Virus record (IMG/VR): IMGVR_UViG_3300020596_000020
Coordinates: 17,645-81,644 of that record
Length of the DNA stretch: 64,000 nt
Strand: one strand, 5' to 3'
Source of the DNA: a virus
Shown here: piece after piece, positions 1-64,000 of the stretch
Position numbering within the stretch: position 1 is the stretch's first letter
Layout: each line of letters opens with the position of its first letter
Program-made: the position numbers and the translations under genes
The notes under the pieces: generated by a model
What the model saw: the letters and a program-made list of their open reading frames with translations, nothing else
What the model was told of the DNA's origin: nothing
The model's database searches: none

Positions 1-149
1 TTGCAAGTTCTCTGGTCGATGGCGACTCCTTGGTTCTTCCAAGCTGGACATGAGCAGCTGTAGACGCCACCGGTATTTTTCAGCTCGTACGGTTTCTTAC
101 CGGAGCCCTGGATGTACGCGATCTCGCCGTCTTTCAGAGTATTCGCCAT
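1..149 (-). CDS. SWIM zinc-finger N-terminus of a probable DNA ligase (partial)
   Basis: Only the first 49 codons are inside the window; the frame runs off the left edge. The peptide MANTLKDGEIAYIQGSG, then NTGGVYSCSCPAWKN, with Cys at 32, 34 and 49, is the first part of a SWIM (CxCx-n-CxH) finger. The final His would lie just outside the window. From family knowledge, this exact style of SWIM segment stands at the N-terminus of some bacterial ATP-dependent DNA ligases; the ligase domain itself cannot be seen here. The ATG lies 1 base after the stop of the upstream gene, so the two are probably co-translated. It could also be a stand-alone SWIM protein. Confidence 0.6.
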   Translation of the reverse strand, partial: MANTLKDGEIAYIQGSGKKPYELKNTGGVYSCSCPAWKNQGVAIDQRTC

Positions 150-150
150 G

Positions 151-375
151 TCATACGCCTTCCGGGACTTCGATGAGATAGAGACCATCCAGTTGAGCAG
201 AGAACAGGCAGCTCATCAGATTCTTGATGACGTACGAGCGTGCTTCTTTGTAACGCTCGACCGACAGACCTGGCGTCTCAAGCACGCCGAGTCGAGCGAG
301 AATGCGCAGCGCGTCGCCGTACACGGGCGAGGTCGGCGGCAGGTCTTGCAGAACCGCTGTCAGTTTGTCGTTCAT
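151..375 (-). CDS. Small protein of unknown function (74 aa)
   Basis: I recognise no family. The protein is mixed alpha-helical in appearance and ends LDGLYLIEVPEGV. It has no Shine-Dalgarno. Its ATG lies six bases after a TAGAGT hexamer, so it is probably the first gene of a transcript that continues into the SWIM/ligase gene. Confidence 0.6.
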   Translation of the reverse strand: MNDKLTAVLQDLPPTSPVYGDALRILARLGVLETPGLSVERYKEARSYVIKNLMSCLFSAQLDGLYLIEVPEGV

Positions 376-381
376 GAAACC

Positions 382-415
382 ACTCTACCAGAGTTAGGCA
401 AAAGAAGAACTCTTC
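382..415 (-). promoter_or_regulatory. Phage-type promoter (GAAGAG-N22-TAGAGT) before the 375 start
   Basis: On the minus strand GAAGAG (410-415) is followed by 22 bases, TAGAGT (382-387), six bases and the ATG at 375. If transcription starts at the ATG, the hexamer sits at -12 to -7 and the box at about -40. This is the first of nine such sites in the window. There is no ribosome binding site, which implies a leaderless transcript. The box overlaps the last codons of the upstream gene. Confidence 0.6.
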
Positions 416-665
416 ATGCTGGTTGACGACTCATGAATACAACGAGACCGAGCATCCACCATTCGATGAACTGTTGAGGGTGGAACCAGAACGATTCTTC
501 AACACTGGATTTCTGCCAGATTGTTTGAATCGTCTCGTCAGGCCATAAGCTTTCAATATAGATGATCTGTTCTGTGTTGCCTGATTCTTTGATACGATCA
601 ATCAATTCAAACAGCTTCCAAGAAGCTGTCACCGATCGCTCATCCATATAGTCGAGAAGTATCAT
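414..665 (-). CDS. Small protein of unknown function (83 aa)
   Basis: No family recognised. It is rich in Trp, Glu and Ser. The C-terminal part (EWWMLGLVVFMS) is hydrophobic and might peripherally touch a membrane, but is too short to call a transmembrane helix with confidence. The start is the ATG at 665; an upstream pair of ATGs is out of frame because of a run of five A. Confidence 0.5.
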   Translation of the reverse strand: MILLDYMDERSVTASWKLFELIDRIKESGNTEQIIYIESLWPDETIQTIWQKSSVEESFWFHPQQFIEWWMLGLVVFMSRQPA

Positions 666-698
666 TTTTCCAAAGGTAGATGCGAATGCACTCTCGCA

Positions 699-782
699 TC
701 ATGTTATGGATCTCGAGCACTTTCGGCTCGAACCGAAGTCACCATACTCACGCCCGCCGGAATCGAATCGGACCTCCATCAT
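699..782 (-). CDS. Possible 27-aa mini-ORF between larger genes
   Basis: The ATG overlaps the stop of the upstream gene (TGATG), and the frame encodes MMEVRFDSGGREYGDFG and ten more residues before TGA. That TGA again overlaps an ATG opening a 20-aa frame which ends inside the next gene. The chain of coupled starts fits translational coupling, but an old frameshift in one small gene would look the same. An imperfect inverted repeat (719-726 with 733-739) lies in it. Confidence 0.25.
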   Translation of the reverse strand: MMEVRFDSGGREYGDFGSSRKCSRSIT

Positions 783-1246
783 CACCTCTTCCGTTTCGGG
801 CGGTAGGCCTTTCGCGCCGCAATGAAGCCTTCCACAAAACTCCGCATGATACTGTGGTCGCTGCGAGGGATCTTGTCCTCATTGGGGTCCCTCATCGTCG
901 AGTAGTTCCGGATAACCATGAGGTTGTAGTTGCCGCGGTCGTAGTGATTGATGTGCTTCTGGGCGAACAGATTGTAGAAGGGGAACTTCTTCAAGAACTG
1001 CCCTTGAAGACGACCAATCTCGTCTTCGTCGAGGTCGGCGCACCAGCTCATCAAGCTGAACGCTGGCATCATCGTCGCCTTGCTGATATCGTAGAAGCTG
1101 CTGTCTTCCTTGACCTTGTCGCCGAAGACGGCTCGCTTCTCGAGCTCAACGAGCTCGTTGCGATACTTCTGATCAAGCTCTTCTCGCACAGTCTCGAACG
1201 CTCGCTTGGTTTGCTCGTCGACATTCGTGTACTTGATGCTCATCAC
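782..1246 (-). CDS. Protein of unknown function (154 aa)
   Basis: No domain recognised. The first 45 residues are charged and helix-forming (ETVREELDQKYRNELVELEK). The tail is strongly basic (ARKAYRPKRKR), which would suit nucleic-acid contact. It overlaps the upstream gene by four bases (ATGA), so it is translated from the same mRNA. Confidence 0.65.
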   Translation of the reverse strand: MMSIKYTNVDEQTKRAFETVREELDQKYRNELVELEKRAVFGDKVKEDSSFYDISKATMMPAFSLMSWCADLDEDEIGRLQGQFLKKFPFYNLFAQKHINHYDRGNYNLMVIRNYSTMRDPNEDKIPRSDHSIMRSFVEGFIAARKAYRPKRKR

Positions 1247-1467
1247 CGACCTCCTCCAGGCCCGTACTTCTCCACGTCTTCAAGCTCCTGCACGAGCCCG
1301 GCAAGACGGTTCGCCTGCACGGCCAAAGTCATCACGTCACTAATATGTGTGTTCAAGTCGGAGTGGGCACCGTCGCGGCACTTGCGCAGTGTCTCGGCGC
1401 GAATGAGGAGATTGTCGACAGCTTCGTTGCGCTGCTTGATACGATGCTGGAGGAGGGTTTCTTTCAC
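1243..1467 (-). CDS. Small coiled-coil protein of unknown function (74 aa)
   Basis: Almost wholly helical by composition, with heptad-like spacing of Leu/Ile/Val between residues 3 and 68 and a Gly-rich end (GPGGGR). It overlaps the genes on both sides by four bases. No family recognised. Confidence 0.6.
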   Translation of the reverse strand: MKETLLQHRIKQRNEAVDNLLIRAETLRKCRDGAHSDLNTHISDVMTLAVQANRLAGLVQELEDVEKYGPGGGR

Positions 1468-1652
1468 AAGTCACCTCGAGAAAGACATTGCACGACCCTA
1501 ATTGTGAAGATCGCTGGCCTGGCCAAGACGACGAAGATACTCAAGATCACTGAGAAAATGTCCACCCACTTGTCGAAGATTATTCTGCGACTCGCAATGA
1601 CACAAAGAATGCCAACTGTCATGTAGAGTACAACGAGGTGCGCAATGTTCAT
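1464..1652 (-). CDS. Small two-helix membrane protein (62 aa)
   Basis: Two hydrophobic segments are visible, about residues 3-21 (IAHLVVLYMTVGILCVIAS) and 32-49 (IFSVILSIFVVLARPAIF), separated by a basic turn (RRIIFDK). This suggests an inner-membrane hairpin. Function unknown; its pairing with the next membrane protein (1694-1873) could mean a shared role such as superinfection exclusion or lysis, but that is only inference. It starts seven bases after a TAGAGT promoter hexamer and has no Shine-Dalgarno. Confidence 0.6.
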   Translation of the reverse strand: MNIAHLVVLYMTVGILCVIASRRIIFDKWVDIFSVILSIFVVLARPAIFTIRVVQCLSRGDL

Positions 1653-1659
1653 GGAAAGA

Positions 1660-1693
1660 ACTCTAATATCTCTGAGAGGGAAAAGATCTCTTC
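1660..1693 (-). promoter_or_regulatory. Phage-type promoter (GAAGAG-N22-TAGAGT) before the 1652 start
   Basis: GAAGAG at 1688-1693, 22 bases, TAGAGT at 1660-1665, then seven bases to the ATG. It opens the transcript 1652 to 414. Confidence 0.6.
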
Positions 1694-1873
1694 TTACAGG
1701 TCACCGTCCACGACGTGGTGATGAAACTTGACAACCCACTTGAACGGCCAGAAGACGAACGTCCAGAAGACGTAGACCACCGCGAAGAGGCCGCGTGTGT
1801 CGTTGATACTGTCGCGAGCGGCGATGCAGGTCAACACGGCCGGCATCAGGTAAACGAGCAGGAAGATGATCAC
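1694..1873 (-). CDS. Small two-helix membrane protein (59 aa)
   Basis: I chose the GTG at 1873 because it overlaps the stop of the 5' nuclease gene as GTGA; the longer frame would run 100 bases into that gene. Two hydrophobic stretches (IIFLLVYLMPAVLTCIAA; LFAVVYVFWTFVFWPFKWVV) flank a charged turn, and the tail has three consecutive His (KFHHHVVDGDL). No family recognised. Confidence 0.55.
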   Translation of the reverse strand: MIIFLLVYLMPAVLTCIAARDSINDTRGLFAVVYVFWTFVFWPFKWVVKFHHHVVDGDL

Positions 1874-2742
1874 AGCGAAGCTTCCTTCAAGGCGCCAAAC
1901 GTGTCCACGAAGCGACTGTACGCCGGCTCCTCGGCGAGCGAAGGCATGTCCAACATCAGAAAGTCGATCATGCACGCCGCCGGGTCGAACTTGCCGCTGT
2001 CGAGCTGCACCTTACGCCACTCGTCCTTGTCGAGCTCGTAGAACTTAACGAGCTTGAGGTTTCGTTCGTAGATCTCGTTCTGCTCCAACGGCAGATTGGC
2101 AACATCGAACGATCCGTCGGCAATGGAGGCACACAGCTTGAGTGCCTTCTTCGGCCCGTACCCGCCGATGCCCGGGATGTTGTCCGACTTGTCACCGACG
2201 ATAGCCTTATAGACCAACACGTCGTGGTCGGGCGTTGTCACAAACTCCTTGATACCGTAGTTGTAGAGACGGATGTGCTCGGATTCGCGGAGAAGCTGAG
2301 TGAAGTCCTTGTCGTTGGACGCGATGATGCAGTTCTTACCTTTCTTTGCGAGGGCGCGGGCCACGTTCGCAATGAGGTCGTCGGCTTCGCACTTGGGATG
2401 CTTGATGACGGTCACCTCCAGGTTCTTGAGAGCGAAGTTGATCGCCTCGTCAACCTGCTTCTTCAGCATCATGATATCTGCGAACTTCTTCTCAGCTTCC
2501 GGATCGTCAGATTTCACCTTTCTGTGACCCTTATATTCCGGGTAGATTTCGTAGCGATGTGCCGGCGAGCCTTCTTTTACCAAAATAAGTGAACTAGGCT
2601 TAAGCGTGTCAACGAGAGCACGAAGGTTGCGCAGGAACTGGAAGGTGAAGTTCGACTTCACGCCTTCCGGCAGCGGCTTGCCGAAGGACATGCGACACCT
2701 AAACGCAAAGTTTTGGAGGTCCAGCAGGAGGATTCCGTTCAT
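1870..2742 (-). CDS. 5'-3' exonuclease / flap endonuclease (PIN-FEN family), copy 1
   Basis: 290 aa, the size of T4 RNase H and the Pol I 5'-nuclease domain. Visible motifs: the N-terminal acidic strand LLLDLQNF; the YPEYKGHR loop; CEADDLIANV and IIASNDKDF, which supply the clustered metal-binding acids; and IVGDKSDNIPGIGGYGPKKA, the helix-three-turn-helix that grips duplex DNA. The usual Asp in the VWDG strand is Glu (VKEG). Expected role: removal of RNA primers and flaps in replication. A second intact paralogue lies at 54844-55812. The start is directly downstream of a TATAGT hexamer; a homing endonuclease gene begins just upstream in the opposite direction. Confidence 0.88.
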   Translation of the reverse strand: MNGILLLDLQNFAFRCRMSFGKPLPEGVKSNFTFQFLRNLRALVDTLKPSSLILVKEGSPAHRYEIYPEYKGHRKVKSDDPEAEKKFADIMMLKKQVDEAINFALKNLEVTVIKHPKCEADDLIANVARALAKKGKNCIIASNDKDFTQLLRESEHIRLYNYGIKEFVTTPDHDVLVYKAIVGDKSDNIPGIGGYGPKKALKLCASIADGSFDVANLPLEQNEIYERNLKLVKFYELDKDEWRKVQLDSGKFDPAACMIDFLMLDMPSLAEEPAYSRFVDTFGALKEASL

Positions 2743-2748
2743 AAAGTC

Positions 2749-2782
2749 ACTATATCAGCTAACTTTGGAACAGGATCTCTTC
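2749..2782 (-). promoter_or_regulatory. Phage-type promoter (GAAGAG-N22-TATAGT) before 5' nuclease copy 1
   Basis: GAAGAG at 2777-2782, TATAGT at 2749-2754, six bases to the ATG at 2742. The box abuts the start codon of the divergent GIY-YIG gene (2783), so the endonuclease insertion has left the promoter intact. Confidence 0.6.
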
Positions 2783-3424
2783 ATGACTGTCTTCTTCGTC
2801 TACATCGATTGGACACTCGAGTCTTCACCTCGTGTCTTCTATGTTGGCAAAGGCAATGAGCGTCGCGTCGGTCTCCGTGACCGTGACAACAGTCATTGGA
2901 AACGCATCGCATCCAAATACGGTTGGCGTCGTGAGGTCGTGTTGGCCACGAAAGATGAAGCGTTCGCGCTTGACGAGGAGAAGCGCTTCATCAAGGAACA
3001 TCGCACGTTCCAAGGGTATGACGACTACCTCTGGGGTGCGAACAAGACATTGGGTGGTGAAGGCACGAGCGGCCTTCGGTTCCGTCGTTCACCTGACTCC
3101 ATTGAACGACAGCGTTGTGCCCAACTTGGCAAGAAGCGTGGTCCAATAGTAAAACTCGCCGGGGTCAATCATCCGATGTATGGAAAACATGGTCGCGATA
3201 ACCCGAACTACGGATCAAAACGATCTGTCGATTACCTCACCAGGTGCAGCGGCGAGAACAGTCCGAACGCAGTCATGACTTGGGCGTTGGTTACCATTCT
3301 CCGTGAGAGATACGCCCAAGGAGAAAAGCAGGCAGACTTGGCGCGAGCTTTCGACATCACGCCACACTCAGTGTACATGATCGTGCACAACAAGACTTGG
3401 AAGACTACATCTTCGTCGTGGTGA
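2783..3424 (+). CDS. GIY-YIG homing endonuclease (free-standing)
   Basis: 213 aa from the ATG at 2783; a longer open frame upstream runs through the 5' nuclease gene and is ignored. The N-terminus has the GIY-YIG signature in variant form (FFVYIDW, then RVFYVGKGNERR). Residues about 130-150 carry NUMOD3-like motifs (HPMYGKHGRDNPNYGS). The C-terminus has a helix-turn-helix of the endonuclease-associated type (QADLARAFDITPHSVYMIV). This order of nuclease, NUMOD3 and HTH is typical of intron-like or free-standing phage homing endonucleases. It is one of few plus-strand genes and sits at the 5' side of the 5' nuclease gene. Confidence 0.85.
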   Translation: MTVFFVYIDWTLESSPRVFYVGKGNERRVGLRDRDNSHWKRIASKYGWRREVVLATKDEAFALDEEKRFIKEHRTFQGYDDYLWGANKTLGGEGTSGLRFRRSPDSIERQRCAQLGKKRGPIVKLAGVNHPMYGKHGRDNPNYGSKRSVDYLTRCSGENSPNAVMTWALVTILRERYAQGEKQADLARAFDITPHSVYMIVHNKTWKTTSSSW

Positions 3425-3614
3425 ACTGCACGCTGACGCTGACGTTGAACGGGAGGTAGAGCCTCCACTCCGTCTGAACATCTTCTTCATGCTCGAACAC
3501 GAACTTATACAGTGTGACCCAGCCGCGGCGCCACCTGATGATCTGTGTGTACGTGAGTACAAGGTCGCCCTCGACTCCAACGCGATCCCACTCCCAGGTC
3601 CACCACTTACTCAT
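3405..3614 (-). CDS. Small protein of unknown function (69 aa)
   Basis: No family recognised. Trp-rich N-terminus (MSKWWTWEWD) and a beta-like C-terminus (YLPFNVSVSVQFTTTKM). Its last 20 bases overlap the convergent end of the GIY-YIG gene; its start overlaps the stop of the upstream gene by four bases. Confidence 0.55.
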   Translation of the reverse strand: MSKWWTWEWDRVGVEGDLVLTYTQIIRWRRGWVTLYKFVFEHEEDVQTEWRLYLPFNVSVSVQFTTTKM

Positions 3615-4126
3615 GCTGACACCATGTTATCAAAATGGATGGATCTCGTCGCGCCGTCCTTGTCCAAGCGTACGAGCACGTGTCCGGGGTACAGTTCACA
3701 GAGGCCAAGAACCGTCGCTGACTCGTCTGTCGAGTACGTGAGAACGTGTTGTCCAACAGCGTACGGGCAGTACAACCCGATGCGAGCGCGGAAGTCATCC
3801 CACGCTGCACGTGTCTGTTCTTTGTTGAGATCTGCTTGTACCTCAAAGCTGACACCCTGAATGTTGCTGACGTACACGCGCCAACCGTTGCGCTCCCAGA
3901 TCCAGAAGCGATACACGCCGACCCAGGTGTAATCCTGTTGTCCGAGGATGGCCTTGTAGAAGCCAACCGTCTTGATCCACCCCTTACGCTTGTACGCGCC
4001 AAGAGCGATCGTTCGCGGAGCCATGTATATGGCCATCATCTCGGATTGGAAGGCCGTCTTCTCCTCGTCGGTCCAGTCCCAGATCTTGTTGACGATCGGC
4101 GTGCTCTCCCACCTCTCCCACATCAC
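3611..4126 (-). CDS. Protein of unknown function (171 aa)
   Basis: No domain recognised. It is aromatic-rich (WVGVYRFWIWERNGWRVYVS), acid and basic residues are balanced, and it looks globular. GTG at 4126 and ATG at 4123 are both possible starts; both overlap the stop of the upstream gene. Confidence 0.6.
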   Translation of the reverse strand: MMWERWESTPIVNKIWDWTDEEKTAFQSEMMAIYMAPRTIALGAYKRKGWIKTVGFYKAILGQQDYTWVGVYRFWIWERNGWRVYVSNIQGVSFEVQADLNKEQTRAAWDDFRARIGLYCPYAVGQHVLTYSTDESATVLGLCELYPGHVLVRLDKDGATRSIHFDNMVSA

Positions 4127-4554
4127 TTCGTCTCCGGAGGCAGCAGTTCTTTCAGAAGCTTGGCCAAGCAGCTCGCCACAACGTTGAACCCGTTTGCGCG
4201 CTTGCGACGCTGTCGGTCGAACTTCTCCAGCTCGAGAACAAGCTCCCTGATGCCTGGCACAAGCGTGCTCAGACCCAGGCCACAGCGATCCGAGAACAAC
4301 GTCGCGGCTCTTGCCGCGACGCGAGCGTTCTCCTCAGCACGAAGCTTACGCAGGTCAGTCCATTGGTTATTGATGTCACCGCTACCCCAACACTCGTCGC
4401 AGACGTCCTGCATCATGGAAGCGCCACCCATCCCGCCTCTCCATGTCGAGGTTGACCCGTACATGCGAGTACCAAAGCCACGACATGCCTCGCAAGGCGT
4501 CTCGATGTCTCGATAGCGATACATCCACTTGAAATGCTCTTCTGTGTCGCTCAT
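4123..4554 (-). CDS. DnaJ-type zinc-finger protein (CxxCxGxG pair)
   Basis: 143 aa from the ATG at 4554, chosen for the ATGA overlap with the upstream gene. Two half-sites CEACRGFG and CDECWGSG, about 25 residues apart, form a DnaJ-like zinc-binding module near residues 20-60. The remainder is a charged helical region ending in LLKELLPPETK. There is no J-domain, so it is not a co-chaperone in the usual sense; the module may bind unfolded protein or nucleic acid. Function unknown. Confidence 0.55.
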   Translation of the reverse strand: MSDTEEHFKWMYRYRDIETPCEACRGFGTRMYGSTSTWRGGMGGASMMQDVCDECWGSGDINNQWTDLRKLRAEENARVAARAATLFSDRCGLGLSTLVPGIRELVLELEKFDRQRRKRANGFNVVASCLAKLLKELLPPETK

Positions 4555-4790
4555 CGCACTCTCCGACAGTTGCTGCCCGGCTGCCCGGGCTCGTTGGAGT
4601 GAGTGCAGAAGTTGCCATGATAAGTCGCCTTGGGGCAACGCTTGTTCCCACAAGTGGGACATAGGACCATACGAGATTTGACAGGGTTGAACGGGTTGAA
4701 CGGGTTGAACGGGTTGAACGGGTTGAACGGGTTGAACGGATCGTTCGAATTATCGAGACATGTGTAACAAGCGTCGCACTTCTCAGACAT
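4551..4790 (-). CDS. Zinc-ribbon-like protein with an NPF tripeptide repeat
   Basis: 79 aa. An N-terminal CDACYTC pair is followed by a run of Asn-Pro-Phe tripeptides (about residues 16-36) and then CPTCGNKRC and further Cys/His, consistent with zinc binding split by a flexible repeat. The repeat is encoded by perfect 9-bp DNA repeats, so its length is probably variable. The start is six bases after a TAATAT promoter hexamer. No family recognised. Confidence 0.55.
   Translation of the reverse strand: MSEKCDACYTCLDNSNDPFNPFNPFNPFNPFNPFNPVKSRMVLCPTCGNKRCPKATYHGNFCTHSNEPGQPGSNCRRVR
4684..4738. repeat. Tandem 9-bp repeat (gggttgaac, about six copies)
   Basis: Six nearly perfect head-to-tail copies encode Asn-Pro-Phe repeats in the minus-strand gene. 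The unit is a multiple of three, so slippage changes repeat number without breaking the frame. Confidence 0.9.
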
Positions 4791-4796
4791 AACGTC

Positions 4797-4831
4797 ATAT
4801 TACTGTATGAAGGCGCGCATTGTTACTCTTC
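4797..4831 (-). promoter_or_regulatory. Phage-type promoter (GAAGAG-N23-TAATAT) before the 4790 start
   Basis: GAAGAGTAAC begins at 4831, 23 bases separate the box from TAATAT (4797-4802), and six bases lead to the ATG. The extended box GAAGAGTAAC recurs at 20505, and GCAGAGTAAC at 41469. Confidence 0.65.
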
Positions 4832-5609
4832 AGAACACGAACCCGGGCACACGCGTTACGACCCACGTATCGCTCGTTTCGACCCATCCGATGTAACTTT
4901 CATCGACCCAAACATGACCGTTGTCGCCCCAACCAGCGCCCCAACTGTTACGCAGCAAAAATTCGCGACGGCCGTTCGCAGTGGTTCGCACACCAACGAC
5001 AATCATGGCATGATAGCCGACCCAAGACGACGGCGGCATCCACACCTTACCGCCACCGTGGTAGGCGATGAAGGAGTTATCAACCGCAGTGGCGATGGTG
5101 ACCGGGTGGTTGGCTCGCACAGCGACCTCGACACCATCAGCTCGTGAGGTCGCGCCGCCGTAGATGCGGTAATACTCGAGCACTTTGTTATCAAGACTCT
5201 CTTTATATGCGCGCAGCGGCGGCTGAGCGAACACTTTGGTGACGTCGTAAGGCCAAGTCTCCTCGCGGCACACACCGAGTGTACGAAGACTATCGATCGC
5301 GTTGGCGATGAAAGTGCCTTCATCAAGGCCAGTATCTCGAGTGTAACTTCGTGCTGACCAATAGAGATGCAAACGTGAGATCTGGACGACGTTCGTCGGA
5401 TCTTCCAGACCGATGACGATCTCAAGTAAATCGCCAACGCAGTTAGCGACGCAGCTGTTCAATGAGAGCTGATTGGAGATCGGAGTGTGCTCCGGGATGA
5501 CGTGTTCGCTACTTGTCGCGGCGGCCGTCGCGAAGGCGGGCATGGCGACCGTAAACGGCTTAACGTGAGGAGTCTTGAGACTGGGCTTGTAGCCTGTGTA
5601 GAAGGTCAC
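4830..5609 (-). CDS. Papain-like cysteine protease (C1 family)
   Basis: 259 aa. The catalytic residues can be placed in order: Gln47 and Cys53 in NQLSLNSCVAN, His200 in GYHAMIVVGV, and Asn221 in LLRNSWGAGWGDNGHVWV, the classical papain tail motif. There is no long inhibitory propeptide and no clear signal peptide, though residues 18-32 are Ala-rich. The start is GTG at 5609, six bases after a TAGTTA hexamer. Possible roles are processing of virion proteins, host-protein cleavage, or delivery with the particle; the sequence does not decide. Confidence 0.85.
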   Translation of the reverse strand: MTFYTGYKPSLKTPHVKPFTVAMPAFATAAATSSEHVIPEHTPISNQLSLNSCVANCVGDLLEIVIGLEDPTNVVQISRLHLYWSARSYTRDTGLDEGTFIANAIDSLRTLGVCREETWPYDVTKVFAQPPLRAYKESLDNKVLEYYRIYGGATSRADGVEVAVRANHPVTIATAVDNSFIAYHGGGKVWMPPSSWVGYHAMIVVGVRTTANGRREFLLRNSWGAGWGDNGHVWVDESYIGWVETSDTWVVTRVPGFVF

Positions 5610-5628
5610 ATGATCTAACTAGCGAGGA

Positions 5629-6210
5629 TCAATTGTTGCTGTTTCTCAAGTTCTTGAGGGCTTTTCCCGCATCGGCCGCGGCCGATGCACTCGCGGGCGC
5701 AAAAGAGTATCTTTCCACATCACGTAGAAACTCTGCTAAAGGTTTGATAGGTGTGCCTTCAGATGTTTCGGACGAGCTGATCAACCCGTAACTACAACCA
5801 GAGTTAGTAGCCTTGACTTTTGTCGGTTTATACTCATAGGACATGTCAGAAGGGCCTACACCGTAGACGTCTTCGTGAGCGAGCTTCTTGCCGCTGTTCT
5901 CGTCGCTGGTTCTCGCGAAAAAGTGAACCTCATCGTAATCAAGACAATCGAGATCGTCGAAATGTTCCTCGCTCAACAACCATTCGATCGCTTCAAAGTC
6001 TCCATCAAAAGCAGAAAATAACTTGAACGTGAGTTCAGGCGGAAGCCCAGATATGTTACTCTTCGAGAGACTGAAGAAACCTTCAGCCGAATCGTAGACA
6101 CGAAGAATCGACATCCCGGTCAGCGCCACGAAGACCGTTGCGGCTTGCTTGTCTATCAGATTATTGTTGTCGATGAACTGTAAGGTTTGTGTAGGAGTGA
6201 TCTTTCGCAT
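5629..6210 (-). CDS. Protein of unknown function, acidic (193 aa)
   Basis: I use ATG 6210 (MRKITPTQ) because the longer frame overlaps the upstream lipoprotein gene by 140 bases. The middle is acidic (HFDDLDCLDYDEVHFF) and the C-terminus is Ala-rich (SFAPASASAAADAGK). No family recognised. Confidence 0.55.
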   Translation of the reverse strand: MRKITPTQTLQFIDNNNLIDKQAATVFVALTGMSILRVYDSAEGFFSLSKSNISGLPPELTFKLFSAFDGDFEAIEWLLSEEHFDDLDCLDYDEVHFFARTSDENSGKKLAHEDVYGVGPSDMSYEYKPTKVKATNSGCSYGLISSSETSEGTPIKPLAEFLRDVERYSFAPASASAAADAGKALKNLRNSNN

Positions 6211-6211
6211 A

Positions 6212-6535
6212 TCATAATCGTTTCGGCAGCGGGTTGCTCGTCCCCGTGCACACATCGACTTCTGAGCAAGACTTAATGTTTGCGAGACAGCGCGGATTTG
6301 GAAAAATTCCTGCAGCCGATAGCTCACGACAAATATCGGAGAATCTTGTGCCACGCTTTGTTGGTTGGCCTTCCGGACAGCTTAGAGCAATCAGGTGAAT
6401 CTCGGCGGCGTCGCACATGTCAACGTCGGTGGGAATCGGCGTCGGACGAGGCACGACAGGATCAGAACCCTGTGACGGTGGACACGCGCTGTTGCTTAGC
6501 GCTACGATGATGGCGACGATCGGTCCGAATCTCAT
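6212..6535 (-). CDS. Small secreted Cys-containing protein, possible lipoprotein (107 aa)
   Basis: An N-terminal signal sequence (MRFGPIVAIIVALSNSAC) ends in a Cys that could be lipidated, although Asn at -3 is not a textbook lipobox. Pro-rich linker, then six further Cys in the mature part (e.g. CLANIKSCSEVDVC), suggesting disulphides in the periplasm or outside the cell. No family recognised. Confidence 0.55.
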   Translation of the reverse strand: MRFGPIVAIIVALSNSACPPSQGSDPVVPRPTPIPTDVDMCDAAEIHLIALSCPEGQPTKRGTRFSDICRELSAAGIFPNPRCLANIKSCSEVDVCTGTSNPLPKRL

Positions 6536-6768
6536 CGTGACCCCTTGAATGCGCCGAGTGGAATCATCTTGAGAGCTGTGATGGACATCTCAGCCGTCTT
6601 CCAGAACTCCGCAAGCTCCGCGTCGGACTTGATCTCCCCCGTGTCGACCATGTGAGTGACGAGATCCTGGATGCGTTGACGGACCTCTTCCTTCTTCATA
6701 TACTCTTTTGAGGCTTTAATGGCCTCATCTAACACGATGCGGCGCACTTTGCTGACGACGTCGCTCAT
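6532..6768 (-). CDS. Small helical protein of unknown function (78 aa)
   Basis: Highly charged and helical (AIKASKEYMKKEEVRQRIQD), with a short hydrophobic C-terminus. Overlaps the lipoprotein start by four bases. No family recognised. Confidence 0.55.
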   Translation of the reverse strand: MSDVVSKVRRIVLDEAIKASKEYMKKEEVRQRIQDLVTHMVDTGEIKSDAELAEFWKTAEMSITALKMIPLGAFKGSR

Positions 6769-6773
6769 GCTTC

Positions 6774-6977
6774 TTACCTATCGCTCCCGAGCTTCAAGAA
6801 AGATCTCTGGTCAGGCTCCCAGTCGAAGGTCATGTCTTCGTAGGTGACTATCGACGCCAGCTTGAACGTTCCAGACGCCAGCAAAACATAGAAGAGGTCA
6901 TCGTCGGTCTGGATCCAGACGAGAACTTCGTCGTCACCGACGATGACCTCTTCAGGTCGTCTTACCCAGGTTCTCAC
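6774..6977 (-). CDS. Small protein of unknown function (67 aa)
   Basis: GTG 6977 gives a GTGA overlap with the upstream stop; the longer frame would overlap by 37 bases. Beta-rich appearance (VIVGDDEVLVWIQTDDDLFY). No family recognised. Confidence 0.5.
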   Translation of the reverse strand: MRTWVRRPEEVIVGDDEVLVWIQTDDDLFYVLLASGTFKLASIVTYEDMTFDWEPDQRSFLKLGSDR

Positions 6978-7279
6978 GGCTTGTGCAGCGTGAACGCGAG
7001 CGGTTTGCATTCCGCGCCAGACTTGACGTAAGGGTTGTCTTCAAGCACAACCACGTGTGCTCGAAGCTCGTTGTGCTCTGTGATAGTCGCTGGTGTGATG
7101 AGCAAGACGCGCACCGACTTGCTGCCATCGACGCGCATCATGTACTGGTCGCCGACGACGAGTTCGACCGAAGCCAGTGCTCGCACGTCGTCGGCGTTCC
7201 GACGAACGTTGTAGTCGAAGAAGTCATACGTGCTGATCTCGCCGCTCGGTCCGCTGTAGTAGTGCCAATCCTTCTTCAT
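6974..7279 (-). CDS. Small protein of unknown function (101 aa)
   Basis: Beta-rich, with alternating charged and hydrophobic residues (VRVLLITPATITEHNELRAH). No family recognised. It is coupled to both neighbours by four-base overlaps. Confidence 0.55.
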   Translation of the reverse strand: MKKDWHYYSGPSGEISTYDFFDYNVRRNADDVRALASVELVVGDQYMMRVDGSKSVRVLLITPATITEHNELRAHVVVLEDNPYVKSGAECKPLAFTLHKP

Positions 7280-7590
7280 TCAGCAGGCTTCTCTGACGCT
7301 TCCATTCTGTACCAGGTGTGCTGCATGTTAACAGTCCACTGCGATTGCTTCTCTATCCACTGCTCAAAGTTTTTCTTGAGATGCTCGAGCGCGAGCTCGA
7401 GCGTCAGATAGACCTTGCCGTTGATCTCGTCGAGCCTGAACGTCTTCTTTTCAGGTCCTGAAGTGATGAGATATGTGACATCCTCACCCGCGAAACTGCG
7501 ACGACGGAGCTCCTCGCACACCTGCATAGGGACAATTTTGTCCGTTTCCGCGGAGAGTACGTAAATAATCTGCCCAACGTCCATGTTCAC
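7276..7590 (-). CDS. Small protein of unknown function (104 aa)
   Basis: The gene starts at ATG 7590 or, two codons in, at ATG 7584. It has an alpha/beta look with an amphipathic helix (LELALEHLKKNFEQWIEKQ). It directly abuts the stop of the upstream gene. No family recognised. Confidence 0.55.
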   Translation of the reverse strand: MNMDVGQIIYVLSAETDKIVPMQVCEELRRRSFAGEDVTYLITSGPEKKTFRLDEINGKVYLTLELALEHLKKNFEQWIEKQSQWTVNMQHTWYRMEASEKPAE

Positions 7591-7938
7591 TTATTCCTCC
7601 AGTTTATAAACGTGCATCGCTGGGATGTGCGCCGCGCTGACAGCGAATGTAGGCGCTTGTTTACCAGTCACGATGCCGAGCGCCACACAGGCTTTTGCGA
7701 TCTTCTTCCAGAGTGTGTGCTCGAGCTTCGTCCGATTGCTGATCGCTGCGAGATACTCGGCGATCGTCGCCTCAGTCATGACAACCCCAGCAGACTCTTC
7801 ATCTTCTTTAGTCGTTGCAACCGGCGTCATGATAGGCATCACGACGCCGAATATGTCACGTAACATCTCAAGCTCCTTCGAGGTAAGCGGTACGTCGACG
7901 GTCTGTTCGCTGACGCTAGACTTCTTCTTCGCCGTCAT
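7591..7938 (-). CDS. Protein of unknown function (115 aa)
   Basis: Basic N-terminus, then helical segments around residues 20-36 and 60-90. No recognised family. It shares one base with the upstream gene (TGATG-type junction). Confidence 0.5.
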   Translation of the reverse strand: MTAKKKSSVSEQTVDVPLTSKELEMLRDIFGVVMPIMTPVATTKEDEESAGVVMTEATIAEYLAAISNRTKLEHTLWKKIAKACVALGIVTGKQAPTFAVSAAHIPAMHVYKLEE

Positions 7939-8222
7939 CAGACGTTGAGGTCCCGTGTCTCGAGGATCTCCATAAAGGTGTCGAGTGTGTGCTTGTGTTC
8001 AGCGGCACGCTTCACCTTGACAATCTTCATTGCTGCGTTAAGCGTCTTCATATCGAGTTTTTCCTTGAACTCTTCGATAAGTTCCTTGCGGTCAGCCTTG
8101 AGCAGATCCTGTTCCTGCTCGATCGTGGCGAGTCGCTTCGTAAACTCTTCCACCACTGCGGTGAGCTCGTTGAGTTCGTCGGGTTGCTGCGCGCCGGTCT
8201 GAGTGTCATTAGTGTTTGCCAT
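7938..8222 (-). CDS. GapR/DUF2312-like small protein (tentative)
   Basis: 94 aa. A coiled-coil (residues 17-55) is followed by MKTLNAAMKIVKVKRAAEHK and HTLDTFMEILE. This resembles the order seen in GapR/DUF2312 DNA-binding proteins: a coiled coil, then a basic helix, then LLDxYMxAL. If right, it would bind AT-rich or overtwisted DNA. The resemblance is by eye only; it could be another small coiled-coil protein. Confidence 0.4.
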   Translation of the reverse strand: MANTNDTQTGAQQPDELNELTAVVEEFTKRLATIEQEQDLLKADRKELIEEFKEKLDMKTLNAAMKIVKVKRAAEHKHTLDTFMEILETRDLNV

Positions 8223-8237
8223 ATCGGCAAACTTACG

Positions 8238-9293
8238 TCACTTCAACGACTGAAGCATACTTTTGAGCGACGTGACGTAAGGACTCTGGTCAGAGACACC
8301 CATTCCCATGGCGTGCTTGATCTGGTTCTCGATTTGCGCCGCATAGAACGCCTTCATAGAGGCTTTCGCCTGCTCTAGCAACGCTTCGTCGGCGTCGGCC
8401 TTCTCATCAGGTTCAAGCGCTTCGTAGTCTTGCGGGACCTGCCAGGCGCCGCCTGACGCGTGCGCGAGGTCCTCAACTGTGTTTGCGTTGAGCACTGGTT
8501 GCATCGCCTGTTTTAGCGCCATGTTCGTGTTTTTGTCGATCAGTGCTGCGTCCTTCTTCATCTCGATGACGAGCGGGGACTGCGCGACCATTTTCGCAAA
8601 CTCTGGCGACATGAGCGCGTCGGCGATGAACTCGCCGGGGGTCTTCTTTTTAGGCGCGGCGACTGCGGCCTCGGAGCGAGGGCCGGCTTGTTGCGGAACG
8701 GGCGCGCCCGGTGCTTGAGCGCCGTACATCCGGTTGCGAATGTCTCGGAGATATAGCGAGAGAACCTGATTGCCTTCGGCGATAGTGTCGTAGACGGTGA
8801 GAATCGCCTCGGGCTTAGCCGTGATCGTCTTGTATGTGAGCCACGTCGTCGGGTTGTGCATGAAGGAGAAAAGCTGGATGTCGGGGTTGTCGTAGGCCTC
8901 GTTGACCGCCGCGTAGGCGTCTTTATACTTCTCAGTGATCTTCTTGATGTACTTTGCCTGCGTTGCCTCGATCTTCTTATAATCGACCTGGAAACTCGGG
9001 ACCAAGATGCCGAGCGCGGACTCTAGAGTCGTGCGCACCAACGTGATCAAGCTCACGCCGATTTTGCCAATCTCTGCGCCGATCACCTTGATCGCGTTGA
9101 CGAACGGGTCAATGAAGATCGAGCCCAGATCCATCCCCATGACGCCGGACTTGGTGTGCTTCGACGAGCCGCCGTAACCGCCGGTCCACGGCGTCGCGCC
9201 GCCGTAGTTCGTACCACCGATGCCGTAATCGCCAAACTCCTCTTTGAGCGTGTTGCGAACAGCCTCGCGCAGCAGCTTTTCGTCAGACTTCAC
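8238..9293 (-). CDS. Probable virion/core protein with N-terminal LRE targeting peptide (351 aa)
   Basis: GTG start, six bases after TAGTTA. It opens with KLLREAVRNTLKEEFGD, one of the recurring N-terminal peptides of this genome, which holds L-x-E sites (LRE|A, LKE|E) like T4-type prohead protease cuts. A Gly/Tyr-rich stretch (residues 21-45) follows. Then come a hydrophobic segment (IGKIGVSLITLVRTTLESAL), a long helical middle, a Pro/Ala linker near 195-215 and a helical end. It lies in the run of structural-type genes. I infer a head-internal or assembly protein; no homologue is recognised. Confidence 0.5.
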   Translation of the reverse strand: MKSDEKLLREAVRNTLKEEFGDYGIGGTNYGGATPWTGGYGGSSKHTKSGVMGMDLGSIFIDPFVNAIKVIGAEIGKIGVSLITLVRTTLESALGILVPSFQVDYKKIEATQAKYIKKITEKYKDAYAAVNEAYDNPDIQLFSFMHNPTTWLTYKTITAKPEAILTVYDTIAEGNQVLSLYLRDIRNRMYGAQAPGAPVPQQAGPRSEAAVAAPKKKTPGEFIADALMSPEFAKMVAQSPLVIEMKKDAALIDKNTNMALKQAMQPVLNANTVEDLAHASGGAWQVPQDYEALEPDEKADADEALLEQAKASMKAFYAAQIENQIKHAMGMGVSDQSPYVTSLKSMLQSLK

Positions 9294-9321
9294 AGTCAGT
9301 AACTACGTCACATGCATACAT

Positions 9322-9531
9322 CTACGCTACACGCTTCCATTTGGACATCCAGTTTTCGATAATAGAGAGCAAAACATCGATCTGCGTTGCGTCTTCCATA
9401 CACGAAAGTCTGTAGTGACGAAAAAGCCTGCTTTGATCTGCCAGCCCAGCCATTGACCGATCCATCTCGTTGATGACGATCCAATGCAAGTCATAAAACT
9501 TGTAGATCCTTCCGATAATGTCACTCATCAT
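9322..9531 (-). CDS. Small protein of unknown function (69 aa)
   Basis: Starts at ATG 9531 or ATG 9528, inside the end of the upstream gene. Mixed composition with an aromatic, basic C-terminus (ENWMSKWKRVA). No family recognised. Confidence 0.5.
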   Translation of the reverse strand: MMSDIIGRIYKFYDLHWIVINEMDRSMAGLADQSRLFRHYRLSCMEDATQIDVLLSIIENWMSKWKRVA

Positions 9532-9844
9532 CGAACTCCAGCGGTTTCCACCAGCGAATGTTGCGACGCTCCTTAAACGAACGGAGCTTGAGCTCCACCC
9601 CCGTCAATTCCTTCCAAAGGGCCACAATCTCGAGCTCCATCTGATTGAGAGCAACAATGTTCTTGGTACGTTCATCGCGTTTAGTGAATAATTTTCGTGT
9701 GTCATTGTCGACTTCATTGAGTATCTGCTCTTTCAGAGATACCCAATCATCAGTCAAGTCTTTTACCCATATAACTGTTAATCTAATCGCGCGCTCGACT
9801 TTCACAGGAATATTATCGTTACTTTGTTTGGGTAACACGCTCAT
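9521..9844 (-). CDS. Helical protein of unknown function (107 aa)
   Basis: Long helices (DNDTRKLFTKRDERTKNIV; MELEIVALWKELTGVELKL) followed by a Trp-containing acidic end (RWWKPLEFDDE). No family recognised. Four-base overlap with the upstream gene. Confidence 0.55.
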   Translation of the reverse strand: MSVLPKQSNDNIPVKVERAIRLTVIWVKDLTDDWVSLKEQILNEVDNDTRKLFTKRDERTKNIVALNQMELEIVALWKELTGVELKLRSFKERRNIRWWKPLEFDDE

Positions 9845-10035
9845 GCCACTCGTGAGTAGTTTAGTTGCTCGAATGACGAATCAGATTGCCACCACGGATT
9901 ACGACTCGAGTCTTCAAGCGATCGGCACTCCCACTTCTTGATCAGGATGTCACCATCACGACGACAGTCAATCACGACGAAGATTTCATCGTGCAGACTC
10001 GAGTAGTAGACCTCGCCGACACGATTACACGTCAC
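9841..10035 (-). CDS. Small protein of unknown function (64 aa)
   Basis: GTG 10035 lies within the last codons of the Nudix gene (GGTGACGTGTAA). The product is beta-rich (VYYSSLHDEIFVVIDCRRDG), then charged. Gap filling and tight overlaps on both sides support it; no family recognised. Confidence 0.45.
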   Translation of the reverse strand: MTCNRVGEVYYSSLHDEIFVVIDCRRDGDILIKKWECRSLEDSSRNPWWQSDSSFEQLNYSRVA

Positions 10036-10483
10036 CGAAAAATCTCTCTTGGAACACGCGAGTGACGACGCTTCGCAAGGCATCAAACATGGGGCGTTGG
10101 TACTGATGACACTGAGGCATGCTCGTGATCGGGAACCACGCCACTTGGTAGTTCTCTTCATCCATAGGGAAAGGCACGGTGTCGACGGTGTTCTCGATGC
10201 CCACGACGGGGATCGCGAGGAAGATGTGAACAGTCTTGCGTTCGTTGCCGGCGTTGACCTCGACGCTGCCAAGAAGTTCAGGCAGGACGAGAACGGCGAC
10301 GCCGGTCTCCTCGTAGGTCTCGCGCGCGGCCGTGTCGATGTCGTTCTCGTTCGACTCGGTATGACCTTTGGGAAAACCCCACATGTCTTGCTTAGCGCGT
10401 GGTCTGACGAGCAAAACCTCATACATACCATGTTCACCCAGACGGATGGTGGCTGTGCCGCAACTGGTTGTAAGCTTCTTCAC
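10025..10483 (-). CDS. Nudix hydrolase
   Basis: 152 aa with a complete Nudix box: GFPKGHTESNENDIDTAA followed by RETYEETGV, matching GX5EX7REUXEEXGU with the metal-binding Glu residues present. The family hydrolyses nucleoside diphosphates linked to another moiety, such as oxidised dNTPs, ADP-ribose, NADH or capped RNA. The substrate here cannot be told from sequence. It starts within a four-base overlap of the upstream gene. Confidence 0.88.
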   Translation of the reverse strand: MKKLTTSCGTATIRLGEHGMYEVLLVRPRAKQDMWGFPKGHTESNENDIDTAARETYEETGVAVLVLPELLGSVEVNAGNERKTVHIFLAIPVVGIENTVDTVPFPMDEENYQVAWFPITSMPQCHQYQRPMFDALRSVVTRVFQERFFGDV

Positions 10484-10944
10484 ATTAAGGATGCTAGCGT
10501 TTCCAAGTCCTCTACACGCTTACCGTTGGACACAACAGCACGAACCCAGCGCTTCTTGAGCTTGGAGAGCCAACGACGATATGATTCTGGCTGTCGACCG
10601 CGCGCGAGCATCTCTTCATTCGTGTTAGCATGCATCGCTTGGATCGCGTCGTCGTGATCGGTCGCCACATGGTCGAATTCCGCCTCGACGGCTGTATGGA
10701 ACCACGGGCAAAGCTTCTTAGTCGGCTTGACGCCCTTCGACTTGATCTTGTAGTCGACCGCGCGTAACATGGGGACAACGACCAACGAGGCCTGCTCGTC
10801 GATCCACTTGACCAACACACGTCCGTCGAACGAGATGGCTGCAAGAACGTCGCCAGCTGGCGCCGCCTCGATAGCCTCAAAGGCACGCTCAGCGTACCAT
10901 TCGTCCAAGAGCGTGATGACGCGTCCGTCCATGATGAGCTGCAT
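10480..10944 (-). CDS. Protein of unknown function (154 aa)
   Basis: The first 65 residues look beta-rich. The second half is basic and helical (WLSKLKKRWVRAVVSNGKR). No family recognised. Confidence 0.55.
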   Translation of the reverse strand: MQLIMDGRVITLLDEWYAERAFEAIEAAPAGDVLAAISFDGRVLVKWIDEQASLVVVPMLRAVDYKIKSKGVKPTKKLCPWFHTAVEAEFDHVATDHDDAIQAMHANTNEEMLARGRQPESYRRWLSKLKKRWVRAVVSNGKRVEDLETLASLM

Positions 10945-10950
10945 GACGAT

Positions 10951-11121
10951 TCACTCGCCGGCCTTGACGCAAGACTGGAGGAAGAAACGCTTGAGATCGG
11001 CGTCGGTTACATAGGAGTTGATGTCCATCCCCAGTCGCTCACGAACGAGCTGCTCAAATCGGGGTTGAACTTCAAGGTCAACGGTACGGCCGTTGGTGAT
11101 CGTGAACTGTACGTGACGCAT
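10951..11121 (-). CDS. Small protein of unknown function (56 aa)
   Basis: ATG at 11121 is preceded by a clear Shine-Dalgarno (GGGAGG) five bases upstream. The product begins MRHVQFTITNGRTVDLEV and ends LKRFFLQSCVKAGE; it looks like a short beta hairpin plus helices. No family recognised. Confidence 0.6.
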   Translation of the reverse strand: MRHVQFTITNGRTVDLEVQPRFEQLVRERLGMDINSYVTDADLKRFFLQSCVKAGE

Positions 11122-11139
11122 TAGAGCCTCCCTTAAATT

Positions 11140-11778
11140 TTAGTTCGAATGCCTTGAACCCTTGGACACCAAGACGAGAGGATCGTGCGTACTGTCGGAT
11201 TGGTTTCCCCAGGGGTGGAGAGGATCTTCATGTACATTGTTCAACCCGTTTTTATCAGGAAGGAGGTAGGGTGGAACAACCTTTGCCTTGTGCCAAACCT
11301 GTCCGTGTTTATCCTTCTTGGAAGAAACAACAGTGATTGTTCGCGTGGAATTTTTCCAAACCTGACCCACTCGATCGATCACGGGGGCGGCCTTCGCTTG
11401 AGTGAGATAGAACTCGTCTTCGAGTTCTTGTTCTACATCGTCCTCGGTTTCGCCGACGTACACATCGAGCTCGACGACTAAGTCGCTCACAGCGCCTTGA
11501 ACTGCGACTTTAATCTCCTCGACATCAGGTTCCTTTTTGAGATACCAACCGATCTGTCTAGGGTTGATCCCTTCGCCCCAATCAGACTCTGCATTGACAA
11601 GCGGATTGACGATATTCGTGATGATTTCCGCGATAGCGAAGACTTCATTGACGTACTTGCTAGCAATGGCTTGCTGTTCAGGTGTACGTTCACCACGAGC
11701 ATCACGTTGACTAGCATTCGCAGCCAGATTCGTTTTTTTGTTTGACAGCGCAAACGTGATCGTTAGTTCGTAGTTCAT
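11140..11778 (-). CDS. Protein of unknown function, structural-type cluster (212 aa)
   Basis: The N-terminal half is helical and acidic with a run of Glu/Asp (VGETEDDVEQELEDEF). The C-terminal half is beta-like with basic patches (ITVVSSKKDKHGQVWHKAKV). Its stop lies 18 bases before the next start. No family recognised. Confidence 0.6.
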   Translation of the reverse strand: MNYELTITFALSNKKTNLAANASQRDARGERTPEQQAIASKYVNEVFAIAEIITNIVNPLVNAESDWGEGINPRQIGWYLKKEPDVEEIKVAVQGAVSDLVVELDVYVGETEDDVEQELEDEFYLTQAKAAPVIDRVGQVWKNSTRTITVVSSKKDKHGQVWHKAKVVPPYLLPDKNGLNNVHEDPLHPWGNQSDSTHDPLVLVSKGSRHSN

Positions 11779-12417
11779 TTATCTCTTCTTCGGAATGATC
11801 GGTGCAGGAGCCGACGTGTCTTCTTTGGGCGGCGGGGCTGCCTTCCGAGTGATAGGCGCGCCGACATGTGCAGAGGCGGGCGCGATGGCCTTTCTCATCA
11901 CCGACGGCTTGATGGTGCGCGTAACCTTGCCATTTGACTTTGTCGCAACGCCGTGATCCTTGGGCTCCTCAGCCGCACCTGCGTCGACTTGCCCTGAGAC
12001 GATCTGCGCGATGCCCTTAAGATACGCATGCAGTGCGTCCTGCTCACTATCCTCGAGTGCGTCGAAGTAGCGTGTGAGCTCGTCCATGACTTTTGTCTCT
12101 TTAAAAGATTGACCGCCGCGAATGGAGTTGAGCTGGTCGACGATCGTCTCCACCCTGACAGACTCTTCGGATTCGTTATCATCCTTAGACGGGTCAGTGT
12201 CTGACGAAGGAGAAGTCGGCGTCCCCTTGGGGGCTGAAGGCGCTGGGGCTGACGTCGCGGCGCTAGCAGGCGCTGCAGCCGGCGCGGAACCGCCGGCCGG
12301 GGCTGCTTCCCCCACCTCAAAGAGTCTCGCGCGCGTGACACGCTTGGCATGGTCGTTAAGTTTGCTGACGAGATTCTCGAGCTGCTGTTTCGTTTGGACG
12401 CGCGCTGCTGCCTTCAT
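11779..12417 (-). CDS. Ala/Pro-rich low-complexity protein, probable structural or scaffold-type (212 aa)
   Basis: Residues 38-90 are almost only Ala, Pro, Ser, Thr, Gly and Asp. A helical acidic domain follows (about 90-150), then a basic Pro-rich tail (APPPKEDTSAPAPIIPKKR). This composition is common in phage scaffold and core proteins. The role is inferred from composition and neighbourhood only. Confidence 0.5.
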   Translation of the reverse strand: MKAAARVQTKQQLENLVSKLNDHAKRVTRARLFEVGEAAPAGGSAPAAAPASAATSAPAPSAPKGTPTSPSSDTDPSKDDNESEESVRVETIVDQLNSIRGGQSFKETKVMDELTRYFDALEDSEQDALHAYLKGIAQIVSGQVDAGAAEEPKDHGVATKSNGKVTRTIKPSVMRKAIAPASAHVGAPITRKAAPPPKEDTSAPAPIIPKKR

Positions 12418-12421
12418 TGAC

Positions 12422-13009
12422 TCATTTCCCGATCTTAATGCGATTGCTAGGGCTCTCTTGCGTGCGGAGTTGACGGATATGACCGATGCTCTCTTGATTT
12501 AACGGCGCGCGCTTCAGACGATTCTTTGCCTCTTCAAGACGAAGTGTCTCCTCCATGTAGGTGTCGCCGTTGAACTTGGCGGACTCGTGCTTCATATGAG
12601 ACGGGGAGCGCTGAGTCTGAGCGATCGCATCGCCGATAGCGGTGTCCTGATTCATACGGTTATGACCGCAACCCATCGGGTCGTCGCAGTCGTTGGTGAT
12701 GCCGTCGCCAGGCATGCTACCGCAGCCTGGACATGCCTCAGAGTCGCGTTCGGTGTCGGGCGCCATCTCGTCACCAAAATCGTCATGAATGTCGTCGAGC
12801 GTCAATTCGGGCCAGTGGTACGGGACGCCGGATGCGTCAGCGTGCTCGTCACCATGTTTCGAGCGCACTCCGGAACTTCGCATCGTTTCGGGCCCGTCGA
12901 AGGCTTCCTTGAGGTCGGTCGCACATTTGCGACAAACGTTGGCCCCATAGAAGTTCCGGACCTCGTTCACACGCTTGACGCACGCATCACAGCTCTTCAT
13001 CATGCTCAT
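12422..13009 (-). CDS. Zinc-binding protein with two CxxC pairs (195 aa)
   Basis: I use ATG 13009 because it overlaps the upstream stop as ATGA. CDACVKRV with VCRKCATDL forms an N-terminal zinc ribbon; a second cluster, CPGCG with CDDPMGCGHNR, lies near residue 100. The C-terminus is a charged helix. No family recognised. Confidence 0.5.
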   Translation of the reverse strand: MSMMKSCDACVKRVNEVRNFYGANVCRKCATDLKEAFDGPETMRSSGVRSKHGDEHADASGVPYHWPELTLDDIHDDFGDEMAPDTERDSEACPGCGSMPGDGITNDCDDPMGCGHNRMNQDTAIGDAIAQTQRSPSHMKHESAKFNGDTYMEETLRLEEAKNRLKRAPLNQESIGHIRQLRTQESPSNRIKIGK

Positions 13010-13476
13010 ACGTAGCATGCCTCGTCCGCCGCCACCGTGAACGAGCAGGTGCCGTACGAGAAGCTAAGCGAGCAATCAAGCTCGCCCATCAAACCAAAAG
13101 TTGCGTTATCGACGGTCGCGCGCACGAGTTCAAGCTTCTGACTTGCGGCTTCTTTTACTACCTCAACAGCCGCAGCGATGTTCGTCTCAACCACGACCAG
13201 CCATCCCTTGCCGAACGACATAGACGAAATTGTGCCTTCAATCCACTTGACAGTCTCGTTTGCGAAGACTAGTTCCAACGACACTTCGACAGTTGGAAAT
13301 GGCTGTAAGATCAACTTCTTAGCCTCATTTTGCTCGGCGCCGACCTCGATGTACTCGTTCATCTCCTTGATGACGTCATCGAGAGGGAGCGTCAGCAACG
13401 CTTCGTCCAGACGACCTTCGAGGTCGTTCGTCATGTACACCGCGTCAGAATCTGTAGTCGTGCTCGATTTCGCCAT
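13006..13476 (-). CDS. Protein of unknown function (156 aa)
   Basis: Start taken at ATG 13476 (MAKSSTTTDS); ATG 13434 would avoid a 32-base overlap with the upstream gene and is a fair alternative. The second half is beta-rich, ending LSFSYGTCSFTVAADEACYV. No family recognised. Confidence 0.5.
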   Translation of the reverse strand: MAKSSTTTDSDAVYMTNDLEGRLDEALLTLPLDDVIKEMNEYIEVGAEQNEAKKLILQPFPTVEVSLELVFANETVKWIEGTISSMSFGKGWLVVVETNIAAAVEVVKEAASQKLELVRATVDNATFGLMGELDCSLSFSYGTCSFTVAADEACYV

Positions 13477-13816
13477 CTCGAAGCGCAACGTAGTCCATCT
13501 CACGTCGCATACTGTCGAGCGTCTTCGCGAACTCAACCATCGGCTCCGTGAGCCCGATCGGTGGCTGCTTGAGCACGACGGTGACCACCTTACCCTCGAT
13601 GGTCCAAATCACGTCTTCCTTGCCACGATGCGTCTCCAGCGCGATACACTGAATTATGAAGCGGTCGCGGATAGGCAACTCCTTGAACTCGTAGCTCTTC
13701 ATCAGACCGACGTCGATGATGTGCCTCCAGCGGGAGCCTGGTGAAACGGGTCGACCCGGCTGAACGGCCACGATCGGCTTATTGCTAACCGTGAAGTACT
13801 CTTTAAGGGCTTTCAC
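13445..13816 (-). CDS. Protein of unknown function (123 aa)
   Basis: GTG 13816 is preceded by AAGGA at a good distance and lies about 25 bases downstream of the predicted transcription start. An ATG further upstream would place the promoter inside the gene. Beta-rich with basic residues. No family recognised. Confidence 0.5.
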   Translation of the reverse strand: MKALKEYFTVSNKPIVAVQPGRPVSPGSRWRHIIDVGLMKSYEFKELPIRDRFIIQCIALETHRGKEDVIWTIEGKVVTVVLKQPPIGLTEPMVEFAKTLDSMRREMDYVALRDGEIEHDYRF

Positions 13817-13847
13817 TCTTGTGATCCTTGCGAAACAGATTTTCTTT

Positions 13848-13876
13848 ATTATAACTTGCGAGCAAAATCTGAGCAA
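13848..13876 (-). promoter_or_regulatory. Sigma-70-type promoter (TTGCTC-N17-TATAAT)
   Basis: A perfect TATAAT at 13848-13853 lies 17 bases from TTGCTC at 13871-13876, in a 160-base gap between genes. It lacks the GAAGAG box seen at other starts, so host-type RNA polymerase may read this unit. Confidence 0.6.
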
Positions 13877-13980
13877 ACACGAAGTTGTTCTAAGGAGAGC
13901 TATACGCTTTCCGCGATCAGGTTCTCGCTGAGGATCTTTTTGTAAAGTCAAAGCCAACGATCTCGCGTAGGTTTCGCTTC

Positions 13981-15762
13981 TCAGTCATCGGAATCGTCTT
14001 GCGTGTCCGCGCGATAGGCGCGCACGGCACGCTTCACGAACTTCGAGAAGAAATCACGGAATTCATCGCTGTACGCCACAACGTCGGCGTTGTCATGCAG
14101 GTACTTGATGTCGCCCGCGTCGAGCTCGCCCGTCTTGGTGAGCATCTGGATGTAGTCGTCGACGCCCGTCATGACGAGCTCAGCGAGGTCATTCGGGTCC
14201 ATGTCATGCAGAATCTTGAAGCGCTCGAGCGCGATGCCGACGGCCTTCTTGGCGCCTTCGGGCGTGAAACCGAGCTTCTCGCTGATCTTCTCGTATGTTT
14301 CGCCGTCGACACCATAACCGGTGCCGATGTCGATGCGCGGCTTGGGGGAGCCCTTCTTACCTTTGGGCGCGTCATTGTCGTCGTCGTCCGACTCCTCAGG
14401 ATCCCAATCGGTGTTCTTGCTGAGCGAATCGAGATATGTCTGCTTCTCCTCGTCGTCGATGATGTCCTCGTTTGGGTCGAAGTTCAACGAGCCGTCGGCG
14501 CGGAAATCGTCATCGGACGAACCACCGAGCGCGGCGAACGTTTTAGAGGGAGGGCCTTCGAAGTCATCATCTTCGGGACGCGAGGTGTCGAACCCGCCGC
14601 TGCCCATGAACTTTCCTTTGCCGAAGCCAAAGGGAAGCTTGTGGTCGCCGTCAGCCTCAGTCATCGCCGCGTCGTAGTTGGCTTCGTCGAGCTCATCCAT
14701 CTCGTCGAACTCGTCCATCTCGTCAACACCTCGAATGTTATCTCGCTTGGTCGCATTGCGTCCAGCGACTCTCGACGCACCGGCTGCGTCTGCCATCTTC
14801 GAAACCGCATCGTGAGCACTGCCAGACGAGTCTGTTGCACGTGCAGCGCGCATCTTGTGTACATCGCGTGCGGCGGCGTTGCGATCGCCAGGAAGGGGCG
14901 TCGAGCCGTCGGGACGCTGCCGACTAATGCCGCCGGCTTGACTCGCGACATCGCGCGGGTTGATCCGCACGGGGGCCTCAGCAAGAGCTTCAGCCGCGAT
15001 GTCGCGAATAGCTTCAGCGAGCGAGCCGCCGCCAAAAGACGACGGGTTGTGCTTCGTCGCTTTGCCCGGGAACGGCTTGTCGCCGTCGGACTCGTTCTTG
15101 GTTTTTGTGCCCTTCTTCTTGAACTGATTCGCCTTGAACTTGCCGCCGCCAAAAGCGAAGGGATTACCCTTCTTCTTCTTGGCTTCCTCGAGAGCTTCGC
15201 CGGCGATCTGTCGGATGGCCTCACCAAGGTTCTTGACGGGCTTCTCAGTTTTACCAGGTAGAGTGGCAAACCTGTCTTCGTAGTCGTCTTTCGTAAACCA
15301 GTCGTCGTCGTCATCGTCGTCGTTCGAGGGCAGGGCTTCCGTCACGATGTCGCGAACCACGTCCGCGAGATTCATACTCTCACCAATCTTTTTGTCAGTC
15401 ATGTCAGTGCTCCTCGTGTTCGTTGCATCAGTAGAAGACGGCAGTTCGCGCGCCTTCCCGAAATCCTTCTTGCCGACCTCGTCGCCGCCGACGAGGCTCT
15501 TGATCTTCTTGTACAGTTCGCCAGACTGCTCGTCGTCGACGGTATCAAGCAGGTTCCGCACCATCACGATCAGCTCGTTTTTGGAGCGCGGCGCATGTCT
15601 AATCTCAATGGGATTGAGGTCAAGCTCGAGTGACGTGCGGTCCATCGCCGGGTTTGGCGTGATCGCAGGTTCCGGCGCGTCGTGACTCATGGCGTCCGTG
15701 TTGCTCAAGGCTTCACGAAGCAGCTCACGAAGCGCCGACTCGCTGACAACGGACTTTGTCAC
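13981..15762 (-). CDS. Acidic structural/scaffold-type protein with repeated LxxAIRxIAxEAL peptides (593 aa)
   Basis: GTG start. The N-terminus (SALRELLREALSN) matches the targeting-type peptide seen in other proteins here. Similar peptides recur inside: NLADVVRDIVTEAL (131-144), NLGEAIRQIAGEAL (177-190) and SLAEAIRDIAAEAL (246-259), joined by Gly/Lys linkers (FGGGKFK). Several contain L-x-E followed by Ala, the T4-type prohead protease consensus. Long Asp runs follow, with a helical domain near 490-590. I infer a head core or scaffold protein that is cut during maturation; no homologue recognised. It is the largest protein of the structural-type block. Confidence 0.55.
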   Translation of the reverse strand: MTKSVVSESALRELLREALSNTDAMSHDAPEPAITPNPAMDRTSLELDLNPIEIRHAPRSKNELIVMVRNLLDTVDDEQSGELYKKIKSLVGGDEVGKKDFGKARELPSSTDATNTRSTDMTDKKIGESMNLADVVRDIVTEALPSNDDDDDDDWFTKDDYEDRFATLPGKTEKPVKNLGEAIRQIAGEALEEAKKKKGNPFAFGGGKFKANQFKKKGTKTKNESDGDKPFPGKATKHNPSSFGGGSLAEAIRDIAAEALAEAPVRINPRDVASQAGGISRQRPDGSTPLPGDRNAAARDVHKMRAARATDSSGSAHDAVSKMADAAGASRVAGRNATKRDNIRGVDEMDEFDEMDELDEANYDAAMTEADGDHKLPFGFGKGKFMGSGGFDTSRPEDDDFEGPPSKTFAALGGSSDDDFRADGSLNFDPNEDIIDDEEKQTYLDSLSKNTDWDPEESDDDDNDAPKGKKGSPKPRIDIGTGYGVDGETYEKISEKLGFTPEGAKKAVGIALERFKILHDMDPNDLAELVMTGVDDYIQMLTKTGELDAGDIKYLHDNADVVAYSDEFRDFFSKFVKRAVRAYRADTQDDSDD

Positions 15763-15764
15763 GA

Positions 15765-16163
15765 TTAACCCTGCTCTTGCTTCGCGACGTCCGCGTTCTG
15801 CTGGATGATTTGATTGGTCATCTGATTCATGGTCGGGTTGGGCATCTGCATGGGCGAGCCGCCGAGGTCAGACGTCGTCGTGATTGTGTTTGGGTTGCCC
15901 CACTTGGCTTCGGTCGCGCGTCGAGCGACGTACGTGCCCAGAATGAGGCCGAAGTAAGCGGCGCAAGCGCCGGAGTCGAATGACTTGAACTCAACAGGTC
16001 CGATCTTAGAAAAGATGGACACGATGTAAGCGAAGGTCGTGGCCCAGAAGGAGATGGCGAGCATCGTCACCGAGATAGACGGGTACCCAGCCGAGTCCTT
16101 CATCCACAACTTGCTAGTCTTGATGACTTCAGGCGTGACAGCAATTTCAGGTGTGTCGCTCAT
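15765..16163 (-). CDS. Two-helix membrane protein, holin candidate (132 aa)
   Basis: ATG 16163 (MSDTPEIAV) is used. Two hydrophobic stretches (SISVTMLAISFWATTFAYIV; AAYFGLILGTYVA) are joined by about 20 residues, followed by a hydrophilic, Gln/Met-rich tail. The size and the position beside two other membrane proteins fit a class II holin, but this is inference; many phage membrane proteins look alike. Confidence 0.45.
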   Translation of the reverse strand: MSDTPEIAVTPEVIKTSKLWMKDSAGYPSISVTMLAISFWATTFAYIVSIFSKIGPVEFKSFDSGACAAYFGLILGTYVARRATEAKWGNPNTITTTSDLGGSPMQMPNPTMNQMTNQIIQQNADVAKQEQG

Positions 16164-16189
16164 GGCGGGAGTAACTAGGCGTTTCCTCC

Positions 16190-16669
16190 TCACTTCGCGG
16201 CACCCACGACCATGATGCTGAGAGTTACGATAACCGCGCCGACGAGAACGCCTCCACCAGCCCACAACCAAGCGTTGCCGCGGGCAGATTCGGACTTCTC
16301 CAGACGTGTCGTAAGATCCTTGATGTTATCATCGCGCTGCTCGATCGCAGCCTTCGCAATCTCACGATCACGTTTTGTGTCGGAGACGGCGTTAGCAAGT
16401 GTCTTTTCACTGTGCGCTTTCTCTTCGGCGCGCGCACGGTCTGTCTCTACTAACATGCGCTTCGGGCAGTCCTTCGCCTCAGCAATGACGCGGGCGACAG
16501 CCTCAGGTGTGAGAAGAATGCCAGTGAAGGGGGCGAGCGCACCTTTCGTCACCGGCGTAATAACAGGGGCGATCCACGAGGTCGGCTCATCGGCAGAAGC
16601 CGTGGAAGAAAGAAAGAGAGTGAAGCTCAGTGCGAGCGAAGCGAGCAGGCAGCGCATGAAACACATCAT
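16190..16669 (-). CDS. Secreted coiled-coil protein with C-terminal membrane anchor (159 aa)
   Basis: Start MMCFMR at 16669. A signal peptide (CLLASLALSFTLFLSSTASA|DEP) is followed by a short Pro/Thr region, a coiled coil (residues about 65-130) and a C-terminal hydrophobic helix (WLWAGGGVLVGAVIVTLSIM). This is a periplasmic rod tethered at its end, as expected for envelope-spanning lysis factors. Unusual for a spanin, whose anchor is N-terminal. Role uncertain. Confidence 0.5.
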   Translation of the reverse strand: MMCFMRCLLASLALSFTLFLSSTASADEPTSWIAPVITPVTKGALAPFTGILLTPEAVARVIAEAKDCPKRMLVETDRARAEEKAHSEKTLANAVSDTKRDREIAKAAIEQRDDNIKDLTTRLEKSESARGNAWLWAGGGVLVGAVIVTLSIMVVGAAK

Positions 16670-16697
16670 ACGCAGTGACCCTAGCCTCTGCAAAGCG

Positions 16698-16832
16698 CTA
16701 TTTCACGGTCAAGCGCGTTTTTTCACGTTTCACTCGCAGAGATAGGACCAATCTCCGAACGGATGCTGCACATCCGGCAATGGCGAAGAGAATACCGATA
16801 GCGCAGACGAGCGTCTCCGTCGAGGGTGTCAC
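16698..16832 (-). CDS. 44-aa single-helix membrane protein, possible o-spanin-like
   Basis: GTG 16832 overlaps the upstream stop as GTGA. The product has one hydrophobic stretch (LVCAIGILFAIAGC) and a basic C-terminus (VRRLVLSLRVKREK). IAGC matches a lipobox, so it could be a very short lipoprotein paired with the coiled-coil gene upstream (Rz/Rz1 layout). The absence of positive charge before the hydrophobic part argues instead for an N-out helix. Confidence 0.45.
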   Translation of the reverse strand: MTPSTETLVCAIGILFAIAGCAASVRRLVLSLRVKREKTRLTVK

Positions 16833-17218
16833 AGCTTCTGCACTTGAAAGCCTAGGACAGCCGCGAGCTCCGCTGCGAGAGCGTCCGGGTCATCCTTATG
16901 CTTCTTGAGAATGCGATCGACTTCAACTCGTTTTTCAACATCGAGATTGGTGAGAGCCTTCTTGTACCGGTCGTCCAGCATCTTTAGAGTTTCTTCGAGA
17001 CGCTGCTGATTCTCCTGATGTTCTCGAAGGCGCGTCTCTTCCGCCGCGCGAATGCGTTCGATCTCCTCTGAGTGTCGCTTGTTGATGGCGTTGATCTGGT
17101 TCGCCATGTCAGAAGGGCCCTTAGCGAAGACAACCATCGCGAGCACGCCCGCAACAACCGCGAAGAAGAGCCAAGCATATCTTTTGATGTACGTCCAGGC
17201 AATGCTCAGTGTGATCAT
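16829..17218 (-). CDS. Membrane-anchored periplasmic coiled-coil protein (i-spanin-like)
   Basis: 129 aa: an N-terminal transmembrane helix (residues 13-31, YAWLFFAVVAGVLAMVVFA) and then a long coiled coil with many Glu/Arg/Lys (residues 40-115). This is the architecture of Rz-type inner-membrane spanins. No sequence-level match is claimed. It is coupled to the small 44-aa gene by four bases. Confidence 0.5.
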   Translation of the reverse strand: MITLSIAWTYIKRYAWLFFAVVAGVLAMVVFAKGPSDMANQINAINKRHSEEIERIRAAEETRLREHQENQQRLEETLKMLDDRYKKALTNLDVEKRVEVDRILKKHKDDPDALAAELAAVLGFQVQKL

Positions 17219-17517
17219 CAGTTCATCATCCGTTTCCGTTGGGCAAGCTCGTCGAGCGTCTCGCCTTCCGCTTCCTGAGACTGCATCTGGTCGTCCTCAA
17301 TGTTGCTCTCGGCCGTGAGGTAACTGCAGATGTCGTCGATCTCGCGCTTGTTACTGATCAAGATCTTCGTCAGGTCGATGCAACTCTTTTGCACACCGCT
17401 CACCGCTTGTGCGATCCGCAAGATCTGGCTTTCGAGAGTGATCACATGCTCCTTCAGCGCCGTATTCTCCTCGGACGCCTCAAGTAACATTTTGAATTTC
17501 TTGTCCCAAATGCTCAT
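17218..17517 (-). CDS. Coiled-coil protein of unknown function (99 aa)
   Basis: Helical throughout with heptad-like hydrophobics at residues 8-60; acidic Gln/Glu-rich second half. One-base overlap with the membrane protein gene downstream, four-base overlap upstream. No family recognised. Confidence 0.55.
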   Translation of the reverse strand: MSIWDKKFKMLLEASEENTALKEHVITLESQILRIAQAVSGVQKSCIDLTKILISNKREIDDICSYLTAESNIEDDQMQSQEAEGETLDELAQRKRMMN

Positions 17518-17795
17518 GTGTCGTCGCTCTCTAACATGTCATAAAGTAGGTCGCTGTCGACCTGTGACAGAGCGCCGCGCTCGATCCGTTCGTGAAGCTT
17601 CCCGTTGTATTTGAGTCTCGCGAGCTCGTCAAGGATAGAGATAGCGCGATCATCGCCTTCTGCGACTAGTGCGACGAAGCCACCCAGCGTGTCCTGCAAC
17701 GTCAGTTGTCGCTCGAACGTCGCCACCTTGGTTTTAACGTACGATGATTGTGGTAGAAGCACATGGATGTTCCGCTTCGCTCCGAACTTCTTCAA
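17514..17795 (-). CDS. Protein of unknown function (93 aa)
   Basis: Alpha-rich, with a basic N-terminus and acidic C-terminus (DSDLLYDMLESDDT). No family recognised; coupled to both neighbours by four-base overlaps. Confidence 0.55.
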   Translation of the reverse strand: MKKFGAKRNIHVLLPQSSYVKTKVATFERQLTLQDTLGGFVALVAEGDDRAISILDELARLKYNGKLHERIERGALSQVDSDLLYDMLESDDT

Positions 17796-18625
17796 GGGGC
17801 GCCGGTGCCTGAACCGCCGCTAGCTGCCGACGGCGCGCCGCCCCCGCCAGGCGCTCCGCCTGCGCCGGCCGCGGCAGGGCGGTCAGCGAAGCGTTCGCCT
17901 TCGAGATCACGTTCCGACTCCAATTCGATGTCGAAGTTCGCACCGAGGACTTGTTTGAAGTTCTCGGCGGCGTCGGGGCCATACTTCTTCGCGACGTGGT
18001 TGTAAGCGCGGCGTGCGATGGTCGCCTTCATGTCGATCAGTGTGTCGGTACGGTCGACAAGGGTCGCGATGTCGCTTGCAAAGTCGGTCGCTGAAAACTG
18101 TTGCTCCTTCTCAGGATCCGTCGGGTCCATCTCCATATTCGCGGTGCCGGTCGCGTCGAGCGTCTCGCTCGCCTTCTGAAAGTAGCCGTCGAGCGCAACA
18201 TCGATTGAATCGTTGGCAATCTGCTGGACGTCGCCAGGTTGGATCTCTGGCTCCTCGGCAAGCATCCGACGGCCACGTGTGAGCTCCTCAGTGACGAGCT
18301 GCGCCAGACGTGAGGCCACAGCGGTCTGGTAGACAGTGACACCCTCGAGCATCTCAAGACTCTCGGCGACGACTTCGTCCTGCGCGGCCGTGTCTACGTT
18401 CTCCAAGAACAGCTCAGCAGCTAACTGAATACGATCGAGGTTCTCAACCATCTCGCGGCGCGTCACGGTGTGAGTGCATCGGTCGGCGATGTTGTAGAGA
18501 TGTTTGTCGATGCGTGTGACGATGGCACGAACACTCGACAGAGACGCCATGTACGGGTCGTTCAGGGCTTCCCGTAGTGAGCTAGCGAGTCGGTTGATCT
18601 CAGACTTAATTTCGCTGACTTTCAT
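17792..18625 (-). CDS. Helical structural-type protein (277 aa)
   Basis: The first 20 residues (SEINRLASSLREALND) again contain an LREAL peptide like the proteins at 8.2 and 14-15.8 kb. Long helical body; Gly/Ala-rich flexible C-terminus from about residue 250. The low-complexity tail and neighbours suggest a virion or assembly protein. No family recognised. Confidence 0.55.
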   Translation of the reverse strand: MKVSEIKSEINRLASSLREALNDPYMASLSSVRAIVTRIDKHLYNIADRCTHTVTRREMVENLDRIQLAAELFLENVDTAAQDEVVAESLEMLEGVTVYQTAVASRLAQLVTEELTRGRRMLAEEPEIQPGDVQQIANDSIDVALDGYFQKASETLDATGTANMEMDPTDPEKEQQFSATDFASDIATLVDRTDTLIDMKATIARRAYNHVAKKYGPDAAENFKQVLGANFDIELESERDLEGERFADRPAAAGAGGAPGGGGAPSAASGGSGTGAP

Positions 18626-19383
18626 CCCATCACCTCTTTCACGGCAGTGACTCGCTTGAAGCGGTCTTCGATGACTTCCCAGTTTAACTCACGCATCATC
18701 GCGGTCAAGTAACCCTTCTTGTCACCGGCGTAGTCACGCACATAAGCGTGTTCCCAGAGATCGATGACGATGATCGGCAGAATGCCCACCGGAACTCCTT
18801 GATCGTGACTGTCGATCGTCACATTAATCAACCGCTTGAGAAACAAACTGTACCCACAGACAACCCAACCAGACCGCGACGCGAGCGCTGCGGCCATGAA
18901 GTCCTTCATCCACGCGTCGAAAGTGCCCCAATCGCGAGACAGGTAGATGTACGAGTCCGAGTCCTGGAAGAGCTCCGAGTTGAGATCGAAACAGTTCGCA
19001 AAGAAGAGCTCATGCAGGTAGGTCGCGTTGAGATTGTAGACCTCGTCCTTCTTTACCGAGCGGTACGCGGAGTGCGCCGAGCTGACGTTCTCTTTGTCGG
19101 CTGCGTCGACCTCAGCGCTGACGCGAGTCAGTAGCTCGGTATAGGACTTATAAAGCTGCTCGTGATGCTTCTTGGCCGGCTCAGATAGGTGATTAGTCGT
19201 CATGGAGTACGACTTGTTCTGCGCCACATAGGCCTCGTCAAGGAACGAACTCTTCGATTGCGCGGTCTTCCTGTCTTTGCCACGAATCTCGGCCGCGACC
19301 TCCTTGACGCATGCCGCAGCGAGGTCAGAGATGTCGGCGTCGCTAAACTCCGGGATGTGCAACTTAGTCAAGATCGAACCCAC
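18622..19383 (-). CDS. Fe/Mn superoxide dismutase-family protein (253 aa)
   Basis: The C-terminal half matches the Fe/Mn-SOD fold: WGTFDAWMKDFMAAALASRSG, a long strand, then VIDLWEHAYVRDYAGDKKGY and LNWEVIEDRF. All four metal ligands can be proposed: His73 or 74 (KKHHEQLYKSY), His124 (YLHELFFAN), Asp208 and His212 (DLWEH). About 50 extra residues precede the domain. The family converts superoxide to peroxide. Its place inside a block of structural-type genes, coupled by overlaps, suggests either a virion component using the fold or an enzyme made late in infection. Whether it binds metal or is active is unknown. Confidence 0.72.
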   Translation of the reverse strand: MGSILTKLHIPEFSDADISDLAAACVKEVAAEIRGKDRKTAQSKSSFLDEAYVAQNKSYSMTTNHLSEPAKKHHEQLYKSYTELLTRVSAEVDAADKENVSSAHSAYRSVKKDEVYNLNATYLHELFFANCFDLNSELFQDSDSYIYLSRDWGTFDAWMKDFMAAALASRSGWVVCGYSLFLKRLINVTIDSHDQGVPVGILPIIVIDLWEHAYVRDYAGDKKGYLTAMMRELNWEVIEDRFKRVTAVKEVMG

Positions 19384-19660
19384 TTTCCAGTTGTTGATCG
19401 GAGACGTTGACCGTCTGCCCGGTGGGGTCGAGGAGGATCACGGAGTCAGGCCCCACAGCCTTGACAGTGTAGAGGCGGCCGTACGGCTTGTCTCGGACCT
19501 TCAATCCGGGGGTGATGATCTTCTTCTCAGTGCCGCCGACGTTCATGTTGACGTCAATGTTCTCAGTGAGCGAAGGCATCTCAACGCGCAAGGCGTCGAG
19601 TTGCTTCGCTCGCTCCTCTCGAAGGAGCTTGAGAATCACGTCAGAATCAAGCTTGTTCAT
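19364..19660 (-). CDS. Protein of unknown function (98 aa)
   Basis: ATG 19660 (MNKLDSDVILKLLREERAKQ) is used; the longer frame runs into the promoter region. The first helix holds LLREE, again reminiscent of the recurrent N-terminal peptide. The rest looks beta-rich (GLKVRDKPYGRLYTVKAVG). It is the first gene of the run that includes the SOD-like protein. Confidence 0.5.
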   Translation of the reverse strand: MNKLDSDVILKLLREERAKQLDALRVEMPSLTENIDVNMNVGGTEKKIITPGLKVRDKPYGRLYTVKAVGPDSVILLDPTGQTVNVSDQQLESGFDLD

Positions 19661-19705
19661 GCTACACGATAGATACGAAGTCTTCGTCAGAAGGGATAAA
19701 ACCAG

Positions 19706-19730
19706 AACAGGTGGAATCATTCCATCTGTT
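19706..19730. terminator. Hairpin, possible terminator between transcription units
   Basis: An inverted repeat of 11 positions around a 3-base loop (AACAGGTGGAA / TTCCATCTGTT). On the minus strand it has one mismatch and is followed by CTGGTTTT. A second short palindrome (ACGAAG-T-CTTCGT, 19675-19687) lies between it and the start at 19660. The pair probably marks the end of the deaminase unit and the start of the next. Confidence 0.4.
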
Positions 19731-19762
19731 CAAGCTGCGGGATTCTATGTGCCCATTTCGGG

Positions 19763-19843
19763 TTATAGCGTGCCCGACAGCTGAATTTTGATATAGTGGA
19801 ACTTGTCCGCGTGACCGCCCCAATCGATGACAAATGTGTTCAT
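19763..19843 (-). CDS. Possible 26-aa mini-gene
   Basis: The ATG overlaps the deaminase stop (ATGA) and encodes MNTFVIDWGGHADKFHYI plus eight residues. It is followed by the hairpin at 19706-19730. Support is the coupling and position only. Confidence 0.35.
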   Translation of the reverse strand: MNTFVIDWGGHADKFHYIKIQLSGTL

Positions 19844-20430
19844 AAATTTCCGGTCCCCAGGTCGGCGTACTTCACAACCTCGATGCCTGAAGCACACAGA
19901 ATCACAAGACCTTCATTGTTTCTGTAACTTTCGAGGTACACGACGCGACTAACTCCTCGATTGACGAGGATCTTCGCGCACATCTTGCAGGGCTGAGTCG
20001 TCACGAAACAGACCGAGTCATGCAGGTCGTCTCGAGACTTTGTGAGCGCGTTTACCTCGGCATGAATGCACCCGCAGTTGCCAGGTTCGCAGCTATCGCA
20101 ACCGTTTGGGCCGCCAGCGTAGCTGCCGTTGTAACCGGAACAAAGCACGCGCATCATATTTATGTCGGTAAAGACAGCTCCAACCTGGAGACGGTCGCAG
20201 GTAGCCTGCTTCGCCATCTCACCAGCATGGATCATATATATCTGTTCTTTTCGTGGTCGGTAGCTGACAGCGTTAACGTTTGGCTTGACGTACGCGACAA
20301 GCTTCTCGGGCACAATGATCAGTTTTTTCGCAGGCAACCCCGTAGCCGCCTCAAGTGCTGCATCGATCGCTTGACGCACCTCGGGTTCAAGGTCGCACGA
20401 ATTACTCTTGAAGGAGTTTTTCTCGGTCAC
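19840..20430 (-). CDS. dCMP deaminase-type zinc deaminase
   Basis: 196 aa from GTG 20430. The zinc site is clear: CIHAEVNAL (His and the catalytic Glu) and TTQPCKMCAK (two Cys). An additional Cys-rich insertion (CDSCEPGNCGC) resembles the second zinc site of T4-type dCMP deaminases. The family turns dCMP into dUMP and is regulated by dCTP/dTTP. It fits with dUTPase, thymidine kinase and the ThyA-fold enzyme nearby in balancing pyrimidine pools. A promoter of the GAAGAG type lies 40 bases upstream. Confidence 0.85.
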   Translation of the reverse strand: MTEKNSFKSNSCDLEPEVRQAIDAALEAATGLPAKKLIIVPEKLVAYVKPNVNAVSYRPRKEQIYMIHAGEMAKQATCDRLQVGAVFTDINMMRVLCSGYNGSYAGGPNGCDSCEPGNCGCIHAEVNALTKSRDDLHDSVCFVTTQPCKMCAKILVNRGVSRVVYLESYRNNEGLVILCASGIEVVKYADLGTGNL

Positions 20431-20469
20431 GTTGTCACCGTCCCATCACATTAAACATGACGTACATGT

Positions 20470-20505
20470 ATTCTATTAGCAATCTGCACTGGACTGTTAC
20501 TCTTC
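20470..20505 (-). promoter_or_regulatory. Phage-type promoter (GAAGAG-N24-TAGAAT) before the deaminase
   Basis: GAAGAGTAAC starts at 20505 and TAGAAT is at 20470-20475. Unlike the other sites the start codon is about 40 bases away, so this transcript has a leader; a GGGACGG purine run precedes the GTG. Confidence 0.5.
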
Positions 20506-20549
20506 CGTTCGACGTGAACTCAGCAACGTCAACTTCGAATTGTTAGACT

Positions 20550-21110
20550 TCATACATCCTCGAGACACGGGTGGTGCGCGCGACAACGAGGCTCGTAACT
20601 CTCCTTTCCACCAATGACGATGTCACCCACGACGTCGTCAATCTTGCGATAAGTGTAGAAGGCGTCGCGACCGCATACCGAGCACGCACTGGGGCACTTA
20701 ACCACCTTTGTGGCCCATGGCAGGATCCTGGAGACCTCGTCGAACGGCTTGCAGGCGTACGACAAGTCTAGAGTCGCAACGACCACGTCAACACCGCGAT
20801 TGTAGAACCAAACCAGCGTGTCGGCCACGTTATCAAGCATGAAGAGTTCGTCGACGACGATGAGACTGTTGTTGAAGTCCTTCGCGTTGTCAAGCATGTA
20901 CGTCTCGATATCACGGCCGGACTTGACACATACGGCCGGGATGGACCAACCCATGTGCGTCACGATGTTCTCGGATGAGTAGCGGTTGTCGACCGTCGGT
21001 TTGAAGGCGTGAACCTCACGACCGGCGTGACGATGCTTTTCGACCTCAAGCAGCATCCTACTTGTCTTGCCGCCCCACATCGGTCCGCAATAAACGGTCA
21101 AATTGTTCAT
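20550..21110 (-). CDS. tdk: Thymidine kinase (type II, TK1-like)
   Basis: 186 aa. Walker A GPMWGGKTS (9-17), the acidic strand VVDELFML, and a C-terminal zinc finger (CPSACSVCG ... CRAHH) define type II TK. The lasso-loop region between the Cys pairs is present. It phosphorylates thymidine to dTMP with ATP. Expected to act in the cytoplasm in the salvage arm of dTTP synthesis. Starts in a four-base overlap with the upstream small gene. Confidence 0.9.
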   Translation of the reverse strand: MNNLTVYCGPMWGGKTSRMLLEVEKHRHAGREVHAFKPTVDNRYSSENIVTHMGWSIPAVCVKSGRDIETYMLDNAKDFNNSLIVVDELFMLDNVADTLVWFYNRGVDVVVATLDLSYACKPFDEVSRILPWATKVVKCPSACSVCGRDAFYTYRKIDDVVGDIVIGGKESYEPRCRAHHPCLEDV

Positions 21111-21322
21111 TCCACTTTCGATCTTAGCCGCTCAGCGATGTTTATCGCGTAGGCAGCCATGTAGCCGTTGGTGTACTCAAAGCCGTCGGCTTTTTCAAGC
21201 TGTTTCATGATGAGCTCGATGTCGCCGCCGACCACGTGATCACGTAACAACAGATATAGGAAAGCAACGAGCTTGTCGTCGCTCACCACATTGTCGGACC
21301 GGTTCTTGAGCCCCGCGTTCAC
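21107..21322 (-). CDS. Small protein of unknown function (71 aa)
   Basis: GTG 21322 overlaps the upstream stop as GTGA; a longer start at 21340 is possible. Helical, ending INIAERLRSKVE. No family recognised. Confidence 0.5.
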   Translation of the reverse strand: MNAGLKNRSDNVVSDDKLVAFLYLLLRDHVVGGDIELIMKQLEKADGFEYTNGYMAAYAINIAERLRSKVE

Positions 21323-22122
21323 TTCGTCACCAATCGACAACGATCAGGCAGGCTCCGCACGCTCTTCGCGCCGGCTGAACAGCACAACTCGAGCAGATTC
21401 TCGCGCATAGCGTCCGCGATGGACTTGACGATGAAGTCGAGATCTTCATCTGCGGCGAACGGGCCGCCAAAGTGGACGAGCGCCGCGTCAGCCCCAGCGA
21501 CAAGCGCCTTGCAGACGTCGGTCGTGCTGCTCGCCGTCGAGATGACAGGCACGTCGATCGCACGTGAGATCGACTCGATGAGTGTGATGCGTGGAACTGA
21601 GATCCCGATCGACTCGAGCCGAATGGTGGTCGCTGCCTGCGTCGGCCCAACGAGGATGGCGGCAGCCACCTGTAGTTCGTTCGCGAGCGCGAGCGCGTGA
21701 CGCGTTGACAGCGAGCAGCCAATCACCAGCGCCTGCGCGTCGTCGGTGAGTGTGCGGATGTCGGCCATGCTGTCGGCGCGAAGCGGGTCGAAACGCTCGA
21801 ACAGCTTGTAACCGAGCATTTCGACCTTGACGTTCTTATCGTTCGTGACCAGCTCATCCTCGGTCGACGACATGTTCGCGAGCGGGATCTGCGAGGCAGG
21901 CGCGCCGGCGGTAATGAGACCGTACTTGCGACAGACTTCCTCCATCTTTGAGATGCCTTCCGGGTCGTCGTAGTAAACGATCAATGGAAGCGTCGAGTGA
22001 AGCGTCCCCAATATGAAAGAGAGATCTGGATCGGTGACCTCTTGCTCGTACGAAACGTACTTCTCGTCGATGAAGACATTCACATCTTCGTAGTCGTACT
22101 TGTTGTTTTCGCGGTGATTCAT
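21319..22122 (-). CDS. IMPDH/GMP reductase-like barrel protein without the catalytic Cys
   Basis: 267 aa from ATG 22122 (ATGA overlap). The second half follows the IMPDH/GMPR barrel: ILVGPTQAATTIRLESIGIS, VPRITLIESISRA, VPVISTASSTTDVCKALVAGADAALVHFG, and an end like the family's conserved C-terminus (CCSAGAKSVRSLPDRCRLV). The family loop GPGSICTT reads GPTQAATT here, so the Cys that forms the covalent XMP intermediate is Ala164. No CBS domain. It may bind purine nucleotides without catalysis, act by another chemistry, or regulate. The family call is from pattern reading only. Confidence 0.55.
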   Translation of the reverse strand: MNHRENNKYDYEDVNVFIDEKYVSYEQEVTDPDLSFILGTLHSTLPLIVYYDDPEGISKMEEVCRKYGLITAGAPASQIPLANMSSTEDELVTNDKNVKVEMLGYKLFERFDPLRADSMADIRTLTDDAQALVIGCSLSTRHALALANELQVAAAILVGPTQAATTIRLESIGISVPRITLIESISRAIDVPVISTASSTTDVCKALVAGADAALVHFGGPFAADEDLDFIVKSIADAMRENLLELCCSAGAKSVRSLPDRCRLVTK

Positions 22123-22367
22123 TCTTTCCCTCTGTCTTTCGTGATGCAAGAACACTTCACGTACCCAAGGCCTTGTTCAAAGGTTCCGAGTGATGTTACG
22201 GCGTCGACACATTGCGTCTCGCAGGCGTCGAAGTTGACACGCTTGTTGGCTTCGTAACCGGTGTCGCAGCTAGCGAACACGAGAAACAACATAAACAGTA
22301 TCACCATACCCATGAGAACGATGAAGACCGTGCCAAGGATCCGTTGCACGCTCTCCCAAAACTTCAT
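22119..22367 (-). CDS. Single-pass membrane protein with Cys-rich outer part (82 aa)
   Basis: ATG 22367 (MKFWESVQRILGT) overlaps the stop of the ThyA-fold gene. A strong hydrophobic segment (FIVLMGMVILFMLFLVFASC) is followed by a soluble part with Cys at CDTGYE, CETQC and KCSC. It might be a lipoprotein (FASC) or a membrane-anchored protein. No family recognised. Confidence 0.5.
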   Translation of the reverse strand: MKFWESVQRILGTVFIVLMGMVILFMLFLVFASCDTGYEANKRVNFDACETQCVDAVTSLGTFEQGLGYVKCSCITKDRGKE

Positions 22368-23365
22368 CGCGTCAACTCCTTGAAGCACGCAATGGACAGG
22401 CCTTCGCGGAACCATGTTTCAAGATCTGTCATTCCCAACTTCTTGGCACGATGAGCGAGCAGAATGTGCACCCAGTCTGTCCACAACACATCACTGAGCA
22501 TGCGCGCCGCGCTGCCGATCTTCACGAGCTCGTCAGAGGTAGTCGCCGCTCGACCTTGCGCCTCGAAGATCATCATTTCCTCGATCGGGGGAGGGCCAGG
22601 CAATCGAGGCATTGCGTGACGCATCTGTGTCTTGCCGCTCGCGTTGGACAGGATGTCCTCACACATCTTGTAATGACGATCGTACACATGCATTGAATTG
22701 CTGGTATGATAGTAGAAGCCGAGCTCGAGACCAAGCTCCATCGCCATCATCTCCTGCATAAAGGTAAAGGCGGGGACGTCGAGCGCCGTGCCAAGGATGA
22801 GGTCGTTTGAGCGCATCTGAACGATGAGATGCAGCTTCTCATCACGGATGAAAAATTGCAAATTGAGCGTGCATGGCATGTCCTTCACAGCCAACATACT
22901 ATCCTGCGGCTGACGGATATGAATAACGCCGCGACGCGAGTCACGATCGCGAGTGAGCTCGTCCTTGACGTATTGCCACTGGTTCCAGCTGATGAGCGTG
23001 TCTGCCGAAGTCCACGCGTCATGATACTCATGCTGCTTGAAGATGCGCGCACCGTACGCCGAGTTGGCGGTCTTGCCATCGTCGCTAATCGCCTCCCAAA
23101 ACTTGCTATACGTCGAAATCCAAGCAGTTTCGTTGTTGCCCGAGATGTACCACAGGATCTCAGCCATAACGTAATCGAGCGGGAAGTTCCGCTCAGGCAC
23201 GTAGAGTAGTCTGTCACGCGGGTTCGTAATGACGAACGAGGTAAAGAGATTCTCGCGGATCTTCATGCCGCGAGGCGCCGTCTCATAGTCGTACCCCTCG
23301 TACGTCCCCTGAACTAGAGCGTAGTAGGCGTCGGTGAAACTCTCAAAAACCATCATCTGTTGCAT
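22364..23365 (-). CDS. ThyA-fold enzyme, probable dCMP hydroxymethylase
   Basis: 333 aa. The fold is that of thymidylate synthase: catalytic Cys165 in DMPCTLNLQFFIRD, and MRSNDLILG (R185, S186). In place of the thymidylate synthase FNIA motif, whose Asn selects dUMP, the protein has LDVPA with Asp196. T4 dCMP hydroxymethylase gp42 also has Asp there, together with MRSND and SRRG motifs like those seen here (DSRRGV, 142-147). I therefore infer that the substrate is dCMP and the product 5-hydroxymethyl-dCMP. Thymidylate synthase remains the alternative. Neighbours make and recycle pyrimidine deoxynucleotides. A Shine-Dalgarno-like CTAAGG lies some distance upstream of the ATG. Confidence 0.72.
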   Translation of the reverse strand: MQQMMVFESFTDAYYALVQGTYEGYDYETAPRGMKIRENLFTSFVITNPRDRLLYVPERNFPLDYVMAEILWYISGNNETAWISTYSKFWEAISDDGKTANSAYGARIFKQHEYHDAWTSADTLISWNQWQYVKDELTRDRDSRRGVIHIRQPQDSMLAVKDMPCTLNLQFFIRDEKLHLIVQMRSNDLILGTALDVPAFTFMQEMMAMELGLELGFYYHTSNSMHVYDRHYKMCEDILSNASGKTQMRHAMPRLPGPPPIEEMMIFEAQGRAATTSDELVKIGSAARMLSDVLWTDWVHILLAHRAKKLGMTDLETWFREGLSIACFKELTR

Positions 23366-23438
23366 GTTCGTGGTGACCTTAGTAGTCTTGAGGGCCAGAG
23401 CGTTGACTTAATGTCAGCAGCTCTTCTCACACAGCTCG

Positions 23439-23510
23439 TCAAGCAGCGCGCGTGTCGCTCTCATCGAGCTCGGCGGTCTCTGCTACATTCTCTTCATAAT
23501 CCGCTTCCAT
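23439..23510 (-). CDS. Possible 23-aa acidic mini-ORF
   Basis: ATG 23510 encodes MEADYEENVAETAELDESD and four residues before TGA. It sits just after a 15-base palindrome. There is no ribosome binding site. Coding potential is suggested only by composition. Confidence 0.25.
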   Translation of the reverse strand: MEADYEENVAETAELDESDTRAA

Positions 23511-23511
23511 C

Positions 23512-23526
23512 TGATAAACTTTATCA
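23512..23526. repeat. Perfect palindrome TGATAAACTTTATCA
   Basis: Seven-base arms around one base, overlapping the stop of the gene at 23524. It has no T-tract, so an operator-like binding site or mRNA end structure is more likely than a terminator. Confidence 0.5.
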
Positions 23527-23892
23527 AAGAACTTCGTCAACCTTGGCGTCAATGTTCGACAGATCACTCGAACACACCGTCGAGTTCTCGATGTAGTCTG
23601 AAGGGTTCGACTTCGTGGTTCTCATGATGCGCTCGCCTCCGAACGCTATTTCTTCAAGTTGTTCTTGTGTCATCGGAATGATGATGTCGCCAACAGCAAC
23701 GTAAGGGGTTTTACAAGCGTCGAGGTTCGCGAGCATCATTGCGAGGATCGTTGATCGGAGCAGATCGACGGAATCGCAACGATTGATACTGTTGGTGTCA
23801 TGCAGCCACGTGTACAACTCTAAGAGTCCTTTAGAGCTGAGCTGCAATTGAAGTTGATGAAACTTCTGAGTCTTGTCAGGACAATTGATCAT
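23524..23892 (-). CDS. Protein of unknown function (122 aa)
   Basis: Helical, no recognised motif. The ATG lies six bases after a TAAGAT hexamer and lacks a Shine-Dalgarno, so a leaderless start is possible. Confidence 0.6.
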   Translation of the reverse strand: MINCPDKTQKFHQLQLQLSSKGLLELYTWLHDTNSINRCDSVDLLRSTILAMMLANLDACKTPYVAVGDIIIPMTQEQLEEIAFGGERIMRTTKSNPSDYIENSTVCSSDLSNIDAKVDEVL

Positions 23893-23909
23893 GCGTCAAT
23901 CTTAGATCT

Positions 23910-24119
23910 CTACGTGTCGATCAGTAACTCCCAACCGTCGATGCAACCGACTGTGAGAGGACACCTGAAGTACAGACCCTTGTTCAGGTCGAACCACTCC
24001 CAATTCTGGCAGTAATCCTTCCCCAGATGCAAGGACTTCCCCAGATGCAATTTCTTGATGAGATACACGAGGTCGTCGTGATACCACGACCAAACCTGAC
24101 CTGCTTTGGGAGGAGTCAT
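23910..24119 (-). CDS. Small protein with an internal hexapeptide duplication (69 aa)
   Basis: The segment LHLGKS-LHLGKD comes from an 18-bp tandem duplication. Aromatic-rich around it (QVWSWYHDD; NWEWFDLNKGLYF). It resembles the next gene (24116) in size and composition, so the pair may be diverged duplicates. Function unknown. Confidence 0.55.
   Translation of the reverse strand: MTPPKAGQVWSWYHDDLVYLIKKLHLGKSLHLGKDYCQNWEWFDLNKGLYFRCPLTVGCIDGWELLIDT
24018..24053. repeat. 18-bp tandem duplication
   Basis: Two copies of cttccccagatgcaagga, the second with three changed bases at its end, in frame within the small gene 23910-24119. Confidence 0.8.
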
Positions 24120-24334
24120 GCGACCTTCTTCCAGTAAACAGCGATGGACACACCACGATGGAACAGATCGTCCCTCTGAATGGTGAGATGACCCCTCTGA
24201 AGGGAAAACCTCTCGGATGTGATCTCGAAGTACTCATAGATCGAGTGTCCAGGTATGAGCGAGCGTTGAAGACTGACTATCCAAAAGAGGCGATCTTCGG
24301 CTTCCCACAGGTCACCAATCTTCACAATGTTCAA
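24116..24334 (-). CDS. Small protein of unknown function (72 aa)
   Basis: Beta-rich appearance (DRLFWIVSLQRSLIPG; VSIAVYWKKVA). Overlaps both neighbours by four bases. No family recognised. Confidence 0.55.
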   Translation of the reverse strand: MNIVKIGDLWEAEDRLFWIVSLQRSLIPGHSIYEYFEITSERFSLQRGHLTIQRDDLFHRGVSIAVYWKKVA

Positions 24335-25266
24335 AACAACGGCGACTCGAGTGCCCAGAGACGTGTCTCCTCAAGCCCAGGCCAGAAGTCGGTAAGCGGC
24401 TTGTAGCCGAGCACTCTCTGACAGGCCGAGATGTCCGCCTGGGTCGCACGCACGTCGCCGGCGCGCCAGTCGGCATGCTTGACACGTGACTGGATCTCAG
24501 GGTGTTTGGAGGCGAAGTGCTTGAGAATCTGCTTATTACTGACGCTCCCACCGGTGCCAGCGTTGAAGGCTTCGCCACGAAGACGACCTTGGTGAGCGGC
24601 CACTCGCACGAAGATGTCCACGACGTTGTCCACATGCGTCATGTCACGTGTCTGTGAGCCGTCTCCGTCGCTTCGAAGCTCTCCGTCATGCTTGATTGCG
24701 TGCAGCCATGACGAGACGACCGTCCCGTACGCGCCATTAGCAAGCTGACGCGGGCCGAAAACATTAAAGGGACGAACGCACGCAGTGTCCATGTCGTACA
24801 GATCCGCGAACATGACACAGTAGTCCTCGCCGATCATCTTCTGAAGAGCGTAGGGCGACTTCGGGTCGCGAGGCGCGCTCTCCTTAGTAGGAAGCTGCTG
24901 CGCGCCGCCGTAGACTGAGCTAGACGACGTGAAGACGAACCTTCCGACCACACCGCGGCACGCTTCCAATAGTTTCACGGTGTTGCCGACGTTCTCGTCG
25001 TTCGTCTCAGCCGGGTGCTCCACCGAGTAGGACACACGAGGACGTGCTGCGAGGTGGAACACGGTGTCAAACTGTGACTGCTTGATGAAGCGAAGCACGC
25101 TCGGATCGGCGTAGTTGCTGTACAGCGGGACCGCTCCAGTCGGAACGAACTCGACGCGACCGTTCGAAAGATCATCGACCACCACAACCTGGTGGCCCTC
25201 TTTGACGAGGCGTTCAGCGAGGTGAGAACCGATGAAGCCCGCGCCGCCCGTTACCAAAGTTTTCAT
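24331..25266 (-). CDS. NAD-dependent nucleotide-sugar epimerase (GalE-like extended SDR)
   Basis: 311 aa. TGGAGFIGS (6-14) is the NAD-binding glycine motif; SSSSVYG and YALQK supply the catalytic Ser/Tyr/Lys of extended SDR enzymes; RPFNVFGPRQ and the C-terminal sugar-binding region follow. The form is that of UDP-sugar 4-epimerases (GalE/WbpP type). With the UDP-sugar dehydrogenase (44837-46138) and UDP-xylose synthase (40418-41428), a route UDP-glucose to UDP-glucuronate to UDP-xylose to UDP-arabinose can be drawn, but the substrate is inferred. The start has AAGGTGG before it, also readable as a TAAGGT hexamer. Confidence 0.85.
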   Translation of the reverse strand: MKTLVTGGAGFIGSHLAERLVKEGHQVVVVDDLSNGRVEFVPTGAVPLYSNYADPSVLRFIKQSQFDTVFHLAARPRVSYSVEHPAETNDENVGNTVKLLEACRGVVGRFVFTSSSSVYGGAQQLPTKESAPRDPKSPYALQKMIGEDYCVMFADLYDMDTACVRPFNVFGPRQLANGAYGTVVSSWLHAIKHDGELRSDGDGSQTRDMTHVDNVVDIFVRVAAHQGRLRGEAFNAGTGGSVSNKQILKHFASKHPEIQSRVKHADWRAGDVRATQADISACQRVLGYKPLTDFWPGLEETRLWALESPLF

Positions 25267-25280
25267 GTTACCACCTTACG

Positions 25281-25493
25281 TCACTCCAGCGGCACCGTGA
25301 AGTTGAAGAAATCGTCGTGACACAAAGTATATCTGAGCCCGGTCTCAGGGCAGAAGATCTTCGCGTACAACCAGTTGCAGTACATCACAAGTAAGGTGCC
25401 GTCGTCAAGCCAGATCTTGCTGTACTCTTCCTCACACCATGCGTCAACACCGCCTCCGCAGACGACGTATGCCGTGCCAAGTTCGTTTCTCAC
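25281..25493 (-). CDS. Small protein of unknown function (70 aa)
   Basis: Beta-rich with four Cys (YVVCGGGVDAWCEEE; MYCNW; IFCPE). No family recognised. Overlaps the upstream gene by four bases. Confidence 0.5.
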   Translation of the reverse strand: MRNELGTAYVVCGGGVDAWCEEEYSKIWLDDGTLLVMYCNWLYAKIFCPETGLRYTLCHDDFFNFTVPLE

Positions 25494-25690
25494 GGCTCGT
25501 ATCGAGTCAAGTAGATCGATCCAGTGGTCGGCATCGTCAACCCGCCCTCATCGTTGTCCCACGTGTACGTCATCATATTGCCGTGAACGAGGTTGAGCAG
25601 CTCCCACATGCAAGGAACGGCGTCATTTTTCCTTGTTCCGACGACGAGATACAGCGAACGGCCGTAGTGGTGCCAGAGTGTACCGATCAT
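25490..25690 (-). CDS. Small protein of unknown function (66 aa)
   Basis: ATG 25690 (MIGTLWHHYGRSLYLVVG) overlaps the helicase stop as ATGA; the longer frame would run 66 bases into the helicase. No family recognised. Confidence 0.55.
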   Translation of the reverse strand: MIGTLWHHYGRSLYLVVGTRKNDAVPCMWELLNLVHGNMMTYTWDNDEGGLTMPTTGSIYLTRYEP

Positions 25691-27339
25691 ACCATCGCGT
25701 CCAAAATGTACTGAGGAAGGATGTGCTTGTTCTTGCGTAGGAACGCTTCGAAGCAACCGTCAAGCACATATGTCACTGCCCAATCTTTTTCGTTGCGTAC
25801 GCTACGACCAACAGCTTGAACGAAAGATCTCGTTGTCAAATAGTCGTAGTACCAAGGATCACGATCACAGCGTTTCTTTAAGCTTTTGTCACCCAAATTT
25901 GGATAGGGAAGTTTCGCGACGATCTGAAATCTGGATAGATCATCATCAAGCGAGATTCCCTCGGTCATGGAGGGGGAGACAAGGACTGTTGGTTCAGGAC
26001 TGTCGTGATGGCGACGTAGCACCGCATCGCGGTCCTCGCTCCCATGTACAAGAAGGCGGGGATCACGAAGACTGTCACGTAGATGATGAGCAACCCTAAA
26101 ATTCGTTGTGTGGATGATGCCCTTTTGATCACTGTGAGCCTCTAGCAAGGCCTTCACGGCTTGCACTAGTCGAGGGAGCGTGTCGTCGACGTCACGCATC
26201 GACATCTTGCCAACGGGCATGTAATGAATGGCGCGGTTTTCGACGGGAAACGTGGATGGTAGCGCGATGTACTCGGTCTTATCGAGGTCGAGGCCGAGCG
26301 AACGACAGAACGACGTCTTGTCGAGGATGGTGGCGCTCATGAGCAGTCGTTTCTCGCCGAACCTCAACAGATACGGCTCCGCCCAGACTGATGCGTCAAT
26401 GGGCTTGAACTGCAGCGTCATACGGTCGCCTCGATGATCCTTGCGAATCTCGCGGTTGATGATCCATTCCTCAGGTTTGAACCGATCGATGAAGCGGTTG
26501 ACCTTGCAGATGTGCTTGTCGAACAGATCGTTTTGTTTGATGAGCTGCTGGAACATCTCGTCGCCGCCGACGCCGCGATTGTCAGCGAACATTCCAAGCG
26601 CGCTTTTCACTTGGTCAAACATCTGGGCAAGCGCCGGCCGATACGTCTCCTTGATCCAGCGATAGAGGTACTCGGGATCCTCACCTTTTGCCATCGTCAT
26701 GCCGAGATGCTTCTTGCAGAAGCGGTCCGTGACCTCGACCTCGACGAACTTGCAAACCTCGGACTCGATGTTATGAGCTTCGTCACCAACGAGTAAGTCT
26801 CGCGGCTCGAGTTTGCCAGCATAGGTTGTCTCGGCCATGAAGTACGAGTAGTTCGTGATGCCGAGGTGACCTTGAATGAACGAACGCTTCGCAATGTTGT
26901 ATGAACAGTTCGATGAACAATGTTTCTTCCAATTTGTGCCGTCAGCTGACTTTCCGAGAGCTGTCAGGGCTCGTTTGGATTCACCACAACTCTGTCGCTC
27001 GTCGTAGCCGCATTGGTAGTTCGTCGCGCTCTTCAACTCGAGCATCCCACCTCGACGCTTCTCCTCGAAGTCACGCAAGTACTGCTGCTGCAGGATCTTC
27101 TGCGTCGTGAGGAAGTACGCCCCGATGTTGTACTCGTCCTCTGAATTTTGGCTGCGGATCTGGCTGTTCAGGTATCGTGCGACTGTCATACCGATAGCGG
27201 ACTTGCCGACACCAGTCGGAGCGTCAACACAAACAGTGTTCTTCCCCTTCGCGAAGGCCTCGAGGATCGTGTCGATAGCCTTGATCTGGCCTTCACGAGG
27301 CTCGGAGTCGAGAGGGAAGTACTCACGCCAGTTCGTCAT
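25687..27339 (-). CDS. DinG/XPD-type superfamily 2 DNA helicase
   Basis: 550 aa from ATG 27339. Walker A APTGVGKS (40-47) and the DEAH box (LVGDEAHN) mark SF2; SATIL, the PSMTEGISL block and VQAVGRSVRNEKDW give later motifs (the last is the motif VI QxxGRxxR). Four Cys between about residues 108 and 145 (NYQCG, QSCGE, HCSSNC) could hold the Fe-S cluster of the XPD/DinG group, which unwinds 5' to 3'. Expected in recombination, repair or replication restart. It is in an operon with small genes on both sides. Confidence 0.82.
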   Translation of the reverse strand: MTNWREYFPLDSEPREGQIKAIDTILEAFAKGKNTVCVDAPTGVGKSAIGMTVARYLNSQIRSQNSEDEYNIGAYFLTTQKILQQQYLRDFEEKRRGGMLELKSATNYQCGYDERQSCGESKRALTALGKSADGTNWKKHCSSNCSYNIAKRSFIQGHLGITNYSYFMAETTYAGKLEPRDLLVGDEAHNIESEVCKFVEVEVTDRFCKKHLGMTMAKGEDPEYLYRWIKETYRPALAQMFDQVKSALGMFADNRGVGGDEMFQQLIKQNDLFDKHICKVNRFIDRFKPEEWIINREIRKDHRGDRMTLQFKPIDASVWAEPYLLRFGEKRLLMSATILDKTSFCRSLGLDLDKTEYIALPSTFPVENRAIHYMPVGKMSMRDVDDTLPRLVQAVKALLEAHSDQKGIIHTTNFRVAHHLRDSLRDPRLLVHGSEDRDAVLRRHHDSPEPTVLVSPSMTEGISLDDDLSRFQIVAKLPYPNLGDKSLKKRCDRDPWYYDYLTTRSFVQAVGRSVRNEKDWAVTYVLDGCFEAFLRKNKHILPQYILDAMV

Positions 27340-27524
27340 CAGTAGCAACCTTTCCAGACATAGTCAACGATACCCTTCCAGGCGAGTTCGTCGATGAGCA
27401 ATGGGATCGACTGCGTGTCCCAGTTCTCAACCCCGCAGTAACGTGCGAGACGACGAACGGCGTCTTCAGGCGCCGTTCGAAGTTGAGTCTCGCGTAGTCC
27501 TATCCGTTTCAAGCCTTCTCCCAC
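27339..27524 (-). CDS. Small protein of unknown function (61 aa)
   Basis: Start GTG 27524 with GGAGG just upstream; TTG 27512 is a possible alternative that would couple to the upstream stop. Helical (EDAVRRLARYCGVENWD). Its end overlaps the helicase start (TGATG). Confidence 0.5.
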   Translation of the reverse strand: MGEGLKRIGLRETQLRTAPEDAVRRLARYCGVENWDTQSIPLLIDELAWKGIVDYVWKGCY

Positions 27525-27634
27525 TCCTCCTCGATCATTGCGATGGTAGCATTCATCTCGAGACCACGACTCTTAGAGATCTTACAAAACAAGCGAACGA
27601 AAACCCGAATCTTCATATCATTGAACAGTTTCAT
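27509..27634 (-). CDS. Small basic helical protein (41 aa)
   Basis: ATG 27634 encodes MKLFNDMKIRVFVRLF then a charged helix ending IEEEWEKA. It is the first gene of this minus-strand run and faces the plus-strand gene at 27675 across 40 bases. No family recognised. Confidence 0.5.
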   Translation of the reverse strand: MKLFNDMKIRVFVRLFCKISKSRGLEMNATIAMIEEEWEKA

Positions 27635-27674
27635 TGCTTCATCGTAACGCTCTATCTACCCAAAGACACTCTCT

Positions 27675-27965
27675 ATGAAATCAAATGATCAAGCTCTTCG
27701 AGTCATGATTCGCAACGTTCTGATCGAGTCAGAGTACACGAAGACCCCAGATGGTTCTTTCACGTTCTCGTTCCCTGTCCAGAACGACGAAGAGATCACG
27801 ATCACGGCCACATACAACCCTCGTCGACCGTTCGAGGTCGAGTGCTGACAGGCGATCGACACGTCCTCCGGCCTGGAGGTCGACATCGATGCCGTCGCTA
27901 TGCAACACGACCTTGACTCGAAGGCGATGGATTGGATCGGCGATAACCTCGACGAAGAGAGCTGA
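27675..27965 (+). pseudogene. Targeting-peptide protein with an in-frame TGA at codon 58 (96 codons)
   Basis: ATG 27675 encodes MKSNDQALRVMIRNVLIESE, the recurrent N-terminal peptide ending in L-I-E|S, then a beta-rich part (FTFSFPVQNDEEITITATY). TGA at 27846-27848 interrupts the frame. The same frame goes on for 38 acidic codons (LEVDIDAVAMQHDLDSKAMD) and ends two bases before the next gene. The reading could be stop readthrough (TGA followed by C), a disabled gene, or a sequence error. The N-terminal 57-aa product alone is also possible. Confidence 0.5.
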
Positions 27966-27967
27966 GC

Positions 27968-28453
27968 ATGAACATCAAACTACTAAGAGAGTACGTCAAA
28001 CGCGTGCTTGCCGAATCTGTCTGTCCGGGCTGCGGGAACAAGGATGCGTACATTGGAATAAACGCCGTCGAGTGCCCGAACGCCTCGTGTAGCTTCTTCT
28101 CGAAGAGACAACAAGACGACATTCAGGCGGTCGGGGCCGATGACGAGGACGGCGATTACGAAGAGTGCGGCTGGTGTGATAACGACATCTCGGGGTGTGG
28201 TGGACATTGCGAGAAGTGCGGCGATGGCGACATCGACATGCTACAAGCGTTAGACGATGAAGCCAACAAAGCGTTAGACGATGAAGCCAACAAAGTGAGT
28301 TACGAGCACTGTGGAATGTGCGGCTTGAAAGCGGTCGACCCTGACACACAGAAGTGCACAAATTGCAGCAACGGACACTTCCCGGACTGTGCGGGGTGCG
28401 GTGGAGCGGTTGACAACCCAACGGCTTGTCAAAACTGCGGCCACCCTAGCTGA
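27968..28453 (+). CDS. Multi-zinc-ribbon protein with N-terminal targeting-type peptide (161 aa)
   Basis: It starts MNIKLLREYVKRVLAES, then an L-A-E|S site. Several Cys pairs follow: CPGCG with CPNASC, CGWC with CEKC, CGMCG with CTNC, and CAGCG with CQNCG. These suggest four zinc ribbons. An 8-residue unit ALDDEANK is tandemly repeated in the middle. Nothing identifies a function. If the N-terminal peptide is a head-targeting signal, this may be an internal protein that is packed and injected. Confidence 0.6.
   Translation: MNIKLLREYVKRVLAESVCPGCGNKDAYIGINAVECPNASCSFFSKRQQDDIQAVGADDEDGDYEECGWCDNDISGCGGHCEKCGDGDIDMLQALDDEANKALDDEANKVSYEHCGMCGLKAVDPDTQKCTNCSNGHFPDCAGCGGAVDNPTACQNCGHPS
28247..28294. 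repeat. 24-bp perfect tandem duplication
   Basis: Two identical copies of gcgttagacgatgaagccaa+caaa encode ALDDEANK twice in the zinc-ribbon gene. Confidence 0.9.
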
Positions 28454-28660
28454 TCACGGGCGAACGATCTCCCACCCGAAATTTTCCCACTCGCTCAGGT
28501 CCCAGTCAAACTTTGAGATGGACCCGGCCGGCCGACGATCGTCTCCCGCGTCCTCGATGACTAGCCCCCACTGGCCGTAGTCATCGATGATGACGAACGA
28601 CGCTCGTGTAAACGCGAACACGAGGTCGGTGTAGAGGATAACCGTGCCCTTGAGACTCAC
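28454..28660 (-). CDS. Small protein of unknown function (68 aa)
   Basis: Beta-rich with several Trp (YGQWGLVIEDAGDD; WDLSEWENFGWEIV). Starts in a four-base overlap with the dnaE C-part and ends one base after the plus-strand zinc-ribbon gene. No family recognised. Confidence 0.5.
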   Translation of the reverse strand: MSLKGTVILYTDLVFAFTRASFVIIDDYGQWGLVIEDAGDDRRPAGSISKFDWDLSEWENFGWEIVRP

Positions 28661-30804
28661 AGATCGGTTCCGTCAACCTCTCGCATGTCACGGAGCGAGC
28701 AACTGAAACCGAGTTTGTCTTTCTTCACTCTCACGACGTAACAAGCGTACTTCTTGAGCTCGCTAATCTGATGCTCGGCGGTGCTCCACACGAACATGCG
28801 ATGGATGGCGCCGTCCGAGCCGTAGCACGCTAATTGGAAGAAGTTGTTGCCTGTGCGCGCGGTCTTTTTCTTACCGTCAGACAGTACCATCCAATACGTT
28901 CCGTACTTCGCAGTGGTGCATTCCTCGAGAGGCGGGATGTCGTGCGCCTTGAGCTGCATGCGTAAATCATCGTCGAGCAACGCATCGGGGTCGATAGAGC
29001 CATAGAGCTCGATCTGATTCTTCACGATCTCATCACGCGTCCAGTCAGTCAACGTCTTCGACTCCTCGATGAGCTCGGCGAGTCGGCGAGTGTGATACTC
29101 GGGGTCCTTTTTCAAGCGTTTCTTGAGTTCGGCCTGACCATCGACAATGACATGATGTAGCTGCTTGTAGTTCTCGAACGTTCTCCCCGGTCCGACGATT
29201 TGCATAGAGTCGAACGCCCCGAGTGTCACAAGTGCCCCGAGCGATTTCGAATTAAACTTACTGTGTCGCCACGTTCCGTTCTCATCCCAGAGCAGGTCCT
29301 CCAACTTACGATACGGTCGTTTCACCAGCAGCTCGTTCACAGCCGAGGTTCCGACGCCGGTGACCGTGAGGAAAGACGGGTAGAAGGTTCGGTTGTCAGA
29401 CGCGATCTCCCATTCGCGATTCGAGCGGTTGATGTCAACCTTTGCGACGTCGTAACCCATCGCCTTGATCTCGGCCAGCGCACGTCGACGCGAATCAGGA
29501 TCACCGAGCATGGATTCGACGTACGAGCAGAGCCATTCCGGCTCGTAGTAAGTCATCAACCAGGCACACTGATACGAGATATATCCGTACGAGTACGAGT
29601 GGGCGCGGTTGAAACCGTAGGCGGCGAACGCCTGTAGGTCGTCGTAGAGCAACTCCGCCTTTGCGCGTGGATAGCCTTTGGCCTCGGCGCCGTCCACGAA
29701 CTTCTCGTGCAGCTCGTCGGTCAGTGTCTTCCCCTTGGATGCGTCCTTGGTAGTGCGTTTCAGGATGGCCTTGCGCAGCTTGTCTGCCTCGACCTCGCTG
29801 AAGCCTGAGAGCTTCATTGAAATCTCCATGATCTGTTCTTGATAGATCACGAACCCCATCGTATCTTCAAGACATTCGTTGACCGCGGCGTGACCGTAGT
29901 CCTTCTTCACACCATCACGACGTGCTTTGATGTAGAGCTTGTCGACGTCGGCAGCTAACGGTCCGGGTCGGTAGATCGCGGTCGCGGCTGCCAGGTCGTG
30001 AACGCTACGAGGGTCAAGGTCAGTGATGAATCGCTGCGTGCTTGGATTCGTGAACTGAAAGATGCCGGCAAAGCGAGACTCACGGAAGACATGGTTGAAC
30101 ACGTCGCTCAGGTTCGGGTCGATGCGACTCGGCGTCAGATTATCGTCGTACCACTCCTTCACCTGCGCAAAGGTTGGGTTTCGGATCCCGCTGTGACGCT
30201 TCAGGATACGACGCACGCACCGCTCAATGATACGTAACGTGTCGAGGCCGAGGAGGTCGTACTTGACTAAGCCGTACGGGCTGAGACCCTTCATCGCCAT
30301 GCCTTCACTCCAAGGCGTCTGTAGGTCTCCGCGGACGCTGATGAGTGGCATGATGCCGTCAGGGTCGTCGTGAACGATGATGCCGCCGGCATGCTTGCCG
30401 ACAGCCTTCGTCTGCCGACCAAGGATCTTCACGTCGTTGTCGATCGCCGGGTACTTCTTCATCAGAGCGCGGAAAGCCGGCGAGTGCTCCATGCAGCCCT
30501 CGTACGTCAGCTGAACAGAACCCTTGGTGTCGTCGCCGGTATGAAGATGCGGCTTCACCTCCTGATCGAGATTCTTGGTGGCGTCGTTGACCTCGTTGAA
30601 CTCGAGCCCGTGCAGCTTGGACACGTCCTTCACGAGCGACTTCATCTGCAGACCGTTGAAGTTGCTGATGGGGACGATCGTCTTCTCGCCGAACTCCTTC
30701 TTTAGCAGGTCGATGACTTTGTCGCGATCAGAGACGTCGCAGTTGTGTGTCCCAATCCAACGATCTTCTTTCATAAAAGAAGAAATTCGATAACTTTTAC
30801 CCAC
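28657..30804 (-). CDS. dnaE: DNA polymerase III alpha, C-terminal part, with IntC at its N-terminus
   Basis: 715 aa from GTG 30804, preceded by AGGAG seven bases upstream. The first 21 residues end in WIGTHN, an intein C-terminus; the next residue is Cys, the +1 nucleophile. From there the protein is DnaE: CDVSDRDKVIDLLKKEFG continues the catalytic PDIDxD motif, followed by the fingers (YGFNRAHSYSYGYISYQCAW), and a C-terminal OB-like region (YWMVLSDGKKKTARTGNNFF). After splicing with the product at 31806-33755 the polymerase would be about 1,186 aa, normal for DnaE. Replicates phage DNA 5' to 3'. Without trans-splicing neither half holds both catalytic aspartates. Confidence 0.88.
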   Translation of the reverse strand: MGKSYRISSFMKEDRWIGTHNCDVSDRDKVIDLLKKEFGEKTIVPISNFNGLQMKSLVKDVSKLHGLEFNEVNDATKNLDQEVKPHLHTGDDTKGSVQLTYEGCMEHSPAFRALMKKYPAIDNDVKILGRQTKAVGKHAGGIIVHDDPDGIMPLISVRGDLQTPWSEGMAMKGLSPYGLVKYDLLGLDTLRIIERCVRRILKRHSGIRNPTFAQVKEWYDDNLTPSRIDPNLSDVFNHVFRESRFAGIFQFTNPSTQRFITDLDPRSVHDLAAATAIYRPGPLAADVDKLYIKARRDGVKKDYGHAAVNECLEDTMGFVIYQEQIMEISMKLSGFSEVEADKLRKAILKRTTKDASKGKTLTDELHEKFVDGAEAKGYPRAKAELLYDDLQAFAAYGFNRAHSYSYGYISYQCAWLMTYYEPEWLCSYVESMLGDPDSRRRALAEIKAMGYDVAKVDINRSNREWEIASDNRTFYPSFLTVTGVGTSAVNELLVKRPYRKLEDLLWDENGTWRHSKFNSKSLGALVTLGAFDSMQIVGPGRTFENYKQLHHVIVDGQAELKKRLKKDPEYHTRRLAELIEESKTLTDWTRDEIVKNQIELYGSIDPDALLDDDLRMQLKAHDIPPLEECTTAKYGTYWMVLSDGKKKTARTGNNFFQLACYGSDGAIHRMFVWSTAEHQISELKKYACYVVRVKKDKLGFSCSLRDMREVDGTDL
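30742..30804 (-). other. IntC, C-terminal fragment of a split intein (21 aa)
   Basis: Codes for the residues before the splice junction: GKSYRISSFMKEDRWIGTHN, with the penultimate His and terminal Asn of block G. It has no block F; that lies in the IntN half. Most known split inteins have an IntC of 35 residues or more, so this fragment is unusually short. Confidence 0.7.
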
Positions 30805-31822
30805 GCTTAATCTCCTGTGACAGACGATCTATTTCGTGTTTGAAATTGACTTTTGTGGCTGCTTCCCAACATATCAACACGCGACAACCAAGTTTACTCT
30901 CTATACGACGTACACGAGATTCGTTTTTAAGACGAATCTGTCCTGCTGTCATACCGGAATGAAGGAGTTTATCGGCAGTGTAGACGCTTGGATTTGCATG
31001 CCAATAGTCGCCATAATACTCAACTGCACAGTCTCGATCTGGAAGGTAAAGATCGAGACTGTAACACCAACCTTCTTCTCTATTTGAGACAAAGAACTGT
31101 CTATTCATCCAAGAATATGATTTCTCGTTCTCAAATTCCTTAAGAAGAGCGTAAATAAATTCTTCTTCTTTTGCTGACGAACCGGTCGTATGACTGTTAG
31201 GCCATTCAACGTACGGATTCACATTAGCAAACCAATTATTTTTCCCATGCGTTGAGAGCATGTTTGCTTTATGCAGATCGCGCACATTGCTAGACATCAT
31301 TGGGTACGAGACACCCAATCGTTGTTCACATGTAGCTTTGTATTTCGCTTGAATCAATGTTGACTGAAGTGGTCTATTGACACCATGACGATATCTCATA
31401 GTTGCTGTGAATTTATCTTGATATTCGTCAGTGCTATAAAAGGCTGATTTTAGACAAGATTCACAAAGAAATGTTCTCTTATGCTGACGACGTGCTGTGT
31501 TCCCCTCCATTACGTGGAGTTTTCCGCATGTTGGACACTTGAAATTGAATGCCAAAGAACCTAAAGCATACTTTTTCGCATTCTCATCGACGAAATGACA
31601 TTTTTCGTCATCAAGCACGAATTCCACGTTGTTGATCAGTAACCCGGTAGTCATCACACGCGTAGAAACTGCGTGCTTCACATTTTCGTAGCTGAACCAT
31701 GGTGTTTCGAACAGTCCGCTAAACTGTTTTCTGAGCAGATTTATTTCGCGCGAGGATTCGTCTTTGAGTTGATACCCGTGTTTCGCAGCTAACACTGACG
31801 AGAAGTTACTTCGATACTTCAT
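30797..31822 (-). CDS. Vsr-like (EDxHD-type) homing endonuclease gene between the dnaE halves
   Basis: 341 aa from ATG 31822, overlapping the end of the dnaE N-part by 17 bases and its C-part by eight. The catalytic region is at the C-terminus: WCYSLDLYLPDRDCAVEYYG, then DYWHANP, and RRIESKLGCRVLICWE, the very-short-patch-repair-like fold used by a homing endonuclease family tied to split inteins. A zinc ribbon (FKCPTCGKLH, FLCESC) lies near residues 95-125. From literature knowledge, such genes inserted inside split-intein loci form so-called fractured genes. The nuclease would cut intein-free dnaE alleles and spread the locus; target not determined. Confidence 0.75.
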   Translation of the reverse strand: MKYRSNFSSVLAAKHGYQLKDESSREINLLRKQFSGLFETPWFSYENVKHAVSTRVMTTGLLINNVEFVLDDEKCHFVDENAKKYALGSLAFNFKCPTCGKLHVMEGNTARRQHKRTFLCESCLKSAFYSTDEYQDKFTATMRYRHGVNRPLQSTLIQAKYKATCEQRLGVSYPMMSSNVRDLHKANMLSTHGKNNWFANVNPYVEWPNSHTTGSSAKEEEFIYALLKEFENEKSYSWMNRQFFVSNREEGWCYSLDLYLPDRDCAVEYYGDYWHANPSVYTADKLLHSGMTAGQIRLKNESRVRRIESKLGCRVLICWEAATKVNFKHEIDRLSQEIKRG

Positions 31823-33755
31823 CAACGTCTAAATAGTCATTGACTTTGATAATCACGTCACCCAAACGTGGATCACTTTCATCCACGTAGACATCGAACG
31901 GAATGACACGAAAAGTGTGAGAATGTTCGACCTCAATGTCCACTAACGTTCGTATACCATGCAAAATTATGATACCAACCACGACGCAATTCTCAGATCC
32001 CTTGAGAGAGTGCCCGATTAACAGTTGTTTGGCACGAACAACTGTGTTATCATCAAGTACCATCTTGTGCTCGGCGTTACACACAATCGTTCCATAGCAT
32101 GAATCTTGTTTCACTAGTAGTTCGTAGATTATCTCATCTTTTCTAGCAGATCTTGCGTTCACGGTCAAGACTTTACGATGAGCGCCTTCGATATCGATCA
32201 CAACGTCGTTTTTTTCAACTGTCTCGATGCGCTTATAACTTCCATCTGTCATCATGATCAAATGACGAGCATCTAAACAATCGATGTCTGGAACGTCAGT
32301 GCGAGCCAACGACATGAAGCGGGCGAAGATGAGATTGTTAGAAACAGGATCGACGTCTGTGATGCCGAGCACGAAGTTGACGAGGCTGCCGGCTCCGGAC
32401 CCGCGACCCGGACCGACGAGACAATCCTTCTTGGCAACATCAAGGATCGCCTTCAGAGTGAGGAAGTAAATGGAGTTGTCGAGCTTCTTGATGACGGACA
32501 GCTCGTTCTTGAGTCGCGCGACGTAGGCCGGTAGATGGGCCAACCGCTTCGCGCGCATGCCCTCCTTGCAACTCTCCACGAGCGTCTGGAACGGCGTCAT
32601 GTCGGGGCGAACGCCGAAGCTAGGAAGCTTCACGCTCGTGTCGATGGTCACGTCGCCGATGACGTCGTGCGCGACGTGCCAGGCGTTCTCGATGGACTCG
32701 GCTACGACCGCGTCGTCGTAGAACGCGTGACCCTCCTTGTACAGGTTGTACGCATCCCACATCTGATCCGCGTTCTTTGGATAGAGCTCGCACTTGAGCT
32801 GCTTCACGTCAGCCGGGATGGAGTCCGGACCGAGCTCCGAACCGCCGCGCCCCATGCGGCCAAGCAGCTTGTACACCTCGCGTGCGCGCCACAGATCGGG
32901 GCTACAGTAGTGCGAGTCAGCCGTAGCGACCAACTTGACGCCGTTCGACTTTGCGAACTCAAGCAGCACACGGTTGGTGAGGTGTTGAGGCGCTAAGCGG
33001 TTGAACTGGATCTCAGCGAACACGTTGTCGCGCCCGACGGCGTCCGTGAGTCTGTCGAACTCGTTGCCGACGGCTCGCATAACGGCGTCGCGCTTCCCAG
33101 GTTCGTCCAGGATATCTGGGGTCAACTCGTCGAACGACTTACCGGCGAACTGAGAGTACGTCGCCCAAGATGGCACGCCGGCAACGCAGGCCGTAGACAC
33201 TACGACGTCCTCGCCATGTTCCTTCAGCATTGCCGAGTCGATGCGCGGGAAGCGGTAATAACCCTCGCGCGCACTGCGAGACACCAAGCGAAAGATGTTC
33301 TCGAGGCCCTTCTGCGACTTAGGAAGCAGCACGAGGTGGTGGCGACGCTCGACCGGGTCGAGGTATTTGCCGTTACGCTTGGACGCGTCCTCGTCTTCCA
33401 CGGCGACGCCCGTGTCATCTTCGTCATTGTCCGGACGCTTGACTTTGGCAGCCTCGCGCTCTTCCTTGCGCACTTGGTCACGCGTGACTTTCGCTGCGGC
33501 CCAGTCCTTCAGACTCGGGATGTAGTATGCTTCGACCCCGGGAATGAACTTCATGGGTCGACCGTTTTTATTCAACTCCTGTGTTTTTTGGTAGCATTCA
33601 GGGAACGAGTTCATGTTTCCATGATTCGTCATAGCCATCGAGCTCATGCCATTGTCAGCAGCGAACTGGATGTGATCTCCTCCATCACCGAAGCCGTCGT
33701 AGATGCTTTTCCCATCGTGTGCGTGCAAGTTCGCGAACTTCTTCGGATTTACCAT
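31806..33755 (-). CDS. dnaE: DNA polymerase III alpha, N-terminal part fused to IntN
   Basis: 649 aa. It begins with a PHP domain (NLHAHDGKSIYDGFGDGG). PGRGSGAGSLVNFVLGITDV and FARFMSLARTDVPDID are the palm entrance of C-family polymerases. Residue 493 is Cys1 of the intein, directly after PDID, where the first catalytic Asp sits. The final 157 residues are IntN. The stop overlaps the endonuclease start, so the three genes are translationally linked. A tRNA-Thr gene lies just upstream. The start ATG has no Shine-Dalgarno. Confidence 0.88.
   Translation of the reverse strand: MVNPKKFANLHAHDGKSIYDGFGDGGDHIQFAADNGMSSMAMTNHGNMNSFPECYQKTQELNKNGRPMKFIPGVEAYYIPSLKDWAAAKVTRDQVRKEEREAAKVKRPDNDEDDTGVAVEDEDASKRNGKYLDPVERRHHLVLLPKSQKGLENIFRLVSRSAREGYYRFPRIDSAMLKEHGEDVVVSTACVAGVPSWATYSQFAGKSFDELTPDILDEPGKRDAVMRAVGNEFDRLTDAVGRDNVFAEIQFNRLAPQHLTNRVLLEFAKSNGVKLVATADSHYCSPDLWRAREVYKLLGRMGRGGSELGPDSIPADVKQLKCELYPKNADQMWDAYNLYKEGHAFYDDAVVAESIENAWHVAHDVIGDVTIDTSVKLPSFGVRPDMTPFQTLVESCKEGMRAKRLAHLPAYVARLKNELSVIKKLDNSIYFLTLKAILDVAKKDCLVGPGRGSGAGSLVNFVLGITDVDPVSNNLIFARFMSLARTDVPDIDCLDARHLIMMTDGSYKRIETVEKNDVVIDIEGAHRKVLTVNARSARKDEIIYELLVKQDSCYGTIVCNAEHKMVLDDNTVVRAKQLLIGHSLKGSENCVVVGIIILHGIRTLVDIEVEHSHTFRVIPFDVYVDESDPRLGDVIIKVNDYLDVDEVSK
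31809..32279 (-). other. IntN, N-terminal fragment of a split intein (about 157 aa)
   Basis: Begins CLDARHLIMMTDGSYKRIET (block A with Cys1), continues through VCNAEHKMVL (block B with its His) and TLVDIEVEHSHTFRV (block F). Where a complete intein would end in a His-Asn, this fragment reads VYVDES. Either it is a full-length intein whose own C-terminus has been lost and replaced in trans by the 21-aa IntC, or the split point is unusually late. Confidence 0.7.
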
Positions 33756-33795
33756 ACACTTCTATTGTCTGTCACTCGACCTCACACCCGAACAC

Positions 33796-33870
33796 TGGAG
33801 CCACCGACCGGACTTGAACCGGTATAACGAAGATACAAACTTCGGGTCCTGCCATTAAACGACAGTGGCT
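33796..33870 (-). tRNA. tRNA-Thr (anticodon TGT)
   Basis: 75 nt. The acceptor arm pairs AGCCACT with GGTGGCT (one G-T pair) and the CCA end is encoded. Anticodon arm CGAAG / CTTCG around TTTGTAT gives anticodon TGT (ACA codons). The T arm ACCGG / CCGGT has loop TTCAAGT. The D arm is short but plausible. It lies alone between small genes and dnaE. Confidence 0.85.
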
Positions 33871-33886
33871 AATCGCTGCTTTCCTC

Positions 33887-34129
33887 TTACTCTATCAGAC
33901 GCCGCGGCGAACGAATCAGTTCCCACGTCGAAGAGATATTCGCCTCATCGTTGCGAACGTTGACCACCTTACCTGTTGTCAGTCGTAGAGATACGTGTCC
34001 CTTGCGGGTTCTGCTGCGCTCAAGAATCAAGATCACTAGCGCGCCCTCGCGCCTGACAAGGATGTCACCTTTACACAATGACGCCCAAGTTGGGGCCATT
34101 TCATCGGACGAATTCCATCTAAACGACAT
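33887..34129 (-). CDS. Small protein of unknown function (80 aa)
   Basis: Beta-rich basic protein (GALVILILERSRTRKGHVSL) that might be a small beta-barrel. Starts inside the stop of the upstream gene (TAATG). No family recognised. Confidence 0.5.
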   Translation of the reverse strand: MSFRWNSSDEMAPTWASLCKGDILVRREGALVILILERSRTRKGHVSLRLTTGKVVNVRNDEANISSTWELIRSPRRLIE

Positions 34130-34479
34130 TAGTTGTCTTCACAGAGATCACGCCACCAGCGCTTGAGAAAAGACACGTTAGCCTCAGCAAGCAACGCATC
34201 GATCGTCAACAGTTCGTCGGCACAGATCGCTCCCGAGATGTAGGCGTCGATGATCACCTGCACCGGGATCTCCTTGGCTAGCGCGCGTAGCAGCGATCGA
34301 CGTGTATCGACAGATCGCAGGGCGACCAGGAACTCGGGACTGATCCATCCACGATTCGTCACCGTTTCATACGTGACACCAGCTCGATGTACGAGATCGT
34401 CTCGGACCGTCTTCAAACTCTCGTTCATGAGTTTCAACTGCACGACGCAATCACACAGGCGTCGTTCTCCCAGCCCCAC
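34129..34479 (-). CDS. Protein of unknown function (116 aa)
   Basis: GTG 34479 lies just after the stop of the upstream gene; longer frames run into it. Helical with a basic, Trp-containing end (SFLKRWWRDLCEDN). No family recognised. Confidence 0.5.
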   Translation of the reverse strand: MGLGERRLCDCVVQLKLMNESLKTVRDDLVHRAGVTYETVTNRGWISPEFLVALRSVDTRRSLLRALAKEIPVQVIIDAYISGAICADELLTIDALLAEANVSFLKRWWRDLCEDN

Positions 34480-34481
34480 AT

Positions 34482-34994
34482 TCAGTCCTCCACCGAGGTT
34501 AAAATTCCATAGATGTTGTCGGCCACGCACCAGCCGTTGACGCCCCCCTTGTTGTTTCCGATTTGGTAACGTCCGTCGCTCCCGACGGCAAGCACCAAGT
34601 GAAGATACTGATTGCCAGACACCTTGCAGAGAACGACAGAACCCACTTCAAGCGGGTGAGTTGCCGGCGCAACAGTCACCAGTTGACCATTCTTGACCCT
34701 ACCAGTCATAGAGTTACCACGCGGTCTGAACTTAACAGTCTTTCCGTTCTGTAAGTCTGTAATGTGACTGTCAGCCCACATCACGCTTCTCCCGGGCACC
34801 CACAGCCCATCCGGCGCTTCTGGATTCACCGGAGTCTCGCGAACTTGGTAGTCGCCCTTCGGGTCACGCGTCTGATACTTTTGTGCAAGGTCAACGGCTC
34901 TATTGCGATCCTCGAACGAAGCGATGTGTGTTCCCTCAACATCGTCGCGAATCCACGTGTACATCTCGCCCATGCTTTCGTAGCTGACGAGCAT
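34482..34994 (-). CDS. S24/S26 peptidase-like protein
   Basis: 170 aa from ATG 34994. FRPRGNSMTGRVKNGQLVTV followed by PLEVGSVVLCKVSGNQYLHLV is the core of the LexA/signal-peptidase fold, with the Ser of GNSM in the catalytic place. The usual catalytic Lys is not obvious. Related small proteins are common in phages with unclear roles. No HTH is visible, so it is not a repressor of the CI type. Confidence 0.55.
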   Translation of the reverse strand: MLVSYESMGEMYTWIRDDVEGTHIASFEDRNRAVDLAQKYQTRDPKGDYQVRETPVNPEAPDGLWVPGRSVMWADSHITDLQNGKTVKFRPRGNSMTGRVKNGQLVTVAPATHPLEVGSVVLCKVSGNQYLHLVLAVGSDGRYQIGNNKGGVNGWCVADNIYGILTSVED

Positions 34995-35013
34995 CACACC
35001 ATATTTTACATTT

Positions 35014-35490
35014 TTACTTGTCACCCTTGAGCTCCCTCCGCAATTCCATCCAAAGTACGCCCAGAACGTTGCAACCTGTCCACTCACCATCTGCTTTTAA
35101 TGCCGCGCCCCAGAAGAGACCAGTGCCCTGCGGACGTTTGGTGCAGTCTTCGATGAGGCAAGCGTCTTCTGTAAGCAACAGGTCAGCTTTAACCTTTGGG
35201 TGGGCTTCGACCTTCAAGCGAAGCACGATGCGCATCAAGTCAGCGTCTTCTTCCGACAGCGGTGTCACCACTCGCTTCTCGGCGTACTTTTTCGCTGTCA
35301 TCTTTGCTGCCATTGGCGACTTCTGTTCACGGATGAGGTCACGAATCGGGTCATTTTCGGCTAGACGCATGGCCTGGAACAGAGCCTCTGTCGTGCGCCA
35401 CTCTACACCCTGGTAGATGACGGGAAAGGGTGCCATGTTGCCGAGCCAGCCGTAGGGCTCGGATACTTTGCGGAAGGTGATGTTTCGCAT
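35014..35490 (-). CDS. NADAR (YbiA) domain protein
   Basis: 158 aa. [31 protein letters not shown] and the C-terminal [21 protein letters not shown] block are typical of the NADAR/YbiA family, which cleaves N-glycosidic bonds in ADP-ribose-linked or riboflavin-pathway compounds. In phages such proteins are candidates for reversing ADP-ribosylation or handling NAD derivatives in anti-defence. The start is six bases after a TAGATT promoter hexamer, with no Shine-Dalgarno. Confidence 0.8.
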
Positions 35491-35496
35491 GTCTTC

Positions 35497-35531
35497 AATC
35501 TACACGAATGTTGAAGACAACCTATCTCTTC
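35497..35531 (-). promoter_or_regulatory. Phage-type promoter (GAAGAG-N23-TAGATT) before the NADAR gene
   Basis: GAAGAGATAG begins at 35531; TAGATT is at 35497-35502; six bases to the ATG. It stands just downstream of the terminator of the preceding gene, so it begins a new transcript. Confidence 0.65.
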
Positions 35532-35552
35532 ACAATTCTCAACACAAAAGGA

Positions 35553-35585
35553 AACACCCGGAAGCCATGAGGCCGTCCGGGTGTT
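35553..35585 (-). terminator. Rho-independent terminator after the GH5/esterase gene
   Basis: AACACCCGG pairs perfectly with CCGGGTGTT across a 15-base spacer and is followed on the minus strand by TTCCTTTTG. It lies 20 bases after the stop at 35605. Confidence 0.75.
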
Positions 35586-35604
35586 AAGCGAAGCGTAAGA
35601 AAGC

Positions 35605-38043
35605 TTAGTAAAGAATACCGCCGCTCGTCGGTACGTATTTCTTTGGGCCGTAATCCCAACAGAAACCGACCGTTGCTGAAGATGTGTTCGCAGCAATTGT
35701 GCCAACGCCGATGTTGTTGTTCAAAGGCGTTACCACGGTCTTGCCAGTGGCTGTTGGATTTGGGAAGATCGCTCCCCACACACCAGAAACACCGCGCAGC
35801 CTGCTGTCATTCAAGTAAATGATCATCCCTTTCCACGACAGCGGCACAGGGTTTTTGTTGGTGTAGGTGTAAACTTTACACCCGCCACTACCCCAATCGT
35901 ACGTCTTCACTGCGGTGACAACGAGAGGGAGGCAACCCTTTGCGCTGACTGTTCCCTTGACACTTGGACACAGATCGTTGACGTCGAGCACCCCATCGCC
36001 GTCAGTGTCGGTCGTCGGAGAAACGTATGTGCACGACTGACTGAGTGTGGGTGTGCCAGAGCATACAGTCGGATTCGAGGTCACCGTTCGCGTTTGCGTT
36101 CCGTTAGATTGGCAAACGTTCCAAGTCGAGTACGTGAACGTGCAAACAGGAGGAACATATGTACACGACTGTGTGAGCGACGCAGACGTCCCAACACAAC
36201 CGACCGGCAACGAAGTGACGGTTCGCGTCTGCGTTTCCGTTGACGAACACGATGACCACGTTGAGTATGTGAAGACACACGACGGAGGAGGCAAAGGCGC
36301 GCTGTCAGTCATCCAACCCGCGTTCATGAAGGGCAGCAAGCTGTTGATGAGATCATATTTGGTGCCGGTCGTCCCCACGTCGTTGTCCCAGTGACTACCA
36401 GGCTTCTCGATGAACGTCACCGGGAACCCGCGAGTCTTCAAGATGTTCATATTGTTACGCACGTTGGCGATCGCGTAGTACGTGATGGTATCGCCGGTGT
36501 GAGCAAGGTGAGCGATGTTGAGCTTCCAGCTCGCGGTCGTGGACGCCGTCATGGCAGTCACGCTCGGATTGGTGTTCTCGAAGATGAGTCCAGAGAACAA
36601 ATTTGCGTTCTTGAACGCGAGCTCGTACCCGATGTCACCGCCGGACGAGTATCCTCCGAGAATCACGCGACGCGGATCGACGTTAAAATGTGTCTTCATG
36701 TTCGCGATGGCGGCGAGGATCTTCGCACCGTCGGTCGCGTAGTTGGACCAACAAGCTCCCTCACGACCACCGACAGCAAGTGTGATCCAGTTCTGTGCGC
36801 CGCCAGGCGACACCATCCAGGCGTCGTACTGCGCCTGTCCACCGCATCCGTGGAGCCAGACGAGTAGTGAGATCGGAGTGGCGTGCGTCGCGTCGTAACT
36901 CGCTGGGACGTACGCCCAGTTGGTCTGACCGCTGTTGGTCGTAAAGACTGTGCTCTTCGTGTAGGCGATGGGGTTTGTCACCGGCGACGTTGTGGTCGGC
37001 GACAAAGTAAGGAACGGTGTGAGCCAGGCTGTCTGTGGGCGATCGACGCCTGCTTTCGGCTCGAGCGTGAGCATATACTCACCCCACCACGGTCCAGCAG
37101 CCCACCATGCCCAGCCAACGAGCACGTCAGAGTTGACGGTCGCGTACGTGAGGAAGTCCGTCACAGCAGCCTTACACGTCGACGTGTTCGGTGTTCCGAT
37201 CTCGCCGACCCAGATCTTCTTGCCGTTCTGTCGAGCCCATGCCACGACTGCGGTCATGCGAGTCGATCCAATAGTGGAGTTGACGCAATCTGTGCCGCCG
37301 CCACTACCGTCACTGTCGAAGTAGTTGTGCACCTCGAAGATCGAGTTGTTACCGCTGTCCACGTACTTGAGAAGCGCGACGGAGTTGGCCGTCCCGTACC
37401 AGGTCGCAGTCCAGCTGTGAGCGCCTGACCACGCGTTGCCAGGCACCGACACCACATTCGTCGCTCCCGTGGCTCGAATGGCCGCGGTGGCCGCGTTGGC
37501 AGTGATCACCCACTGCTCGGTGGGCATGTCGTGCGGCTCGTTGACGAGGCCGAACACAACCTTGAGATTGGACTTGTACTTGACGGCGAGTCGCGACCAG
37601 AGGTTCGCGAACACACTGGAGGGGACTTGTGTCGTGCCTACAACGCCATCATAGTAACGGGCGAAGTTGTGCGGATTAAGAACGACCGTCAAACCTTTCG
37701 ACGTCGCGTAGACGACGATGGCGTTGAGATCAGTCTCGTACGTCGGCACAAACGCGCCGTTGGCTGTCGGCTGCAGACGTTCCCATAAAAAACCGACACG
37801 AACCGTGTTCATGCCCTTACTAGCGAAATAGTCGACTTCGCTTGTTGTCGGCCAAACATAATCGGTGCCCTTGACGCCAGGCTTTGCAGTACCAAACTCG
37901 GCTCCAGCGAGATTGATGCCGTGCATCGCGGGAAGACTGACTTCAGTCTTGGGGAAGTCGCTGCGACCGATATGCGGGTAACAGCCGACGGTTATCAGCA
38001 CGGTGCTGACGATAAGAATGAGATATCGGATGATCTTGTTCAT
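35605..38043 (-). CDS. Secreted modular GH5 glycosidase plus esterase with thrombospondin-like and CBM2-like modules
   Basis: 812 aa. Signal peptide ending ITVGC21, probably lipidated. Residues 38-345 are a GH5 (cellulase-type) barrel: VVFGLVNEP with Glu169 as acid/base, and KKIWVGEIGTP with Glu281 as nucleophile. Residues about 365-560 form a CE1/LpqC-like esterase with VWLHGCGG, GYSSG (Ser466) and a late PGSHWDND. Two TSP1-like repeats follow (CxFTYSTW ... GTQTRTVTS), then a calcium-type DTDGDGVLDVNDLC repeat, and a C-terminal module resembling CBM2. From family knowledge it should cut beta-glycans and release ester side groups outside the cell. Composition and modules are those of bacterial cell-wall-degrading enzymes, so transfer from a host is likely. 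Confidence 0.85.
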   Translation of the reverse strand: MNKIIRYLILIVSTVLITVGCYPHIGRSDFPKTEVSLPAMHGINLAGAEFGTAKPGVKGTDYVWPTTSEVDYFASKGMNTVRVGFLWERLQPTANGAFVPTYETDLNAIVVYATSKGLTVVLNPHNFARYYDGVVGTTQVPSSVFANLWSRLAVKYKSNLKVVFGLVNEPHDMPTEQWVITANAATAAIRATGATNVVSVPGNAWSGAHSWTATWYGTANSVALLKYVDSGNNSIFEVHNYFDSDGSGGGTDCVNSTIGSTRMTAVVAWARQNGKKIWVGEIGTPNTSTCKAAVTDFLTYATVNSDVLVGWAWWAAGPWWGEYMLTLEPKAGVDRPQTAWLTPFLTLSPTTTSPVTNPIAYTKSTVFTTNSGQTNWAYVPASYDATHATPISLLVWLHGCGGQAQYDAWMVSPGGAQNWITLAVGGREGACWSNYATDGAKILAAIANMKTHFNVDPRRVILGGYSSGGDIGYELAFKNANLFSGLIFENTNPSVTAMTASTTASWKLNIAHLAHTGDTITYYAIANVRNNMNILKTRGFPVTFIEKPGSHWDNDVGTTGTKYDLINSLLPFMNAGWMTDSAPLPPPSCVFTYSTWSSCSSTETQTRTVTSLPVGCVGTSASLTQSCTYVPPVCTFTYSTWNVCQSNGTQTRTVTSNPTVCSGTPTLSQSCTYVSPTTDTDGDGVLDVNDLCPSVKGTVSAKGCLPLVVTAVKTYDWGSGGCKVYTYTNKNPVPLSWKGMIIYLNDSRLRGVSGVWGAIFPNPTATGKTVVTPLNNNIGVGTIAANTSSATVGFCWDYGPKKYVPTSGGILY

Positions 38044-38597
38044 ATATTTTCCTTACGGTCGCTGAGACCTTCTTCGACGGCAAACTCGATCTCACGTAAC
38101 TCGCGGTCGAGATCTTCGTCTGAAGTATCAAGAAAGATATGACGTGTCTTCAGGCGCGGCGCGCACTGCTTGTAGAGGGTGTCGATCGCCGTGATCTGGT
38201 CCTCTTTGATGGTGATATCATCTTCGTCGACCCGGCCAACGTACCCCTGTAGTCGGGTACACACGACGATAAGCGCGTTCATGCGTGCGTACGCTTCATC
38301 GAGCTGCGCGACGACATCAGGGTCGGTCGGGCGGCCGAAGTGTTTCGAGTAGACAATCTCAGATGGAAAGTTGCGGTCAAGAATGACCGATGTGTCAGTC
38401 TGCTCAAGGAAGTCCGCCAGCGTCGTCTCGCCAAAACGGAGGAAGGGCAGAAACTGCGACCGGTCGCTCATGAAGAACTTCTTCTGGACTTGCGCCTTAA
38501 AGATCGGAATGTCGAGACTGGCAGAGAGAGCCTTAGCAATCTCAGTTTTTCCGACCCTCTCCGTCCCTTCTAGGATAATGATTCTCTGTTTGCTCAT
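38040..38597 (-). CDS. P-loop nucleotide kinase (thymidylate/dNMP kinase-like)
   Basis: 185 aa. Walker A GTERVGKT (11-18), then a VILDRNFPSEIVY segment like the DRY/DRW region of dNMP kinases. It is one of two such kinases in the window. With the predicted dCMP hydroxymethylase, one may phosphorylate hydroxymethyl-dCMP, as T4 gp1 does, but the substrate cannot be read off. It overlaps the start of the GH5 gene by four bases. Confidence 0.65.
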   Translation of the reverse strand: MSKQRIIILEGTERVGKTEIAKALSASLDIPIFKAQVQKKFFMSDRSQFLPFLRFGETTLADFLEQTDTSVILDRNFPSEIVYSKHFGRPTDPDVVAQLDEAYARMNALIVVCTRLQGYVGRVDEDDITIKEDQITAIDTLYKQCAPRLKTRHIFLDTSDEDLDRELREIEFAVEEGLSDRKENI

Positions 38598-38606
38598 GCT
38601 TTTATC

Positions 38607-38891
38607 CTAGCCGCTCGTGCTCATTTCAATCTGCTGATCCAGTTGCTCGTCGAGCGTATGAACCTGTTCGCAGAGCTCGCGAATAATCTCGAACAAGAAT
38701 TTCGTCTCAACGTCGTGATGCGTGCTCAACTTTTTGTACTCAATTGCCCAAGCATCCTCTCCAATGGGAGATGACTCATTATCAAGCTTGGATAGCGGCA
38801 TCCAAGTTTCAGGATTGTCTATGCCTTCACGAAGTAGGATCTCGACGCGTTGCGCGATGTTAAGCGACTTCTTCTCTTTTTTAATCGCCAA
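38607..38891 (-). CDS. Small protein of unknown function (94 aa)
   Basis: Helical, with a Lys-rich start (MAIKKEKKSLN) and a C-terminal coiled coil (LFEIIRELCEQVHTLDEQLD). No family recognised. It overlaps the upstream gene by 11 bases. Confidence 0.55.
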   Translation of the reverse strand: MAIKKEKKSLNIAQRVEILLREGIDNPETWMPLSKLDNESSPIGEDAWAIEYKKLSTHHDVETKFLFEIIRELCEQVHTLDEQLDQQIEMSTSG

Positions 38892-39177
38892 AGAATCCTC
38901 CTGAACTCTGTGCTGGAAGTTTGAAACCGTTCATTAGCGACTTGAGACACGACTCGCATAACGAGAATGTATACGTCATGTCGTCGGGTAAGTCCGAAAA
39001 ATAGCCAGTCGTGAAGCTGGTCTCGATGAGACCATACCAACTACGTTTCCAAGTCCAATCGTTCTTATACATCTCTTCTTGCTGAGAGGTCGAGCAAAGC
39101 TCGGAACAATTGTTACAACGAATTTCGTCAACAACCTCGATCTCTTCTGTCACAACGATCTTTTTAACGGTTTTCAA
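38881..39177 (-). CDS. Zinc-ribbon protein of unknown function (98 aa)
   Basis: CNNCSELC with CESCLKS form two Cys pairs about 50 residues apart, consistent with a zinc ribbon. The part WKRSWYGLIETSFTTGYFSD resembles WIKRDWNGVIETNLADYWSD in the plus-strand protein at 41499-41921, suggesting distant relatedness. Function unknown. Confidence 0.55.
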   Translation of the reverse strand: MKTVKKIVVTEEIEVVDEIRCNNCSELCSTSQQEEMYKNDWTWKRSWYGLIETSFTTGYFSDLPDDMTYTFSLCESCLKSLMNGFKLPAQSSGGFFGD

Positions 39178-39443
39178 TCTTCCTCCTCAGGCCCAAGGAA
39201 CTTCTTGAACCACTCAACGACCTCGTCGTCGTCTCCGATCATGAGCCATGAGGCGTCGTAATGAAGGCTAGCATACTGCTCGCTTCGCCAACGCCAAAAC
39301 ATGAACGCTTCCGCCGCGCTCAACTCGGCGAACATGCGTGCTCGTAGAACATTACGAATGCGTGAGATATCGGCGATCCCACCCCAATTGCCCCAGCCGG
39401 TGAGGAACAAGAATCTCTGATCCACACGTTGTTGAATTGTCAT
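39174..39443 (-). CDS. Small protein of unknown function (89 aa)
   Basis: Trp-rich helical protein with an acidic C-terminus (GPEEED). Coupled to neighbours by four-base overlaps. No family recognised. Confidence 0.55.
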   Translation of the reverse strand: MTIQQRVDQRFLFLTGWGNWGGIADISRIRNVLRARMFAELSAAEAFMFWRWRSEQYASLHYDASWLMIGDDDEVVEWFKKFLGPEEED

Positions 39444-40249
39444 CGGATGATCAGCTCCCCCACCTTACCGCGACCCATACCGTTGCTGTTGATCGAGCGA
39501 CGCGCCTGCACCTCATACAAATCGAACATCTTATAGAGCTCGCGCACGAGCGGTGTGTCCGAGTTGGACAACATAACATGTACGCCACGCGACTTTAGAT
39601 CAAGCGCAAGGTCACGCAAACGCAGCTGCTCGGGCGCACCGAACCCGTTGGCTGTGTAATCAACGAAGCTCGTTGCAGTCAGCGGGATGTACGGAGGATC
39701 GAAGTAGACTAGGTCACCTTCACTAGTGTGCTTGTCGACGTCGCCGAAATCCTCGGTGTTGAGATACAAATTCGGCGCGCGTAAAGCGATCGAACACGCC
39801 ATCAGATTCGCCTCGTCGAGGAACATGCCGGACCGATCGCCCCCGTACGGGACGTTCATGCCGCCGCCGGCGTTCTCACGCCAGAGACCGTTGAAACACG
39901 TCTTGTTGAGGAAGATAAACCGAGCCGCAGCCTCGGGCTCTGCGAAGAACACGGACCCTTCCTGATTCAGGAGATCACGCTGTTCGTAATAACACTTCTT
40001 CGTGCGCTTAAAGGTGCGCATGTGAGAGACGACTTCTTGTAGATCCTCTTTAATACAGCGGAAGGCGTTGACGAGACGCGGGTTGAAGTCAGACAGATAC
40101 GCCGTCTTCGGCGCGAGCGCGAAGAACAGGGCGCCACCGCCGAGGAACGGCTCGTGGTAAGTCTTGAACTCCTTGGGAGCGAGCTCGAGAAGGTGTGGCA
40201 AAAGTTGAGTTTTTCCTCCAACCCAACGCAAAAAAGGTTTCATTTTCAT
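39440..40249 (-). CDS. dam: DNA adenine methyltransferase (Dam, D12 class)
   Basis: 269 aa. FLRWVGGKTQLLPHLLEL is the N-terminal motif of D12-class enzymes, YHEPFLGGGALFFAL the SAM-binding motif, and VYFDPPYIPL the catalytic DPPY. NSNGMGRGKVGELIIR closes the domain. It would methylate N6 of adenine, probably in GATC or a similar site, protecting phage DNA or marking it. It overlaps the small Lys/Glu-rich gene upstream. Confidence 0.9.
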   Translation of the reverse strand: MKMKPFLRWVGGKTQLLPHLLELAPKEFKTYHEPFLGGGALFFALAPKTAYLSDFNPRLVNAFRCIKEDLQEVVSHMRTFKRTKKCYYEQRDLLNQEGSVFFAEPEAAARFIFLNKTCFNGLWRENAGGGMNVPYGGDRSGMFLDEANLMACSIALRAPNLYLNTEDFGDVDKHTSEGDLVYFDPPYIPLTATSFVDYTANGFGAPEQLRLRDLALDLKSRGVHVMLSNSDTPLVRELYKMFDLYEVQARRSINSNGMGRGKVGELIIR

Positions 40250-40365
40250 CCGAACTTCTTCTTAAGCTTCTCGAACGTCTTTCGTTCCTCTTCGACTTCA
40301 CAAACTTTCTTCTCGGCGAGAGCTTCTTGAGCTTTTTTCTCGCGTTCTAGCTTCTTTTTAAGCAT
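40246..40365 (-). CDS. Small Lys/Glu-rich coiled-coil peptide (39 aa)
   Basis: ATG 40365 encodes MLKKKLEREKKAQEALAEKK and a similar remainder, ending FGG-like at an ATGA overlap with dam. The heptad pattern is regular. No family recognised. Confidence 0.45.
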   Translation of the reverse strand: MLKKKLEREKKAQEALAEKKVCEVEEERKTFEKLKKKFG

Positions 40366-40417
40366 TTTACGTTCTATATCTTGCTCGACTGCGATCTCTG
40401 CAAGTAACGAATCTCAC

Positions 40418-41428
40418 TCACTTCAATCTCTCTTTCATCCACTTGATCGTCTTCTCAAGCCCGTCGCGCAGTGACACAGTTGGCCTATACCCCAATGTGA
40501 TACGGGCTAGCGCCAAGCTCGGCTTGCGAACCTTTGGATCGTCGACTGGCAGAGGCTCGTTGACGATGATTAGTCGCGGAAACCACTCCGACAATGCCTC
40601 GGCGAGCTCGATGATCTTGAACTCACCGTCGTTACCGAGATTGACTGGCGCGCTCGGCGGCTTCGGCGTCTCCCCCAGTTTGCGTAGCCCAGTGACGAGG
40701 TCGCTGACGTAGCAGAAGCTCCTCGTTTGGTCGCCGGCGCCGTACACTGTGAGCGGCTCGCCGCGGATCGCCTGACGGATGAAGTTGCTAACTACACGCC
40801 CATCATCTGGGTCCATACGCGGACCATAAGTGTTGAAGATGCGCGCAACACGGACATTCGTGTTTGCTTGGAGGAACTCGTAGCAGAGCGTCTCGGCACA
40901 ACGCTTACCTTCGTCGTAGCAAGAGCGAGGACCCCAAGTGTTGACGTTACCCCAATATGCTTCGGTCTGTGGGTGCTCGAGCGGGTCCCCGTAGATCTCG
41001 CTCGTCGAGGCTTGCACGAAAGCGGCTTTGTGCGCTCGAGCAACCGCGAGCAAATTGGCTGTGCCCACCACGTTTGTCATGATCGTGCTGAAACCGTCAG
41101 TCTGATAGGCACGCGGCGAAGCTGGGCAAGCAAGGTTGTAGACGACGTCGTAAGTTGTGAGCACTCGACCGTTGTCACGGGCTGTCGAGGTGGTCACCGA
41201 CGCGGACGTGACGTCGCCATAGTTTACCTGCATGAGCTTCTCAGGTTCGCCGTTGAAGTCGGATGCGTTGTCAAACTCATCTAGAAACTTGATGTTCTCA
41301 GGGTTCCCCGTGCTCATGTTATCGATCACGTCAACAAACCACCCAGAGACCACGAGACTCTCCACGAGGTGCGAACCGATGAAGCCGGCTCCGCCGGCCA
41401 CGAGCGCATATTTTCGACCTAGATGCAT
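40418..41428 (-). CDS. UDP-xylose synthase (UDP-glucuronate decarboxylase)
   Basis: 336 aa from ATG 41428. GGAGFIGSHLVESLV is the NAD motif. ACPASPRAYQ, STSEIYGDPLEHPQTE, YWGNVNTWGPRSCYDEGKR and ARIFNTYGPRM are diagnostic of UDP-glucuronate decarboxylases (Uxs), with YDEGK giving the catalytic Tyr/Lys. The product is UDP-xylose. With the dehydrogenase and epimerase in the window, a UDP-pentose route exists. It starts seven bases after a TACATT promoter hexamer. Confidence 0.88.
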   Translation of the reverse strand: MHLGRKYALVAGGAGFIGSHLVESLVVSGWFVDVIDNMSTGNPENIKFLDEFDNASDFNGEPEKLMQVNYGDVTSASVTTSTARDNGRVLTTYDVVYNLACPASPRAYQTDGFSTIMTNVVGTANLLAVARAHKAAFVQASTSEIYGDPLEHPQTEAYWGNVNTWGPRSCYDEGKRCAETLCYEFLQANTNVRVARIFNTYGPRMDPDDGRVVSNFIRQAIRGEPLTVYGAGDQTRSFCYVSDLVTGLRKLGETPKPPSAPVNLGNDGEFKIIELAEALSEWFPRLIIVNEPLPVDDPKVRKPSLALARITLGYRPTVSLRDGLEKTIKWMKERLK

Positions 41429-41435
41429 ACAGATC

Positions 41436-41469
41436 AATGTACTGCGTCGTTTACAAGAGGTTACTCTGC
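41436..41469 (-). promoter_or_regulatory. Phage-type promoter (GCAGAG-N22-TACATT) before UDP-xylose synthase
   Basis: GCAGAGTAAC begins at 41469, a one-base variant of the common box; TACATT is at 41436-41441. It overlaps on the other strand a CAAGAG-N23-TAGATT pair that may serve the divergent gene at 41499. Confidence 0.55.
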
Positions 41470-41498
41470 TCGATGACTAGGTTAGATTGTAGATTCCG

Positions 41499-41921
41499 AT
41501 GGAGATTGAGTTCGGCACACTCATTGAATGCGACGCCTTCTCGGCGATCGTTGTCGCGTCGAACCTATTGCTTGTGTTTGACATCAAGTTTCCAGACTAT
41601 ATGAACGTCAATGACTTGTTGTGTTTGAATTCGCTCGGGCCAAATGATTGGATGATCAGCGTCTCGATGGATTACGGCGTGTGTGACAACTACTGGATCA
41701 AACGCGATTGGAACGGGGTCATCGAGACGAACCTCGCAGATTATTGGAGCGATTGGTATAATGACGACGACGACTACTATGACTATCTGCGCAATTATGT
41801 GAACGAGGACATCGTTGAATCGTACGACGACTACAAGAGTCTCAGCAGCCCGGCGCACAACCCCAGATGTCACAGAGTCTTTTTCGGTCGAGGCAAGTGG
41901 GGTGGTCGCCGACGTCCGTAA
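41499..41921 (+). CDS. Acidic Tyr/Asp-rich protein of unknown function (140 aa)
   Basis: Beta-rich first half, then a very acidic region (DWYNDDDDYYDYLRNYVNED) and a basic tail. The last 80 bases overlap the convergent metzincin gene; the tail (FFGRGKWGGRRRP) may be fortuitous. It shares the W-K-R-x-W-x-G-x-IET motif with the zinc protein at 38881. No family recognised. Confidence 0.5.
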   Translation: MEIEFGTLIECDAFSAIVVASNLLLVFDIKFPDYMNVNDLLCLNSLGPNDWMISVSMDYGVCDNYWIKRDWNGVIETNLADYWSDWYNDDDDYYDYLRNYVNEDIVESYDDYKSLSSPAHNPRCHRVFFGRGKWGGRRRP

Positions 41922-42438
41922 TGTACGGGTACATAATGGTAGGGGTGTCCTTGCTCGCGTAATGAGCTAGCCCGAGCGCATGCCCGATCTCATGCATCGC
42001 CGTCAGGTAATACATGCGTGGGGCGAGATCGTCTTGGATCCAGATGCGCGAACGACCAGGTCGACCGCTGCTGTCTGCGTTCCACGTCCAGCAGACGCCG
42101 ACCGTACTAGAGGTCTTGTCGACATTTGTCTCGGTATAGATCCAGATCTCGCCGAGCGGCGGGATAGGTCGGTTGTCACCCTTGTATTGGAAATCATCGT
42201 ACGTAACCTCAAAGGCGACCGCGCCCGAGGAGGCGGTCACCCACTCGAACGCTGCATCGAGAATCAGACCTACGCGGTCAGTAGGGACGTCTTTGCTGAC
42301 AACGATCTTGTACAGCTTGACGCTGTCGATTGGCACGTTCCGATCGGTCATGACCACGTCACATTTGTCACGCTCCCCGTCAACACATGACACAAAGAGC
42401 GCGATTAGCAAAATAAAGAAGATGACGAAGCAACGCAT
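41842..42438 (-). CDS. Lipoprotein zinc protease, metzincin (matrixin-like)
   Basis: 198 aa from ATG 42438 (MRCFVIFF). A signal peptide ends LFVSC, a probable lipobox. The catalytic zinc motif is HEIGHALGLAHY (HExxHxxGxxH), and TIMYPYI provides the Met-turn. The domain ends in a short Cys-rich tail (CLDRKRLCDIWGC). Matrixins cut extracellular proteins. A secreted or outer-membrane-anchored protease is unusual for a phage. The start is six bases after a TAGCAT hexamer. Confidence 0.8.
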   Translation of the reverse strand: MRCFVIFFILLIALFVSCVDGERDKCDVVMTDRNVPIDSVKLYKIVVSKDVPTDRVGLILDAAFEWVTASSGAVAFEVTYDDFQYKGDNRPIPPLGEIWIYTETNVDKTSSTVGVCWTWNADSSGRPGRSRIWIQDDLAPRMYYLTAMHEIGHALGLAHYASKDTPTIMYPYITDVGDHPTCLDRKRLCDIWGCAPGC

Positions 42439-42463
42439 AATCACATGCTAGCTCTGGCTCAAC

Positions 42464-42862
42464 TTAGTCGTTCTTATGTTTATCAGCCGAAGCGTACTTT
42501 GTGTTCGTTTTTTCGACTAAATTCAGTACTTTTTCGTAAAGCTTAGACTTGTCGATCTCCGCCGCAAGATTCTTGCTGTGGTTGCGCGCGTACAGATTAA
42601 CCACGCCAGCCCAGTCGACGTCGACGCCGCGCTCAGACCATGCGTTGTGTAGTTGCTTGGCCATCGCTTCGTATTTCTTGTCAGTGATTTTCTCAGCGAA
42701 GTCGTCGTCGAAACTACGGAACTCGACGACGTTGCTACAACCGAGACCATCTTTGGTAGGCTCGTCAATCTCAAGCACCGGATTCACAGAGGTGCTGCTC
42801 ATCGTCTCACGTACGAGCGCTCGGAGTTCAGACACTTTGATGCGGATCTTCTTGTCGCTCAT
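42464..42862 (-). CDS. Protein with N-terminal targeting-type peptide (132 aa)
   Basis: ATG 42862 gives MSDKKIRIKVSELRALVRET, with L-V-R-E|T near the expected cleavage point of the recurrent peptide. The rest is a helical soluble domain with no known match. Longer frames upstream belong to the decayed HNH gene. A candidate head-internal protein. Confidence 0.55.
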   Translation of the reverse strand: MSDKKIRIKVSELRALVRETMSSTSVNPVLEIDEPTKDGLGCSNVVEFRSFDDDFAEKITDKKYEAMAKQLHNAWSERGVDVDWAGVVNLYARNHSKNLAAEIDKSKLYEKVLNLVEKTNTKYASADKHKND

Positions 42863-42881
42863 GCCAGATGGTTCCCTATCA

Positions 42882-43408
42882 TTAGGTAGCAACGAACTCA
42901 TCCCAAGACTCGTGCCAATCATCACGCGTCGACTGTCTTCGCATGTCAGAAAGCCAAAAATGTGTGACGGTCGGTAATCCAGGCTTGCAATGTAAATGCA
43001 TGTCGGCCTTCTCGAGGGTCTTGTTGTCCTTGCGACGGTTGCAAGACTTACACGCGGTCACGCAGTTGATCCAATTGGTTCTTGCCGTCGCGTGACCGCG
43101 GGACGACATGGTCGATGGTCGCTTCCCTAAACGTCAGGTTGCGACCGCAGTACTGACAGGAGTAATCATCGCGCGATAACACGACACTACGATTGTACCA
43201 CACATCTTGTGCGCGCGAGAATGAAGTTCTTAAGTCTCAAGATGGCCGGTGTCTGGAGACCGGTGACGATGCAATCGTCGCCCCACTACGACACCACGTT
43301 CACACATTCGCATCGGATCAACGAGTACATGCGTCGATAGTTCACTAACACGATGGGTTCGTGGATCGTGCTGATGAGGAGGGCTCTCCTCGCTTTGCGT
43401 GCGCGCAT
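42882..43408 (-). pseudogene. Decayed HNH homing endonuclease
   Basis: Read across frames the region gives a full HNH protein: MRARKARRALLISTIHEPIV at 43408, then a TAG stop after VNVVS, then TPAILRLKNFIL in the same frame. A shift of frame leads to DDYSCQYCGRNLTFREATID and HVVPRSRDGKN, and a second shift to WINCVTACKSCNRRKDNKT, ending at 42882. CQYCG, DHVVPRS, and CKSCNRRK are the HNH zinc and catalytic motifs. One stop and two frameshifts make it inactive unless they are errors. It directly follows the phosphoesterase gene. Confidence 0.75.
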
Positions 43409-43409
43409 C

Positions 43410-44210
43410 TCACCAGAGAGTAGGCGTCCAGGAGACGATCTGCGGATGCCCGTATCGAGCCTCCGCCGTTTGAACAACCAGGTTGTCTAGACGCTTGTGG
43501 AAAGCGCGGCTGTGTGTGTGCCCACAGAGCACCTCAAACTTGACCCAGAAATACTCACGCGCCACCTGCTCGAGAACATCGCCGATGACACGCGACGTGA
43601 ACCACGGCTGCGCGTAATCGTCGCCCGGCCGACCCATGTGCAATGCGGCCTCAGTGTATGGTGGCACATGTGTGATGACGATGACACGATTGTTTTTCGC
43701 CTCGCACGCCGCGCGCAGCTTCGCCTCGAGGATCTTGGCGCGACCGTCGGCGATCTCAGCACTCACGACACGCTCGTTCTTACCCTTGTACTCTGCGATG
43801 TAAAACCAGTCGTTCAGGATCATCTTGGGGTTGCCTTGCAGACCATTGCGACCATCGTACCATCCGCTGTCGCCAACAACACATAGATCTTCCTCGATTT
43901 GCACACGGTCAACAAGATCCATGAAGACCGAGTGGCCCTGCACGAGACCGTGAGACCGCAGGTCACGCTCACACTGGACAAACGAGCTACCCCAACGGTC
44001 GTGATTGCCGAGCACGTAAAGCATCTTGCCGCGACCGGCCTGCCCGAGACCGTCAATGTGTTCGAACAGTCGTCGCGACGAGGTAATGTCGCCGGTGACG
44101 AGCAACGTCGTGTCCATCGTGGTGTTGTCGCGAACCGTCTGGAAGAACTGCTCGAGTTCTTCGGGACTAAGGTGATCTAAATGCGGGTCGCTGACCCAAG
44201 AGTAATTCAT
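43410..44210 (-). CDS. Calcineurin-like metallophosphoesterase
   Basis: 266 aa. The five metal motifs are visible: SDPHLDH, TGDITSS, LGNHDRW, ITHVPPY and GHTHSRAF. This family hydrolyses phosphomono- or diesters, often nucleotides or nucleic acid ends. Substrate unknown. A GAAGAG box and TAACTT occur upstream at a non-standard distance. Confidence 0.85.
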   Translation of the reverse strand: MNYSWVSDPHLDHLSPEELEQFFQTVRDNTTMDTTLLVTGDITSSRRLFEHIDGLGQAGRGKMLYVLGNHDRWGSSFVQCERDLRSHGLVQGHSVFMDLVDRVQIEEDLCVVGDSGWYDGRNGLQGNPKMILNDWFYIAEYKGKNERVVSAEIADGRAKILEAKLRAACEAKNNRVIVITHVPPYTEAALHMGRPGDDYAQPWFTSRVIGDVLEQVAREYFWVKFEVLCGHTHSRAFHKRLDNLVVQTAEARYGHPQIVSWTPTLW

Positions 44211-44215
44211 AATTA

Positions 44216-44815
44216 TTAGAAGTTACCACGTACGGGCGGGAAATTGTTCTCTTCTAACGTCATAGACAGGCTTTTCCATGACGTGACGCGTCGGATGCCA
44301 GCTCCAAGCTTGACGCGGTTCCATGGTTGATCGAAAAGGATCGGAAGCGGACCTTTGCAACCATCAAAAATGCGTTCTCCGCGGTAGTATGCCCACTTTT
44401 CGATGTTTTCCACCTTGTCGTCGACAAGGATATCGGAGTCGAAGAACTCCTTCTGACTAAGGAAACAGACGTTCTTGCGCGACAGGCCAAGATTCTCGAC
44501 CATCCAGTCCTCACGACCCTCGTACCAATGCAGCACGTCGTACGGGGCAGTGACGATCATCACTGTGTACTCCTCCTGTGCCGCGCGACCGAACTCAATC
44601 GCTCCAGGGTAGGCTTGCATGTTTCGACAGAAGTCGGGCTGTGCAACGATCTCTCGTCTGTACATCGTCTCTAACTTCTCGTCGTCGTCGAAGACACTCC
44701 AGTTAGTAACGTCAGCGAGCGTTTTAAAACGACCGTGGGAGTTGATAAACTTCAGAGCCGGGGTCGTAAAATCGACCAACACACCATCCGCATCAAGTGC
44801 GAGGACAGGTTTCAT
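44216..44815 (-). CDS. HAD-family 5'(3')-deoxyribonucleotidase-like phosphatase
   Basis: 199 aa. DADGVLVDF (7-15) is motif I of HAD enzymes with the Asp nucleophile and acid; VMIVTAPYD gives motif II; LVDDKVENIEKW motif IV. The pattern is that of small deoxynucleotidases (NT5C-type), which dephosphorylate dNMPs. It would help control nucleotide pools. It starts six bases after a TATGTT hexamer. Confidence 0.8.
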   Translation of the reverse strand: MKPVLALDADGVLVDFTTPALKFINSHGRFKTLADVTNWSVFDDDEKLETMYRREIVAQPDFCRNMQAYPGAIEFGRAAQEEYTVMIVTAPYDVLHWYEGREDWMVENLGLSRKNVCFLSQKEFFDSDILVDDKVENIEKWAYYRGERIFDGCKGPLPILFDQPWNRVKLGAGIRRVTSWKSLSMTLEENNFPPVRGNF

Positions 44816-44836
44816 GCTGCGAACATAGTTCTCTGC

Positions 44837-46138
44837 TTAGATCGTGACGAGAATGATGTCTTTTCGTAGCTTTGACGCGTCAACGACGCCTTTGAGGTCC
44901 AAAAGAACGCCGTTCGGTGCAAGACACACGTTTGCACGGTCTTCAAGTGTGTCGAGGTACGTTGCGTGCGGCACTGCCACGACGAGCGCGTCTAGATTTC
45001 GTTTTTCGAACACAGCAACACATGACTCTTTTGTGCCTGTAAACTTGTATGTGTCGTCGCTTGGATCAATCGCCAACGGGTTATAGGTGATGGAAGCGAT
45101 CGGATCATGCACACTGACTTCACATCCACGGGCGCGCAAGGATTTCACTAGGTCAACAACTTTGCTGTTACGCGTGTCCTTCACACCTTTCTTGAACGTG
45201 TAACCCAGCACCCCTACTTTGGCGCCGCGGTAGAAACCGCGTGTGGAAGCCTCGAGCGAGCTGATGAGCCGTTTCGCGACGTGTTTCGGCATGTGCTCAT
45301 TGACACGACGCGCCAAAGACGCGAGTCTAAGCGGCTCACCGACGCTATCGGCGAGCATCATGAGGTAGTACGGGTCGACGCCGACGCAGTGACCGCCGAC
45401 GAGTCCTGGCTTAAACTTGAGAAAGTTCCACTTCGTCCCAGCTGCTTCAAGCACGTCCTTCGTGTTGATATCGACCTTGTTGAAAAGCTTGGCGAGTTCG
45501 TTTACAAGTGCAATGTTGACATCGCGTTGGATGTTCTCGATGAGCTTCGCGGCTTCGGCGACGCGTATGGTGGGCGCCTTGTGAATCTCCGTCACCTCAC
45601 TATACACGGCCGCGACGCGTTCGAGCGTCTCCGCGTCCTCGCCTGCGACGATCTTGACAACTTTCTCGAGTGTGTGCTCGACATCGCCAGGGTTAATGCG
45701 CTTCGGCGAGTAACCTAATCTGAAGTCTTTTCGGTCGAGCTTCGACGCCAGAACAGGAGCACAGATGTCCTCCGTCACGCCAGGGAAGACCGTTGACTCG
45801 TAAACGACGACGTCGCCTTTTTTGAGCATTGTGGCGACGATCTCAGACGCTCTCAGTAGAGGACTGAAATCTGGGGACTTGTCGTCGTTGATCGGAGTGG
45901 GAACGGCGACGATGTAAAAGGTCGTCTCCGCCATGTCGGTGAAGTTGCACGCGAACTTCAGAGTCGTGTTGCAGAGTTTCTCAAGTGGAGTCTCGCCTGT
46001 CCGATCGTGCCCACGCATGAGTTCGGCGATCCGCACAGTATCGACGTCGTACCCGATGACGTCAGGAAACTTGTGCGCGAGCGCTAGCGCCAACGAGAGC
46101 CCGACGTAACCAAGACCAATAACCGCGATCCGTTCCAT
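44837..46138 (-). CDS. UDP-sugar 6-dehydrogenase (Ugd/WbpO/TviB family)
   Basis: 433 aa from ATG 46138 (AAGGAG upstream). AVIGLGYVGLSLA is the NAD motif; YSPKRINPGD, AEAAKLIENIQRDVNIALV and GGHCVGVDPYY (catalytic Cys) follow. The ENIQRD and EAAGTKWNFLKFKPGL style is nearest to WbpO/TviB enzymes that oxidise UDP-GlcNAc/GalNAc, but UDP-glucose dehydrogenases look similar. As UDP-xylose synthase needs UDP-glucuronate, UDP-glucose is a reasonable substrate; not proven. Confidence 0.85.
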   Translation of the reverse strand: MERIAVIGLGYVGLSLALALAHKFPDVIGYDVDTVRIAELMRGHDRTGETPLEKLCNTTLKFACNFTDMAETTFYIVAVPTPINDDKSPDFSPLLRASEIVATMLKKGDVVVYESTVFPGVTEDICAPVLASKLDRKDFRLGYSPKRINPGDVEHTLEKVVKIVAGEDAETLERVAAVYSEVTEIHKAPTIRVAEAAKLIENIQRDVNIALVNELAKLFNKVDINTKDVLEAAGTKWNFLKFKPGLVGGHCVGVDPYYLMMLADSVGEPLRLASLARRVNEHMPKHVAKRLISSLEASTRGFYRGAKVGVLGYTFKKGVKDTRNSKVVDLVKSLRARGCEVSVHDPIASITYNPLAIDPSDDTYKFTGTKESCVAVFEKRNLDALVVAVPHATYLDTLEDRANVCLAPNGVLLDLKGVVDASKLRKDIILVTI

Positions 46139-46203
46139 TAATACTCCTTGACGAGGTTGAAATACAGCGAGACGACAAGTGTTATTAAAGAACAACGACG
46201 CCG

Positions 46204-46233
46204 ATTATATTCACGTCGAGCCAATCTTGTCGT
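46204..46233 (-). promoter_or_regulatory. Sigma-70-like promoter (ACGACA-N18-TATAAT) before the dehydrogenase
   Basis: TATAAT at 46204-46209 and ACGACA at 46228-46233. It overlaps the end of the upstream gene and leaves a leader of about 60 bases with AAGGAG before the ATG. Confidence 0.45.
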
Positions 46234-46489
46234 TGGCGTTTCTCGTCTGCTTCGAGATCTCACCTGCTCGATCAAGCAAGTCAGCGATGTTACGTTCGAG
46301 ACGTACGCGACAACTAGGCGTGAGCGTGAGCAACTGTGTCTCCTGACCGATGGAAGGAGTCACATCGGTCGGGTCCGGCTCGACCTCAAGCTGACGGAGA
46401 TGATCCACCACGTCGGTGCCGGTAAGCATGCCGAGTTGAACAGAGTTAGCGACGGCGGCGAGAACTTCATCTGCGAACGTGAACTTCAT
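46211..46489 (-). CDS. Small protein of unknown function (92 aa)
   Basis: ATG 46489 follows an AAGGA ribosome binding site. Helical ends flank an acidic Pro-rich middle (EVEPDPTDVTPS). No family recognised. Confidence 0.5.
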   Translation of the reverse strand: MKFTFADEVLAAVANSVQLGMLTGTDVVDHLRQLEVEPDPTDVTPSIGQETQLLTLTPSCRVRLERNIADLLDRAGEISKQTRNANDKIGST

Positions 46490-46502
46490 TGGTTTCCTTG
46501 TT

Positions 46503-47150
46503 TCAGGCGATCGAGTAGATCGCGGTTAGAACATCTTGATGCACGATCGATATCGGAGCGTCCGAGGTGACCGCGATCGAGTTGTTTTCGTGGGTGATTA
46601 CCCATAGAACATAATGCAACGCCACACTCTTCTGGAATTTCTTGTCTTTCTCGTACACGTCCTGAGCTCCTGAACGCTTGCATGTGCCGTGGAATACGAG
46701 AACTGCGTGAGGTTCGTGCATGAGAGCAACGCACGCGTTCGTGAGTCTCTCGTTCGCCCCTCCGGCGAGCCCGTAGGCCCACATTGAGGCGTGCCAGCGG
46801 TCGAGAAGCACGTAGTCGTGCTTTCTTAGCATCGCTGGTAAGATGAACCATTGAAAGACAAGCTTGTCGATGCACTGAACGACTTGGAAAAGATTCGGCC
46901 AGCGGACGGCGCGACCGTCGATGAGCATGCGCTTAATCAGCGCGCCCGTCACGGTGTTATACGCGGGGAGCTTCGCGACGGCAACCTTGTTCCCGACTTT
47001 TGTTAGCGCTTGCGCGAGAAGAGCAACATGAGTTGATTTTCCCACGCCATCGTTTCCTTCGAAACTTATGATTTTACACGCGCTTCTCGCGTGGGTCTTG
47101 TCGCTCTCGTAGACGCCTATTAATTCAACCTTATTACCTTGGCCTGTCAT
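46503..47150 (-). CDS. tmk: Thymidylate kinase family protein
   Basis: 215 aa. Walker A FEGNDGVGKSTH (residues 31-40), LLDRWHASMWAYG (the DR(Y/W) substrate motif) and DVYEKDKKFQKSVALHY. It adds about 25 residues before the P-loop strand. It should phosphorylate dTMP or a modified dNMP. A second kinase of the group is at 38040-38597. The start has no ribosome binding site. Confidence 0.82.
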   Translation of the reverse strand: MTGQGNKVELIGVYESDKTHARSACKIISFEGNDGVGKSTHVALLAQALTKVGNKVAVAKLPAYNTVTGALIKRMLIDGRAVRWPNLFQVVQCIDKLVFQWFILPAMLRKHDYVLLDRWHASMWAYGLAGGANERLTNACVALMHEPHAVLVFHGTCKRSGAQDVYEKDKKFQKSVALHYVLWVITHENNSIAVTSDAPISIVHQDVLTAIYSIA

Positions 47151-47153
47151 GTG

Positions 47154-47182
47154 TTGACAAGGTTAGAATGTCTCAGTCTAGT
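47154..47182 (+). promoter_or_regulatory. Possible sigma-70-type promoter (TTGACA-N17-TCTAGT)
   Basis: Perfect TTGACA at 47154-47159 and TCTAGT at 47177-47182, reading towards the gene at 47221. A TAGCAT hexamer seven bases before that ATG offers a second, leaderless option. Confidence 0.4.
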
Positions 47183-47220
47183 GTTCGATTGAAAGGTGAA
47201 AGTGTTGTAGCATTCATTTC

Positions 47221-47766
47221 ATGAACCGTATCGGCATCGTCCCCATGTCTGCTAAGCCGTATCACGCCGGTCACGACGCTCTCATTAGACTCGCAAGCTT
47301 CGAATGTGAGCAAGTCATCGTGTTCGTCTCTACAGGTGACCGGGTTCGTAAGGGAGAGTATCCCATTATGGCGAATGTCATGCGAAAGCTTTGGGACGAC
47401 GTCATTCTTCCGTCTCTTCCCGAAAAGGTGTTTGTCGTGTTCGTCTCAAACCCAGTCGGGGCGACGTACGAGCTCATCGGAGATCGTAACGAAGCGCCGA
47501 AGCTTAACGACGACGAGACGCTCGTCATCTACTCGGATCCGGTAGACATGGATCGCAACTTCCCAGAATGCAGTCTCTTCAAGTACGGTGGCAATCTCAC
47601 GACCAAGCGATTGCTCGCTCGTCGTCATGTCCCACGTGACACCACTGTCAATGTCAGCGGCACGCAGATGCGAGCTTGGCTACAACATGGTGACAAGTTG
47701 AAGTTCATCGCCAACATGCCGACGTCGATCGATGGGGAAGCAGTCTGGGCCGCGCTCAGTCGTTAG
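47221..47766 (+). CDS. Adenylyl/cytidylyltransferase-family protein (NMNAT-like)
   Basis: 181 aa. PMSAKPYHAGHDALIRLA contains the HxGH nucleotide-binding motif; NVSGTQMRAWL corresponds to the (I/V)SxTxxR motif of nucleotidylyltransferases. The family includes NMN adenylyltransferases and CTP:phospho-sugar enzymes. A role in NAD salvage would fit a NADAR protein in the same genome but is inferred. Confidence 0.7.
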   Translation: MNRIGIVPMSAKPYHAGHDALIRLASFECEQVIVFVSTGDRVRKGEYPIMANVMRKLWDDVILPSLPEKVFVVFVSNPVGATYELIGDRNEAPKLNDDETLVIYSDPVDMDRNFPECSLFKYGGNLTTKRLLARRHVPRDTTVNVSGTQMRAWLQHGDKLKFIANMPTSIDGEAVWAALSR

Positions 47767-47778
47767 CTATATAAAACA

Positions 47779-48228
47779 ATGAACGAGACTCATTTACGAA
47801 AGTACGTTAGAGCTGTACTAGACGAAGGTGACAAGGTTATCCCTATGCGAAAAGAGAAATCTTTCACTTCACCACCCGAAACTGATCTTAGAAAGACACA
47901 TTCACTTTCTATCAAACTATTCAAAAAGCTTCAAACTATTCTCTCAAGTGAGAATATGTCAAAAACTGAGCCTCAACAAATCATTTTGGATGATGATGAA
48001 CTTCTTCAGCTCTTGATCGCATGTGAACACGGTGATACCAGAGCTATTGAGGCTGCTTCGTTGTATGTTGAGCTTCTTGGCTATTATGAGGAAATGCCAT
48101 TTGACACGATTTTAGATGTCATTGAAGGCGAGATAAACAGCGATTTGAACACTCAAGCAAGACAGTTGACAACAGATTACTCTGGTACACCAGGTAGCGC
48201 TGACCACCATCTTACCAAGATCAAGTGA
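47779..48228 (+). CDS. Protein with N-terminal targeting-type peptide (149 aa)
   Basis: Begins MNETHLRKYVRAVLDEGD, with L-D-E|G. The remainder is helical and mostly acidic (IILDDDELLQLLIACEHGD) with no known match. The DNA is visibly AT-richer than its neighbours, which suggests a separate origin. Candidate head-internal protein. Its end overlaps the convergent ligase-like gene by eight bases. Confidence 0.6.
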   Translation: MNETHLRKYVRAVLDEGDKVIPMRKEKSFTSPPETDLRKTHSLSIKLFKKLQTILSSENMSKTEPQQIILDDDELLQLLIACEHGDTRAIEAASLYVELLGYYEEMPFDTILDVIEGEINSDLNTQARQLTTDYSGTPGSADHHLTKIK

Positions 48229-49393
48229 TCGGTGGAATAGCCTTCCCGCGGCCGTAGCGACACAAACCAAGGATGGCATTAGTCGGCGCGAAAGCACCGG
48301 TGAGTTTGTAGATCTTGTTCTTCCACGGAAAGACGATACCTTCCAACGGCGTGTTGATGCGCGAAACGTCCTTTAATTTCTGCATGTGTAGATTCGCATA
48401 ATCGATCGCGTGCTGATTTCGCGACCGTGTGACACGTACAAGGGCTTCTTTGAGCTGCTCGCGAATACGCGTCGTTTCCATGTCAGGATCAACGATCAAC
48501 GACGGTTTTACATTGCTCAAGGCGGCGACCGCGAAGTCGAAGAGCGCGAAGTCGAGAGTCGTTAGTTGTCGTGTTACCCATTCATCAGAAGTGCGTAACT
48601 TGGCAGCAACCGAAAAGGGAACACGTGCGCGCAGAACGGTCAACGACGGAGCGCCTTTGGCCTCAGACAATCGTAACGACGCTGCTTCGAGCATCGGCTC
48701 GGACATGCCATAAGCTTTCAAGTCGTCACGAGCTCGATTGATGAGCCAACTCTGCAGTGTTACTTCCGGTCGACCCATTCGTGAGACAACTGACAGGAGC
48801 TTTTGCAGCGCTACGTCGTCAGTCATCTTGTGCAAGTCGATCCTTTGAGGGCCACGAACACGCCAGTCAAACTGCTTACTACTCTCATTCATGTCATGAA
48901 TGCCAGCCTCGATCGACTTGAAGCCTTCGTTGTCATATTCTACCACGGATTGACCGTCGAAGCACAATACCGGTCGCTCATGAAGAACAAGTGTGTTGCC
49001 TTCGTACGTAACGACGTTGCGATTCTTGGTGTAGATAATCTCGGCTGAATACCACAAGCGCACATTCTCGAACACCTTGGCAACCTCGCGTAACGTAAGA
49101 CAGAGAACTGAACGGCGGAGGGTCTCGAAACCAGTCGCGAACGTGTCTTGAACGAGGCCGCGGCCTTCGAACTTCGCTTCCAGTAGCGCACCGATCATGC
49201 CTCCAGACTTGATGTCACCTTCGCTGCGTGCAGCACGAGTCTGCATCTTGGAGGTGCAGCTGTACATCAGATTTGCTCCGTCGAGCTTCTGTGTCGCACC
49301 TTGTAATGTCCCGTGTTGGATCTGAAATGCGATCGACGCAATGTCGTCAAACGTGATGTCTCTATCTTCGATCAGGTGCGATATGTGAGCCAT
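48221..49393 (-). CDS. Nucleic-acid ligase-like nucleotidyltransferase
   Basis: 390 aa from ATG 49393. GATQKLDGANLMYS is motif I (KxDG, Lys carries the AMP), LWYSAEIIYTK resembles motif III, PLEGIVFPWKNKIYKLTG gives motifs IV and V. The long helical insert between III and IV is unlike classical DNA ligases, so an RNA-ligase or other adenylyltransferase of the superfamily is more likely. It could seal nicked tRNA or DNA ends in counter-defence; not determined. Confidence 0.65.
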   Translation of the reverse strand: MAHISHLIEDRDITFDDIASIAFQIQHGTLQGATQKLDGANLMYSCTSKMQTRAARSEGDIKSGGMIGALLEAKFEGRGLVQDTFATGFETLRRSVLCLTLREVAKVFENVRLWYSAEIIYTKNRNVVTYEGNTLVLHERPVLCFDGQSVVEYDNEGFKSIEAGIHDMNESSKQFDWRVRGPQRIDLHKMTDDVALQKLLSVVSRMGRPEVTLQSWLINRARDDLKAYGMSEPMLEAASLRLSEAKGAPSLTVLRARVPFSVAAKLRTSDEWVTRQLTTLDFALFDFAVAALSNVKPSLIVDPDMETTRIREQLKEALVRVTRSRNQHAIDYANLHMQKLKDVSRINTPLEGIVFPWKNKIYKLTGAFAPTNAILGLCRYGRGKAIPPIT

Positions 49394-49394
49394 G

Positions 49395-49631
49395 TCAAGT
49401 CTCCGAAGGCTTGAAATCCTCGAGCGCTTCGGGACATTGGTAGCCGTAAGACTCCCACGCTTTTTCGCCGGGGACGTTGATGATCTTGAATCCCAGATGT
49501 TTCGCCAGCTCGTGCAGCAGGATCCTGTGATTCTCGTAGACGAGCTTGCCATCGATGTAGAGGCCGGACCAATCGTCCCCGTCAAGAACGACCACTTGTC
49601 TCTCAACTACCTTCTTGTCGGCGCGCGCCAT
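49395..49631 (-). CDS. Small protein of unknown function (78 aa)
   Basis: A beta-rich first part (ERQVVVLDGDDWSGLYID) then a helix. Its ATG overlaps the stop of the upstream mini-gene. No family recognised. Confidence 0.55.
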   Translation of the reverse strand: MARADKKVVERQVVVLDGDDWSGLYIDGKLVYENHRILLHELAKHLGFKIINVPGEKAWESYGYQCPEALEDFKPSET

Positions 49632-49693
49632 CAGCGTGACGTCTTCGTCTGGCGAATGGATGCAAAAACAGCGAGAGTCATAAACATCTTCAT
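49631..49693 (-). CDS. 20-aa mini-gene at a promoter
   Basis: ATG 49693 is exactly six bases after TAGACT of a GAAGAG promoter and the frame (MKMFMTLAVFASIRQTKTSR) ends in TGATG, coupling to the next gene. It may be a leader peptide that brings ribosomes to the leaderless message. Confidence 0.45.
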   Translation of the reverse strand: MKMFMTLAVFASIRQTKTSR

Positions 49694-49699
49694 CTGCTC

Positions 49700-49734
49700 A
49701 GTCTACATCGACTGAAGATAGTTGTTAGCTCTTC
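49700..49734 (-). promoter_or_regulatory. Phage-type promoter (GAAGAG-N23-TAGACT) before the 49693 mini-gene
   Basis: GAAGAG at 49729-49734, TAGACT at 49700-49705, six bases to the ATG. It reads into the 49395 and ligase-like genes and overlaps the end of the nuclease gene. Confidence 0.6.
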
Positions 49735-50081
49735 ATAGAAACATGAGCCAAACTGCGTGAATAGAGTTCGTCGTTAACGCAGAACCCCTTACCATCGGCG
49801 TCCTGCACATCGACGCGTGCATACCATCTACCTGCACCAGTCGTTCCTCCCGTAGGTTGGATCGTGATCATGTCGGCAGCGCGGAGCCACTCGGTCAGCT
49901 CCTTCTTTACGAGACGGGCTTCGCGACCGTTGGCACCGATGAGCTCAATCGCGTCCAAGCCAGAGAGCTGGAGATCAGTCGTGATCTCCACGTTAAAACC
50001 AAGCATTATTTTTACTCGAAGTGAATCGCCGTCGATTACCTTGATCAGTTTTGCTTCATAATGCGTTGAATGGAACGCCAT
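49725..50081 (-). CDS. Thermonuclease (SNase)-like protein
   Basis: 118 aa. KVIDGDSLRVKI, LQLSGLDAIELIGANGREA and AGRWYARVDV follow the staphylococcal nuclease pattern, including the acidic (DGD) and Arg positions. It lacks a signal peptide, so it acts inside the cell if active. It might degrade host DNA or RNA. It abuts the upstream gene. Confidence 0.65.
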   Translation of the reverse strand: MAFHSTHYEAKLIKVIDGDSLRVKIMLGFNVEITTDLQLSGLDAIELIGANGREARLVKKELTEWLRAADMITIQPTGGTTGAGRWYARVDVQDADGKGFCVNDELYSRSLAHVSMKS

Positions 50082-50093
50082 TGCTTCTCTTTT

Positions 50094-50777
50094 CTAGATT
50101 TGTGCTTCTGGTTGAATGTCATTGACATCCTCAACACATACACAAGAATCTAGTTCAAGATTGTATTGTGCTGTTTCGTTAGCTTCCTTCAAGACTTTCT
50201 CAAAGACTGCGCGACGGAGCGTCTCAACGATGTTTGTGGACCAGGCGTACCCCGAGGTGTTGAGCTTCGCGACAGAGATACTCTGTTTCTGCTGAAGCTT
50301 GATTGGATGCTTCTTACTGTGCTTCATCTCGCTTGTCAATGCACAAAGCAATCTCCACTCGCCGTCGAAGAAAGCAGGCACTGTCACCAGCGAGAGATCA
50401 GCAGATGTGTACAAACGATCAGTGACTTCGCCGTGCGTCTTGTTCACGTAGGCGATCACCGTCCCACCGTTGACGCCGGCGTGATGCTGACCTGTCTTGT
50501 TCTCAACAACGATTGAGACGTTCGGGGCTTCCCAAATGCTGACAAGGAAGTCGCCGACATCTTTCATCTCGTTGAGCGTCTCCACTTTCAAAACCTCGGG
50601 CAAGGAAAGTAACGTCTCCTCCGCGATGGTCTCGTTGGCTGCGCCAAAAACACTTTGCGAGCCATGTCGCTGTATGAGCATGCGGTCTAAAGCTTTGCCG
50701 AGTCGAGCGTCGTCAACGCCGCGACTCAACAATTGAGAAGCAGTGGCATCAGTCACAATCACGTTCAAAGTTTGCAT
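50094..50777 (-). CDS. Protein of unknown function (227 aa)
   Basis: ATG six bases after a TAGTCT hexamer. VSIVVENKTGQHHAG could be part of a PD-(D/E)xK nuclease core, and TLRRAVFEKVLKEANETA is a long helix, but I recognise no family. Ends in acidic residues with two Cys (CVCVEDVND). Confidence 0.5.
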   Translation of the reverse strand: MQTLNVIVTDATASQLLSRGVDDARLGKALDRMLIQRHGSQSVFGAANETIAEETLLSLPEVLKVETLNEMKDVGDFLVSIWEAPNVSIVVENKTGQHHAGVNGGTVIAYVNKTHGEVTDRLYTSADLSLVTVPAFFDGEWRLLCALTSEMKHSKKHPIKLQQKQSISVAKLNTSGYAWSTNIVETLRRAVFEKVLKEANETAQYNLELDSCVCVEDVNDIQPEAQI

Positions 50778-50835
50778 GCCGAAAGACTAGCCGTCTGCTC
50801 GCGAGTCACTCGAACTTGATCAAATGTTACAGCTC

Positions 50836-53376
50836 TTAGCTGCACTTTGAGAAACCACATGAAGGACAAGAGATACATCCTTCAGCGTAAACAAGATTGT
50901 CACTGCCGCACGTGCCGCAAACCTTGTCAGTCGACGACTTCGTGCCGTCCGGGATGTAGTGTTTGAGCACGCGCGACACGACCTTAGCGAAGCTCTGCAT
51001 GTCCTCGTCCTTCGACTTCGACAGCTGCTCACAGACGAACTGAAGCGGGACACCATGGCGCAGTGACATCGAGATAACGCGTGTGAAGGCGCTGTACATC
51101 TGGTTGTCGAACAGGTTCGCGACGTCCTTGAATGTCATCTCATCGTCGTCGCCGTACGGGACGACGAGATTGTACGTGGACAGACCATCCTTCTTCCCGT
51201 TCTTAATGAGCTTGCCCTCCTTGATTCGCTTCGGCAACGCGACCTTGTCAGACAACCCGCAGAATACCTCGTAGGGTTTCCCCTCGAGCAAACTGACGAG
51301 CACGAGGTACTGTTCACCCTTCACCGTCGCTCGCACGACGTCGCATTGCAGCTCCTTCGGACGCTTGGGTGCGTGACGCTCAGCAATGGTCGTTACCGGC
51401 GTCTCAACAGCCTCGTTGGCCTTCTTCTCGTCAGCAGCGATGAGCACGCCAGATCGGCAACCGTCACGGTAGACGGTCACGCCCTTGATGCCGAGCTTCC
51501 ACGACTTCAGATAGACCTCGGAGATGAGCTCCTCGGTCGCGTTCGCCGGAAGGTTGATCGTCTTCGAGATGGAGTGTTCGGTCCACTTTTGGGCGGCTGC
51601 GAGCAGATCGACGGACGCGATCCAGTCAACGTCAGCGCTGGTCGCCTTGTGATAAGGCGACTTCGTGATGTCTGTCTCGTCGGTGGCGTCCATCCACAGC
51701 TTCACGCCATGATGATACACGTCGTACTCCTGCCATTTGTCGCCAAGCGCGTCGACGAAGTCAACAACCGCTCCGTTATCGATCTCGGTCTGCACGAGCT
51801 TCTTGCGTCGCTTGTAGTGCAGCAAGAAGGCTGGCTCGATGCCGCTGGTCGTCTGCGTGAGCGTTGACACGCTGCCAGCCGGAGCCGTCGTCGTGAGCGC
51901 GATGTTACGTCGACCGTGCTTCTCGAAGAGCGCGTTGATCTCCGGCGTGGAAGCCTTCGCGAGGCGTGCGGCGAACAGATTGTCCTTGTAGCGTCCGAGC
52001 TCCCAAGCTGGGAACGCGCCGCGCTCGACAGCCATGTTCACGCTGCTCTCGTGTGTCTTCACGCCGAGCGTCTGGTAGATGAGCTCGGTCGCATCGATCG
52101 AAGCCTTGTCGCCGTAGATCACGCCCATCGCAGCGAGAGCGTCGCCTAGAGCGGTGATGCCGGTGCCGGTGCGACGGCCGTTGCTGCAAGCCTCACGAAC
52201 CTTCGTCCACAGGTTGAGCTCGCGAATCTTCTCGAACTCCGACTCAGGGTCCTCGAGGATCTTGGCAATGATGCGGTCAACAGCCTCGAGCTCAAGGTCA
52301 ACGAGGTCGTCCATCAAGCGTTGCGCTTTGACGACGTGGTTCGCGAACAGATCCAGGTCGAAGGAAGCGTTTGACTTGAACGGGTTCTTAACGTACGAAA
52401 TGAGGTTGAGCAGCAGCAAGCGACACGAGTCGTAGGCGCTGAGAGGGAGCTCAGAACATGGGTTCGTACAGATCGTCTCGAAGCCTTTGTCGGCGAACTC
52501 GTCGGCCATCGACCACTTCGTGACGGTATCCCAGTAGAGCACTCCGGGCTCGGCAGCGACCCAAGCCGCGTGCATCATCTTCTTCCACAAGCTTCGAGCC
52601 GTCACCGTCTTTGTGAACTTCGCTGCCAAGCGATCGGTTTTGACGGGCCACCGTAGCGTGAACTCGCTGTCAGCCTCAACGGCGTTCATGAACTCGTCAG
52701 TGACACGCACCGACACGTTCGCGCCTGTCACCTTTGTGAGCTCGCCGTGCTTGTCGCGCTCCTGCTTGATCTCGATGAACCTCTCAACGTCAGGGTGGTT
52801 GATGCTCACCGTTTCCATCAACGCGCCGCGACGTCCGCCTTGCGCCACCTCGCGTGTCGTGTTGGAGTAACGCTCCATGAAGATGCCAAGCCCGTCGCTC
52901 GAGCCAGCGGCGTTCGCGACGGTCATGGTGCGAGGCCGGATGTTGCTGAGGTCAACTCCACATCCACCACGGCGCTTCTGAACCTGCAGGATCTCCTCGT
53001 CGGCGCGAGCGATCGAGCCGTACGAGTCGAGCGGAGACGCGACGACAAAGCAGTTGGACAGCGACTGCACCTGCGTCGGATTCCCCACAGCGCTCATCGG
53101 AGAGCCTTGCGGCACAATGTACTTGAAACCCTCGAGCAGCTCGAAGATCTCGTTTGCGCTCATCGGTGCGGGGTACTTCGCCTCGATACGAGCGAACTCC
53201 TTTGCGAGACGCCAATGCATATCATGCGGTGTCTTTTCTTTCAGATCTCCATTACCGTCTCGAAGCGCGTACTTCGTTATGAACACGGTTGCAGCGAGTT
53301 CGTCGCCCTTGAAGTACTTGGTGGAGGCTGCGATAGCCTCCTCATGGGTGAAAAGCTTCACGTTTTTATCTTGCAT
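50836..53376 (-). CDS. nrdJ: Class II (B12-dependent) ribonucleotide reductase
   Basis: 846 aa. SNCFVVASPLDS, KRRGGCGVDLSNIRP, TNPCSELPLSAYDS and TTAPAGSVSTLTQTTSGIEP are motifs of adenosylcobalamin-dependent reductase NrdJ. The C-terminus (from about residue 820) has CGTCG ... CPSCGFSKCS, a zinc finger and the redox Cys pair. It reduces NTPs or NDPs to deoxynucleotides without oxygen and needs cobalamin from the host. Its start follows AGGA. Confidence 0.9.
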   Translation of the reverse strand: MQDKNVKLFTHEEAIAASTKYFKGDELAATVFITKYALRDGNGDLKEKTPHDMHWRLAKEFARIEAKYPAPMSANEIFELLEGFKYIVPQGSPMSAVGNPTQVQSLSNCFVVASPLDSYGSIARADEEILQVQKRRGGCGVDLSNIRPRTMTVANAAGSSDGLGIFMERYSNTTREVAQGGRRGALMETVSINHPDVERFIEIKQERDKHGELTKVTGANVSVRVTDEFMNAVEADSEFTLRWPVKTDRLAAKFTKTVTARSLWKKMMHAAWVAAEPGVLYWDTVTKWSMADEFADKGFETICTNPCSELPLSAYDSCRLLLLNLISYVKNPFKSNASFDLDLFANHVVKAQRLMDDLVDLELEAVDRIIAKILEDPESEFEKIRELNLWTKVREACSNGRRTGTGITALGDALAAMGVIYGDKASIDATELIYQTLGVKTHESSVNMAVERGAFPAWELGRYKDNLFAARLAKASTPEINALFEKHGRRNIALTTTAPAGSVSTLTQTTSGIEPAFLLHYKRRKKLVQTEIDNGAVVDFVDALGDKWQEYDVYHHGVKLWMDATDETDITKSPYHKATSADVDWIASVDLLAAAQKWTEHSISKTINLPANATEELISEVYLKSWKLGIKGVTVYRDGCRSGVLIAADEKKANEAVETPVTTIAERHAPKRPKELQCDVVRATVKGEQYLVLVSLLEGKPYEVFCGLSDKVALPKRIKEGKLIKNGKKDGLSTYNLVVPYGDDDEMTFKDVANLFDNQMYSAFTRVISMSLRHGVPLQFVCEQLSKSKDEDMQSFAKVVSRVLKHYIPDGTKSSTDKVCGTCGSDNLVYAEGCISCPSCGFSKCS

Positions 53377-53416
53377 GGTTCCTGGAAGAGCAGCCAGATG
53401 CTAAGCTATGTGTCGA

Positions 53417-54832
53417 CTAGCCGACCTTCTTGAGATTGAGTCCGTCATTGTTGAACTTGGCAAAACGATCTTTCAACTTCTGTCTGACGTCCTGATCAGC
53501 AGCAGCTTGACATTCGTCTGGTGTGGTGGTTTCGCCACAGATGACGAGCTTGCTTCGCGCTGTGTCAATCATGACTGGGAAGACGAGACCGTCGAGACCG
53601 TTTCGGTTCTTGGCAACGTAGAGACGACCAAGACCACTTACCTTCTCACCAGCGCGCCGTGAGAGTGTGACGATGAAGTCGGCGATGAAGGCTTTCGCGT
53701 AAGCTTCGGACATGTTACTCATGTCAACAACCTCTGCGGTAGATCCTTCCTTGTTACTTTGCGACGCGGTCCACAGTGCCACATTGCGTTCGGCAGCGAA
53801 GGCTCGAAGCTCCTCATAGATGAGCTTGAGCTCCATGCGCGGGAGGTCGTACTGTCGCGACGAACGCATGATATCTGCGTAATCGACACAGATGACATCG
53901 GGCACGAAACCCTTGAGAGCAAGCTTCTCAACATGAGCGCGAAGTGTCTGAACGGTTGGCTCATTCGTGGGGAAATACTTGATCTTGAGCTTGCCAAGCT
54001 TGTGCTCGGAGTAGAATTTCGCGACGTCATCCTTACAGGTCATGATGTCGTTTGAATCGATGTCAGTGAAGTTCGAGTCGAAGCGGATGCCGACCTTCGC
54101 CTCTGAGAGCTCGAATGAGTAGTACAAGACGTTGAAGCCCTGACGCATCGCGTTGGCGCCGATGTACGCGAGGAAGTGGCTCTTGCCAACGCCGGTCGGC
54201 GCGATCATGACGTGGAGCTCACCGCGACCCGATCCACCGTTGAGGATCTTCAGCGTGTCCAACTCCGGCAGACCAGTGGCGATCGTGGCGCGCTTCAGGC
54301 CGACGTAACGTGCCTCCACGTCCTCGAACAGATCGTGTCCAAGCGACGATGCGGTACCAGCAGAGACAGCCCTCTTGATGGTGTCAACGATGGCTTCGTA
54401 GTTCTCGGTCTCGATGAGATCAACCGTTTTCTCGAGTGCACGCTTAAGAGATTGGCGACGACAGAAGTCGAGCGCCTTCTCCTTGACAAGCGGAAGGTCG
54501 CCCATGTCAGGAGCCTCTCGAAGACCCTTCAGATACCCGACGACCTGCTCACGCAGGGCGAGGTCGTTGCCCTGCTTCAGCTCGTCCTTGACGATGGTGA
54601 CGAGCAACTGGAGCGACGGATACGTCTTGTACTTCCGCGCGTACGCGAGGTACCGGTCGGAGAGGAAGTGAAGATACTTGAGATCGAAGTACCCAGGCTC
54701 CAACACCTCTGAGACTTGCTCTGCCCACACCGGATCACACAGGAGAGCCTGCACGACCTTCTTCTGAAAATGCTGCCCGTACTGTCCGAACGTCACCGCG
54801 CTCGGCGCGCTATCGGCCGTTATCTCGCTCAA
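53417..54832 (-). CDS. Replicative DNA helicase (DnaB/T4 gp41-like)
   Basis: TTG 54832 is preceded by AAGGAG six bases upstream; the longer frame overlaps the nuclease gene. 471 aa. TFGQYGQHFQKKVVQALL is the N-terminal domain, IAPTGVGKSHFLAYIG Walker A, VICVDYADIM Walker B, TASQSNKEG and LSRRAGEKVSGLGRLYVAKNRNG complete the RecA-like hexameric helicase core. It unwinds the replication fork. Confidence 0.85.
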   Translation of the reverse strand: MSEITADSAPSAVTFGQYGQHFQKKVVQALLCDPVWAEQVSEVLEPGYFDLKYLHFLSDRYLAYARKYKTYPSLQLLVTIVKDELKQGNDLALREQVVGYLKGLREAPDMGDLPLVKEKALDFCRRQSLKRALEKTVDLIETENYEAIVDTIKRAVSAGTASSLGHDLFEDVEARYVGLKRATIATGLPELDTLKILNGGSGRGELHVMIAPTGVGKSHFLAYIGANAMRQGFNVLYYSFELSEAKVGIRFDSNFTDIDSNDIMTCKDDVAKFYSEHKLGKLKIKYFPTNEPTVQTLRAHVEKLALKGFVPDVICVDYADIMRSSRQYDLPRMELKLIYEELRAFAAERNVALWTASQSNKEGSTAEVVDMSNMSEAYAKAFIADFIVTLSRRAGEKVSGLGRLYVAKNRNGLDGLVFPVMIDTARSKLVICGETTTPDECQAAADQDVRQKLKDRFAKFNNDGLNLKKVG

Positions 54833-54843
54833 TTGTGTCTCCT

Positions 54844-55812
54844 TCAGGCTCGTTTGGTCAGCGGCATAAACGCGCTGCAAAAGTCGTGCGGGTTCTCAAT
54901 CGTCCGCACTCCGACCTCGATGAGGTCGCGCATGAACGATAGCATGTCAATCTTGGGAGAATGCTCTGCAAGAATGGTATCGGTGCGAGCTGCCTGATCG
55001 TGCGTAAGCGTTGAACCTCCCAGGTAAACGAGGCGCCAGTTGGTCCGGATCAACTGCTCGTTCTGGACAACGTTCATCATCACCTTGGCCTCGTTGCGCC
55101 GCACATTCGCGTACTCGATGACCTGGTCGATGGTGATTTCCGCATCCGAGATGAGTAGAGGGATCCGTTGCACAAGTGTCTTGAAGCCGAGCCCTTTGAC
55201 GCCGGGAATGTTGTCGGACTTGTCACCACACAACGCCTTCGCCAGGGCGAAGTTGTGCGCCTGGATCCCGAAGAACTCCTTCTTAACGTCCTCCATCGTG
55301 TGAAGACGTTTCGACTGCGGCGAGTAGATGCTCGTCTTCTCGTCGAGCAGCTGATAGAAGTCCTTGTCGTTCGACAGAATAATCTTCTTCCGATCCTTGA
55401 ACTGGTTGCGGTGCAGATGAGCGATAACGTCGTCGCCTTCACAGTCCGACACGTAGACCTGACAGACGGGGAAGCGCTTGAGCATTCGCGCGAGGATCGC
55501 CATCTGCCAGACGCGATTGTCTTCGGTATCCGGGATGTCATCCTCGTAGAAGCGGTTGAGACGCTCAGGCTTGCGGTTCGCCTTGTACTCAGAGTAGATG
55601 GCACGTCGCTTCGTCGATCCGCCACCCTCCCACGCGATGATCACTTGAGCTGGAGAAAGATCGTAAACGAGACGACGAAGGGTTTTGAGAGAACCGATCG
55701 CGCCTCCGATTTGCTGACCGTTCGTGGTCATGTCCGGATTTACGACGTAGTGCCTTGTGAAGAGATTGGCCATGTCGACCAGTAAAATTGGAAGAGTTTC
55801 TTGTACTTGCAT
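54844..55812 (-). CDS. 5'-3' exonuclease / flap endonuclease (PIN-FEN family), copy 2
   Basis: 322 aa. Motifs are as in copy 1: LLVDMANLF, AIYSEYKANRK, CEGDDVIAHL, ILSNDKDF, and LCGDKSDNIPGVKGLGFKT; Glu replaces the usual Asp at the AWEGG strand. The C-terminus is longer. Placed directly before the replicative helicase, as expected for a replisome nuclease. The promoter-type hexamer TAGATA is seven bases before its ATG; an EDxHD endonuclease gene lies upstream in the opposite direction. Confidence 0.88.
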   Translation of the reverse strand: MQVQETLPILLVDMANLFTRHYVVNPDMTTNGQQIGGAIGSLKTLRRLVYDLSPAQVIIAWEGGGSTKRRAIYSEYKANRKPERLNRFYEDDIPDTEDNRVWQMAILARMLKRFPVCQVYVSDCEGDDVIAHLHRNQFKDRKKIILSNDKDFYQLLDEKTSIYSPQSKRLHTMEDVKKEFFGIQAHNFALAKALCGDKSDNIPGVKGLGFKTLVQRIPLLISDAEITIDQVIEYANVRRNEAKVMMNVVQNEQLIRTNWRLVYLGGSTLTHDQAARTDTILAEHSPKIDMLSFMRDLIEVGVRTIENPHDFCSAFMPLTKRA

Positions 55813-55819
55813 TTGTTAG

Positions 55820-55853
55820 TATCTACTTAGTCCTGATGCGACACAAGAACTTC
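55820..55853 (-). promoter_or_regulatory. Variant phage-type promoter (GAAGTT-N22-TAGATA) before 5' nuclease copy 2
   Basis: GAAGTTCTTG begins at 55853, TAGATA is at 55820-55825. The box lies inside the first codons of the divergent endonuclease gene, as at copy 1. Confidence 0.45.
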
Positions 55854-56828
55854 AGAGTCCTCGACCAATCGATCATCGACGCGATGTGCGCACGATATCG
55901 CACTGGCTTTAGTATAACTGACTTGGCAGCCGAGTTCTGTCTCGGTCGGAACAAGGTAATCAAAACATTGAAGGAGGCGCTCGGCATCGAGTACGCCGCA
56001 TGTGCGCGTCTGGCACGTGCTTCTGTCGGTCAGAAGGTGGCTCCCAAGCTTCGTGGTCGAAAGAATCCTCATACCGACGAATGGAACGCAAAAATCGCTG
56101 CCTCACACATCGGTAAAACACATTCCGAAGATACAAAAGCGCTTATCTCTCAGCGTGGCAAAGAACGCGAGCTCAACCCGGAGTGGCAAGCGCGGAAGAG
56201 CGAAATATACGCGAAGATCGTCGCGACGAAGCGCGCGAACGGTTACTTCGAGGAACACAGTAAGCGTCACTCGGAATGGATGATCGTGAACGCGCCGATG
56301 CGAGGCAAGAAGATGTCTGCCGAAACACGCGCGATAATGAGCGCTAGTAAACATGAGCTCATGGCCAAGGGTTGGAAACCTACTATGCCGGAGGTGACTC
56401 CGGAAACGCGTCGCGCATTCAGCGAAAATACCAAGCGAATGTGGCGAGAAGGTAAGTTCACTTACGGTGGCGGGGCGGTCATGCGCAGCAAGCTCGAGAA
56501 GCGAGTGTATGCCGACGTCCTCGCATGTCACCCCGACGCGACTCATTCATATCCTCTCGTCAGCAGTGATCGAACCTACTGCTACGACATCCACGTCCCG
56601 TCGCTCAACCTGCTCATCGAGGTGAACGGCGACTTCTGGCATTGCAACCCTCGCCTGATGTCGGATGAGGATTGGAAACAAGTTAGAGACGTGGATGTCG
56701 TTCGTTCGAAGGATGCAGACAAGGCTTGCGTAGCCATCGAGAGCGGTTACGTCTTTGTCACGCTGTGGGAGATGGATCTCGTGGGGATCAACGCGTCGAC
56801 TTTGCTACTCAGCGAGAGGCATCGCTAA
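55836..56828 (+). CDS. Vsr-like (EDxHD-type) homing endonuclease, free-standing
   Basis: 330 aa from ATG 55836. An N-terminal HTH (FSITDLAAEFCLGRNKVIKT), then two NUMOD3-like motifs (SHIGKTHSEDTKALIS; MRGKKMSAETRAIMS). The C-terminal nuclease contains YCYDIHVPSLNLLIEVNGDF, FWHCNPRL, and ESGYVFVTLWE, the same fold as the dnaE-inserted enzyme at 30797-31822. It is on the plus strand among minus-strand replication genes, next to 5' nuclease copy 2. Confidence 0.75.
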   Translation: MRHKNFRVLDQSIIDAMCARYRTGFSITDLAAEFCLGRNKVIKTLKEALGIEYAACARLARASVGQKVAPKLRGRKNPHTDEWNAKIAASHIGKTHSEDTKALISQRGKERELNPEWQARKSEIYAKIVATKRANGYFEEHSKRHSEWMIVNAPMRGKKMSAETRAIMSASKHELMAKGWKPTMPEVTPETRRAFSENTKRMWREGKFTYGGGAVMRSKLEKRVYADVLACHPDATHSYPLVSSDRTYCYDIHVPSLNLLIEVNGDFWHCNPRLMSDEDWKQVRDVDVVRSKDADKACVAIESGYVFVTLWEMDLVGINASTLLLSERHR

Positions 56829-56978
56829 CACTTCTTCAAGAGATAAGTTGCACACATCATCATCATGAGCAGATTCAATGAAGGCAACAAGTACTTCATC
56901 ACCTTCAACGGACAACACCTGAATCAGTGGACCATACGGGATTCGTCTTACGCTTCCGATTAATTCTTGGCGACTCAT
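56805..56978 (-). CDS. Small protein of unknown function (57 aa)
   Basis: ATG 56978 overlaps the dUTPase stop (ATGA). MSRQELIGSVRRIPYG, then a beta strand pair and an acidic end. It overlaps the convergent endonuclease by 24 bases. No family recognised. Confidence 0.6.
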   Translation of the reverse strand: MSRQELIGSVRRIPYGPLIQVLSVEGDEVLVAFIESAHDDDVCNLSLEEVLAMPLAE

Positions 56979-57433
56979 CGCCCTGTCGATCCGAAGCCGT
57001 CAGCACCGCGAGTGCTCGCTTCAATCTCATCACACTCCTCGACCTCAACGTACGACCACAGATGATTGAACGCGGCCGGGTAGATTACGATCTGCGCGAT
57101 CTTATCGCTAGCCTTGGCGACAAAGTCAGTGTCACTCGAGTTGAACAGGATGACGTGAAACACGCCACGATACGACGGGTCGATGATGCCGCCGTGACTG
57201 AAGATTCCTTTCAGAGCCATACTTGAGCGGTCTTCCATTTTGAGAAAGGTGGCGCCGAGACCAGACTCAGGCGACTTCGCGAGCATCAGGCCTGTGGAGA
57301 CCTTGACGGTCTTTCCGGCTGGGATCACGAAGTCGTCGATGCATCGGACGTCGAGACCAACGTCTCCCTTCCGTTGGGTCGGGAGTGTTGCGCGAGGATC
57401 AGCTTTTTTGAAGAACAGGCGAGTGAGGCTCAT
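56975..57433 (-). CDS. dut: dUTPase
   Basis: 152 aa. All trimeric dUTPase motifs are present: GDVGLDV, MEDRSSMALKG, GGIIDPSYRGVF, and a C-terminal GADGFGSTG. It hydrolyses dUTP to dUMP and pyrophosphate, keeping uracil out of DNA and feeding the dUMP pool. A good Shine-Dalgarno (GAAGGG) precedes the ATG. Confidence 0.93.
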   Translation of the reverse strand: MSLTRLFFKKADPRATLPTQRKGDVGLDVRCIDDFVIPAGKTVKVSTGLMLAKSPESGLGATFLKMEDRSSMALKGIFSHGGIIDPSYRGVFHVILFNSSDTDFVAKASDKIAQIVIYPAAFNHLWSYVEVEECDEIEASTRGADGFGSTGR

Positions 57434-57447
57434 GCCCTTCTTTTAGC

Positions 57448-58668
57448 TCACTTGGGGGCGGGCTTGACCGTCTCGAGCTCAACGTATGCATTCTCATCGA
57501 CGTCTGTGTCGTACTGGTCAGTCTTCGCCTGCTCGGGCGTCTTCACGAGAGCCGCGTCGATGATGTCGGCGATGATCGTCTTGTACGTCGGATCGCGCAT
57601 GAGGTCGCCGAAGTCTGTCTTGTAAAACTTCTTCTCCGTAATGACTTCACCCGTCTTCGCGTCAACAACAGTGAGATCTTTCCACGAGCCGGTGCCGGAG
57701 ATCGACAGCAACTTGCCGTTCTTCTCGATCTTATTCTTGTCGCAGTACTCGCGTAGAACATCGAAGAGCTCCTCGTGTTCTACGATGCCCTTCCCGAAAT
57801 GGATCTGGAAGTGGATCTTGCGGAATGGCGCGGCAACCTTGTTTTTGACAACCGACGCGATGACGTTGATGCCGATGAGCTCGTCGTTCTTGTTTTTGAT
57901 GCGAGTGCCACCTGTGAGCGAGATGCGCGTCGAGGCATGAAACGGCAGAGACAAGCCTCCCGGGGTTGTCATCGGGTCGCCAAACATGACGCCGATCTTC
58001 GTACGGATCTGGTTGAGGCAAACGAGAGTGATGTTCTGGTTGCCGATGAGCTGTGTGATCTTGCGGAAGCCCTTGCTGAGCTGACGAGCCTGCAAGCCGA
58101 TGCTCTCTTGAGTGTACTCGGCTTCAAGCTCCGCCTTGGCGGGCGTGGCGGCGACAGAGTCCCAAATGATCACGACGGGCACGTCCTTGTTGGCAGTCTT
58201 CGTCTTGGTGATGATGGAGTCCATAACTTGGAACGTATCCTCGACACATCCGGTCTCGACGTAGATGAACCGTTTGGTAACGTCCACGCCAAGCGCACGC
58301 AGGTTCTCAGGGTTGACGGCGTTCTCAGTGTCGATATAAACGGCAATGCCACCCATACGCTGACAGGCTCGGCAAATCTGCGCCGCGATGTGAGACTTGC
58401 CAATGCTCGGCTGCCCGTAGATCTCAATGATGCGACCCTCGGGGAGGCCTCCGCCCTTCTTGTTGGCGACGGCGTAGTCAAGCTGAACGCTTCCGGTCGA
58501 CACCCAACGTTTGACGTGTGTCGGCGACAGGTCTGTCCCGAGGTTCCACGCCACACGGGTCTGATGCTCGCGATTCAGATCCTTGATGAGGTCCTGGACG
58601 AAGTCGTCGCCGAGACCTTTTTGCGCGGCCGGAGCTGCGTCTTCTGCCTTCTTCTTCGTTGTGCTCAT
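57448..58668 (-). CDS. recA: RecA recombinase
   Basis: 406 aa from ATG 58668. GGLPEGRIIEIYGQPSIGKS holds Walker A, then VYIDTENAVNP, VVIIWDSVAATPA, and LVCLNQIRTKIGVMFGDP with the ATP-responsive region and loop L1/L2 area. The mature length and C-terminal acidic tail (QYDTDVDENAY) are typical of RecA. Acts in strand exchange during recombination-dependent replication and repair. Shine-Dalgarno AAAGAG precedes it. Confidence 0.92.
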   Translation of the reverse strand: MSTTKKKAEDAAPAAQKGLGDDFVQDLIKDLNREHQTRVAWNLGTDLSPTHVKRWVSTGSVQLDYAVANKKGGGLPEGRIIEIYGQPSIGKSHIAAQICRACQRMGGIAVYIDTENAVNPENLRALGVDVTKRFIYVETGCVEDTFQVMDSIITKTKTANKDVPVVIIWDSVAATPAKAELEAEYTQESIGLQARQLSKGFRKITQLIGNQNITLVCLNQIRTKIGVMFGDPMTTPGGLSLPFHASTRISLTGGTRIKNKNDELIGINVIASVVKNKVAAPFRKIHFQIHFGKGIVEHEELFDVLREYCDKNKIEKNGKLLSISGTGSWKDLTVVDAKTGEVITEKKFYKTDFGDLMRDPTYKTIIADIIDAALVKTPEQAKTDQYDTDVDENAYVELETVKPAPK

Positions 58669-58683
58669 CTTTCTCTTTCTTCG

Positions 58684-58756
58684 TGCGATGGGCAGGGATC
58701 GAACCCGCAACCGACCGGTTAAAAACCGGCTGCTCTTTCCTCACGCTCAGTATCGA
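58684..58756 (-). tRNA. Degenerate tRNA-Lys-like sequence (TTT), possibly not functional
   Basis: The 3' half is convincing: anticodon arm GCCGG / CCGGT with loop TTTTTAA (anticodon TTT) and T arm GCGGG / CCTGC with TTCGATC. The 5' half pairs poorly: acceptor has only four contiguous pairs, the D arm does not pair, and the 3' end is A-CG and not CCA. It is either a tRNA fossil or the 3' half left by a recombination event. It lies just upstream of recA. Confidence 0.45.
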
Positions 58757-58809
58757 GAACTAGTACTCTCGACCTCACGTCAAACTACGAGCTTCCACCG
58801 CAAACGAAA

Positions 58810-58830
58810 ACGGCTCCGTTGAGGAGCCGT
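58810..58830 (-). terminator. Rho-independent terminator after SSB
   Basis: ACGGCTCC pairs with GGAGCCGT over a 5-base loop, followed on the minus strand by TTTTCGTTT. It lies 20 bases after the SSB stop. Confidence 0.85.
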
Positions 58831-58851
58831 CTTCCAGTGTCGCTGTCGCTC

Positions 58852-59775
58852 TCAGGTCTCGAGGTCGTCGAGCGCGCTGTCCATGTCGTCAGCGACGTCG
58901 GCGAGCAAGGTCTTCTTTGCCGCCGGCTTGACCGGAGGAGTCTTGCGTTCCACAGGCTTCTCAGCCTCGACGACCTTCTCTTCAACAGCCGGCTTCTCAG
59001 CGGCTGCCTTGGGAGCTCCGCCACGAGCGAGACCGTCGCTGCCAGTCTTGTGGTCACCAGCGTCGAGCCACTCCTGCAGCTTCTTGGCCGTGTCCTCGGT
59101 GGAGGTGACCGGGTAGTAGTCGTCAATGACAGGCATCGTCTCGAGCCAGGTCTTGACAATCGCGGGGTCCTTGTGAGCCGGGCTGTTCGTTCGCTTCGCC
59201 GAGATCTTCGCCTCAAGCAGCGGCTTACCGGTGTTCTGGTTCATCTTCTTGCCGGCGCTCACGACAAGCTCGAGGTCGCAGCCTTCAGTGAGGTCGGTGT
59301 AGTCGCCGGCGTCCGTCATGAACAGCGCGATGAGCTGCTGCACGTCGGTGTAGTTCGGGGACCACATGTGAACGCCGTCGCCCTCCTTCGAGCGGTCGAC
59401 GACAGCGACGCTGTTCGCCGTCTTCGAGGACAGCAGCTTGGCCATCTTCTTGAGCTCGTCAGCCTGCGCCGGCGTCTCTGCGTTCTTCGCCTGGTTGTAC
59501 AGGTCGATGCGGAAGTTCTTGATCGGATCCTCGCCGCCGTTGTTTTCCGGCGAGACGATCATGCCTTTGCCGTCGCCTTGGATGCCGTAGTACACGATGC
59601 GCTCAGGGAACGGCATGCCGGGGTCCGCGTCCGCGAAGGGGAGCACGCGGATCGTGAACGTGCCCGGGCCCTCGTACTTCCAGCGCTTCCACTTGGAGCC
59701 GCCGCCGGAGCGGCCGCCTCCCGCGTTAATCTGCTCGAGTCGCTTACGAATCGCGTTGATGTCTACCTTAGCCAT
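58852..59775 (-). CDS. gp32-like single-stranded DNA-binding protein
   Basis: 307 aa. The N-terminal basic region (KWKRWKYEG) and the OB-like core (FTIRVLPFADADPGMPFPER) resemble T4 gp32-type proteins. The C-terminus is Ala/Pro/Lys-rich and ends in acidic residues (DDMDSALDDLET), as expected for a tail that recruits replication partners. It coats single-stranded DNA at forks. A leader of more than 60 bases precedes it with TATATT but no clear upstream box. Confidence 0.8.
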   Translation of the reverse strand: MAKVDINAIRKRLEQINAGGGRSGGGSKWKRWKYEGPGTFTIRVLPFADADPGMPFPERIVYYGIQGDGKGMIVSPENNGGEDPIKNFRIDLYNQAKNAETPAQADELKKMAKLLSSKTANSVAVVDRSKEGDGVHMWSPNYTDVQQLIALFMTDAGDYTDLTEGCDLELVVSAGKKMNQNTGKPLLEAKISAKRTNSPAHKDPAIVKTWLETMPVIDDYYPVTSTEDTAKKLQEWLDAGDHKTGSDGLARGGAPKAAAEKPAVEEKVVEAEKPVERKTPPVKPAAKKTLLADVADDMDSALDDLET

Positions 59776-59882
59776 GTGAGTTTTTGGTCGTTTTCTGGAT
59801 GTTTAGAGGGTGTTGAGAGGGCCTGCGATCATCCGTCACAGGTACCACTAAATATAGTCTGTTCAAGTGCTTAGCGCGAGTT

Positions 59883-60476
59883 TCAGAGGTGCTTTTCTGC
59901 TTCTGAGGCCAAGCGATCGGCCTGGTGAACGAGCAGGGCCAAGACTGGTTCTTTCATGCAGTACGGCTTGTTTTCAGTCAAGATCGGGCCGTCATTCAGG
60001 AGGATGGCTGTCCACTCGCCCCAGGTAGTCTTGATATCGAAGTGCTGGATGAGAAACAGGCCTGAGTGGGCGACCGTTGAGTAGTCCATCTTATGATTCA
60101 TCTCGTACAAGTTGCCCTTATTACGGTAGTAATCATTGGTTTGAGCGATGTAGCGATCGTGCTCGAGGTTGCCGACCTTGCCGAGGTCGTGCAGCAACGC
60201 AGCGAACACGATAGACTCCTCTGGGATGTTCTTATAGAGGTCCGGCATTACTTTCATGAGACGAGTGCACATCTTGAGCACACGCAATGAGTGGTCAACC
60301 AGGCCACCGACGAAGCAGTTATGATACTCCGTTCGCGAGGAGGCCGGCGTCATCACGAGACGGTCGCCGAAGTAATCAAGCAACACTTGAATCTGCTCGG
60401 TTCGGTGCTCACCGGTTTGGAGGAGGAGCCCACAGAACTTCTCCCAGTTCGCCACAATTTGTTCTTCGCTCAACAT
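59883..60476 (-). CDS. HD-domain phosphohydrolase
   Basis: 197 aa. Metal ligands of the HD superfamily appear as VDHSLRVLKM, ALLHDLGKVG and LVHQADRLAS. The family acts on nucleotides, including dNTPs and signal nucleotides. No other domain. Five bases lie between its ATG and the stop of the polymerase-like gene upstream, so they are coexpressed. Confidence 0.8.
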   Translation of the reverse strand: MLSEEQIVANWEKFCGLLLQTGEHRTEQIQVLLDYFGDRLVMTPASSRTEYHNCFVGGLVDHSLRVLKMCTRLMKVMPDLYKNIPEESIVFAALLHDLGKVGNLEHDRYIAQTNDYYRNKGNLYEMNHKMDYSTVAHSGLFLIQHFDIKTTWGEWTAILLNDGPILTENKPYCMKEPVLALLVHQADRLASEAEKHL

Positions 60477-60480
60477 CGAC

Positions 60481-61629
60481 TCAAAGTATAGGTCTCCCAG
60501 TCGTCGTCGAAGCCTTGATAGGGAACGGAAGTTTGAAATTCGGCACGTTCACACCCAAAGCGGCCAGGCGAGCAGCGTTCTTAAGATGCTTCACCGGCAC
60601 GCTCGCGAACAAGGCGTCGTGCAGCAAGAAGTGGGGCTTCACGTCGAAGATTTCGAGGGCGCGCGTGAGCTGTTGGAAACCGAGCAGTGTGACGTCGCAG
60701 CCGGTCGATTGCACGTAGTTGCTGTAGAGGGTCGCCTCAGTCACGTCCTGGATCACGCGACCGTAGAAGTTACGCACAGGCATGCCCGCGTCCATCGAGC
60801 GCTTAAGTCTCGTGAACTGCTCGCCCAGTTTGAAGATGCGACGCACAGTCGAGACGCGAGGGTCACGCTGATTCGCGTCGGTCGGGTCAGAGTACAAGGC
60901 GACGAAGGTCGCTCTCTTGGCCTCATCGCGGTCCGCGATGCTCATAAGCTTAGCGATCTCCACGTACGGGTCGACGTTCACGGACACTTCTTGCCGAGCG
61001 AGCGTCAGGGCGACGCGCGCTTCGAGCGAGGTGAAGTCGAACTGCACCATCAGATGGTCGGGGTCCACGCCCACGAAGAAGGCGCGCGTGGTCTGACGGA
61101 CGGTGAGCACCCTCGCGCCTTCCGTGACGGTCAGACGACCCGTCCTCGTGCCAAAGCGATTGTACGTCGGCGGCTCCACCCACCCATTGGACCCGTGACA
61201 CGAGACGGCCATCGGATCGTCGCTATCAATCACACCCGGGTCGACTCTCCAGGGCGTCAACTTCGCGAAGAGTGATGTGCAAGGTACGAAGACGTCACGG
61301 TGATAGCTTCGGTCGCACGCGTCGACAAGACTCTGAGCCTCTTTCAACTTATCGAGCGCCCACCAGAGACGTCTAGATGGATGAATGAGCGCCCATGGGT
61401 TGTGTTTGCCTAGCAATTCCGACACTTTGTCGAACTTCTGTGGCACGGCCGTGTCGAAAGCTTTTCCTTCGAGCTCGAAGAGCGTCAGAATACACCCAGG
61501 ATCGGTGTGATCCGTCACGAGGCCAACCCAATCGCAGCCGATCAGACGCTCGAGCGTCAAAGTTGGCCTCCCCGCGTCGGTAAAGACGTGTTTCTCTAGA
61601 TCACAGAACTTCCGGTCGATCCCGATCAT
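60481..61629 (-). CDS. Divergent, compact family A DNA polymerase-like protein
   Basis: 382 aa, smaller than known Pol I palms. RFGTRTGRLTVTEG followed by VQFDFTSLEARVALTLARQE matches motif A (Asp198). ADRDEAKRATFVALYSD resembles motif B, and PHFLLHDALFASVP motif C with Asp338. There is no visible 3'-5' exonuclease domain. The window already encodes a DnaE polymerase, so this may be a repair or accessory polymerase. Confidence 0.65.
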   Translation of the reverse strand: MIGIDRKFCDLEKHVFTDAGRPTLTLERLIGCDWVGLVTDHTDPGCILTLFELEGKAFDTAVPQKFDKVSELLGKHNPWALIHPSRRLWWALDKLKEAQSLVDACDRSYHRDVFVPCTSLFAKLTPWRVDPGVIDSDDPMAVSCHGSNGWVEPPTYNRFGTRTGRLTVTEGARVLTVRQTTRAFFVGVDPDHLMVQFDFTSLEARVALTLARQEVSVNVDPYVEIAKLMSIADRDEAKRATFVALYSDPTDANQRDPRVSTVRRIFKLGEQFTRLKRSMDAGMPVRNFYGRVIQDVTEATLYSNYVQSTGCDVTLLGFQQLTRALEIFDVKPHFLLHDALFASVPVKHLKNAARLAALGVNVPNFKLPFPIKASTTTGRPIL

Positions 61630-61664
61630 ACGTCGTGAGGCTAATACACTTCATGAACTCGTGA

Positions 61665-64000
61665 TTAATCTTTACCCGTGGTTTTGTACGGATTTTTCGT
61701 CTTATTAATGAGAATTTCGAGAGTGTTCTTGAGAGTCCGAACCTTGTAGGCGATGGACTCGTACACGCCGTATGAGTTCATGGGTATGAGCTTGGCTGTG
61801 GACTCGAACTTGCCAGCGTTGATAACATGTGAGAGATGAGTGAGTGTATAGAGATCATCGACGGTCGTCCCTGTATTGAAGTCAACAAAGTACTGCTGCG
61901 CCGGATTGAGCAGCGGGCAGCCGAGAAGCGTGAGATCGAGTTGAGAAGGTTGCACGCGAAGTGGGATCGCGTTCGTCGAGGAGCCGTTCGGCTCCGAATT
62001 GTACGCCTGTCCCATCGAGCGCTGAATGTTCACGGTCGCGAGGTCCGAATTCTGCATGCTGGCCATCGTGGCTGCAAGAATCCCGCTCGTGTTGCCACCA
62101 TATTGAAGTACAGGTACAACTTGACTAATGAACTGTTTGAGCGCGTCTTGAGATTTAAAGCGACCTTCACCTAGATCGAGCCCGATCTTGTCGGCGAGCT
62201 CGGTTATAGCGTGGTAGCCAGGTGTATCGTCTTTTGTGAGATTTTCAAGACCCTGTTGAGCTTGAATGATCTTCAACGTAGGCTCATACGCGCTGCTTAG
62301 TTTATCATAGATGTGAATGCGGAGGATGCGTAGACCCGACTTGTCACGCTGTTGTTCGCCTTGTTGCAGAGGCCTCCCGCCGCGACACTCGACTTGCAAC
62401 TCGACGACCGGCTTACGAAATACGCCGTTGGTCGTCGCTGTCATCGCCGCGGCGGCGTCATCGGACTTGTATTTGCCGATAAACTTGGGTGTCTCATTCG
62501 GTTTGCTGGGATCACGACTCGCGTAGATTTTCCGCATACCGTAGGCAGGGTGACGAACGTCCTGTAGCACAGTGTTGTTGAGGAGCAGGATGAACTCCAT
62601 CATCGTCATATTCGCGTTGCCTTTCTTGCGAGCATATTCCGCAAGGATGTCCTTGAAGTACTGCACCTCGATTGGGAAGCCCGCGAGATTGGTGCCACCG
62701 GCGTAACCAGCCTCTGTGTTCAACGGGTAGTACAGGAACTGCACCTCGTCGATCTCGGGAATACCTTGCAGTGGAAGACCAACGTAGTAGAGCATCAGCT
62801 TCGCGAGTGAAACGAACTTGCGGGGCTTCTCCGACTTGCCGGTCTTCCACGACTTGATCTCAGCCTCGTCTTCTGCTGTTGTCCCTTTTTTCCAGTAATC
62901 GTTCTCGAAATCAAAGAATGGATCTTTGGCAGCGGCAAAATTGCCGTCTTTCTGATGACCAATCATCGTCTTAAATTTGTCACCAAGCAGCGTGTCGATG
63001 TTCGGTGTCTTGTTTGTCGATTTATTGCCAGAGGAGAGCAGCGCGTTTTTTTCCTTGCCTTTTGACAAGAATTCGTCCATATTCTTGAGATATTCACTCA
63101 ACTCATCGAAGTTGACGCCGCTCTTGCCTTTGCTGGACTGCAGTTTCTTAATGAGCGAGCCGAGATCGGCCTTGTCATTGTCAGTGAAATTCTCAATGAG
63201 TTCTGCGTTGTTCGCGGCGGCGTCGATGACCTGATAGACGCGAACGTCTTCTTTCATGTGCTCAGGTTTCGTGAGACCAGGCAAGCGGGTGCGAGCTTCA
63301 CGAAAGATCTCGGAGAGTTCCTGCATTCGTCGGTTCAAATTATCAAAGTCTTTGCTGTCAACGATACGCACGACGCTGAGTTCTGAAGAGCCTTTCATTG
63401 CGAGACTAAGAACGATGCGCGCGCCGGCTCCTTGGCCGAAACTGAAGGACGAGTTGACGATGTTATACTTCTCGTCATGCACAACCATCTGATTGATCAG
63501 GTCCGCAATCGGGTTGTTTGTGCTGCGATCAGGGTGCGACCAACCGTATGTGAGTGACAACGTCGAGCGACTATATGCGTCAGGCTTGATGAGAGCGGCG
63601 ATCTCGTGCAGTCGAGATCGATCGTGGACAACGAGATTAAGTTTTGCAGTCTTGTAAGACATCGAACCGGCAGACCGAATCGCTGTGATCTCCAATGACT
63701 CGATCGACATGAGCGAAGCGAAGCGGTCAAGCACCGGTGTGTTGCGCGCGGCTAGCGTCGCGTCAGGCGACGTGAGCGTCTGTGGTGTGGTGAAGAGTTC
63801 CATTCCTGACGTTACGATGGATGACTTGTCCCATGTCTTCTTTTCGCTTGCCTTGTTCGTCTTTGACGACAGGTCGATGTCGTGCACACCGGCCTGTGCC
63901 ATCATCTTATCAGTTGTTCCGTACGCACCCGCCGTACCGTTGAGATAACGGAGAAGTGTAGGCGCACGTGATGAAAGATTCGCAGCGAAATCTCCCTTGT
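61665..64000 (-). CDS. Large tail/baseplate-type protein (partial, 5' end outside the window)
   Basis: The frame continues past an ATG at 63905 with no stop to the window edge, so about 780 residues are seen of a longer protein. The sequence is soluble and mixed alpha/beta, with repeats of hydrophobic strands near the end (LTLLGCPLLNPAQQYFVDFN). The C-terminal part (LTHLSHVINAGKFESTAKL) is like a phage tail component, but I name no family. A virion protein by position and style; the evidence is compositional. Confidence 0.5.
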   Translation of the reverse strand, partial: KGDFAANLSSRAPTLLRYLNGTAGAYGTTDKMMAQAGVHDIDLSSKTNKASEKKTWDKSSIVTSGMELFTTPQTLTSPDATLAARNTPVLDRFASLMSIESLEITAIRSAGSMSYKTAKLNLVVHDRSRLHEIAALIKPDAYSRSTLSLTYGWSHPDRSTNNPIADLINQMVVHDEKYNIVNSSFSFGQGAGARIVLSLAMKGSSELSVVRIVDSKDFDNLNRRMQELSEIFREARTRLPGLTKPEHMKEDVRVYQVIDAAANNAELIENFTDNDKADLGSLIKKLQSSKGKSGVNFDELSEYLKNMDEFLSKGKEKNALLSSGNKSTNKTPNIDTLLGDKFKTMIGHQKDGNFAAAKDPFFDFENDYWKKGTTAEDEAEIKSWKTGKSEKPRKFVSLAKLMLYYVGLPLQGIPEIDEVQFLYYPLNTEAGYAGGTNLAGFPIEVQYFKDILAEYARKKGNANMTMMEFILLLNNTVLQDVRHPAYGMRKIYASRDPSKPNETPKFIGKYKSDDAAAAMTATTNGVFRKPVVELQVECRGGRPLQQGEQQRDKSGLRILRIHIYDKLSSAYEPTLKIIQAQQGLENLTKDDTPGYHAITELADKIGLDLGEGRFKSQDALKQFISQVVPVLQYGGNTSGILAATMASMQNSDLATVNIQRSMGQAYNSEPNGSSTNAIPLRVQPSQLDLTLLGCPLLNPAQQYFVDFNTGTTVDDLYTLTHLSHVINAGKFESTAKLIPMNSYGVYESIAYKVRTLKNTLEILINKTKNPYKTTGKD

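What the first reader, a model, noticed from the sequence alone, without database searches (positions are those of the whole stretch)
28657..33755. dnaE is a fractured gene: split intein at the catalytic motif with an EDxHD/Vsr endonuclease between the halves
Seen: the dnaE N-part ends PDID followed by Cys and about 157 intein-like residues (blocks A, B and F). The C-part begins with 21 residues ending THN then Cys and continues the polymerase. The joined exteins read PDID-CDVSD, so the break sits between the two catalytic aspartates of PDIDxD. Between the halves lies a gene with a C-terminal Vsr-like nuclease, and all three genes overlap. Known: free-standing endonucleases inside split-intein loci have been described as fractured genes in environmental phage-like sequences. 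Odd here: IntC is only 21 residues, and the IntN half still carries block F and a degenerate VYVDES where an intein normally ends.
Basis: partly seen in the sequence, partly recalled or inferred. Interest (0 to 1): 0.9.

Follow-up and report, generated by a model that had tools for sequence, protein, structure and literature searches.

The report
Phage polymerase broken by split intein
A virus of bacteria carries its DNA polymerase gene in two pieces, cut between two catalytic residues, with a mobile DNA-cutting gene between them and protein-joining tags on the broken ends; the layout is a known one, but the second tag is only about 20 residues long, where surveyed natural ones have at least 34, a length so far known from laboratory designs.

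Summary
The finding is real. In an 81.6-kb IMG/VR virus record, dnaE is split at PDID|C-DVSD, between the two aspartates of the catalytic PDIDxD motif. The inserted element is 1,538 bp (30742-32279) at about 42% GC, against about 57% in the flanks. It encodes an N-intein (157 aa), an EDxHD/Vsr-type nuclease, and a 21-aa C-intein ending THN|C. The site is uninterrupted in all 83 distinct relatives read across it, including a dnaE about 76% identical over the N-part. Profiles and AlphaFold2/Foldseek identify the N-intein as a Hint domain closest to gp41-1. So this is a 'fractured gene' of the kind described by Dassa et al. 2009. What is new is the split point: catalytic block F stays on the N-intein, and the C-intein supplies only the last hairpin. 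A chimera of IntN up to the block-F His plus IntC fits related inteins at 24 bits (shuffled IntC mean 12.7; 1 of 3,000 reaches it). Among 86 EDxHD genes surveyed, 43 are followed by a C-intein of 34-62 or 121-146 aa; one further short case (L280) is damaged. This dnaE lineage has split inteins at several other sites. Splicing itself is inferred.

The parts
32280..33755 (-). dnaE N-extein, 492 aa: PHP domain and first part of the polymerase, ending PDID (first catalytic Asp)
   Evidence: Pfam PHP and DNA_pol3_alpha, PHROG 405 positions 40-446; 76% identical to L113; dN 0.19, dS 1.1
31905..32279 (-). N-intein core, residues 1-125: Cys1, block B (GTIVCNAEHKM), block F (VDIEVEHSHTF)
   Evidence: BLASTP to L113 IntN E 2e-9; profile to gp41-1 5e-10; AF2 of residues 1-137 pTM 0.66, Foldseek 6qaz E 1.4e-5
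31809..31904 (-). surplus C-terminal tail of the N-intein ORF, 32 aa (IPFDVYVDES...EVSK), overlapping the endonuclease start; not a recognisable block G
   Evidence: adds no score to the C-terminal Hint profile: 18.2 vs 18.0 bits; no significant similarity to extein or to other IntN ends
30797..31822 (-). free-standing endonuclease gene (ATG start; TTG 31825 also possible), 341-342 aa; Zn-ribbon-like and DUF7487-like N part, EDxHD/Vsr-like C-terminal domain
   Evidence: PHROG homing endonuclease 5e-11; DUF7487 above cut-off; family profile A10 to Vsr E 1e-4 and 3R3P E 8e-4
30989..31021 (-). nuclease motif EYYGDYWHANP
   Evidence: G, D and H and a downstream E invariant in 13 homologues; E, W, N, P nearly so
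30812..30816 (-). Shine-Dalgarno AGGAG, 7 nt before the GTG of dnaE-C, inside the end of the endonuclease gene
   Evidence: sequence
30742..30804 (-). C-intein, 21 aa (MGKSYRISSFMKEDRWIGTHN); block G with penultimate His and terminal Asn
   Evidence: stop codon 9 codons upstream in frame; chimera with IntN scores 24.0-27.1 bits vs 12.7 for shuffled IntC
28657..30741 (-). dnaE C-extein, 694 aa, starting Cys+1-Asp (second catalytic Asp), with stop codon
   Evidence: Pfam DNA_pol3_alpha 110-260, finger, HHH_6; 72% identical to L113; dN 0.22, dS 1.25
30742..32279 (-). whole inserted element, 1,538 bp
   Evidence: GC about 0.42 against about 0.57 outside, sharp at both edges; absent from all 83 distinct relatives read across the site

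Best explanation
A mobile split-intein plus homing-endonuclease element sits in a phage dnaE. dnaE-N, the endonuclease and dnaE-C are translated separately from overlapping genes. IntN (functional residues about 1-125) carries Cys1 and the block B and block F catalytic residues and forms a nearly complete Hint domain. The 21-aa IntC adds the last hairpin with the penultimate His, terminal Asn and Cys+1. When the two halves meet, class-1 trans-splicing (N-S acyl shift at Cys1, transesterification to Cys+1, Asn cyclisation) joins PDID to CDVSD, restores both catalytic aspartates and yields a 1,186-aa DnaE. The EDxHD nuclease probably cuts the empty dnaE site of co-infecting phages so that the element is copied in. 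The unusual split point probably arose when the nuclease cassette landed between the block-F His and block G of a one-piece mini-intein rather than between blocks B and F; the 32-aa IntN tail is then read-through into cassette DNA. Shown: gene structure, homologies, Hint-type fold prediction, empty sites, statistical fit of IntC to IntN. Inferred: splicing, homing, and the origin of the split.
For: Complementary extein halves abutting at PDID|C. IntN homologous to a neighbour-site IntN in the nearest relative and to solved inteins; AF2/Foldseek put IntN residues 1-137 on gp41-1 with TM about 0.7. IntC matters: IntN to His121 + SYRISSFMKEDRWIGTHN scores 24.0 bits, or 27.1 joined after HTFRV, against a shuffled mean of 12.7 (1 of 3,000 as good; 0 of 3,000 with THN held fixed). 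Cys1, block-F D and H, HN and Cys+1 all present. Good ribosome site for IntC. Both dnaE halves diverge from L113 with dN/dS about 0.17. Uninterrupted PDIDxD in 83 distinct relatives, never Cys at the middle position, so Cys+1 probably came with the element. HEG profile matches Vsr and 3R3P. Engineered C-inteins of 15-16 aa (PMC2664965) and 6-7 aa (PMC3620165) do trans-splice, so a 21-aa one is chemically plausible.
Against: No splicing or cleavage data. IntC is too short to be found alone (3.1 bits). IntN carries 32 extra residues that AF2 partly folds as a strand where block G belongs (128-132); IntC might have to displace them, and the alignment used may bias that placement. The full-length single-sequence model failed (pLDDT 33). 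Block B has Cys where most inteins have Thr (CNAEH; PI-SceI has the same). dN/dS mostly records divergence that may predate the insertion. One genome only; a second possible case (L280) has a broken downstream frame.
Confidence: 0.74

Rival explanations
1. The intein is dead or only cleaves. The polymerase works, if at all, as two chains held together non-covalently, or is being lost, with the phage relying on the host polymerase or on its small PolA-like protein (60481-61629).
For: Very short IntC, surplus IntN tail, non-consensus block B; a PolA-like protein is encoded nearby (PHROG 17 E 9e-15; weak Pfam DNA_pol_A).
Against: The break separates the two catalytic aspartates that must share one active site; THN|C and a good ribosome site are retained; IntC fits the block F/G profile only in register with IntN; both halves are intact and conserved. 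The PolA-like protein is far shorter than a usual family A polymerase and below the family cut-off in the genome search.
Confidence: 0.18
2. The canonical split (between blocks B and F) applies and IntC only looks short because of a sequencing or assembly indel, or because translation frameshifts from the endonuclease into dnaE-C.
For: The end of the endonuclease overlaps the dnaE-C start by 8 nt; single metagenomic contig, no reads available.
Against: Block F is already inside IntN (VDIEVEHSHTF, 10 of 13 identical to L118); the endonuclease ends where its homologues end, so no DNA is left for another block F; the upstream frame is closed 9 codons before the GTG.
Confidence: 0.05
3. IntN retains a complete but mutated Hint end (block G changed to VYVDE|S) and IntC is a second, duplicated block G, produced by target-site duplication when the endonuclease entered.
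For: AF2 puts DVYVD as a strand in IntN; IntN TFRVIPF and IntC SYRISSF look alike; in L280 a block-G-like GFYNHN lies out of frame after IntN.
Against: No statistical support: IntC vs IntN tail p about 0.3; DNA duplication p 0.25 in the window and 0.58 in L280; VYVDE adds nothing to the profile score.
Confidence: 0.12

Closest known systems
Fractured genes (Dassa et al. 2009, doi 10.1093/nar/gkp095; text not held here, content from memory)
   Same: DNA-synthesis enzyme gene broken by a split intein with a free-standing Vsr-type endonuclease gene between the halves, in phage
   Different: Host site between the catalytic aspartates of DnaE; block F lies on the N-intein; C-intein 21 aa
gp41-1 and related phage/metagenome split inteins (6qaz, 6riz; NrdJ-1 8ubs)
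   Same: Best Hint matches by profile and by fold
   Different: Those inteins are split between blocks B and F with longer C-inteins
Engineered short C-inteins: Npu DnaE C15 (PMC2664965), S11 split inteins with 6-7-aa C-intein (PMC3620165)
   Same: Block-F and earlier catalytic residues mostly on a large N-intein; small C-intein bearing the terminal HN/SN
   Different: Laboratory constructs; here natural, with an endonuclease gene in the break. Npu C15 still includes the block-F His, S11 starts later; this split lies between
AceL-TerL-type natural atypical split inteins (PMC11766414)
   Same: Natural, very unequal halves
   Different: Mirror image: there the N-intein is the short piece (25 aa)
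Split intein of cyanobacterial DnaE (Ssp/Npu DnaE)
   Same: Same host protein family
   Different: Different site (before CFNKSH), canonical split, halves far apart in the genome, no endonuclease (from memory)

Membership tests
Fractured gene arrangement | conserved enzyme gene broken in two, with halves matching abutting parts of the family | tested here: met
Fractured gene arrangement | break flanked by split-intein halves | tested here: met
   IntN; IntC: chimera profile test
Fractured gene arrangement | free-standing endonuclease gene between the halves | tested here: met
EDxHD/Vsr-type homing endonucleases | catalytic domain related to Vsr and to I-Bth0305I (3R3P, identified from memory), with conserved E, D, H, E residues | tested here: met
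   profile A10 to 1CW0/1VSR/1ODG E 1e-4 and 3R3P E 8e-4; conserved motif. The window protein alone does not pass Pfam Vsr
EDxHD/Vsr-type homing endonucleases | cleaves the intein-less allele | not testable with these tools
   no biochemistry; empty sites exist in relatives
Class 1 intein | Cys1, block B His, block F Asp/His, block G His-Asn, Cys/Ser/Thr +1 | tested here: met
   sequence: C1, CNAEH, VDIEVEHSH, THN, C+1; block B Thr replaced by Cys
Canonical natural split intein | split between blocks B and F (PMC4031507), C-intein of about 35 aa or more | tested here: not met
   block F in IntN, IntC 21 aa; survey range 34-62 or 121-146 aa
Functional split intein | trans-splicing of the exteins | not testable with these tools
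   needs expression and mass spectrometry

The most novel reading that the evidence does not exclude
Nature has made the counterpart of the engineered short-C split intein: an endonuclease cassette landed after the block-F histidine, and a 21-aa C-intein still completes the Hint domain and splices a replicative polymerase between its catalytic aspartates. A second, damaged dnaE locus (L280, IntN 135 aa with block F, C-intein 23 aa ending GVICHN|S) suggests a rare recurring type rather than a one-off.
Probability: 0.6. Interest if true: 0.62.

Novelty: new variant of a known kind. Interest (0 to 1): 0.52.

Why it matters
It would show that natural splitting of inteins is not confined to the linker between blocks B and F (or to very short N-inteins), and that an endonuclease cassette can enter the last hairpin without killing splicing. 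A natural, possibly efficient 21-aa C-intein would be directly useful for attaching synthetic peptides to protein C-termini. The surrounding comparison shows phage dnaE of this lineage to be a hotspot: split or one-piece inteins at GRG|S, GRHR|T, PDID|C, NRS|C and FNK|S, with up to four interruptions apparent in one gene (L154), which makes the question of how fractured polymerases are kept working testable across many natural alleles.

Tried and rejected
(1) IntN tail as a duplicated extein start: protein shuffles p 0.07-0.87, DNA p 0.08 at best with dinucleotide shuffles; rejected as unproven. (2) IntN tail as a second copy of the end of a canonical IntN: 211 of 2,000 shuffles as good; rejected. 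(3) IntC as a duplicate of IntN TFRVIPF: p 0.3. (4) RNA element, intron or terminator at the junction: nothing in Rfam but a tRNA upstream of dnaE; RNA fold z -0.9. (5) Full-length IntN fold from a single sequence: pLDDT 33, unusable. (6) IntN relatives by peptide pattern or tblastn in phages: none. (7) L280 as a clean second example: IntN has block F and the IntC-like peptide ends at the extein, but the C-extein frame is broken after SDYPD and IntC does not beat shuffles (750 of 2,000); kept as a lead only. (8) L265 flagged by the survey turned out to be another arrangement, an interrupted UvsX/RecA-like gene with the endonuclease downstream of IntC. (9) Folding IntN plus IntC as one chain was not possible, since only unaltered window proteins may be submitted.

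Full report
WHAT IS THERE. The window is 17645-81644 of an 81,644-bp IMG/VR virus record. On the minus strand, dnaE-N (31806-33755), an endonuclease gene (30797-31822/31825) and dnaE-C (28657-30804) follow each other with small overlaps. Pfam and PHROGs place the two dnaE pieces on complementary parts of DnaE (PHROG 405 positions 40-446 and 452-1054); only these two pieces exist in the record. The N-extein ends PDID at residue 492; residue 493 is the Cys1 of a 157-residue intein piece. dnaE-C starts with GTG behind AGGAG, reads 21 residues to THN, then Cys-Asp-Val-Ser-Asp. The joined exteins read PDID-CDVSD, 1,186 aa. That these two aspartates are catalytic (E. coli D401 and D403) is established knowledge of DnaE, not tested here.

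THE ELEMENT. Between the codons for Asp492 and Cys+1 lie 1,538 bp (30742-32279). GC is about 42% inside and about 57% outside, with sharp steps at both ends. Its boundaries are those of an insertion. Relatives confirm this: all 83 distinct sequences read across the site have uninterrupted PD(I/V)DxD, with x = Tyr, Thr, Ser, Phe, Val or Asn but never Cys, so Cys+1 probably arrived with the element (inference). The nearest relative, L113 (N-part 76%, C-part 72% identical), has YPDVDVDVSD there. Both halves differ from L113 with dN/dS near 0.17, which fits retained function but may mostly predate the insertion.

THE INTEIN. The N-intein matches the L113 N-intein (E 2e-9 pairwise); a profile of related N-inteins hits gp41-1 (5e-10), DnaE and other solved inteins and finds only this place in the record. 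AlphaFold2 on residues 1-137 with seven sequences gave pLDDT 78 and pTM 0.66 in the best of five models; the other four were near or below 58. Foldseek's best match is gp41-1 (6qaz, E 1.4e-5, TM about 0.7). Blocks A, B (CNAEH) and F (VDIEVEHSHTF, 10 of 13 identical to the one-piece intein of L118) are all on this piece.

WHERE IT IS SPLIT. I built a profile from 15 related intein C-terminal regions, the window excluded. IntN through the block-F His joined to SYRISSFMKEDRWIGTHN scores 24.0 bits, and joined after HTFRV to SSFMKEDRWIGTHN 27.1 bits. Shuffled IntC averages 12.7 (1 of 3,000 reaches 24.0; none of 3,000 when THN is kept). Continuing with IntN's own sequence (IPFDVYVDES...) scores no better than stopping (18.2 vs 18.0). 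So the split lies just after the block-F His, IntC supplies the last hairpin, and the 32-residue IntN tail is not a block G by this test. Its origin is unexplained: similarity to the extein, to other IntN ends and to IntC was tested and is not significant. The simplest reading is DNA carried in with the endonuclease gene, whose start it overlaps.

THE ENDONUCLEASE. Its C-terminal domain carries EYYGDYWHANP. Aligned with 12 relatives, G, D, H and a later E are invariant, and the family profile hits Vsr (1CW0, 1VSR, 1ODG; E 1e-4) and 3R3P, deposited as 'Mobile intron protein' (E 8e-4), which I recall as the EDxHD enzyme I-Bth0305I. Alone, the window protein does not reach Pfam's Vsr model. A second gene of this family lies at 55788-56828 on the other strand.

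CONTEXT. The same dnaE lineage is riddled with inteins: L113 at GRG|SGAG; L117, L130, L134 and L154 at GRHR|TSWPDID, with a one-piece 141-aa intein at the same place in L118; L154 also at NRS|CGRHAGG and further upstream; L032, L126, L133, L134, L152 near FN(K/R)|SH. In every one of these the C-intein carries blocks F and G. Among 86 distinct EDxHD genes, 43 are followed by a C-intein, of 34-62 aa or, in the short-N type, 121-146 aa; the search model needs block F, so very short C-inteins could be missed, and I looked for them from the N side too. One further candidate appeared: L280, also a dnaE, with block F on a 135-aa N-intein, an EDxHD gene, and a 23-aa peptide ending GVICHN|S at the extein. 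Its C-extein frame is broken five residues later and its C-intein does not beat shuffles, so it is a lead, not a proof.

HOW IT MOST LIKELY WORKS. Class-1 trans-splicing between the two translated halves, restoring the active site, with the nuclease spreading the element into empty dnaE alleles. Shown: anatomy, homologies, fold type, empty sites, in-register fit of IntC. Inferred: splicing, homing, and origin by insertion of the cassette after the block-F His of a one-piece intein. Plausibility of so short a C-intein comes from engineered ones: 15-16 aa of Npu/Ssp DnaE (PMC2664965) and 6-7 aa (PMC3620165, where 4 of 14 constructs worked).

COMPARED WITH WHAT IS KNOWN. The arrangement is that of 'fractured genes' (Dassa et al. 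2009; text not held; cited as the source of the EDxHD/Vsr HEG family in PMC12350094). [quoted passage not shown] a 2025 review lists short-N natural cases but only synthetic short-C ones (PMC11766414). My literature view is limited to the open papers held, so absence of an earlier natural short-C report is likely but not certain. Whether Dassa et al. already listed DnaE among their eight enzyme types I could not check.

VERDICT. A real fractured dnaE: known kind, new variant. The interest lies in the split position and in the dnaE hotspot, not in the arrangement itself.

Noticed in passing
window 55788-56828 (+): Second EDxHD/Vsr-type endonuclease gene, alone and on the strand opposite to its neighbours, next to a 5'-3' exonuclease gene and near DnaB and UvsX genes; no intein beside it.
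   Followed up: partly
window 60481-61629 (-): A 382-aa PolA-like protein (PHROG 17 E 9e-15, weak Pfam DNA_pol_A) with motif A-like DFTSLEARV and motif C-like HDALF, far shorter than usual family A polymerases, in a phage that also has DnaE.
   Followed up: partly
window 33796-33869 (-): tRNA-Thr (TGT) directly upstream of dnaE-N; the only tRNA in the window.
   Followed up: no
L154 3856-10763: A phage dnaE interrupted at what look like several sites (one upstream ending LHVNSAC with its C-intein before CLGG, then GRHR|T, then NRS|C), two of them with EDxHD genes: one gene in several pieces.
   Followed up: partly
L118 7483-7905 and L117 2899-4275: Same intein site in two related phage dnaE genes: one-piece 141-aa mini-intein in L118, split by a nuclease gene in L117; a near before-and-after pair for how a split arises.
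   Followed up: partly
L280 1347-2975: dnaE with block F on the N-intein, EDxHD gene, then MLKEIGGLGNLIDIDPIGVICHN|SDYPD followed by a stop; a block-G-like GFYNHN lies out of frame right after the N-intein. Decayed or mis-sequenced second short-C case.
   Followed up: partly
L265 1113-3846: RecA/UvsX-like gene interrupted by an intein and with an EDxHD gene further downstream, so that the gene seems to lie in three pieces.
   Followed up: no
window 35605-38043 (-): 812-aa protein with a GH5 cellulase domain followed by a possible esterase region, unusual cargo for a phage, next to a NADAR-domain gene.
   Followed up: no
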